IMG/VR virus record: IMGVR_UViG_3300008266_007841 | Span: 1-32,096 of that record | Source of the DNA: a virus | DNA: 32,096 nt | Direction: 5' to 3' (one strand) | In this document: piece after piece, positions 1 through 32,096 of the stretch | Numbering within the stretch: the first letter of the stretch is position 1 | Layout: each line of letters opens with the position of its first letter | The notes under the pieces: model-generated | What the model saw: only the letters and a program-made list of their open reading frames with translations | Database searches by the model: none | Told to the model about the DNA's origin: nothing | Made by a program: the position numbers and the translations under genes

Positions 1-726
1 CTACCTAAAGAACGTTTTGAACAATTGTCTCGTATAATCGAGTCATCTAGATATCGCATAAATACCGATGCTCCGGTAAAAACAGAAACAATACAATTAC
101 CACAAGAATATAAACCACTTTGGATTCCTAAAACATCTCCGGATTATCGTAATGCCGTGCATTATTTAAAAAAGCGCGGAGTAACTATATTTGATATCAT
201 CAAGTATCGAATTGGATTTTGCGAGTCTGGAGAGTATTCCGGCAAAATAATTATTCCTAGCTATGATGCCATGGGTCAATTGAATTATTTTGTGTCTAGA
301 GCATATTATAAATCAGACACACAAAAACACAAGAATCCAAAAATTTCAAAAGACATTATTGGGTTTGACCTTTTTATAAATTGGTCACAACCAATCATAC
401 TTTGTGAAGGAAGTTTTGATGCAATCGCAATTAAACGCAATGCAATTCCGTTGTTCGGAAAAATCATTCAACCTGCACTACAAAAGAAAATCATACAAGA
501 ACGAGTACGAGACATTTATATTTGTTTGGATGCTGATGCATTGAAAAATGCAATTCAAATTGCAGAGCGATTTATGTCAGAAGGCTTAAATGTGTACTTT
601 ATAGAACTGCGAGATAAAGATGCCGCAGAACTAGGCTTTCAACGAATCAACGAAATTATACAAGATACCGATGTATTAACTTTTGAACGGTTAATGCAAC
701 TTAAAATGGGAATGATATGGACATAA
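1..726 (+). CDS. DNA primase, C-terminal part with TOPRIM domain (gp61/DnaG-like), 5' truncated
   Basis: The reading frame is open to the left edge, so the N-terminus (normally a zinc-binding domain) is missing; a TTG at 25 is only an internal codon. About 241 residues remain. The middle part resembles the DnaG/gp61 catalytic core. A TOPRIM signature is visible as ILCEGSFDAIA (nt ~397-432, invariant Glu) followed by the acidic CLDADA strand (nt ~523-540). Family knowledge: these acidic residues bind Mg2+ for RNA primer synthesis at the replication fork, usually in complex with a DnaB/gp41-type helicase. The 3' end overlaps the next gene by 10 bp, suggesting a replication-recombination operon with translational coupling. 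A TOPRIM protein of another type is possible, but the motif order and the neighbour favour primase. Confidence 0.8.
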   Translation, partial: LPKERFEQLSRIIESSRYRINTDAPVKTETIQLPQEYKPLWIPKTSPDYRNAVHYLKKRGVTIFDIIKYRIGFCESGEYSGKIIIPSYDAMGQLNYFVSRAYYKSDTQKHKNPKISKDIIGFDLFINWSQPIILCEGSFDAIAIKRNAIPLFGKIIQPALQKKIIQERVRDIYICLDADALKNAIQIAERFMSEGLNVYFIELRDKDAAELGFQRINEIIQDTDVLTFERLMQLKMGMIWT

Positions 727-3700
727 AACATATTGACACAGGACAAACTGTAATCAACAAAATATTTCACATTTCAGATGTGCATATTCGTACATTGAAA
801 CGACACCGAGAATATCGTGAAGTGTTTCGCAACATGTTTGATTATATCGCACAACATTGCACCGGCGAAAGTATTGCTGTAGTAACAGGTGACATCGTGC
901 ATAGCAAACTAGATATGTCTCCGGAGTTAGTTGATATGCTGGTTGAATTTTTTGATGGCTTCATGATTCCAACCGTAGTAATACTTGGTAACCATGATAT
1001 GAATCTGAACAACATGCACCGCACAGACGCAATTAGTCCGGTTATCAATGTTATTAAGAATCCAAACATCATATTCATCAAAGAAAACGGCTTGTTTGAA
1101 ATTGGTGGAGTTGTGTTTAATCATATGGCTGTCGATGTTGCACCAACCGAATATATTCGTGCTAATCAATTCGATGCTGCATATAAAATTGCAATGCACC
1201 ATGGTGCTGTGAACACTGCAAAAACAGATATTGGATATCAAATATCAAATGAGCATGTAGGTGTTGATTTGTTTGATGGACATGATATTACATTGTTGGG
1301 CGATATTCATAAACCAGCCCAGTTCTTAAATGACGCAAAGACAATTGCATACCCAGGATCACTGATTCAACAAAATCACGGTGAAGCATTAGACCATGGT
1401 ATCTTGGTGTGGGACTTGCCGTGTCGTGAAGCAAAGTTTGTGGAAATACAAAATGATTATGGATATGTAACTTTGGAAGTTGAAGGTGTTACTATTGTGA
1501 AAGCACCACATCGTATGCCAAATAAACCTAGAGTTCGTATCAAGTTTAATGATACCTCAGCAGCGGACATGAAAAAACTTATTGCTACTATTCGCAAGAA
1601 ATATGATGTGCAAGATATCACAATCCAACGAAGTGCAGCTATATCAAACACTAACGCCACATCATCGTTTACTATAGGAAATGTACGAGATGTTGAATAT
1701 CAAAATACATTGATCACAGATTTTATTTCCGTGAACTATCCACAAGCTACTGCAGACGAAACTGATGCAATTCGTCATATCAATCGCACAATAAACTCAA
1801 AACTTCCTGCAGTAGAGTCAGTACGACACATGACCTGGCACCCAATTCAATTTGAATTTGATAACATGTTTTCTTACGGAGAAGGCAATGTTATTAACTT
1901 TGAAAACATGAAAGATGTGTGCGGGTTGTTTGCTGCAAACACATCTGGTAAGTCATCATTGCTTGATGCAATTACATACACTATATTTGATAAGTGCAGC
2001 AAAACAGGCAAAGCACATGAAGTGTTGAACAATAAAAAGGCTTCATTCCGCGGAAAGTTTACATTTGAAATGAACGGCGTTACTTACACTATTGAACGCA
2101 ATGGAATCAAGCAGAAGAATGGTCACGTTAAAGTGCTAGTAGATTTTTATACTGACACAGAAAACCTAAATGGTGAAGAACGTAGTGACACAAACAAATC
2201 GATCCGCCGTTATTTAGGAACTTATGATGATTTCATTTTAACTGCATTTTCACTGCAGGCAGACAACAATAACTTCATTGAAAAGTCACAAAGAGAACGC
2301 AAAGATCTTCTTTCACAGTTTTTAGATATTACGGTATTCGAACAGCTTTATCAGTTAGCATCCGATGAAATTAAAGAGACTGCTGGTAAGTTAAAATCAT
2401 ATAAGAAAACAGATTTTGATGTTATTATCAATGATGCAGATACTATTATTTCAAACAATCAACAAGATATAACTTCATTAGAAACTCAAGAAGATGAATT
2501 GCAAGAAAAGCGCAATGATTATCAAAATGAGATTGTAGACTTAATTCAAACAAAACAGCCAACAACATATACAGGGCCTAATATTAATGAATTAACTAAA
2601 ATTGAAACTGAGTTAACTAAAAAAATATCACAATTACAAGCTGATATTGAAACCGAAGAAACGACTTTAGAAACACTAACAAGTGAATACTTAATCATTA
2701 AAAAAGATAAGCGCAAGTACAATGAAACGGACTTATCAGATAAACTTCAACAATTAGAAAAACTCGAAAAGGAATTAGCACAGATAGATTCGAGTATTAA
2801 AAAACAACAAGGAATTATCAATGCAAAACAAGAAAAAATTAATCACCTTTCCGACCATGAATATGATCCGAACTGTAAATACTGTGTATCTAACGTTTTC
2901 GTACAAAATGCAATTGAAGCACAAAATACGATTATTGCAGATAGAGACATATTAACTGAATTATCTGCGACCCAATTACAATTAAAAACAACAATTTCAA
3001 CATATTCAGATGTTAGAACAGATGCCAATGCATTAGCAATATTAAAACAAAAACATGAAACAAAGCGTTTAGCAATTGAAAAACAAGAATTGCAAATTCA
3101 AATCATTGAAGGCGAATTACAAACTCGAGAATCAGAATTAGAAACATGTTTAGAACGTCAAGAATCATTTAAAGCTAATGCCACTGCAATAACACATAAT
3201 GAACTAATTGATGAAAAAATTAACAAGTTAAAAACATCAATTGATTCAGCTACGATTAAAATAAAAACAATTACAGACACAATTCGTAGTAAACATGGTA
3301 AAATTGAAGTTGCTAAGACCACAAAGAAAACAGCAATTGAGTCATTAGACACATACAAACAACTAGAGACTGAATACAAAGCATACGAATATTATCTAGA
3401 ATCAGTTAAACGTGATGGGGTTCCATACGAGTTAATTGCAAAAGCAATGCCAAAGATTGAAGCAGAAATTAACAATGTGCTGAATCAGGTAGTTGATTTT
3501 AACATGGTGCTTCAGAGCGACGGTAAGAATATCAACGGGTATATTATTTATGATGAAGATAATTTCTGGCCATTGGAATTAACAAGCGGTATGGAACGAT
3601 TTATTTCATCACTTGCAATTCGCATAGCACTTATCAATGTATCAGCACTACCACGTCCTAATTTTATTGCAATTGATGAAGGTTGGGGAAGTTTAGACAC

Positions 3701-3857
3701 AGAACATATTTCTGCAGTAGTTAATCTATTTGATTATTTCAGAATTAAATTTGATTTCTCCATAATCATTTCACACGTCGATTCAATGCGAGATATGGTC
3801 GACAACTTAATCGAAGTAAACAAACTAAACGGATTCAGCCAGATTTCACACAACTGA
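717..3857 (+). CDS. SbcD-SbcC (Mre11-Rad50; T4 gp47-gp46) fusion: recombination nuclease and SMC-type ATPase in one chain
   Basis: One uninterrupted 1046-residue frame carries both subunits of the Mre11-Rad50 complex. Residues ~15-250 form a metallophosphoesterase: DVH at 21-23, GDIVH at 58-62, GNHD at 91-94, a downstream HH, and GDIH near 195. Residues ~380-1046 form a Rad50/SbcC ATPase: Walker A around 405-415 (ANTSGKSS), a long charged coiled coil, a zinc-hook CxxC (CKYC near 720-723), a second coil, an ABC-signature-like region near 955-965, and Walker B IAIDEG near 983-988. Known role: ATP-dependent processing of double-strand ends for recombination-dependent replication, and host DNA breakdown in T4. 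T4 encodes the subunits as separate genes 47 and 46; here they are joined and both active sites look intact. The start overlaps the primase gene. I cannot see whether the product is cleaved. Confidence 0.92.
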   Translation: MDIKHIDTGQTVINKIFHISDVHIRTLKRHREYREVFRNMFDYIAQHCTGESIAVVTGDIVHSKLDMSPELVDMLVEFFDGFMIPTVVILGNHDMNLNNMHRTDAISPVINVIKNPNIIFIKENGLFEIGGVVFNHMAVDVAPTEYIRANQFDAAYKIAMHHGAVNTAKTDIGYQISNEHVGVDLFDGHDITLLGDIHKPAQFLNDAKTIAYPGSLIQQNHGEALDHGILVWDLPCREAKFVEIQNDYGYVTLEVEGVTIVKAPHRMPNKPRVRIKFNDTSAADMKKLIATIRKKYDVQDITIQRSAAISNTNATSSFTIGNVRDVEYQNTLITDFISVNYPQATADETDAIRHINRTINSKLPAVESVRHMTWHPIQFEFDNMFSYGEGNVINFENMKDVCGLFAANTSGKSSLLDAITYTIFDKCSKTGKAHEVLNNKKASFRGKFTFEMNGVTYTIERNGIKQKNGHVKVLVDFYTDTENLNGEERSDTNKSIRRYLGTYDDFILTAFSLQADNNNFIEKSQRERKDLLSQFLDITVFEQLYQLASDEIKETAGKLKSYKKTDFDVIINDADTIISNNQQDITSLETQEDELQEKRNDYQNEIVDLIQTKQPTTYTGPNINELTKIETELTKKISQLQADIETEETTLETLTSEYLIIKKDKRKYNETDLSDKLQQLEKLEKELAQIDSSIKKQQGIINAKQEKINHLSDHEYDPNCKYCVSNVFVQNAIEAQNTIIADRDILTELSATQLQLKTTISTYSDVRTDANALAILKQKHETKRLAIEKQELQIQIIEGELQTRESELETCLERQESFKANATAITHNELIDEKINKLKTSIDSATIKIKTITDTIRSKHGKIEVAKTTKKTAIESLDTYKQLETEYKAYEYYLESVKRDGVPYELIAKAMPKIEAEINNVLNQVVDFNMVLQSDGKNINGYIIYDEDNFWPLELTSGMERFISSLAIRIALINVSALPRPNFIAIDEGWGSLDTEHISAVVNLFDYFRIKFDFSIIISHVDSMRDMVDNLIEVNKLNGFSQISHN

Positions 3858-3881
3858 TATTTATATTTAAAAGAATATCAG
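3854..3881 (+). repeat. 8-bp perfect inverted repeat around a promoter-like motif
   Basis: CTGATATT (3854-3861) and AATATCAG (3874-3881) are exact reverse complements separated by 12 nt. The left arm overlaps the stop codon of the SbcDC fusion, and the TATTTATAT block lies in the arm and loop. No T tract follows the right arm, so this is not a standard intrinsic terminator. It could be a protein-binding palindrome or a chance consequence of AT-rich sequence. Confidence 0.45.
3858..3875 (+). promoter_or_regulatory. Promoter-like AT motif, copy 1
   Basis: TATTTATATTTAAAAGAA starts directly after the stop of the preceding gene and ends 9 nt before the ATG at 3885. It is one of eight good copies of the same block in this window, all on the + strand just before a gene that opens a new unit. 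Promoter activity is inferred from recurrence and position only. Confidence 0.5.
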
Positions 3882-3884
3882 TGA

Positions 3885-4538
3885 ATGAAACGTAAAGAAG
3901 CAGTATATAAGGGTTTACAATTTGTTCCGGTTTGGTTTGAAGATACATCATTAACATCACCTGATTACTTCCAAATTACCGAGTTTCCTACACGCTTAAC
4001 TGCTGGTAAGAACTTGTTCAAACTTCGAGGACATCCAACAAATCTACGCCCTGGATCATATTTAAACATTGAAGTATTAGATTACAATGGCGATCCAATT
4101 TATTCTGAAATTGTCAATTTTATTGATGAAGATAAAAGCCGTGTAATTGCAATCTTTATTTATGAAGAAACATCGCCTGGTGATTGTACTATTACTGTTA
4201 CTGGCGAAGCTATCAATGTTCCCGCAGATTGGCAAGGTAAATCAAATATAAAATGGACACGCACAGTCCCGGTTAATCCGAATGTATCAAATATATCTGA
4301 AATTATTTTTGAACAAATTCCGGAACTAGTAATCAGTGAAAATGTCGGAGTTCATTTAGATCGAGTATATTCTCCGGCAGGACAATTTCCTACATATTCA
4401 TCTGGTACGGTTCGTTATTTTTTATATAACAATCAGCCGGCTATTGAGTTAATCGGTGGAACATTTACAAATGATATGAGTACAGGCACATTAAACCGGA
4501 ACCGTAGCCTTATTAGACACAGAGTATACGGCGTATAG
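3885..4538 (+). CDS. Virion/tail protein, N-terminal part (probably continues in the +1 frame)
   Basis: This 217-residue frame begins 28 nt after the SbcDC stop, behind promoter-like motif copy 1. It contains beta-rich segments with a repeated Pro/Asn/Thr pattern (PVNPNVSNIS near 126-135) and no catalytic motif I recognise. The last 14 codons (from about 4494) turn abruptly basic, NRNRSLIRHRVYGV, unlike the rest. In the +1 frame, sequence free of stops begins at 4495 and runs into the large downstream gene. I infer that the two frames encode one protein of about 1030 residues, joined by ribosomal frameshifting or separated by an indel. The size and the Gly/Ser/Thr/Tyr-rich continuation suggest a tail-associated structural protein; the exact role is unknown. 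Confidence 0.7.
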   Translation: MKRKEAVYKGLQFVPVWFEDTSLTSPDYFQITEFPTRLTAGKNLFKLRGHPTNLRPGSYLNIEVLDYNGDPIYSEIVNFIDEDKSRVIAIFIYEETSPGDCTITVTGEAINVPADWQGKSNIKWTRTVPVNPNVSNISEIIFEQIPELVISENVGVHLDRVYSPAGQFPTYSSGTVRYFLYNNQPAIELIGGTFTNDMSTGTLNRNRSLIRHRVYGV

Positions 4539-4653
4539 TAGCCAAAGCATATCACAACATACATATACAGAATTTGCAGCAAGTTCTTATAGTATTGCAT
4601 ATGAAGCAACACCGGAATATGTAGCTACTCAGAATTCTGAATCATTTGCGTTA
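4485..4653 (+). other. Probable frameshift junction and in-frame 5' extension of the next gene
   Basis: Frame 3 (the 3885 gene) reads to TAG at 4536-4538. Frame 1 has its last stop, TAA, at 4492-4494 and is then open from 4495 all the way into the gene called from 4654. The frame-1 translation of 4495-4653 (TGTVALLDTEYTAYSSQS and onward) is compositionally like the downstream protein and contains no ATG, GTG or TTG. No ribosome-binding site precedes the ATG at 4654. Skipping one base within ATTAAACCGG (4490-4499) would join the frames as ...STGTL-TGTV.... Whether this is programmed +1 frameshifting, a real mutation or a sequence error cannot be decided here. Confidence 0.65.
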
Positions 4654-6978
4654 ATGCAAATTAAAGGATTAGATCCAGCAACCGGAGATGTTTCTAGAGT
4701 TAAAGTGTTTATGAACAACACAGGCACGGTTGGTACATGGGAACTATTAAATGATGTTGAATTAGATGAAACAGAAATGTTTATTGCTAGCACTGCATCA
4801 TTATATCCGGATACCAGTATTGGTATGTTTGTTACTCAAAGTACTATTAATACATATTGGCAAGGCATCACATATGTAAACAGTGCAGTATCATCAGCTC
4901 CAATATTAACATGGACAACCCAATCACTTAACAATTCCATGTTAATACAAAATACTGCAAATATATCTGCTCTGAATTCAGTTACAGTTGCAAAAATTAA
5001 TTCTGCATACAATGGGATATTTATTGCGAATTCTGAGTATAAAATTACATTGGATGCTATAGGTACAGTATCTGGGTCATCCACTGCAAAATTATCTTTG
5101 TATTTATCAGGCAGTGCATTTGATTATAATCCTACAGATTATTTTAATCAGGAATTTCCAGTTAAATTTGGAAAACGTGTCGGTGAATTGCAAATTGCAG
5201 AAACATCACAGCGTTGGGATGATACCGTATTTAATTTTACTGCAGATCATGATGGTGATGGTGTATTACTACTTGTAGCAGAAGAAGGATTATGGCAGGT
5301 TGCTGATATTCGAACTACAACTGACAATGATGCTGGATATTCTCCTAATTACACCAGACTACGAACCCTAGTTCCAACCGCACATAAATCTAAAAACCAA
5401 TTAACATTCAAAGCAGAGTATTACAATGTTAATGGAGAAAAAAGCAAACAAATTAGTTATGTGTATAACAAAGATTGGGCAGGAGGTAACCGATATATCG
5501 ATGGTGATTATTCAATGCTCACCGGTTCTTTATATGTAGCAGATTCATTAGAAACTGGAGTTGCTATATCCGGATATAAGAATACTGGATTTATTCGTTC
5601 ATTAGGATATGAAGGCTTTACTGCAGGATTTCCTGGCTTCTTATTGTGGAGTGGATCTGCTTTATCTGGTTCTCTGGGAACTAAAGGGGGAGTGCCGTAT
5701 AGCGGCGTTGGTTTAGAATTATATGCAAATACTTCAAGTTATTTTAGATATAGTACCACAGACAGTGAAATTGATGTACGTACGGATAAATTCTTCTTTG
5801 GACAATATCCTGCGCCATTTATAAGCGGGGCTAATGGAAATATTGAAATTTCAGCTAGCAATTTTCATTTGTCAGCAGAAGGAAACGTTACTGCTAGCAA
5901 CGCATTATTTACTGGTGTTGCTTTAGCAAATGTAATACGTGATAAAACTGTAATAATTACAAATGCAAATTCTGGTTCATATTTGCAAAATTATATCGAA
6001 AACGATTTTACCAACACCCCGGCAGTTCGAATAGTAATGGATGGATCGTTAGGTGGCGAAATTGTACGCAGAGTACGAGTAAATATAGCATTATCAAGAC
6101 CTATAGGAGATTTTCTTTTACCTAGTATTGGCGCGACAGAACGAATAGATTTTATTCTGGAAACGGTTTTTCAAAATAAAATTTTAGACACATTCTTTAA
6201 TCGTACAGCACCGCCAACGACATATGATCAAATAACATTAGATGAAGCAGCTGTAATAACATTGGTAACTGCTGGAAACACAGGCGATTCATATTTCATT
6301 ACTGCTGGCACCGAAAACCCTTTAGATTTTTCGTTTAAACGTAATTTGAAAATAGGTGATGGTGACACCAATGGAGGTATCTTAACTATATCCAGCTCCG
6401 GAGTTGCCGGCGGCTCTGGTGTAAATCAACCTAGAATACAATTAAAAAATAATTCTTATGGTCAATTGAATATAAACCCAGCTAATGTAAGTAGTACAAC
6501 AGCTACGATAATCGGCAATCGAACTTTAGGAAATTGGGGGCAATCGTACACGATAACCAATAACAGCGTTGCTATTAGACCTTACATTGCAGTATCTGGT
6601 TCAGCTAATGGACAAGATCGTAGAATATTAATTAACGGAGCTACACATTACGGGCAACGCGTGGTAACAGCAACCGGCGGATCACCAGATATTACATTGG
6701 AAACTTCGGATAGTATTATTATTTGCAATCATTCATCAGGAACAATGACTATTGATTTAGGAACACCAACTGATGCAGACGCCGGCCGTATTATAAGAAT
6801 TATTAACAGACAAACAGGCACTGTTACTATAACCGGTGGTATATATATTGCTGGTTCTGCAGCCGCAGATACTTCGAGGACAACATCAACACAATATGCA
6901 TCGATACAATTATTAGCACCTGGTAGTAGCTCTATTGCTGGATGGATTTCTATAAATGAAACCGGTACTTGGTCATAA
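4654..6978 (+). CDS. Large virion/tail structural protein (probable C-terminal part of a frameshifted gene)
   Basis: From the first ATG the product is 774 residues, but the frame is open from 4495 and that ATG lacks a ribosome-binding site, so the start is doubtful. The protein is rich in Gly, Ser, Thr, Asn and Tyr with alternating hydrophobic beta-strand patterns, typical of phage tail, baseplate or fibre proteins. Around residues 270-300 is a WAGGNRYIDGDYSMLTGSLY region, followed by segments like ISASNFHLSAEGNVTASNALF near 410. The C-terminal ~100 residues (from about TGGSPDITLETSDSI) resemble small beta domains found at the tips of phage structural proteins. No enzymatic motif was seen. 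Together with the 3885 frame it would make a protein of about 1030 residues. The tail assignment is an inference from composition and from the phage context. Confidence 0.7.
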   Translation: MQIKGLDPATGDVSRVKVFMNNTGTVGTWELLNDVELDETEMFIASTASLYPDTSIGMFVTQSTINTYWQGITYVNSAVSSAPILTWTTQSLNNSMLIQNTANISALNSVTVAKINSAYNGIFIANSEYKITLDAIGTVSGSSTAKLSLYLSGSAFDYNPTDYFNQEFPVKFGKRVGELQIAETSQRWDDTVFNFTADHDGDGVLLLVAEEGLWQVADIRTTTDNDAGYSPNYTRLRTLVPTAHKSKNQLTFKAEYYNVNGEKSKQISYVYNKDWAGGNRYIDGDYSMLTGSLYVADSLETGVAISGYKNTGFIRSLGYEGFTAGFPGFLLWSGSALSGSLGTKGGVPYSGVGLELYANTSSYFRYSTTDSEIDVRTDKFFFGQYPAPFISGANGNIEISASNFHLSAEGNVTASNALFTGVALANVIRDKTVIITNANSGSYLQNYIENDFTNTPAVRIVMDGSLGGEIVRRVRVNIALSRPIGDFLLPSIGATERIDFILETVFQNKILDTFFNRTAPPTTYDQITLDEAAVITLVTAGNTGDSYFITAGTENPLDFSFKRNLKIGDGDTNGGILTISSSGVAGGSGVNQPRIQLKNNSYGQLNINPANVSSTTATIIGNRTLGNWGQSYTITNNSVAIRPYIAVSGSANGQDRRILINGATHYGQRVVTATGGSPDITLETSDSIIICNHSSGTMTIDLGTPTDADAGRIIRIINRQTGTVTITGGIYIAGSAAADTSRTTSTQYASIQLLAPGSSSIAGWISINETGTWS

Positions 6979-6980
6979 TA

Positions 6981-6998
6981 TATTTATATATAAAAGAA
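6981..6998 (+). promoter_or_regulatory. Promoter-like AT motif, copy 2
   Basis: TATTTATATATAAAAGAA lies in the 27-nt gap before the ATG at 7006. It has the same layout as the other copies: a TATTTATAT core, then an A run with GAA, then the start codon 7 nt later. The competing ATG at 7001 hits TGA after two codons, so 7006 is the start. Confidence 0.5.
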
Positions 6999-7005
6999 AC
7001 ATGAA

Positions 7006-9501
7006 ATGAACAAAATAACAGTACTATTCCCAGGAGGTTTTAAACCATTAACTGGTGCTCATCTAGATTTAGCAAATCGATATGCTACAGATCCACAAGT
7101 AGAACGCGTAATCATGTTGATTGGCCCTAAAGAGCGCGATGGAATTACACGTGAAAAAACCATGGAATTGTTTAACATCTTAAACGATAATCCAAACATT
7201 GAAATACAACCAACTGATTTTAATTCTCCTATCATGGCGGCATATGAATACTTGTTTGCATTGCCACAAGATGCAACAGGTAGATTTGCAATGGCGGCTT
7301 CTGCAAAAGGAGATGATTATGTTCGGGCTAAAGATTTTGTGCCAAATGTAGATAAATATGCTACTATAGGCGACAAAAAAGGACGTACTATTCCTGGTGG
7401 TATTGATGCTACTGAATTGAGTATTAATGTAGATCCATTAGCATATGGCAATGGAGAACCGGTATCTGCGACCATGGTACGAGATGCAATTGCAAACAAT
7501 AATTTTGCACAATTCCGGGCATCATATCCTCAATTTGATGAAGCAGCTGTTAAAAATGCATGGCAAGTTGTTACTGGTATGCAAGAAGCGGTGTTCACAA
7601 AAGATTGGTGGAAATCTGCATTGCAAGAAGATGTTGATGATGTAGTTGAATCAATGATGTTTCCACGTGAAAAGAAACGGCATGCAGAAAAAATTAATAA
7701 ACTAAGAAACTTCCTAGACCAACATACAAGCAAATCATTTGTATATGATTTTGATGATTTTGCTAAAACAGTGGTTGGTGCAAAACTTGTAGAAGGTATT
7801 ATTGCAGAAAACTATATTACCAGACAAGAATTAGCATCAATTGAAAATGCCGTAGATGGATTCTTCCGTGAATATGGTATTGATGTGAATTTTCAAGGAC
7901 AGTTTACTCATTTTATAGAACGATTAAACGATCCTCGTAATGAAGCTCCTATTTATATGGATGAACTTCGAGATTTCTTTGAAGATTTAGCCAATGAGTA
8001 TGGAGATCGAATTGCTAGTCAATTAAAACAAAATCGACCTAGCGGTGTAGGATCTGATTATCAGTTTGATATTCCAATACATATGCCATTCATGTTAGTA
8101 TGGAATTCTAGTAAAAAAATGATTGAACTGCGACCTAAAACAGTTAAAAAACAAAGATCTCGTTGGAAAGCAAATGACCCGAATGATATTATTTATACTA
8201 TCGAGTCACGAATGAAAACCGGAGGTATTTTAACTGAGGGCGGTGCAGCAGGACATATGGCACACCCATGGGACGATCACGGATTAACATTTAATGATGT
8301 CCGTGAAATTGTGTCTCGTGCTTTGTCAGGTCGTCTAGATATTGAAGAAGCTGTCACTGAAAAGACAGATGGTCAAAACATACAATTTACATGGAAAAAT
8401 GGACAACCTGGATTTGCTCGTAACAAAGGCACGATAATTAATCCAATGACGCCAGATCAACTAGTTGCTGATTTTGAACGTAAATATCAAGAAACTATTA
8501 CAAAATCCGGTGCAGCAGCTGCAGAAGGATACAAACTAGTTGTTGATGCATTTCGAGAAATGGCACAAGATATTACCGGGGCAATGTCAGCTTTACCGGC
8601 AGACAAACTAGAACAAATATTCAAAGGCGGCCGAGTATTTGCAAACATGGAAATTATTTATCCAGCAACTAAAAATGTAATTGCATATGACAAAGCACAT
8701 TTACAATTTCATAACCTAGTTGAATACGATGAAAAAGGCAATGTAGTCGAAACCGATTTAACAGGTGGTGCTATGATGCAAAAAATTATTCAAGATGCAA
8801 ATGCACACATGCAAAACACATTTTCATTCATTCCGCCACAACGTATTAAATTAGGCCGAGTGTATGATTTTGAAGATCAGCAATCTGCATTCTACAATGA
8901 AATTGATCAACTTCGTGATCGCTACGGATTAAAAGATACAGACCTATTGAGTGATTATCATAAAGCATGGTGGAGAGATGTTATTCAAACAAAAGCAAAA
9001 GAGGTAGGATATGAAATTCCTGATACTATATTAACTGCATTAATATATCGTTGGGCATTTGATGATAAATCTACAAACATCTCAGTACTTAAAAAACAAA
9101 TAGATAATCCAGAATTTGTTACCTGGGTTGATGCATTTGATAAAAAAGATTTCAAACAGTATCGCAAACAAAACTTGGAACCATTCGAATCTATCTTTTT
9201 GCGATTAGGTGTATTGGTATTACAAAATGCAACAAATTATCTCGCAGCAAATCCAACAAAAACGGTGCAGGATATTAAAACAGAATTAGCACAACTCATC
9301 AAAGATTTGCAAACCAAAGGTGATGAGGCAACTCTAACAAAACTTAAACATGAATTAGGACGAATTCAAAAACTTGGCGGATTTGATGCTATAGTACCGT
9401 CTGAAGGGGTTGTATTCACATATCAAGGCAATACATATAAAATGACAGGCGCATTTGCACCAGTGAACCAAATTTTAGGGGTGTTAAAATACGCACGCTG
9501 A
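7006..9501 (+). CDS. Bifunctional protein: adenylyl/cytidylyltransferase-like domain plus ligase-type (KxDG) nucleotidyltransferase domain
   Basis: This 831-residue protein has two nucleotidyl-transfer modules. The N-terminus (1-~200) has a nucleotidylyltransferase alpha/beta-phosphodiesterase signature: GGFKPLTGAH (10-19, a TxxH variant of the usual (H/T)xGH) and SATMVR (154-159), matching the ISSTxxR motif of NMNAT/PPAT enzymes. A helical linker follows (~200-400). From ~405 a GGAAGHMAHPWD stretch leads into a covalent nucleotidyltransferase (DNA/RNA ligase superfamily): motif I EKTDGQNI with candidate AMP-accepting Lys453, R472 nearby, motif III-like FANMEI (Glu549), motif IV EGVVF (800-804) and motif V YKMTG (Lys812). 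Proteins of this kind occur in other T4-like phages; the true substrate (NAD metabolism, RNA repair or end modification) is not evident. No OB-fold domain follows motif V, which fits RNA-ligase-like members better than classical DNA ligases. Confidence 0.8.
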   Translation: MNKITVLFPGGFKPLTGAHLDLANRYATDPQVERVIMLIGPKERDGITREKTMELFNILNDNPNIEIQPTDFNSPIMAAYEYLFALPQDATGRFAMAASAKGDDYVRAKDFVPNVDKYATIGDKKGRTIPGGIDATELSINVDPLAYGNGEPVSATMVRDAIANNNFAQFRASYPQFDEAAVKNAWQVVTGMQEAVFTKDWWKSALQEDVDDVVESMMFPREKKRHAEKINKLRNFLDQHTSKSFVYDFDDFAKTVVGAKLVEGIIAENYITRQELASIENAVDGFFREYGIDVNFQGQFTHFIERLNDPRNEAPIYMDELRDFFEDLANEYGDRIASQLKQNRPSGVGSDYQFDIPIHMPFMLVWNSSKKMIELRPKTVKKQRSRWKANDPNDIIYTIESRMKTGGILTEGGAAGHMAHPWDDHGLTFNDVREIVSRALSGRLDIEEAVTEKTDGQNIQFTWKNGQPGFARNKGTIINPMTPDQLVADFERKYQETITKSGAAAAEGYKLVVDAFREMAQDITGAMSALPADKLEQIFKGGRVFANMEIIYPATKNVIAYDKAHLQFHNLVEYDEKGNVVETDLTGGAMMQKIIQDANAHMQNTFSFIPPQRIKLGRVYDFEDQQSAFYNEIDQLRDRYGLKDTDLLSDYHKAWWRDVIQTKAKEVGYEIPDTILTALIYRWAFDDKSTNISVLKKQIDNPEFVTWVDAFDKKDFKQYRKQNLEPFESIFLRLGVLVLQNATNYLAANPTKTVQDIKTELAQLIKDLQTKGDEATLTKLKHELGRIQKLGGFDAIVPSEGVVFTYQGNTYKMTGAFAPVNQILGVLKYAR

Positions 9502-9517
9502 TATTTATATTAAATAA
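9502..9517 (+). promoter_or_regulatory. Promoter-like AT motif, copy 3, followed by an AAGGA ribosome-binding site
   Basis: TATTTATATTAAATAA starts at the stop codon of the preceding gene. AAGGA at 9519-9523 sits 8 nt before the ATG at 9532 and fixes that start. The motif is one of eight good copies. Confidence 0.5.
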
Positions 9518-9531
9518 TAAGGAATAAACTG

Positions 9532-10398
9532 ATGGCTGAAAAACATAAAAGCAAGTATAAAAAACCAGAAAACACAAAATACAAATCCAGAAAAGATCTT
9601 AAAGATTACACAATGGATGACAAAGATGGAGGAATGAATCCAAAATCTACGGGTGAAAAACATCTTAACGTATTACGTAAAACAGACAAAGAAATGGTTG
9701 ATACTGGCGATTTAAATGTTAAATATAACGCTGAAGATCGTTTATACAAAGATTTAGAAAAAGCAGAATACGAACCAAAGGATGCTGCTAAAAAACTTAA
9801 AAAGCGTCAAGATGCGGAAGAAAAAGAAACTGCAGACGTTCTTAAAGATAAAATTGAAAACTTAACTCGCGAACAAAAAGAACGTTTAGTTAGAGAATAT
9901 GTACGTAGAAAAATTGCTTCAATGTTAATTGAGCAACCTGTAACAGCGCCTGAAGAAGAAGCACCAGTAGAAGAGCCACCAGTAGAAGAGCCTGCAGCTG
10001 AAACACCACCTGCCGATGCAGCCGCTACTGACACAACTACACCTCCTGCACCTGATATGGCTGCTCCACCAGCACCTGATATGTCTGCAGAAGTACCAAC
10101 TGACGTACCAGCAGAAACTCCTGCCGAAACTCCGGCACCGGACACATCAGCAGAAGCACCAGCAGCTGCCCCCGAAGCATCTGCAGAGACAACTGCGGTG
10201 ATGGATCTAGATCGTTTTGTTAATTATTTAAAAACACAAGAAGGAAATATTGCTCGAGCTAAAATTACGTTGAAAGCAATTAATTTAGCACTTAAAGATG
10301 CAGAGCCAGCAGATCAAGCAAATTTTTATAAAATGATTCGAATTGCAATGGTTAAAAAATTAGCATCATTAAATGCTGAAGTAAACAATAAAAAATAA
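9532..10398 (+). CDS. Unknown protein with a Pro/Ala/Glu low-complexity linker
   Basis: I do not recognise this 288-residue protein. Residues 1-~105 are highly charged and Lys-rich with helical patterns. Residues ~105-135 form an amphipathic helix (LTREQKERLVREYVRRK). Residues ~140-222 are a low-complexity linker made of Pro, Ala, Glu and Thr with PAPDM and PAETP repeats. The last ~65 residues (from MDLDRFVNYLKTQEG) form a compact predicted helical domain ending in a basic tail. The organisation, charged helical ends around a flexible acidic linker, would suit a head-internal or scaffold-associated protein. That is a guess from composition and from its position ahead of the packaging genes. 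It is followed by another unknown gene after 6 nt. Confidence 0.75.
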   Translation: MAEKHKSKYKKPENTKYKSRKDLKDYTMDDKDGGMNPKSTGEKHLNVLRKTDKEMVDTGDLNVKYNAEDRLYKDLEKAEYEPKDAAKKLKKRQDAEEKETADVLKDKIENLTREQKERLVREYVRRKIASMLIEQPVTAPEEEAPVEEPPVEEPAAETPPADAAATDTTTPPAPDMAAPPAPDMSAEVPTDVPAETPAETPAPDTSAEAPAAAPEASAETTAVMDLDRFVNYLKTQEGNIARAKITLKAINLALKDAEPADQANFYKMIRIAMVKKLASLNAEVNNKK

Positions 10399-10404
10399 AG
10401 TTAT

Positions 10405-11055
10405 ATGTCTAAAAAGTTACAAAATGTCAAAGCCATTCAACAAATGTTGGATGGTAACCACAAGTTTCAAACTAAAAAAACTGTGGGTTTTTCTGATGCA
10501 GATTCTGCTGCTAAGAAAAATGAACGCCATGACGTTGGTGATGTTTGGGAAGAAACAGATCCAGTAAGTGGTACTACATACATAATTGAACAACGAGATG
10601 GTTTTCGTATTAAAAAAACAAAAGCATCAGATGTGTTACAATCGGTACGTGAAGAACTTCGTTCATATCCAAACTGTCGCAAAGAGACTTGCACTTGTTT
10701 AGAAAAACATCCACTCAATGAAAAGATGCGTAAGCTACACGGAATGTGTTTTGATTGTGTGATTGAAATGGAACATGAATTGAAAAAAGAAGGTCGTTAT
10801 GAAGAATATGAACGAAACAAAATTCGAGAAAATGCATTAGCTTGGTTAGCAGAGGCAGAACGAGATGTTGCATTATTAAAAGAAACGTATACACAAGCTT
10901 CACAATTCGTAACAAATTCAGAAGGCGAAAAAGAAAATTGGACCGCTCGAATGACACCAGAAGAATTTGAAGAAACAGTGCAAGCACAATTTAATACATT
11001 CAAAGAAAAATTTTTAGCAAACTTAGATAAAGAATCACAACATGAAAACAATTAA
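10405..11055 (+). CDS. Unknown protein with a cysteine cluster (possible zinc site)
   Basis: This 216-residue protein starts 6 nt after the preceding stop. Residues ~90-115 hold a Cys group, NCRKETCTCLEKHP, followed by a spaced MCFDC (CxxC). That spacing (C-x4-C-x-C ... C-x2-C) could bind zinc. The rest is strongly helical and charged, with a long Glu/Lys-rich C-terminal half. I do not recognise a family. The gene overlaps the next by 14 bp, so translation is probably coupled. Its place just upstream of the terminase suggests, without proving, a role in head assembly or packaging. A DNA-binding zinc protein or small terminase subunit is possible, but I see no direct evidence. Confidence 0.7.
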   Translation: MSKKLQNVKAIQQMLDGNHKFQTKKTVGFSDADSAAKKNERHDVGDVWEETDPVSGTTYIIEQRDGFRIKKTKASDVLQSVREELRSYPNCRKETCTCLEKHPLNEKMRKLHGMCFDCVIEMEHELKKEGRYEEYERNKIRENALAWLAEAERDVALLKETYTQASQFVTNSEGEKENWTARMTPEEFEETVQAQFNTFKEKFLANLDKESQHENN

Positions 11056-11389
11056 AAAGTATTGGGCAATAATCGTTGCTGCATTGGCTGCAGTATTCGG
11101 ATTATTTGTTATCATTTCAAAAAAACAAAATGAAAAAAAATCTGACAAGATTAAACAAAAGATTGATGATAACAAACAACAAATTGATGAACTACAAGGC
11201 AAAATCGAAGTAGTAGAAGAACAACGAGCTGAGGTTAAAGAAGAAATTACACAGCATGAAGAATTAATTGAGGAATTGGAAGAGAAAAAAGAAAATATCG
11301 TAATCCAAGAACCAACCGATGTTAATGTTGCTAAAGAAAACATTCTGAACAAAACAAGCCGTCGTGGAAGAAAATCAAAAAACAAATGA
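11042..11389 (+). CDS. Small membrane-anchored coiled-coil protein
   Basis: This 115-residue protein has one N-terminal hydrophobic helix (WAIIVAALAAVFGLFVIIS, residues ~8-26) after a short basic start, then a long Lys/Glu coiled coil (~30-90) and a basic tail (RRGRKSKNK). The layout is like inner-membrane spanins or other phage membrane proteins with an extended coil, but no family signature is visible. It overlaps the upstream gene by 14 bp and the downstream gene by 4 bp (ATGA), so the three are likely translated together. The pairing with the next secreted protein makes a lysis role worth considering. A head or tail assembly role at the membrane is the alternative. Confidence 0.7.
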   Translation: MKTIKKYWAIIVAALAAVFGLFVIISKKQNEKKSDKIKQKIDDNKQQIDELQGKIEVVEEQRAEVKEEITQHEELIEELEEKKENIVIQEPTDVNVAKENILNKTSRRGRKSKNK

Positions 11390-11757
11390 AAAAACTATTA
11401 ATCATATTATGTTTTTTGCCGTTATTTAGTTACGGACAAGAAAAAACAGATACATGTTTTACTGAAGAACAAATACTAGATATTTCATTTACGCTTGATT
11501 CATTGTATGCAGTTTGTGATATCAATGATAAAATTATTGACGAACAACGAGCATTAATATCAGATCAAAAGCATTTAATAAATTTAGATTCATTGCAAAT
11601 TAATTATTTAACTACACAATCTAAATTGCTTAAAACTAACATTGATTTGTATGTAGAACGTGAAAAGAGATTACAACCACGTTGGTATGATAATAAAGCA
11701 ATTTGGTTTACTGGCGGAATTCTATCTACTATATTAATATTTCAAGTAGCAAAGTAA
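11386..11757 (+). CDS. Secreted/periplasmic coiled-coil protein with signal peptide and C-terminal membrane helix
   Basis: This 123-residue protein begins with a clear signal peptide: MKK, a hydrophobic stretch LLIILCFLPLF, and a cut region FSYGQ. That style is common in Bacteroidota secreted proteins. Residues ~25-90 are a predicted periplasmic coil (LDSLYAV... DSLQINYL...). Residues ~104-121 form a C-terminal transmembrane helix (IWFTGGILSTILIFQVA). There is no lipobox, so it is not a standard o-spanin lipoprotein. The ATG at 11386 overlaps the preceding stop by 4 bp, and the gene ends one base before the terminase start. With the preceding membrane coil protein it may form an envelope-spanning pair for lysis; this is inferred from topology only. 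Confidence 0.7.
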   Translation: MKKLLIILCFLPLFSYGQEKTDTCFTEEQILDISFTLDSLYAVCDINDKIIDEQRALISDQKHLINLDSLQINYLTTQSKLLKTNIDLYVEREKRLQPRWYDNKAIWFTGGILSTILIFQVAK

Positions 11758-11758
11758 T

Positions 11759-13339
11759 ATGGCACAACCAAGCATAAAACAGATCATTCAACAGCAGTAC
11801 ATGCAATGTGCTAAAGATCCTGTGTTTTTTATGCGTAACTATTGTTATATTCAACATCCTAAACGAGGCAAGATCAAATTTAATTTATTCCCGTTTCAGG
11901 AAGATTCATTAACTGAATTACGAGATAATCGATACAATGTTATTCTTAAGTCTCGTCAGCTAGGTATCTCAACTCTATCTGCCGGATTTGCATTATGGAG
12001 CATGTTGTTTGCAGAAGACTTCAACGTGTTAGTTATCGCAACTACACAAGAAGTAGCAAAAAACCTAGTAACCAAAGTGCGAGTGATGCATGACAACTTG
12101 CCAAGTTGGTTGAAGGGTACAGTTGAAGCCGATAACAAATTATCATTGAAATTTAAGAACGGCTCACAAATCAAAGCAGTATCATCAGCAACCACAGGAG
12201 CACGTTCAGAAGCATTATCATTGCTAATAGTAGATGAGGCCGCGTTCATCAGAAACATTGAAGAAATATGGATAGCATCGCAAGCAACACTATCAACAGG
12301 TGGAGGTGCAATTGTTCTTTCTACTCCGAATGGAGTTGGTAACTGGTTTCATCAAACATGGGCAGATGCCGAAGCAGCCATTAATGGATTCCACACAATT
12401 AAACTGCATTGGACGGTGCATCCAGAACGAGATCAACAATGGCGTGATGAACAAACACAGCTGTTAGGTGAACGAGGTGCAGCACAAGAATGTGACTGTG
12501 ACTTTGTTAGTTCAGGTCATACTGTCGTGGATGGTCCATTGCTCCTAGAGTATGATAATTTAACAGAAGAACCACTTGAACGTAGAGGTTTTGATGGAAA
12601 TTATTGGGTATGGGAATATCCAGACTATGCAAAAGATTACACGGTTGTGGCTGACGTTGCCCGAGGCGATGGTGGTGACTTTTCAACATTTCAAATATTT
12701 GATGTTCAGGACGTACGACAAGTTGCTGAGTATAAAGGCAAGATTGCGCCGAATGATTTTGGTAACATGCTCGTCACAGTTGCAACCGAATGGAACAATG
12801 CTTTGCTAGCAATTGAAAATGCAAACATCGGATGGGCCGCAATTCAACCGGCACTTGACCGAGGATATCAGAACCTACATTACACATACAAAGACGATGG
12901 ATACACTGATGCATCCGTGCAACTTCGTAAAGGTTATGATATGAAAGATAAGAGCCAAATGGTTCCTGGAGTATCAACTACATCACGTACACGACCATTA
13001 ATGATATCTGCATTAGAAATGTATATGCGTGAAAGAACCCCGGTTATACGCAGTAAGAGGCTAATACAAGAACTATTAGTATTTGTATGGCTTAATGGTA
13101 AAGCACAAGCACAGCAAGGATATAATGATGACCTTGTGATGGCGTATGCAATTACATTGTGGTTACGAGATACAGCATTAAAACTACGACAACAGGGTAT
13201 TGACCTAAATAAACGAGCACTATCATCATTTCAAAAAACTAACCCAGTTATTTACACCGGAAAGCCAAATATGGACAACACCGGATGGAACTGGAACCCA
13301 GGTGATGGAGATCAAGACCTAACTTGGTTGATCAGATAA
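11759..13339 (+). CDS. Terminase large subunit (gp17/TerL-like), DNA-packaging ATPase and nuclease
   Basis: The length of 526 residues is in the normal range for large terminases. The N-terminal ATPase shows a Walker A-type loop KSRQLGIST (64-72) and Walker B LLIVDEAAF with D159-E160. Downstream, LSTPNGVGNW resembles the coupling motif region. The C-terminal RNase H-fold nuclease begins with VVADVARGDGGD (first acidic residue D299). Known role: the protein docks on the portal, pumps DNA into the prohead and cuts the concatemer. Unlike T4 gp17 (SRQLGKTT), the loop has Ile where T4 has the catalytic Lys. Lys64 at the start of the loop probably replaces it, as in the deviant Walker A of lambda terminase. 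The gene begins 1 nt after the upstream stop, and the portal follows after a 48-nt gap. Confidence 0.93.
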   Translation: MAQPSIKQIIQQQYMQCAKDPVFFMRNYCYIQHPKRGKIKFNLFPFQEDSLTELRDNRYNVILKSRQLGISTLSAGFALWSMLFAEDFNVLVIATTQEVAKNLVTKVRVMHDNLPSWLKGTVEADNKLSLKFKNGSQIKAVSSATTGARSEALSLLIVDEAAFIRNIEEIWIASQATLSTGGGAIVLSTPNGVGNWFHQTWADAEAAINGFHTIKLHWTVHPERDQQWRDEQTQLLGERGAAQECDCDFVSSGHTVVDGPLLLEYDNLTEEPLERRGFDGNYWVWEYPDYAKDYTVVADVARGDGGDFSTFQIFDVQDVRQVAEYKGKIAPNDFGNMLVTVATEWNNALLAIENANIGWAAIQPALDRGYQNLHYTYKDDGYTDASVQLRKGYDMKDKSQMVPGVSTTSRTRPLMISALEMYMRERTPVIRSKRLIQELLVFVWLNGKAQAQQGYNDDLVMAYAITLWLRDTALKLRQQGIDLNKRALSSFQKTNPVIYTGKPNMDNTGWNWNPGDGDQDLTWLIR

Positions 13340-13367
13340 AAAACACCACCGGTTCTGTAACTAGTTA

Positions 13368-13384
13368 TATTTATATTAAAAGAA
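13368..13384 (+). promoter_or_regulatory. Promoter-like AT motif, copy 4 (portal)
   Basis: TATTTATATTAAAAGAA matches the consensus exactly and ends 3 nt before the portal ATG at 13388. It lies at the end of a 48-nt gap after the terminase stop. No terminator hairpin is visible in that gap. Confidence 0.55.
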
Positions 13385-13387
13385 AAT

Positions 13388-15217
13388 ATGGCGTCATTAA
13401 GAAAACGATTACAAAACCTGTTTAGTACCAATGTTATTGTTAGAACATATGGTAAAGATAAACTGCGTGTAGTTGATACAAACCGTTTACAATCTGTAGG
13501 TAATTTAGCACAAAGCAAAGTAGCAGACCGATATACACGTTTGCATGGTGCAAATAAGCATCGTGTAGGTGGAATGGGTGGCTATGATTCTAATTACTAC
13601 ATGCATCAGAATCGTATGCAACTTTATGCTGATTACGAAATGATGGATAAAGACCCAATTATTTCTGCAGCATTAGACATATATTCAGATGAATCTACAT
13701 TAGCAGATCAGTTCGGTGAAATCTTAACAATTAAAACAAATAATACCCAACTCCAAAAAATTCTATACAATTTATTTTACGATATCTTAAACGTAGAATT
13801 CAATTTATGGACATGGATTCGTAACATGACCAAGTATGGGGATTTCTTTTTAAAACTAGATATTGCTGATGAATTAGGTATTATCAATGTGCGTCCATTT
13901 TCTAGTTATGAAATGGAACGTTGGGAAGAATATGACAATGCAACTGGCGAATATGATATTAAATTCAAAAATATTGCGTCAGAACAAATGACATATGACA
14001 CATACGAAGTTGCACACTTCCGCATGTTATCAGACTCAAACTTCTTGCCATATGGTAGATCCATGCTCGAAGGAGCCCGTAAAGAATTCCAAAAATTAAT
14101 GATGATGGAAGATGCGATGCTTATACATCGTATTATGCGTGCACCAGAAAAACGTATTTTCAAAATTGATATTGGTAACATTCCACCAAATGAAGTTGAT
14201 ACATTCATGGAAACAATTATCAATAAAATGAAAAAAATTCCACACATTGATCCACAAACCGGAAATTACAATTTAAAGTTTAATCTTAACAACATGTTGG
14301 AAGATTATTACTTGCCAGTGCGAGGAGGTCAATCATCAACTCAGATTGATACATTGCCAGGTATGACATTTACTGGTATGGATGATATCGAATACATCAA
14401 AGATAAAATGATGGCTGCTCTTAAGATTCCTAAACCGTTTTTAGGGTATGGTGAGTCGCAAGAAGGCAAAGTTAACTTAGCATCAATTGATATTCGTTTT
14501 GCTCGTACAATTGAACGCATACAGAAAATTGTAGTTTCTGAATTATCTAAAATTGCAATCGTGCATTTATATTCACAAGGATTTGAGGGTGAAGATTTAG
14601 TTGGATTTGAACTAGAATTAACAGCACCATCAATTATATACGATCAGCAAAAAGTGGCGTTAATGAATGAAAAAATTACATTAGCAAACACAATGAAAGA
14701 TTCAAAATTAGTATCAGATCGATACATTTATGAGTATATCTTTAATATGTCTGAGGATCAGTGGTTGCAAGAACGTAACGATGTTATTGAGGATCTTAAA
14801 CTTCGTTTCCGTCAAAATCAGATTGAACAAGAAGGAAATGACCCAGCTGTTACGGGAGTGTCTTTTGGTACACCACATGACCTAGCAACCGTGCATATGT
14901 CAAGCAATGACGTAGAAGATAAAGATCTGGGAGGTCGACCAAAAGAAGGAATTAAATCAGGACAACACCGTAATGCATTTGGATGGGATCCGACAGGTAA
15001 AAAAGAATTGAAACAACAATTTAATCCGGAAAATCAAAAAACAGCATTCCAACCAGATCCAAATTTTAGATCTAAACTTTCTATGACTCGAACTGAGAAT
15101 ATTGTTAAAGGAATGAAAACAAAACCAGGTGTTAATATCATCACTGAAACGTTTAAAAAATCATCCGACCACGACGCTGACGCTGGAACTATGTTAGATG
15201 AAAATAACATTTTATAA
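13388..15217 (+). CDS. Portal vertex protein (gp20-like)
   Basis: The 609-residue product matches the T4-type portal family in length and in hallmark segments. These include YADYEMMDKDPIISAALDIY near residues 77-96 and EDAMLIHRIMRAPEKRIFKI near 240-259. Further on, it has the GMTFTGMDDIEYIKDKM segment followed by ALKIPKPFLGYG. Known role: a dodecamer at one capsid vertex that nucleates head assembly, forms the DNA channel and docks the terminase and neck. The C-terminal ~120 residues are hydrophilic and variable. Position directly after the terminase and before the protease, scaffold and capsid genes is consistent. It starts just after motif copy 4. Confidence 0.95.
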   Translation: MASLRKRLQNLFSTNVIVRTYGKDKLRVVDTNRLQSVGNLAQSKVADRYTRLHGANKHRVGGMGGYDSNYYMHQNRMQLYADYEMMDKDPIISAALDIYSDESTLADQFGEILTIKTNNTQLQKILYNLFYDILNVEFNLWTWIRNMTKYGDFFLKLDIADELGIINVRPFSSYEMERWEEYDNATGEYDIKFKNIASEQMTYDTYEVAHFRMLSDSNFLPYGRSMLEGARKEFQKLMMMEDAMLIHRIMRAPEKRIFKIDIGNIPPNEVDTFMETIINKMKKIPHIDPQTGNYNLKFNLNNMLEDYYLPVRGGQSSTQIDTLPGMTFTGMDDIEYIKDKMMAALKIPKPFLGYGESQEGKVNLASIDIRFARTIERIQKIVVSELSKIAIVHLYSQGFEGEDLVGFELELTAPSIIYDQQKVALMNEKITLANTMKDSKLVSDRYIYEYIFNMSEDQWLQERNDVIEDLKLRFRQNQIEQEGNDPAVTGVSFGTPHDLATVHMSSNDVEDKDLGGRPKEGIKSGQHRNAFGWDPTGKKELKQQFNPENQKTAFQPDPNFRSKLSMTRTENIVKGMKTKPGVNIITETFKKSSDHDADAGTMLDENNIL

Positions 15218-15226
15218 TTATAAACA

Positions 15227-15239
15227 TATTTATATAAAA
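15227..15239 (+). promoter_or_regulatory. Promoter-like AT motif, copy 5
   Basis: TATTTATATAAAA lies 10 nt after the portal stop and 21 nt before the ATG at 15261, a longer spacing than the other copies. An AAGG follows at about 15243-15246. The GAA end of the consensus is missing here. Confidence 0.42.
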
Positions 15240-15260
15240 CCATAAGGCATCGTATACCAA

Positions 15261-16109
15261 ATGAAGAAACTAAAACATTCAAAATATAAGAATACGGGTA
15301 TTTTATTTGAAATGTTAGTTAGGAAATTAACTTCAGAAACATTGTCATCTAATAAATCAGTTACAATTGACATCATAAAAAAATATTTTGGTAGAAATAC
15401 TGAATTATCAAAGGAACTGCAATTATATAATGCACTATTAAAAGAACAATTTCGTAGTGAAGCACAAGCTCTAGATTATATACGTACAGTTAAAGCTGCT
15501 CATGAAAAACTAAATCAAACAGTGCTTAAGCGCCAAAGATATAATCTTGTAAAAGAAATTTCAGATCGGTTTGTATTTGATAACATGTCAAAAATGCACA
15601 TCAACAATTACAAAGTGTTAGCATCAATTAACATGATTTTTGAATATGCAGAAACGGATAATCCAAAACAATTAATGGAATGTAAAAGTGCTATTATTGA
15701 TAATGGAATTATTCAAGAACGAGTAAAACCAACAAAAGATCCAGTATTAGAAAACTTTGAATCACAACCAAAGGAAATGCGTTTATTAACGTACAAACTT
15801 TTAATTGACAAATTCAATGAAAAATATTCTGGGTTAGATGAATCACAAAAACATTTATTAAATAAATACATTACACACGTTAATGATACAGCTACACTGC
15901 GAGAATATGTACATACGATAATTCCTAATATCAAAAAGCAACTTGCTGATTTAGCAAACCCAGTTGATGATAAAGTTATTAAAATTAAAGTGCAAAAGCT
16001 TTCAGAAATGTTATGCAATGTAGAAAATTTAAAAACAATAAAAGAATCACATATTCTTTCGTTGTTACGTTATTATGATTTGATTCGCGAATTAAAAGAG
16101 GTTAAATGA
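15261..16109 (+). CDS. Unknown head-region protein between portal and protease
   Basis: I do not recognise this 282-residue protein. It is strongly helical and basic at the start (KKLKHSKYKNTGILFEMLVRK), with a Leu/Lys-rich body and a conserved-looking segment near 90-130 (YNLVKEISDRFVFDNMSK). There is no signal peptide, membrane helix or catalytic motif. In T4 the interval between genes 20 and 21 holds the small prohead-core genes 67 and 68; this gene and the next occupy that place but are much larger, so only positional analogy can be claimed. The gene overlaps the next by 4 bp (ATGA). Confidence 0.75.
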   Translation: MKKLKHSKYKNTGILFEMLVRKLTSETLSSNKSVTIDIIKKYFGRNTELSKELQLYNALLKEQFRSEAQALDYIRTVKAAHEKLNQTVLKRQRYNLVKEISDRFVFDNMSKMHINNYKVLASINMIFEYAETDNPKQLMECKSAIIDNGIIQERVKPTKDPVLENFESQPKEMRLLTYKLLIDKFNEKYSGLDESQKHLLNKYITHVNDTATLREYVHTIIPNIKKQLADLANPVDDKVIKIKVQKLSEMLCNVENLKTIKESHILSLLRYYDLIRELKEVK

Positions 16110-16798
16110 TGAAGTCATTTTTACGAGAAATGGAAGAAAAATTTGTTGAATTAGAAAATCAGTGTGAAGCGTGTAATAAACCTTCTGACGAATGTGTTTG
16201 TGAAGAACTTGATGAAGTATCAGCAACAGGCGGGGTAGCTGGATATAATACTCCTGCAGCTTTCCGTAAAACTGTTAAACATGTAGGATATGCATCTGGA
16301 CTAGAAGAAAACACAAAGCCAGTTTCTAAAACATATAAACCTGGTCATTATCAAACAGTTGAATTTGACGAAGAGGTACAGAACGACAAATTTTCATTTT
16401 CAATTGACGATACAAAATGGTGGAATAAAGAATTAGAATACCCATCAAAAGATATAACTAATTCACCAGGAACATCACATAAAAAAGATCGAGATTCCGG
16501 AACTAAACTTAAAGTTGAAGATGTGTTAGAACGAAAATACGAGCAACTAATTGAAGGATATCGTTCTTTTGCTACGGCTGATTCTAAAACAACACCGGAA
16601 CAAAAAGTAAAAAACACAATTAAAGAAGTTGCACGTAAACTTCAAGAAATTGAAACAATGGTGAATTATAATTCCAGATTAAAAACAGAATCTGGAGTAA
16701 CATCATCTGCATATGGTAATAGCACAAAAAAAGCGTTACAAAAAATATCAGAACGATTAGTAAAAATATCAGAACGAGTAAGAGCATTAGGGGAATAA
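16106..16798 (+). CDS. Unknown head-region protein with an N-terminal Cys cluster
   Basis: This 230-residue protein starts at the first ATG of an ATGATG, overlapping the upstream stop by 4 bp. Residues ~15-33 contain CEACNKPSDECVC, a C-x2-C-x6-C-x-C array that could bind zinc. It is followed by VSATGGVAGYNTPAAF (residues ~38-53), a motif of a kind I associate with assembly or structural proteins of many tailed phages. The C-terminal third is a Lys/Glu-rich helix with duplicated KISERLVKISERV. I infer a head-assembly role from the location between portal and protease. No enzyme motif was seen. The protease gene begins 1 nt after its stop. Confidence 0.75.
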   Translation: MMKSFLREMEEKFVELENQCEACNKPSDECVCEELDEVSATGGVAGYNTPAAFRKTVKHVGYASGLEENTKPVSKTYKPGHYQTVEFDEEVQNDKFSFSIDDTKWWNKELEYPSKDITNSPGTSHKKDRDSGTKLKVEDVLERKYEQLIEGYRSFATADSKTTPEQKVKNTIKEVARKLQEIETMVNYNSRLKTESGVTSSAYGNSTKKALQKISERLVKISERVRALGE

Positions 16799-16799
16799 T

Positions 16800-17426
16800 A
16801 TGTCAAAACAACTTATAGTAGAATATATGCCATTTAAGCCAGTTGGTTCACTTACTGAATCAAGCGGTGCTGCATATGGAATACCAGGTGGTTTTGTAGT
16901 GCAAGGAGTTTTGCAAAGAGCAGGCGCAAAAAATCAAAACGGCCGAGTATATCCTAGAAGCATCTTGGAACGTGAATGTCAACGATACCAACAAGAATAC
17001 ATCAATCAACATCGTGCATTAGGCGAATTAGATCATCCAGAGTCATCGGTTGTTAACTTGAACAACGTGTCACATAACGTGTTGAAGATATGGTGGAAAG
17101 GTGATGATTTATTAGGAGCAGTGCAAATCTTAGATACGCCGTCAGGTAAGATTCTTAAAGAACTTTTCAAGGCTGGAATCACATTAGGAATTTCATCACG
17201 TGGATTAGGATCTGTTAAAGAACTTAGATCAGAAGGCACAGTTGAAGTGCAAGAAGATTTTGAATTGATTTGTTGGGACTTTGTATCAAACCCATCAACC
17301 CATGGTGCATTTATGCGTCCAACATCGATGAATGAATCAGTAAATAAAACAATAACAAATAAATACGCACGAGTACATGATGCAATTACATCTATACTAT
17401 GTGAAGATGGAAAATGTAGGATATAA
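16800..17426 (+). CDS. Prohead core maturation protease (gp21-like)
   Basis: This 208-residue serine protease of the T4 gp21/herpes assemblin-like family shows the expected motifs: NGRVYPRSIL (47-56), ALGELDHPESS with catalytic His79, and GISSRGLGS with candidate catalytic Ser132 or Ser133. Known role: a core-located protease that, after shell assembly, degrades the scaffold and trims the major capsid protein so that DNA packaging can start. Length is typical of gp21. The TAATATG junction places its start 1 nt after the previous gene, consistent with coupling. Scaffold and capsid, its substrates, lie 1.4-2.4 kb downstream. Confidence 0.93.
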   Translation: MSKQLIVEYMPFKPVGSLTESSGAAYGIPGGFVVQGVLQRAGAKNQNGRVYPRSILERECQRYQQEYINQHRALGELDHPESSVVNLNNVSHNVLKIWWKGDDLLGAVQILDTPSGKILKELFKAGITLGISSRGLGSVKELRSEGTVEVQEDFELICWDFVSNPSTHGAFMRPTSMNESVNKTITNKYARVHDAITSILCEDGKCRI

Positions 17427-17427
17427 C

Positions 17428-17805
17428 ATGAAAACACCAAATTTAAAATATATTTTAGAAACTTTGTTAGAGGATCAACCAACACCGTTATCTAAACAAG
17501 AAAAACAAGAATTCATCGATCAAGTAAAAAGATTTAGTGAATTAGGTGATTCTGTTTACGGTAAAGGCGATTTAGAACAACTAACAACCAGAGTTCGAGA
17601 TATCATAAATAAAGCAGATCAGATTGCATCAGAATCAGGAGATTGGTTTGATGGTGTTACTGTAAAACGTCACATGAAAAATTTGAACGACTCATACAAA
17701 GTGTTTGAATCGACTGCAAAGGAAATGAACATGTTGCAACAAAGATTAAGTGCAGCATATGAAGATATTGCACAAGGTTTAAGTAAATATTTTGATGTGC
17801 AATAA
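17428..17805 (+). CDS. Unknown small helical protein
   Basis: The frame is open from further upstream (ATG at 17377), but I choose the ATG at 17428. It lies just after the protease stop, has AGGA (17418-17421) at good spacing, and avoids a 50-bp overlap. This gives 125 residues. The N-terminus MKTPNLKYILETLLEDQP is followed by alternating charged helices with few aromatics, and there are no Cys residues. It may form a helical bundle (DIINKADQIASESGDW, NMLQQRLSAAYEDI). There is no recognised family. Its position between protease and scaffold suggests a head or core component, by location only. Confidence 0.7.
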   Translation: MKTPNLKYILETLLEDQPTPLSKQEKQEFIDQVKRFSELGDSVYGKGDLEQLTTRVRDIINKADQIASESGDWFDGVTVKRHMKNLNDSYKVFESTAKEMNMLQQRLSAAYEDIAQGLSKYFDVQ

Positions 17806-17827
17806 TTTGGATATTGATAACTAATTA

Positions 17828-17841
17828 CTTATATTATAAGG
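17828..17841 (+). promoter_or_regulatory. Weak promoter-like AT motif and palindrome with AAGG site
   Basis: CTTATATTATAAG (17828-17840) is a perfect 6-bp inverted repeat with a 1-nt centre, and it resembles a degenerate copy of the repeated AT motif. The AAGG at 17838-17841 ends 7 nt before the ATG at 17849 and may serve as the ribosome-binding site. Confidence 0.35.
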
Positions 17842-17848
17842 TATAAAG

Positions 17849-18364
17849 ATGAACAAATTAAAAAAATTGTATCGCGATTTCTTTGGATTAACTGAGGCAG
17901 CAACTCCAACGTCAAATATTCCAAAAATCTTACCAGCTGGTGAAATTGAAAAAAGTATAAAAGCTGTAGAAAAATATGGCGATGCAATGAAAAATGCCGG
18001 CCTTATCGAAACTGAAGATATGGTTGACGAAGCACAATTAATTAATAATATTGTTGATTATCGAGGTGGAGTTGAATATGTGCTTCGTAACCCAGCAGAG
18101 GCAGAAGCTGTTGCAAATGAAATCCGCGAATGGGCTACCAAAAAAGGATTTACTATAGTTAAACATGTTGCGTCACCATCTGGTAAAGTTGGATATTTCT
18201 ATTTTCGATTAGGACAAGATCCAGGACGCGAATCACAACGTATTCAAGGGTATATTGCACAAAAGCCAGAAATTAAACATTTCCGTTTTAACGTAAGAGG
18301 TGAAAAGCCAGCTCCTGAACCTACGCCTGAGCCAACACCTCAACAACCACAAGCAAATATTTAA
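17849..18364 (+). CDS. Unknown protein with a Pro-rich C-terminus
   Basis: This 171-residue protein has an AAGG ribosome-binding site upstream. The N-terminus (MNKLKKLYRDFFGLTEAA) is an amphipathic helix of a type seen in phage core proteins. Residues ~75-150 look like a small alpha/beta domain (VLRNPAEAEAVANEIREW, GYFYFRLGQDPGRESQRI). The last ~20 residues are a PEPTPEPTPQQPQ tail. No family is recognised. It is followed after 9 nt by the bS21-like gene and may be cotranscribed with it. Confidence 0.7.
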   Translation: MNKLKKLYRDFFGLTEAATPTSNIPKILPAGEIEKSIKAVEKYGDAMKNAGLIETEDMVDEAQLINNIVDYRGGVEYVLRNPAEAEAVANEIREWATKKGFTIVKHVASPSGKVGYFYFRLGQDPGRESQRIQGYIAQKPEIKHFRFNVRGEKPAPEPTPEPTPQQPQANI

Positions 18365-18373
18365 ACCAGTTAT

Positions 18374-18619
18374 ATGAGTAAAAAACAAAAACAACATCAA
18401 ATGATTGTTCCCGGTCAATCAATGGCAGTGCATGTACCGGGGAGCACTAGAGAAGATTTAGCAGCCGCACTTAAAACATGGAAACGCAAAGTAAAAATGT
18501 CTGGAGTGTTAGAGGCAACTAAAGATCGAAAAGAATTCATTAAGCCAAGTGTGCTAAAACGACAACAACACGCAAACGCAGCATATATGCAACATATTCG
18601 CACAATGCATTCAAAATAA
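18374..18619 (+). CDS. rpsU: Phage-encoded ribosomal protein bS21
   Basis: The 81-residue basic protein matches bS21 along its core. The segment DLAAALKTWKRKVKMSGVL (28-46) corresponds to the bS21 segment xALxRFKRxxEKxGVL. RKEFIKPSVLKR (52-63) corresponds to the RxxFxKPSxxKR region, and NAAYMQHI (68-75) corresponds to the AAYxQ end typical of Bacteroidota bS21. It has a ~17-residue N-terminal extension relative to bacterial bS21. Known role: a small-subunit protein next to the 3' end of 16S rRNA, involved in initiation. From memory, in flavobacteria a bS21 tyrosine (about residue 54) helps hide the anti-Shine-Dalgarno sequence; Tyr71 here aligns with it by eye. Phage bS21 genes are known from pelagiphages and huge phages. 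It precedes a terminator and the scaffold-capsid genes. Confidence 0.85.
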   Translation: MSKKQKQHQMIVPGQSMAVHVPGSTREDLAAALKTWKRKVKMSGVLEATKDRKEFIKPSVLKRQQHANAAYMQHIRTMHSK

Positions 18620-18645
18620 TATCTTTACCACAAAAGTATTAAATT

Positions 18646-18678
18646 AAGTCCTAGCTTGAAAAAGTTGGGACTTTTTTA
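18646..18678 (+). terminator. Intrinsic terminator after bS21
   Basis: AAGTCC (18646-18651) pairs with GGACTT (18668-18673). An inner CTT/AAG pair closes a GAAA loop, and a run of six T follows (18672-18677). It separates the head-assembly operon ending in bS21 from the scaffold-capsid unit. Confidence 0.8.
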
Positions 18679-18697
18679 CTGTTTTTTCAAACTGGCT

Positions 18698-18713
18698 GAT
18701 ATATATTAAAGAA
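18698..18713 (+). promoter_or_regulatory. Divergent promoter-like AT motif for the scaffold-capsid unit
   Basis: GATATATATTAAAGAA resembles the repeated motif but lacks the TATTTATA core. It lies 20 nt after a terminator and about 100 nt before the scaffold gene, where a promoter is expected. If used, the transcript would start at or near the hairpin at 18715. Confidence 0.35.
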
Positions 18714-18714
18714 T

Positions 18715-18784
18715 ACGCTATTCCGTTCTTATTATATAGCGTTTATATAATTTTAAAATTCTATTAAGATTTCAAATAATCTTA
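18715..18784 (+). promoter_or_regulatory. Structured leader of scaffold-capsid mRNA: three inverted repeats
   Basis: Three perfect inverted repeats follow each other. ACGCTAT (18715-18721) pairs with ATAGCGT (18736-18742). AATTTTAAAATT (18749-18760) is self-complementary. TAAGATT (18765-18771) pairs with AATCTTA (18778-18784) across a 6-nt loop. None is followed by a T tract. The interval 18679-18814 contains no gene. 5' hairpins can stabilise abundant phage mRNAs, so a role in high expression of the head genes is plausible but unproven. Confidence 0.5.
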
Positions 18785-18802
18785 CTTCCAAAAACAAAAT
18801 TT

Positions 18803-18807
18803 AGGGG
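18803..18807 (+). promoter_or_regulatory. Shine-Dalgarno-like site of the scaffold gene
   Basis: AGGGG lies 7 nt before the ATG at 18815 and supports that start. It can pair with the CCUCC anti-Shine-Dalgarno core with one G-U wobble. Confidence 0.6.
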
Positions 18808-18814
18808 AAAAACT

Positions 18815-19816
18815 ATGGCAAAATCAGATTTGCTAAAACAAGCAATCGCTGATGCTAACGCTGTTAAAGAAACTGCATTAGCAAACGCAAAGATCGCCTT
18901 ACAAGAAGCATTTGCTCCTCGTCTAGAAAGAATGTTAGCAACTAAACTAACAAATGAAATCGACGGCGAAGAAGAAATTGATGCAACCGGTGAAGAAGCA
19001 TTAGATGCTGCACCAGAAGCTGATATGGAAATGGACATGGATGCTGAAGGTGGCGATGATTTTAATTGGGTAGACAATGATCTATCTGCAGAAGTAGGTG
19101 GAAGCACTTACGATTTCGAAGTTGGCATGGCCGGTGGAGAAGAAGAAGAATTAGGTGGTGAAGAACTTCCAGCAGAAGAAATGCCAATGTCTGATGATGA
19201 GATGGATGCAGAGTACAACGAAGGCTATGATCATGACGATCTAGATCTTGAAGGAATCATTCGTGAGTTAGAAGGCGATATGGACATGGAAATGTCAGAA
19301 GACGAAATGGAAATGCCAGAAGACGATATGGTATCGGATGGATATGAGCCAGAAGCTGGTGATATGGATATCGATGAAATCATTGAATCAATTCTTCGTG
19401 AAGAAGATGATATGGAAGACGAGCCAGAAGTTAAAGATGATGAAGTTGCTAAAAAAGACGAAGAATTAGCAGAAGCTTATCGTACGGTTAAAAAACTTAC
19501 TAGCATCATCAATGAGGTTAATCTTCTTAATGCAAAACTTCTTTACACAAACAAATTGTTCCGCAATTTTGAATTAACTGAAGCACAGAAAATGAAAGTG
19601 ATTGAAAACTTCGATCGTTCAGTTAATACAAGAGAAGTAAAATTAGTATTTACAACATTAGCTGAATCTTTCTCAAGACCAGTAACTAAGAAACGTGTTG
19701 TTAAAGAATCGTATGCGTCTAAAGCGACTGCAACTACGGCTCCTAAAAAAGCACCAATTCTTAATGAAGGATTTGAGCAAGCAGAACGTTGGAAAAAATT
19801 AGCAGGATTGCTATAA
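18815..19816 (+). CDS. Prohead core scaffolding protein (gp22-like)
   Basis: The 333-residue product has the expected scaffold architecture. It starts with an Ala/Lys helix (AKSDLLKQAIADANAVKETA). A very acidic middle follows (residues ~50-225), with repeated MEMDMDAEG and MEMSEDEMEMPED stretches. A conserved-looking helical C-terminal core (VNLLNAKLLYTNKLFRNF, residues ~236-253; FDRSVNTREVKLVFTTLAESF, ~268-288) resembles gp22-type scaffolds of T4-like phages. Known role: the main component of the internal core on which the capsid shell assembles, later degraded by the gp21 protease. It lies downstream of the protease, directly before the major capsid gene, and has its own leader and Shine-Dalgarno-like site. 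The C-terminal basic tail ending ERWKKLAGLL may contact the shell. Confidence 0.87.
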   Translation: MAKSDLLKQAIADANAVKETALANAKIALQEAFAPRLERMLATKLTNEIDGEEEIDATGEEALDAAPEADMEMDMDAEGGDDFNWVDNDLSAEVGGSTYDFEVGMAGGEEEELGGEELPAEEMPMSDDEMDAEYNEGYDHDDLDLEGIIRELEGDMDMEMSEDEMEMPEDDMVSDGYEPEAGDMDIDEIIESILREEDDMEDEPEVKDDEVAKKDEELAEAYRTVKKLTSIINEVNLLNAKLLYTNKLFRNFELTEAQKMKVIENFDRSVNTREVKLVFTTLAESFSRPVTKKRVVKESYASKATATTAPKKAPILNEGFEQAERWKKLAGLL

Positions 19817-19844
19817 CAAAACAAAAAGAAAAGGAAACACAAAA

Positions 19845-21509
19845 ATGAGTATTTCAAATTTATTGCAAACTAACGATTTTGTACAAAGAAATCAAGCAAA
19901 AGCGTTAGCTAGCAAATGGGAAAAGACCGGTCTATTAGAAGGTCTTAAGGGCGAAACCGAAAAAGCAGGTATGGCTCAGTTGCTTGAAAACCAAGCACGT
20001 CAATTAGTAAAAGAAGCTACTTCAACTGGTACAACAGCAGGATCTGAAGAGTGGGCAGGTGTTGCACTTCCATTGGTACGTCGTATCTTTGCTGAGTTTG
20101 CAGCAAAAGAATTCGTTTCAGTTCAGCCAATGAACTTACCATCAGGACTTATTTTCTATCTAGATTTTAAGTATGGTACAGCTCAGCCTGGATTTGACAA
20201 TGATAACTTGAACCGCACAGGTGATCCATTTGGTTCTCCAAACGCAGACGATTCAATGTTCGGTGTTACTACTACTGCTAATGATGCATCAGGAGGTCTT
20301 TACGGTGCAGGTCGTTTCGGATATTCAATCAACGAAACAGCTTCAATTGTAACAGCAACTACTGGTTCTACTCCAACAGCTACGCAAGTTAATGGTGATT
20401 CTGCATACTCTGGATCTTCTGCATTTAAAGTGGTAACAGTTAACGTTCCTACAAATGCAGATCTTTATGCAGTACGTTCATTCACATTCTTGTCTGGATC
20501 TACAGAAATTGTACCGGTACAAGCATTCTCTACTATCACAAGCAATTACACCGCATCATTCGTTGTAACAAACGCACAATTAACTGCAGTTAGTGCATCG
20601 ATTTCAGCAGGTACATTGAGATTAAACTATAGCAAACAACCTACAGATATCACTCGTGGTGATTTTGAAGATGCAAATCCATTCAAAGGTACTGCTTATG
20701 GTACATCTGGTATTAACCAAGGTACGGATATTGATATCCCAGAAATTAACCTTGAAATGCAATCTGAGCCAATTGTTGCTAAGACTCGTAAGTTGAAAGC
20801 AGTTTGGACTCCTGAGTTTGCTCAAGATTTAAATGCTTACCACTCAATTGATGCTGAAGCTGAATTGACTTCAATGTTGTCTGAGTATGTATCAATGGAA
20901 ATCGATCTTGAAATCCTTGATATGTTGATCGCAGCAGCTCCAACAACTGAGTATTGGTCAGCTCGTAACAATACACTTTGGAATGGTACTGCATTTGAAC
21001 AAGTAGCAGCTGGTGCTGTATCAGCAACTGGTTTAGGTGATGGTTTCTATAACACTCAAGGTGGATGGTTCCAAACTTTAGGTACTAAACTTCAAAAAGT
21101 ATCTAATAAGATTCACCAAAAAACATTGCGTGGTGGTGCTAACTTCCTAGTATGTTCTCCTGCAGTAGCAACTGTTCTTGAGTCTATCCCAGGATTTGCC
21201 GCTGACACAGATGGTACTAAAATGGAATTTGCAGCAGGTGTACAAAAAATTGGTGCAATCAATAACCGTTACACAGTTTATAAAAACCCATACATGTTAG
21301 AAAATGTAATCTTAATGGGCTTTAGAGGTTCACAATTCTTGGAAACAGGTGCTGTATTTAGCCCATACATTCCATTGATTATGACTCCACTTGTATACGA
21401 TCCAGTTAACTTCACTCCACGTAAAGGTGTCATGACACGTTACGAGAAGAAAGTAGTTCGTTCTGAATTCTACGGAAAAGTATACGTTCACGGATTAAAC
21501 ACTCTTTAA
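19845..21509 (+). CDS. Major capsid protein (gp23-like)
   Basis: The 554-residue protein matches T4 gp23-type capsid proteins. It has an N-terminal helical pro-segment, then WAGVALPLVRRIFAEFAAK (~70-88), VQPMNLPSGLIFYLDF (~93-108), and a C-terminal IPLIMTPLVYDPVNFTPRKG followed by MTRYEKK. Known role: HK97-fold shell subunit. A candidate gp21 cleavage point lies after Glu57 in LVKEATSTG, near the T4 site (after residue 65), though the exact bond is a guess. AAAAGGA (19829-19835), 9 nt before the ATG, is a good Shine-Dalgarno match. Codon choice here is visibly more uniform (frequent CTT, GCT, GGT) than in the neighbouring genes, as expected for a highly expressed gene. A terminator follows the stop. 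Confidence 0.95.
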   Translation: MSISNLLQTNDFVQRNQAKALASKWEKTGLLEGLKGETEKAGMAQLLENQARQLVKEATSTGTTAGSEEWAGVALPLVRRIFAEFAAKEFVSVQPMNLPSGLIFYLDFKYGTAQPGFDNDNLNRTGDPFGSPNADDSMFGVTTTANDASGGLYGAGRFGYSINETASIVTATTGSTPTATQVNGDSAYSGSSAFKVVTVNVPTNADLYAVRSFTFLSGSTEIVPVQAFSTITSNYTASFVVTNAQLTAVSASISAGTLRLNYSKQPTDITRGDFEDANPFKGTAYGTSGINQGTDIDIPEINLEMQSEPIVAKTRKLKAVWTPEFAQDLNAYHSIDAEAELTSMLSEYVSMEIDLEILDMLIAAAPTTEYWSARNNTLWNGTAFEQVAAGAVSATGLGDGFYNTQGGWFQTLGTKLQKVSNKIHQKTLRGGANFLVCSPAVATVLESIPGFAADTDGTKMEFAAGVQKIGAINNRYTVYKNPYMLENVILMGFRGSQFLETGAVFSPYIPLIMTPLVYDPVNFTPRKGVMTRYEKKVVRSEFYGKVYVHGLNTL

Positions 21510-21553
21510 TAGTTAATTGAATTTAATTGACTTAACAAATTAAAGAATGAATT

Positions 21554-21583
21554 AAAGGGGATGGCTTCGGTCATCCCTTTTTT
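21554..21583 (+). terminator. Intrinsic terminator after the major capsid gene
   Basis: AAAGGGGATG pairs with CATCCCTTT, enclosing a C(TTCG)G tetraloop (21565-21570), and six T follow (21578-21583). This is a canonical UUCG-capped Rho-independent terminator. Confidence 0.93.
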
Positions 21584-21592
21584 ACTGTGCTA

Positions 21593-21609
21593 TATTTATA
21601 TTAAAAGAA
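21593..21609 (+). promoter_or_regulatory. Promoter-like AT motif, copy 6
   Basis: TATTTATATTAAAAGAA is an exact consensus copy located 9 nt after the terminator and 4 nt before the ATG at 21614. Its place directly between a terminator and a start codon is the strongest positional argument that the motif is a promoter. Confidence 0.6.
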
Positions 21610-21613
21610 TAAT

Positions 21614-21889
21614 ATGGCAGTACCTAGAAGTAAATACTCAATGCAAGCGGTTATCCGATATGATGGTCGTCTAGTAGATGTATTGGATCGAATTCGGGCA
21701 ATTCGTTTAGTATTAATGGTTCATATCGAACAAGATTTAGGACCAGACAAAGAATTAATCACACTCAAGATAATGACACCATATCCAGCTCGTAAAACAT
21801 TTCAAGCAGTTCGTCAAATGTGTTTAGGTAAAATAGAAACACTAAAAGATATGCAACTCAAAGAAACAACACTTACAAAATTATTTTAA
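21614..21889 (+). CDS. Unknown small protein between capsid and PhoH
   Basis: This 91-residue basic protein has no Cys and no membrane segment. It appears alpha/beta (MQAVIRYDGRLVDVLDRIRA; LITLKIMTPYPARKTFQAVR). The gene is preceded by an exact copy of the promoter-like motif and followed after 24 nt by the PhoH gene. I do not recognise a family. Confidence 0.7.
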   Translation: MAVPRSKYSMQAVIRYDGRLVDVLDRIRAIRLVLMVHIEQDLGPDKELITLKIMTPYPARKTFQAVRQMCLGKIETLKDMQLKETTLTKLF

Positions 21890-21913
21890 TCACGTTACAA
21901 CAAAAGGTTATCA

Positions 21914-22573
21914 ATGGCTACAACTAATAAGGAGAAAACTCCACCAAAGAACGATATTAAATTTTCAATTACATTATCAGACGAACAAAAAGAAGCAAAA
22001 GCAAAGATTATAGAAACGCCATTTAACTTTATATTAGGTAAAGCTGGATCGGGTAAAACATTGTTAGCAGTTCAAATTGCATTGGACATGTTTTTTAAAC
22101 GACAAACAAACAAAATTATCATTACTCGTCCTACTGTTTCAAATGAAGACAACGGATTCTTACCCGGGTCGCTCACAGAAAAAATGGAACCATGGTTAGT
22201 TCCAATTCGAAGCAATATGCGTAAAGTGTATAACAAGCCAGAGCTTCTAGAAAAAATGGAAAAAGAAGAAAATATTGAATTAGTATCATTAGCACACTTT
22301 CGAGGACGTACATTTGACCATGCAGTTTGTATTGTGGATGAGTTTCAAAACTTAACTAAAGAGCAACTTAAAATGGTGTTGTCTCGATTAGGTAAAGATA
22401 GCATCATGATACTATGTGGTGACAAATATCAGGTAGATTTAAAATTTAAAAATGATTCTGCTACACATGAAGTTCCTAAACTTCGAGACTCAAAATGGGT
22501 GAATGAAATCATTTTATTGGATAATCACCGCCATGAAGCATTAGATGATATTTTAACCAGATTAAATGATTAA
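21914..22573 (+). CDS. phoH: PhoH-like P-loop ATPase
   Basis: The 219-residue protein is a compact PhoH-family ATPase. It carries Walker A GKAGSGKT (42-49), the TRPTVSNEDNGFLPGSL region (~73-90), Walker B VDEFQN (~140-145) and the ILCGDKYQVD motif III region (~172-181). Known: phoH-like genes are widespread in T4-like phages and are used as a marker gene. The family is related to the helicase superfamily 1 fold, and its role in infection is unsettled (RNA or phosphate-stress functions have been proposed). The length fits the short phage form without KH or PIN domains. An AAAAGG lies at 21902-21907 before the ATG. The gene is followed by another promoter-like motif before the neck genes. Confidence 0.9.
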   Translation: MATTNKEKTPPKNDIKFSITLSDEQKEAKAKIIETPFNFILGKAGSGKTLLAVQIALDMFFKRQTNKIIITRPTVSNEDNGFLPGSLTEKMEPWLVPIRSNMRKVYNKPELLEKMEKEENIELVSLAHFRGRTFDHAVCIVDEFQNLTKEQLKMVLSRLGKDSIMILCGDKYQVDLKFKNDSATHEVPKLRDSKWVNEIILLDNHRHEALDDILTRLND

Positions 22574-22578
22574 TAACA

Positions 22579-22595
22579 TATTTATATATAAAAGG
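22579..22595 (+). promoter_or_regulatory. Promoter-like AT motif, copy 7 (neck operon), with AAAAGG
   Basis: TATTTATATATAAAAGG lies 5 nt after the PhoH stop. Its A-run and GG (22590-22595) may double as a ribosome-binding site, since the ATG at 22604 is 8 nt downstream. It begins the gp13-gp14-gp15 group. Confidence 0.5.
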
Positions 22596-22603
22596 TAAAA
22601 CAA

Positions 22604-23848
22604 ATGGATTACTCAGAAAATAAACCAATTTGGCCAGGTTCCTCTTCATTTACAACTGGATCTACACCATTTGGATTCTTTGATACTGATCCGATGTTCC
22701 AGAACCATGCAGATCGATTTGCAAAGTTTGCAGCACAACATGTTGGATATCCAATTATGGATGTTGAACTTTTAGATATAAATTTTTATACTGCATTTGA
22801 AGCCGCAGTACTAGAATATTCAAACCAGATTAATCAAGTTAACATTGTTAATAACCTGATTAACACGTTAGGAGTTCAAACCGGTTCTGATTATTTAACA
22901 GGCAATGGTGGATCCATGACTGGTGTTAATATTGGGCAATCTTTAGGATACATAACTAAACTATCTAGAGCATATGGTACTGAAGCTGACTCGGGGGGTG
23001 ATGTAAAATGGCGTAAAGCTGTTGTTAACATTATTCCTGGACAACAAACATATAGTATTCGCGAAGCAGTATCTGCATCATTATCAGCAAACAGTTCTAG
23101 TTTATCCAATACTAGTTCAATTGAAATTCGCAGAGTATTGCATAATCCACCGCCGGCAATTACAAGATATTTTGATCCATTTGTTGGAACAGGTCTAGGT
23201 TCGCAACAATTATTAGATTCATTTAACTTTGGAGGATTTTCACCTTCAATTAGTTTTATGATGATGCCAATACACGCAGATTTATTAAGATTGCAGGCAA
23301 TTGAATTCAATGACCAAGTACGTAAGTCACATTACTCATTTGAAATACACGGAGATGACATTAAGTTTTGGCCTATACCATCATCTGGTACGGGATCATC
23401 TGCATCTTCTTTATTTTATAATAATGTATGGATTGAATATTTGCTTGAAGAAGAAAAAAGCAAACAAGCTATTTTGTTTGGGAATACAGCACTTTTAACT
23501 GGGGTCGTAAGTGACGCAGCAAATATACCATATACGAATCATCAGTACAGGACAATTAATGATATGGGCCGTTCTTGGATATTTAAATACGGTGTTGCAA
23601 CTGTGAAAGAAATGTTGGGATATGTACGAGGTAAATATTCATCGATACCAATTCCAAATTCAGAAGTAACATTAAATGGGTCGGAACTAGTAACACAGGG
23701 CCAATCAGAAAAAGAAGCTCTAGTAACACAACTTCGTGAATTTTTAGCAGAATTAACAAAAGAAAAAATGTTGACCCGCCAAAATACCGAAGCTACCCAA
23801 ATGACTGAAATACTAGGTAAAATTCCATTAAAAATATATGTTGGATAG
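22604..23848 (+). CDS. Neck protein (gp13-like)
   Basis: The 414-residue protein lies directly before a gp14-like gene, as gene 13 does in T4. The C-terminal part (from about FKYGVATVKEMLGYVRGKY, residues ~326-344) followed by PNSEVTLNGSELVTQG, a helical segment and a short IPLKIYVG end has the same layout as the gp13 C-terminus as I remember it. The N-terminal half contains a NFYTAFEAAVLEYSNQINQ helix (~64-82) and Gly/Ser-rich loops. It is about 100 residues longer than T4 gp13 (309). Known role: gp13 with gp14 closes the DNA-filled head and prepares it for tail attachment. The assignment rests on the C-terminus and synteny. Confidence 0.72.
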   Translation: MDYSENKPIWPGSSSFTTGSTPFGFFDTDPMFQNHADRFAKFAAQHVGYPIMDVELLDINFYTAFEAAVLEYSNQINQVNIVNNLINTLGVQTGSDYLTGNGGSMTGVNIGQSLGYITKLSRAYGTEADSGGDVKWRKAVVNIIPGQQTYSIREAVSASLSANSSSLSNTSSIEIRRVLHNPPPAITRYFDPFVGTGLGSQQLLDSFNFGGFSPSISFMMMPIHADLLRLQAIEFNDQVRKSHYSFEIHGDDIKFWPIPSSGTGSSASSLFYNNVWIEYLLEEEKSKQAILFGNTALLTGVVSDAANIPYTNHQYRTINDMGRSWIFKYGVATVKEMLGYVRGKYSSIPIPNSEVTLNGSELVTQGQSEKEALVTQLREFLAELTKEKMLTRQNTEATQMTEILGKIPLKIYVG

Positions 23849-23857
23849 GAGTAAGAT

Positions 23858-24379
23858 ATGGCACTGTTTGGAGGAATTAGAGACGCTAAATTCTTAGCTT
23901 CTGTTAACGCAGAATTATTAAATGCAATTGTCGATACAGAAATAGAATTTTTCAAATTAATTATCGAATCATCAGATTCTAACATGTATGGAGAATCTCC
24001 ATCTAAATCATATTATGATTCTATATTGCTTCCGTGTTTAATAACTAAAGAATCAAAAACTGCGACTATGGATGATTATGGTCATTCATATACACGAACA
24101 GCCCAATTTGGAATATCAAGAGATATTTTAGAACGAGCTGATTTCTTCCCAGAAGTAGGCGATATTGTGTTTTGGGATAATGAATACTATGAACTAGACA
24201 ATGTAGATGCAAATCAATACTTTGCTGGTAAAAATCCTGAAACATGGCCAAACGGTTCACAGCATGGATACAGTATATCTGTATTATGTGATGCACATGC
24301 AACAAGACAAACACCACATGGTATCAAAGATCTTCGTCGAGGCGGAAACAATAATTTTGCATACAAAGGTAATAAATAA
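23858..24379 (+). CDS. Neck/head-completion protein (gp14-like)
   Basis: This 173-residue protein starts with LASVNAELLNAIVDTEIEFFKL (~11-32). It later contains the segment RTAQFGISRDILE, followed by ADFFPEVGDIVFW and NEYYELDNVDANQYF (~78-125), resembling gp14's region in which a GDLIYF strand precedes an FEI...YQLG stretch. Shorter than T4 gp14 (256), it may lack the C-terminal extension. Known role: neck component joining head and tail. A strong Shine-Dalgarno, TAGGAG (23846-23851), overlaps the previous stop and sits 6 nt before the ATG. The gene shares a TAATG junction with the next. Start and frame are clear; the functional call is strengthened by synteny with gp13-like and gp15-like genes. 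Confidence 0.78.
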   Translation: MALFGGIRDAKFLASVNAELLNAIVDTEIEFFKLIIESSDSNMYGESPSKSYYDSILLPCLITKESKTATMDDYGHSYTRTAQFGISRDILERADFFPEVGDIVFWDNEYYELDNVDANQYFAGKNPETWPNGSQHGYSISVLCDAHATRQTPHGIKDLRRGGNNNFAYKGNK

Positions 24380-25605
24380 TGCCTAGATTAAATAGAAAAA
24401 ATATTGATCGTAAAACTAATAAGCCAGAGCCATACAGAACAGAAGGCTTAACAAACGATCAACTGTTGAATCGAGCTAATCAAATAAGACGAGATGATGA
24501 TGTAGTACGAACAGTGCAACGCACATTGTATGATATTGATTATGCAATTAAGTGGTATGTTGATAATGAAATACAACCTCAGATTAATCATAACACTGAA
24601 TTAATTCCAGTCCCGGTAATTTTTGCTAACGGTGAAAAATGGGACAATGTTCGTAGATTAGGTTATTTGCGAGATGAAAAAGGAATGCTTCAATCTCCAT
24701 TAATCATGTTGAAACGAAACAGTGTGGTAGAACGAGACTCATTGAGAACATTGGATGTTAATCGTATGCCAGCTGGAAATCAGATAGTATATAAAAGTAA
24801 ATACAATGCTCGAAATCGGTATGAAGATGTATTATTTCCAATACCAAATTCAGAGCCACAACCAAGTGAACAGTTTTATGTTGTGGATATTCCAAAATAC
24901 GTTACTGTTGAATACGATATGATGCTTTGGTGTGATTTCACCACGCAACTCAATGATTTAATTGACCAAATACTTCCATATGGTAGATTTTTATGGGGCA
25001 ATGAAGCAAACCGATTTGAAACAGCCATTGGTCAAACTTCATTTGAAATTGTGAATACGGTTGGAGAAGATCGATTAGTGCGAGCGACAATTCCATTAAC
25101 AGTACAAGGTACCCTGTTATCAGAACAAGAAACCAGGATATCAACTATTAAAAAAATGTACTCAGTTAAACGAGTGTCATATGATACCGTAGTTGATATA
25201 GGCACAACTGATATGTTTGCTACAGTAAATGTGCCAATACAACTATTACAAGTGCAGAGTGTAATATTAGGGGGAGGTAATATAACTGTAACCGGCGGTG
25301 GAACTAGCACGACGATTGATGCTGCAACTCTATCTTATATAATCGCGGTTTCAGATCGACAAGCAACATATTCATCTAGCACAACTGTGACAGTTAATGC
25401 ATTTGCTGCAATCAATCCAGTAACTAATTTAACGGCAACCAAGAACGAATTCAATGTATACATCAACGGCCAATACATAGATAAAGTGGCATATACTTGG
25501 ACACCATCAGACATTGCAAACCAGACCATTATATTCGATACTGCGACTTTAGGATACACCATAGATTCCACAGATACGATAATTATTAATGGAAGGTGGG
25601 CATAA
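24379..25605 (+). CDS. Tail completion / sheath stabiliser protein (gp15-like) with C-terminal beta extension
   Basis: Residues ~40-260 follow the gp15 pattern: ELIPVPVIFANGEKW (~74-88), LIMLKRNSVVERD (~108-120), and VTVEYDMMLWCDFTTQLNDL then QILPYGRFLWG (~174-205), which matches gp15's ...IYELSIFTRYEDDM...QILPYF. Known role: a hexamer capping the tail tube and sheath and joining it to the neck. From ~290 an additional ~115-residue domain (VILGGGNITVTGGGTSTTID ... YINGQYIDKVAYTWTPSDIA) looks like beta-sandwich modules absent from T4 gp15 (272 residues). The start ATG overlaps the previous stop (TAATG), and the next gene also starts at a TAATG junction. Confidence 0.78.
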   Translation: MPRLNRKNIDRKTNKPEPYRTEGLTNDQLLNRANQIRRDDDVVRTVQRTLYDIDYAIKWYVDNEIQPQINHNTELIPVPVIFANGEKWDNVRRLGYLRDEKGMLQSPLIMLKRNSVVERDSLRTLDVNRMPAGNQIVYKSKYNARNRYEDVLFPIPNSEPQPSEQFYVVDIPKYVTVEYDMMLWCDFTTQLNDLIDQILPYGRFLWGNEANRFETAIGQTSFEIVNTVGEDRLVRATIPLTVQGTLLSEQETRISTIKKMYSVKRVSYDTVVDIGTTDMFATVNVPIQLLQVQSVILGGGNITVTGGGTSTTIDAATLSYIIAVSDRQATYSSSTTVTVNAFAAINPVTNLTATKNEFNVYINGQYIDKVAYTWTPSDIANQTIIFDTATLGYTIDSTDTIIINGRWA

Positions 25606-28600
25606 TGAGACAGTTCAAACCAGGACAATTACAAACCGGTTCTTTATATAATATTTCGTCAAGCTATGCGTTAACGGCATCATTTGCATTGAATGGTGGT
25701 GGCGGAAGTGGCACTACTATAAACACCGGTTCATTTGTAACCACAAGCTCATTTAATGCATTCACTGCATCATATACCACCGGGTCGTTTACTGGGTCGT
25801 TTAAAGGTGATGGATCTCAATTAACAGGCATTGTTTCATCAAAATGGACTGGATCGAATCCTATATCACGTCAAGGCGATGTTGAGATAACCGGGTCACT
25901 GCGTGTGCAAGGAAGCATTACTGGAAGTTTATTTGGTACTGCGAGTTGGGCTACGAATGCAGCGACTGCATCTTATGTTAATCCACTCAATCAAAACGTA
26001 CAACTAACCGGCTCATTATACTTAGCAACACCAGAAGTAGCATCCGTATATTTTTCAGGATCATCCGCAGCAAGTCGATTGGTGTGGAACGATACAGATG
26101 GTACCTTAAATTTAGGATTAAAAGGTGGCAATGTAACTCTGCAAGTAGGTCAAGAGCAAGTTGTTAGGGCAGTAAACAAAACCGGAACTAATCTATTAGA
26201 ATCTGAATATAAAGCTGCTCGTATACGAAGAGTAGACGAAGGTGGATCTCAAGGCCAACGATTAGCCATTGTACTGGCTCAAGCTGACAATGATGCTAAC
26301 TCAGTGGACACATTAGGCCTAGTAACTGAGAATATCGACGTAAACCAAGAAGGTTTCATTACTAATAGTGGATTAGTCAGAGGCATAAACACTACCGGAG
26401 CATTGCAGGGAGAAACTTGGGTGGATGGTGATGTATTGTACCTATCACCAACAACGGCTGGAGGTATAACAACAACAAAACCACAAGCTCCACAACACAC
26501 TGTAATTATAGGGTATGTAGTATACGCCCATTCAAACAATGGTACGATATTTGTTAAAGTAGATAATGGATATGAAATAGATGAATTACACAATGTTAAA
26601 ATAACAACCGGGTCACTTACACCAGGACAACTTCTAGTTAGAAGTGGGAGTAATGCTACCGGTGTTTGGATTAACACAAACCAATTAACTGGATCATATG
26701 GTTTAACTGGTTCATTAACTGCTACATCATTTACCGGATCTTTGTTTGGTACTTCTAGTTGGGCAAGTAATGCCGTAACTGCGTCACATGCTCCAAACTA
26801 CGTGTTAACTAGTGCAACCGGTTCAATGTTGTTACCATATGTGCTAACTTCGAATACTGCATCAATGACTGTGTTAAGCAGTTCATTTGCTAGTACTGCA
26901 TCATACGTATTACAAGCAGTAAGTGCATCATATGCTCCGGACACAACTTTTCCATATACCGGTTCTGCTTTAATTACTGGATCGTTAGGTGTAACAGGTT
27001 CTATGTCATTATTGGCTACAACTTCAACAACTTCCACTATATTTAACGTTAGAAATAGTGCTAGTACTGCTAATATAATTGAAGCAAGAGGTAACGCTTC
27101 TATTGTTTTTGCAAATGGGGTAAGTACATACTCTCTAAACCCAAGAACTGATGCCGATGGATTTTCTTTAAATTCGGGAAATGGTCTTTATGGAACTGGA
27201 ACGGGAATGGAAGTCGTTTCAAATGGCTTCCTGATTAACAATTCAGGTTCAAGAACATTCCGCTTTACGGGCGCAAGTGTTACAAATCTTTGGGAATTTA
27301 GAAATGAAAGTGGTCAATTAAGAATATGCCCAACGACTGATACGACAAATCCAATTATTAACTTAAATGGTACAACAAGGTTCGTTGGAGTGGGAATTTT
27401 AACACCAGCCGCAAGACTTGACGTAAAAGCCCAAGGTGCATTATCCACAGATACTGTGTTCCGAGTTAGAAATAGTGCGGATACTCAAAACTTAATGTCC
27501 ATTACCGGCGATGGTAGAGTCGCAATTGGATTGAATGCTCAAATACTAGGTACGACTGATGCGTTTAAGAATGTTGTTATCGGTGGTGGTGCAAAGGATA
27601 TAGCATCAGCTGGGGTAACTGAAAATGCTGTTGCATTTGGATACAATGCTGTATCAAATAATGGAGGTACTGCAATTGGAGCGAATACATCAATCACTGG
27701 GATACAAGGTGTGGCCATTGGTGCAAGCGCCATTGCCGGAATAAGTTCCACCGCAATTGGTGCAACTGCGATCGCAGATGGTACTTCTGGATATCAATCA
27801 CTGGCCATTGGTTTTGGTGCAAGAGCATCTGCACTTTTAAGTGGTATCATTGCAGTAGGACAATCATCTTATACCAATGCACTAGGTCAAACATTAGCTT
27901 TTTGTGTTGATCCTTCTGGAGCAAATAGTCAGACCATGCTTTTGACAAATAAAGCAAATCTCGTATTTAGAAATAGCACACAATTAACTTCTGGAACGCA
28001 TTGGGATACTACTGCAACCAACACCCTAACCATACACTCAGGTTCAATACCAGCAACTACGGTATCCGGTGCATTCCAAATGTATGCAGCAACCGGATCG
28101 CTAACAAACAACACAAGACCACACTTCCGAACAGGAAACGGTACTACGGTTTGGTTAGGAGATGAATCACGCTTATTCAACGTAACGGCATCTCGCACAA
28201 TTATATCAAGTTCACAAAACACAGCATCAGGTTCTTCCCTAACAGTGTACGGATCAGGTTCAGCCTTACCAGTATTCACAGTACAAGGTTCACAAGGTGA
28301 ATTGTTTAGCATAACAGATAGTTTAAGTGGCTCTTTATTCTCAGTTAATGATATTTCTGGTTTGCCAATTTTAGAAGTATTCTCTGATAACACCACACTG
28401 ATTGGTAACTATCTAGATCCGATGTTGATCACAACGGCTAAAATCACGCAAACAAACTCAGGTTCGTTTACGGTGTATAGTTTACCAACAGCATCTTATG
28501 ACACTGCATTCTTTGAATACTCTGTACGATCGGGTTCAAATGCACGAGCAGGTACAATCATGGCAATTCAGAGTGGGTCATCCGTAAACTTCACAGAAAC

Positions 28601-28730
28601 TACAACAACTGATTTTGGTAACACTTCCGCAGTTTCATTCGGAGTATTTATTACAGGATCAAACATGGCATTAACAGGATCTTCAACTTCAGGAGCATGG
28701 ACAACAAAATGTATAGTAAGAGGAATTTAA
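25605..28730 (+). CDS. Large repetitive tail fibre protein with fibre and YadA-head-like modules
   Basis: I place the start at the ATG overlapping the previous stop (TAATG); an in-frame GTG lies at 25596. This gives 1041 residues. The N-terminus has TGSFTGSFKGDGSQLTGI and repeated SLFGTASWATNAATASY modules (near ~105 and ~380). Residues ~150-330 contain a segment ending QGETWVDGDVLYLSPTT and GYEIDELHNV, which I know as common in phage tail proteins. Around ~480-640 are two related modules (IFNVRNSASTANII and VFRVRNSADTQNL, the second after LDVKAQGALS). Residues ~665-760 hold YadA-head-like repeats (TAIGANTSITGIQGVAIGAS; LAIGFGARAS). The C-terminus is Gly/Ser-rich beta. Probable role: host recognition. 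No chaperone or peptidase end domain is obvious. Confidence 0.82.
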   Translation: MRQFKPGQLQTGSLYNISSSYALTASFALNGGGGSGTTINTGSFVTTSSFNAFTASYTTGSFTGSFKGDGSQLTGIVSSKWTGSNPISRQGDVEITGSLRVQGSITGSLFGTASWATNAATASYVNPLNQNVQLTGSLYLATPEVASVYFSGSSAASRLVWNDTDGTLNLGLKGGNVTLQVGQEQVVRAVNKTGTNLLESEYKAARIRRVDEGGSQGQRLAIVLAQADNDANSVDTLGLVTENIDVNQEGFITNSGLVRGINTTGALQGETWVDGDVLYLSPTTAGGITTTKPQAPQHTVIIGYVVYAHSNNGTIFVKVDNGYEIDELHNVKITTGSLTPGQLLVRSGSNATGVWINTNQLTGSYGLTGSLTATSFTGSLFGTSSWASNAVTASHAPNYVLTSATGSMLLPYVLTSNTASMTVLSSSFASTASYVLQAVSASYAPDTTFPYTGSALITGSLGVTGSMSLLATTSTTSTIFNVRNSASTANIIEARGNASIVFANGVSTYSLNPRTDADGFSLNSGNGLYGTGTGMEVVSNGFLINNSGSRTFRFTGASVTNLWEFRNESGQLRICPTTDTTNPIINLNGTTRFVGVGILTPAARLDVKAQGALSTDTVFRVRNSADTQNLMSITGDGRVAIGLNAQILGTTDAFKNVVIGGGAKDIASAGVTENAVAFGYNAVSNNGGTAIGANTSITGIQGVAIGASAIAGISSTAIGATAIADGTSGYQSLAIGFGARASALLSGIIAVGQSSYTNALGQTLAFCVDPSGANSQTMLLTNKANLVFRNSTQLTSGTHWDTTATNTLTIHSGSIPATTVSGAFQMYAATGSLTNNTRPHFRTGNGTTVWLGDESRLFNVTASRTIISSSQNTASGSSLTVYGSGSALPVFTVQGSQGELFSITDSLSGSLFSVNDISGLPILEVFSDNTTLIGNYLDPMLITTAKITQTNSGSFTVYSLPTASYDTAFFEYSVRSGSNARAGTIMAIQSGSSVNFTETTTTDFGNTSAVSFGVFITGSNMALTGSSTSGAWTTKCIVRGI

Positions 28731-28734
28731 GGTT

Positions 28735-29421
28735 ATGGCGTTTAATTATTCACCGAAAATAGTAACAGATGGATTGATACTGTATTTAGATGCAGCAAAT
28801 CCACGTTCATATACGTCTGGGTCAACTTCATGGGTAGATTTATCACGTGGTGGAAATAACGGAACATTGGTAAATGGTCCTACATTTTCAAGTGCACATG
28901 GTGGGTCAATTGTTTTTGATGGAACAAATGATTACGTTGATTTAGGTGGAAGTTTAAATTTAAAACCAACAACATCAATTACTGTTTCGACTTGGATCCG
29001 ATTCAATGCCATGGTTGCAAACGTAAGAGCATTATCTGATTGGCATCAAAATGGTGCAACTGATAGATGGATTTTTTACATTACTGATTCTAATACAATA
29101 CAGTGGTATCTTTTAACAAATTCCTTCGCTTCTGCAGTCCCATTTTCACCAGTATTATTAAATACCTGGTATAATTTTACAGGCGTATATGATGGAATTT
29201 CCCAAATTTTTTATGTTAATGGAGTATTTCATAATTCAACCTCAAAAACAGGCACTATGAATACATCAAATACATCTCAACCCGTAAGATTAGGAGGCCA
29301 AGTTTCAGCTGGAGGATATCATAATGGTAATATATCAACAACATTAATTTATAATCGCGCTCTTACAGCAACAGAAGTCTTACAAAACTACAACGCAACT
29401 AAAACTAGATTTGGACTATAA
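28735..29421 (+). CDS. LamG/concanavalin A-fold virion protein, paralog 1
   Basis: This 228-residue protein is a single jelly-roll domain of the Laminin-G/pentraxin (LamG_3) type. It opens with IVTDGLILYLDAANPRSY and a WVDLSRGGNNGTLVNGPTF stretch, has GGSIVFDGTNDYVDL (~53-67) and STWIRF, and ends in ISTTLIYNRALTATEVLQN then YNATKTRFGL. Such domains on phage tails usually bind glycans. It is the first of three paralogs in this cluster. AAGG (28729-28732) overlaps the fibre stop, and the ATG is 4 nt after that stop. The next gene starts in the TAATG junction. Confidence 0.85.
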   Translation: MAFNYSPKIVTDGLILYLDAANPRSYTSGSTSWVDLSRGGNNGTLVNGPTFSSAHGGSIVFDGTNDYVDLGGSLNLKPTTSITVSTWIRFNAMVANVRALSDWHQNGATDRWIFYITDSNTIQWYLLTNSFASAVPFSPVLLNTWYNFTGVYDGISQIFYVNGVFHNSTSKTGTMNTSNTSQPVRLGGQVSAGGYHNGNISTTLIYNRALTATEVLQNYNATKTRFGL

Positions 29422-30119
29422 TGGCAGGAAGAGTGGCATACTACGGTCAAAGTGTACAAGATGGTGCTGTCTTGCGACTAGATGCCGGCAAACGAGACTC
29501 ATACCCAGGTACCGGAACTATATGGCGAGATTTAAGCGGCAAGCAGAATAATGGCACATTGCTCAATTCGCCTACGTTTAATAACACCAACGGAGGGATA
29601 TTGCGGTTCGATGGGGTAGATGATTACTGCTTGAACTCAATTAGTAGTGGGTTTACGCAAAAGTTAACAGTAATAACAATAGCCAAATCTACCAATGCAA
29701 CATGGAACCAGTACGCAGGACTAGGTTCTGCTCGTGTAAACAACGGATACATTATACATAACAACTACCCAAGTGTTACATCTGTAACTTTTTATGTAAT
29801 TGGCAGCACAGGCGGCTATACCGATATCGGCTCAGTAACTCCGTCAAATATTACGAACTACAACTTTTATGCATTAACCACCAACGGTACAAATTCTCAC
29901 AAAAGATACTTGAATGGAGCATTGATAGGCACATCAACTACCGCCATAACCAGAACTGACACTAACTCGTCTCAAGGCAACTGGTTAGCTAGCGATTCTG
30001 GTGTCGCCGGCCGGTTTAATGCAGTTTCAATTGGCATTCATTTGATCTACAACAGAGAACTAAGTAGTGATGAAATATTGCAAACATACAATGCATACAA
30101 AACCAGATTTGAAATGTAA
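29421..30119 (+). CDS. LamG/concanavalin A-fold virion protein, paralog 2
   Basis: The 232-residue protein shares the same frame of motifs: VQDGAVLRLDAGKRDSYPG, IWRDLSGKQNNGTLLNSPTF, GGILRFDGVDDYC, and a C-terminal HLIYNRELSSDEILQTYN then AYKTRFEM. The core between these blocks has diverged strongly from paralog 1, and its codon usage looks different (more GC-containing codons such as GCC, GGC and CGA). That fits an old duplication with diversification or separate acquisition. Probable glycan-binding tail component, by fold. The start overlaps the upstream stop (TAATG) and its own stop overlaps the next start (TAATG). Confidence 0.85.
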   Translation: MAGRVAYYGQSVQDGAVLRLDAGKRDSYPGTGTIWRDLSGKQNNGTLLNSPTFNNTNGGILRFDGVDDYCLNSISSGFTQKLTVITIAKSTNATWNQYAGLGSARVNNGYIIHNNYPSVTSVTFYVIGSTGGYTDIGSVTPSNITNYNFYALTTNGTNSHKRYLNGALIGTSTTAITRTDTNSSQGNWLASDSGVAGRFNAVSIGIHLIYNRELSSDEILQTYNAYKTRFEM

Positions 30120-30391
30120 TGGATATTAACATGGAAACACAAGACTACGAAAACAGAGAATTCATGATATTCAGTGTGTCTGAATTAGACAACATTGATT
30201 TCACACAAGTACTAGAAACATCGGCAGAAACTGTTAGATGCTCTATTGATGGTACCCTTACATTTGTAAAATGGGAAGGTACAACACCACAATGTGTTGC
30301 AGATTTAACTACAAAGCAAGGTCCATACACTTACACAGAAATTCTAGAAATACTATCTACACTGGAATGGACAAGTAACGAGATGCCATGA
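30119..30391 (+). CDS. Small unknown protein inserted between LamG paralogs
   Basis: This 90-residue acidic protein starts in a TAATG junction (a second ATG at 30131 is possible). It contains FTQVLETSAETVRCSIDG (~23-40), TLTFVKWEGTTP (~41-52) and KQGPYTYTEILEILSTLEW (~64-82). The pattern looks like a small conserved phage family that I associate loosely with tail-fibre regions, but I cannot name a function. It has no LamG features. Its fixed place inside the adhesin cluster and its ATGA overlap with the third paralog suggest co-expression, possibly as an assembly factor or a small structural partner. Confidence 0.75.
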   Translation: MDINMETQDYENREFMIFSVSELDNIDFTQVLETSAETVRCSIDGTLTFVKWEGTTPQCVADLTTKQGPYTYTEILEILSTLEWTSNEMP

Positions 30392-31068
30392 GTACAGTTG
30401 GAAATTGGAGAGGACCTAACATAGTTAAAGACGGATTAGTATTTTATTTAGATGCTGGTTCACCTAACTCATTTTATCCCCCAACAGCTGGTGCAACTTG
30501 GAAAGACACCTCAGGAAATGGGCATATTGGTACTTTAACAAATGGACCAACATATGATTCTGCAAACGGTGGTACAATTGTATTTGATGGAGTTGATGAT
30601 TATGTTTCAACAAATTATAACACTGCATTAACTGATTTTACTGTTGGGGTATGGTTTAAATCTACAAATGTGAGTGGATACCAACGAGTATTAGATAAAA
30701 ACTATACTAGCGGTTTTTGGATAGGAAGAAATACTACATTGGCAAATAGTTGGGGTGGAGGTATTTGTGAACCTACAGCACCATATGGAAGATTTATTAC
30801 CTTAACAGATAATCAATGGCATTATATAGTATTTAGAAGACTAGGAACTACACATACTGTTTTTGGAGACGGAATAATCAACACAACATCAGGCACTGTG
30901 CCAGCAACTGCTTTAAGTACATCTACTCTTGCTCTAGGTAGAGAATTCACTGTTGGGCCAAGTGTATTTAAAGGGAATATTTCATTTACACATATGTACA
31001 ATAGAGCATTATCTGACCAAGAAATACTTCAAAACTTCAACGCAACTAGAGCACGTTTCGGTCTTTAA
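30388..31068 (+). CDS. LamG/concanavalin A-fold virion protein, paralog 3
   Basis: The 226-residue protein repeats the family pattern. Its N-terminal block is IVKDGLVFYLDAGSPNSFYP, followed by WKDTSGNGHIGTLTNGPTYD and GGTIVFDGVDDYV. A central VGVWFKSTNVSGYQRVLDK leads to the C-terminal block MYNRALSDQEILQNFN and ATRARFGL. It is closer to paralog 1 than to paralog 2 at the C-terminus by eye. As with the others, probable sugar binding is inferred from the fold; no catalytic residues are evident. The start is the ATGA overlap with the previous gene; after its stop a promoter-like motif precedes the next fibre gene. Confidence 0.85.
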   Translation: MSTVGNWRGPNIVKDGLVFYLDAGSPNSFYPPTAGATWKDTSGNGHIGTLTNGPTYDSANGGTIVFDGVDDYVSTNYNTALTDFTVGVWFKSTNVSGYQRVLDKNYTSGFWIGRNTTLANSWGGGICEPTAPYGRFITLTDNQWHYIVFRRLGTTHTVFGDGIINTTSGTVPATALSTSTLALGREFTVGPSVFKGNISFTHMYNRALSDQEILQNFNATRARFGL

Positions 31069-31071
31069 CCA

Positions 31072-31085
31072 TATTTATAATAAAG
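31072..31085 (+). promoter_or_regulatory. Promoter-like AT motif, copy 8
   Basis: TATTTATAATAAAG starts 3 nt after the stop of LamG paralog 3. It differs from the others in having a 36-nt spacer to the ATG at 31122. Confidence 0.42.
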
Positions 31086-31121
31086 CTAGTATTAATCTTG
31101 GACAGTGAAAAGATTTAACAT

Positions 31122-32096
31122 ATGAATGAATTTATAATCAAGAACGGCTTCCGTTCACAAGGTAACAGTGAAGTCACCGGATCACTCAACGTAACTGGGG
31201 GCATAACCGGATCTTTGCAAGGTACAGCAGCATATGCCGAATCGGCATCATACGCAACAACTGCACTCCAAGCGTTAGGGATTGCCAACGCAGTAACAAA
31301 CAACAGCAACAACCGAGTGCTGACAGCTACTGGAGGAACAGATATATATGCTGAAACTAATTTAACATTTGATTCGACAGTACTGACTTTAACCAATGGT
31401 ATCCTAACATTTACAGGATCTGGTGCTGGTATTGGTAGAATACAACAATCACCAGGAGGAGCAGCTAATGGTTCATATTCTCATGCACAAGGATTAGCTG
31501 TGAGTGCAAACGGTGCATACTCCCATGCAGAGGGATCTAGTACCAATGCATCAGGATTTGGATCACATGCAGAAGGTTCTGGCTCATTTACTAGTACATC
31601 TACGTTGTACGGGGTAAAATCTAACACAATCACTTCCGGTGTATTTCAATTAGCTGGTGATGTAACGGCTGTCTTTGCTCCAGGTAATAGGTTATACTAT
31701 AACAGTGCTGCATATCCAGACAATACTACATTTGTAGTTGATACTTCAGTTTTTGGAGGAGTAAATACAACCATAACCTTAACTAACACTGGTATCACTG
31801 ACAGTAACTTTGTTGTTGGAAGTTTAGATTACCTATATACCAGCTGGGGAGGCAATCAACCATCATCGGCTGATGGGGGTCATGCCGAAGGATTCTACAC
31901 AACCGCAGTAGCAGATTGGTCGCATGCGGAAGGATCCCAAACACAAACATTTGCAAGATATTCACACGCCGAAGGAGACGGTACACAAGCAAACGGTACA
32001 TATTCACACGCGGAAGGTAGAAATGCAAAAACCTTTGGACAATACTCACACGCCGAAGGACGTGAAACTCAAGCAAAGGGTGATGGATCACATGCG
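31122..32096 (+). CDS. Tail fibre protein with SHAEG (YadA/Hep_Hag-like) repeats, 3' truncated
   Basis: An ATG at 31122 opens a frame with no stop to the right edge (325 codons seen). The N-terminus MNEFIIKNGFRSQGNSEVTG is followed by SLNVTGGITGSLQGTAAYAE and SASYATT, resembling the fibre module of the large fibre gene. From ~residue 115 there is a repeat built on YSHAEG with ~14-residue spacing: SHAQG, SHAEG (at least six copies), each followed by a (T/S)xAxG-like half. This is the pattern of trimeric left-handed beta-roll head domains in YadA-type adhesins and phage fibres. Between residues ~150 and 245 a non-repeat insert occurs (LYGVKSNTITSGVFQLAGDV). Probable host-recognition fibre. The C-terminus lies outside the window. 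Confidence 0.83.
   Translation, partial: MNEFIIKNGFRSQGNSEVTGSLNVTGGITGSLQGTAAYAESASYATTALQALGIANAVTNNSNNRVLTATGGTDIYAETNLTFDSTVLTLTNGILTFTGSGAGIGRIQQSPGGAANGSYSHAQGLAVSANGAYSHAEGSSTNASGFGSHAEGSGSFTSTSTLYGVKSNTITSGVFQLAGDVTAVFAPGNRLYYNSAAYPDNTTFVVDTSVFGGVNTTITLTNTGITDSNFVVGSLDYLYTSWGGNQPSSADGGHAEGFYTTAVADWSHAEGSQTQTFARYSHAEGDGTQANGTYSHAEGRNAKTFGQYSHAEGRETQAKGDGSHA

Follow-up and report, generated by a model that had tools for sequence, protein, structure and literature searches.

The virus sequence of 32,096 bases analysed here (the window) codes for a homologue of ribosomal protein bS21 embedded in a cluster of T4-like head genes. The protein carries a basic amino-terminal arm that is the least variable part of its family, its own gene has no strong Shine-Dalgarno (SD) signal, and the capsid genes of its relatives do have one, with a bias of SD motifs to late genes. 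This phage bS21 may steer host ribosomes toward late phage messages.

The bS21 gene among head genes

The product of the gene matches Pfam family PF01165 (Ribosomal_S21) over residues 26-71 with 38.9 bits (cut-off 27; E 7e-10) and NCBIfam TIGR00030 with 31.7 bits (curated cut-off 28.95). Both HMM searches pass the curated cut-offs, in agreement with the assignment to bS21 made in an earlier, sequence-only reading of this DNA. PHROG 21469 'ribosomal protein S21' is also matched (E 7e-4), and the top hit among solved chains is 7jil_z (E 8e-8; query residues 21-76 on chain residues 4-59) of the F. johnsoniae ribosome (PMC9723584). The frame has 107 relatives in IMG/VR, of which the best 80 were retained, and is therefore not a product of chance: it is confirmed as a real gene coding a bS21 homologue (Table 1), a variant of an already published kind of phage ribosomal protein. 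Its AlphaFold2 model has a mean pLDDT of 89.8 and a pTM of 0.53, and a Foldseek search with this model gave 9 matches at E <= 10, none at E <= 0.001 and no bS21 chain. The miss probably reflects the limits of folding the non-globular bS21 on its own; it gives no support either, and fold comparison was discarded as evidence for bS21.

Table 1. Features of the window around the bS21 gene
Feature	Coordinates	Strand	Basis
Large terminase	11759..13339	+	PF03237 E 1e-11; phrog_2 E 2e-43
Portal gp20	13388..15217	+	PF07230 E 3e-66
Prohead protease (Peptidase_S77, gp21-like)	16800..17426	+	PF03420 E 6e-32
Gene without assigned function (g17849 family), upstream of bS21	17849..18364	+	Precedes bS21 in 80/80 related loci
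bS21 homologue (rpsU-like), 81 aa	18374..18619	+	Uninterrupted from ATG at 18374 to TAA ending at 18619; profile matches, relatives
N-terminal arm, residues 1-17 (MSKKQKQHQMIVPGQSM)	18374..18424	+	Residues 2-15 are the family's lowest-entropy stretch
Tyr71 codon (F. johnsoniae Tyr54)	18584..18586	+	Alignment to 7jil_z
Intrinsic-terminator-like hairpin with T tail, candidate transcript end	18646..18673	+	Just 3' of bS21
SD-like AGGGGA ahead of putative scaffold gene	18803..18808	+	Pairing <= -6 kcal/mol in 48/48 start regions
Putative head scaffold/core gene, acidic, at T4 gp22 position	18815..19816	+	Synteny
SD-like AAGGAA ahead of major capsid gene	19831..19836	+	Pairing energies of start regions
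Major capsid protein gp23	19845..21509	+	PF07068 E 3e-74

Homologues of gp17, gp20, gp21 and gp23 identified with Pfam and PHROGs lie in T4 order within the window, which points to a T4-like phage. The bS21 gene and the head genes are co-directional in 80 of the 80 relatives, and the putative scaffold gene lies 3' of bS21 in 74 of these loci, the other six contigs stopping within 0.5 kb. This gene passes the cut-off of no Pfam family and matches the gene that precedes the major capsid protein (MCP) gene in Flavobacterium phage immuto. The head-gene setting is consistent with the late expression of phage bS21 proposed earlier. Terminator-like sites are as frequent in the scanned region as expected by chance (2 found, 1.8 expected). 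The longest contig with an identical bS21 spans 169 kb, and the search for tRNA genes found none in the window.

An SD-like AGGGGA is also found before the protease gene (16770-16800), and many relatives have a similar site (AGGAGA or AGGGGA). It was disregarded, as it falls in the final codons (RALGE-stop) of the preceding gene. Elsewhere in the window, positions 717-3857 code a 1046-aa protein with a calcineurin-like phosphoesterase part (residues 15-200) and an AAA/SMC part, by its Pfam matches an SbcD-SbcC (T4 gp47-gp46) fusion. The 831-aa protein of positions 7006-9501 has no Pfam match at E 0.01; its start, PGGFKPLTGAHLDL, resembles a nucleotidyltransferase motif. Similar proteins begin at 28735, 29421 and 30388 (segment 28735-31068), the first LamG-like (PF13385 E 1e-22) and the others alike by eye, while a long protein with many SHAEG-like repeats starts at 31122 and runs past the window end at 32096.

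The amino-terminal arm and the type of bS21

No part of the armed bS21 protein varies less than the arm. Across 55 distinct complete armed proteins its consensus is M[SN]KKQKQHQxIVPGN, with K3, K4, H8 and G14 invariant, and the mean entropy of residues 2-15 is 0.52, compared to 0.77-1.64 outside the arm (0.77 in helix 1 and 1.64 in the carboxyl-terminal stretch). Retrieval of these proteins relied in part on the arm sequence, a bias that was offset with a protease-anchored set. At >=75% protease identity this set holds 33 loci, 29 with bS21 and four on contigs that end ahead of its expected start. A relaxed arm pattern fits all 29 proteins (exact KKQKQH in 17) and the arm is again least variable, with an entropy of 0.89 versus 1.23-1.84 elsewhere. 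Codons 3-8 of the arm vary little (AAA, CAA), while Gly14 is coded by GGA, GGT and GGC in a 32/28/18 ratio; conservation of codons 3-8 as DNA, not protein, is conceivable.

In the window the arm, which starts with MSKKQKQHQ, is basic and polar, has no Phe, Tyr or Trp, and is predicted by AlphaFold2 to be helical at residues 3-9. The earlier remark that an extension of ~17 residues is unlike the host protein holds: residues 1-17 have no counterpart in chain 7jil_z, and the arm is missing from all 70 Bacteroidota bS21 examined (30 best-scoring loci and 40 picked ones, a non-random sample). More distant T4-like phages feature other basic stretches ahead of a PG-like turn in bS21. A scan of genome contigs for a cellular source of the arm gave 592 pattern matches, of which the family alignment confirmed no relative; the patterns covered the arm and one helix motif, and distant copies could escape them. 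T4-type prohead proteases cut at [IL]xE sites. Glutamate is missing from columns 1-23 of the 55-protein alignment and the arm has therefore no such site, which rules it out as a T4 capsid-targeting peptide.

The alignment to 7jil_z makes Tyr71 the equivalent of F. johnsoniae Tyr54. The latter stacks on A1534 of 16S rRNA in the F. johnsoniae ribosome, is uniquely conserved in bS21 of Bacteroidia, whose ribosomes are SD-blind, and helps to hide the anti-SD (PMC9976891), which is occluded in F. johnsoniae ribosomes (PMC8710568). The position is aromatic in 55 of the 55 armed proteins, Phe in 32 and Tyr in 23, so that of the conserved tyrosine claimed earlier the position stands and strict identity does not. 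The armed family motif is A-x-[FY]-x-Q. A-x-Y-x-[QE] is found in 80/80 named flavobacterial-type rpsU loci and in 21 of the 70 Bacteroidota bS21, the other 49 having A-x-R-R.

The motif thus fits the 'Bacteroidota type' proposed from the sequence, while the phylogeny places the phage protein outside the Bacteroidia-form host clade in a tree of 64 columns with the arm omitted, weak because of its few columns and long branches. The A-x-Y host clade (99) takes in bS21 of the armless antisense phages but not the armed proteins, which make up a separate clade (94) among bS21 from other T4-like phages. The groups 'Bacteroidia' and 'non-Bacteroidia' were defined by A-x-Y-x-[QE] and not by taxonomy, hence the tree cannot prove that the motif marks class Bacteroidia. 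Recent capture of the gene from a Bacteroidia host finds no support in this weak tree. A host-like copy was seen on a 72-kb contig classed as viral (L307), whose bS21 is 77% identical to that of F. johnsoniae over 56 residues and has H at position 54.

Several features of this protein have already been published: the location of phage bS21 genes in head clusters, substitution for the host bS21, an aromatic residue that is conserved, and basic amino-terminal extensions (PMC6375957, PMC7162821, PMC9723584). In the phages of Chen et al. 2022 (PMC9723584) bS21 also lies in the terminase/portal/protease/capsid cluster, has the aromatic residue at position 54 and a predicted late role with late transcription; its gene is antisense to the head genes in complete genomes of 293-331 kb, whereas the window bS21 is co-directional. 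Loci L308-L334 resemble those phages, identity of the clades not being proven: their bS21 is armless, inside the Bacteroidia-form clade, and their genes are without SDs, while the window bS21 is armed, co-directional, outside that clade and found in phages with SDs. The rpS21 of huge phages, with genomes over 200 kb, shares with it a basic amino-terminal extension, for which a preference for phage mRNAs was suggested (Al-Shayeb et al. 2020, PMC7162821). An analysis of sequences or SDs was not found in the accessible text of that paper, and the window protein differs in the lack of Phe, Tyr and Trp in its arm and in the 169 kb of its longest contig.

Viral bS21 is common in aquatic phages. That of the pelagiphage myovirus HTVC008M enters E. 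coli ribosomes, which then made ~5% of normal product in vitro (Mizuno et al. 2019, PMC6375957). It is of alphaproteobacterial type and most like the protein of its Pelagibacter host, unlike the window bS21. RpsU of Microcystis phage Mel-JY01 (PP395634) is encoded at the syntenic position, between the genes for prohead protease and capsid, with neither the KKQKQH arm nor, by eye, the aromatic residue 54, and its recorded host is a cyanobacterium.

Shine-Dalgarno signals on phage genes

SDs were scored as the pairing energy of the 20 bases before the start codon with the 16S tail, taken as ACCUCCUUUCU. Flavobacterial rpsU start regions reach -16.0 to -17.4 kcal/mol in 80/80 cases, while none of 68 distinct phage bS21 start regions is at <= -6 kcal/mol (median 0.0). 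The phage gene is without the strong, extended SD of flavobacterial rpsU. The F. johnsoniae protein shares with it the core by sequence, the Tyr54 position and A-x-Y-x-Q; it is armless and its gene is autoregulated, the extended SD sensing bS21 shortage (PMC9976891). Lacking a strong SD, the phage copy is without this shortage-sensing element.

The situation is the reverse for the genes downstream. In armed relatives pairing of <= -6 kcal/mol is reached in all 48 distinct scaffold start regions (shuffled 9%) and in 64/69 distinct MCP start regions (shuffled 11%). The same threshold was applied to the genes of longer sequences, with a single ORF caller for all. Three long contigs of armed phages have SD fractions of 0.17, 0.25 and 0.23, against 0.06-0.10 after shuffling. 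Flavobacterium phage immuto, which has no bS21, gives 0.02 over 100 kb, with 0.03 after shuffling and 0.15 and 0.14 in its shifted control windows. A Flavobacterium chromosome sample of 200 kb stands at 0.07 (0.03 when shuffled), and the 50-kb samples of Mel-JY01 and T4 reach 0.28 and 0.39. In the armless antisense bS21 loci the fraction is 0.08 (n 98; shuffled 0.03; shifted windows 0.09 and 0.11), and 0/3 distinct MCP and 0/7 distinct protease start regions reach -5.

SD motifs of armed phages are biased to late genes, not exclusively so. Homologues in immuto or T4 served to class the genes of the three contigs as early (1-49 kb of immuto, genes for replication and nucleotides) or late (the regions for baseplate, tail and head), an assignment of our own. 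GG motifs precede 48/75 late and 11/37 early genes (p 0.001), the early ones ruling out strictly late-only use of SDs; at <= -6 the counts are 28/75 and 8/37 (Fisher p 0.13, rank test p 0.007). The corresponding late and early GG counts are 16/28 and 6/10 in Mel-JY01 (p 1, with only 10 early genes), 40/48 and 38/55 in T4 regions (p 0.11), and 4/50 and 2/58 in immuto.

Carriage of bS21 and an SD before the capsid gene go together. Loci from three protease-anchored scans, 19 bS21-relative loci and two named phages gave 233 entries, of which 111 distinct ones were kept; entries were dropped when the protease or MCP start was not located or the protease was identical. The MCP start region reaches <= -5 kcal/mol in 70/75 loci with bS21 versus 1/36 without, and a plain count of GG motifs gives 72/75 versus 1/36. 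In ten records of 36-162 kb whose locus lacks bS21, PF01165 matches nothing elsewhere in the record. The protease tree supports an armed clade (36 rows) and two clades without bS21 (26 and 7 rows). On this tree bS21 presence changes 5 times and SD 9 times. After correction for shared descent the association loses its significance, because only 2 independent pairs are found on well supported branches and 5 on all. L141 and L550, nested among carriers, have neither bS21 in the locus nor SD, as the link predicts; exceptions are L126 (bS21, no SD) and L535 (SD on a 78-kb record, no detected bS21). The script labels for presence of the arm are crude, L034, L158, L542 and probably L126 being misjudged, and L034 was moved by hand to the Tyr54-type group for the phylogeny and the GG-motif counts. 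A study of huge bS21 phages saw no clear relation between their binding sites and those of the hosts (PMC7550191), a result that bears against a general link.

Arm conservation, the SD-less phage bS21 gene, its association with capsid SDs and the late bias are unreported in the open-access papers found by our literature search. No title or abstract there ties phage bS21 carriage to SD use, and an analysis of SDs in phage genes was not found in the accessible text of PMC9723584.

Possible action on host ribosomes

The explanation that best accounts for the whole, to which we give about an even chance, is that a late-made phage bS21 enters the host 30S subunit and that its arm favours SD-bearing late phage mRNAs. 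The paralogue would probably be made late, with the head genes, and most likely replaces loosely held host bS21 in 30S subunits, for which the pelagiphage protein is a precedent (PMC6375957). Its core and carboxyl-terminal helix would adjoin the 16S 3' tail (anti-SD), the conserved basic arm might reach the nearby mRNA path or the 16S tail, and initiation on phage late mRNAs, many with SD motifs, would be favoured. Without an SD in front of it, the phage gene should escape the shortage-sensing control of host rpsU. An altered choice of mRNAs late in infection, as put forward in the sequence-only reading, is plausible and previously published.

Several observations stand against this explanation. 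The aromatic residue that holds the 16S tail is retained (55/55), and this speaks against a mere release of the anti-SD. Some early genes of armed phages have SDs (11/37, versus 2/58 in immuto; Fisher p 0.13 at <= -6), and the armless antisense phages have bS21 and no SDs. The bS21-SD link, finally, loses significance after phylogeny, with the L126 and L535 exceptions and the result of PMC7550191.

It is quite possible, if short of probable, that the link is one of host or lineage history: armed phages would infect SD-using bacteria, bS21 and SDs marking the same clades. The few independent changes on the protease tree, the position of armed bS21 outside the Bacteroidia-form clade, the SDs on some early genes and the use of SDs by 31/35 bS21 phages without the Tyr54-type motif (script labels, L034 misplaced) all fit this history. 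Against it, A-x-[YF]-x-Q matches flavobacterial bS21, and Tyr54 is described as uniquely conserved in the SD-blind Bacteroidia (PMC9976891); Mel-JY01, for which only 10 early genes were available, shows no late bias, and the two loci nested among carriers, L141 and L550, have neither bS21 in the locus nor SD.

The closest cultured phages by MCP are immuto and Mel-JY01, tied at 55%. DNA matches to the phage at E <= 0.01 (best 1.6e-5) occur in 59 of 395 Bacteroidota genomes; they were taken for chance hits of AT-rich sequence and a host assignment by DNA match was rejected. CRISPR-like repeats are absent at the 10 matched places fetched from these genomes, and the phage MCP was found in 0/395 in a search run without positive control. 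Although Mel-JY01 (L082) is recorded as a Microcystis phage, it is no more distant from the window phage than immuto by capsid (55%) and by protease (58%). Its bS21 has another form, and the host label deserves a check.

The literature leaves two roles for phage bS21, changed mRNA choice or supply alone. In the latter the phage would top up a loosely bound, limiting protein for the late burst with mRNA choice unchanged, which we find rather unlikely. Initiation on SD-less mRNAs is poor when ribosomes lack bS21, host rpsU is subject to autoregulation (PMC9976891), the phage gene is free of the rpsU control element, and the tail-gripping aromatic residue is kept, all as expected for supply; a plain host-like copy would suffice for it, yet the arm, absent from 70/70 Bacteroidota bS21, is the least variable segment. 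We consider improbable that, late in the infection of SD-ignoring bacteria, arm-bearing bS21 restores or substitutes for anti-SD recognition, SD-bearing late phage mRNAs then outcompeting SD-less host mRNAs; if true, this would be a phage-built specialised ribosome. Very improbable is a role as head component, either packaged and injected for action at the outset of infection or recruited for a structural function: the gene lies between prohead protease and scaffold genes and packaging was raised as a possibility by Chen et al. (PMC9723584), while the arm lacks glutamate and hence an [IL]xE site, and the bS21 core residues are kept.

Beyond the published record, this analysis finds that the arm is conserved, that an SD is missing from the phage bS21 gene, and that capsid genes show an SD pattern, with a late bias of SD motifs. 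A phage-built ribosome that uses SDs thereby becomes a testable idea, still unproven because independent origins are few. Armed phages have capsid SDs and an SD-less bS21 gene, armless antisense bS21 phages neither arm nor SD, and the immuto clade neither SD nor bS21. From this joint pattern follows a definite prediction that reporters in F. johnsoniae can test, a species for which SD-dependent and SD-less reporters and bS21 mutants exist (PMC9976891).
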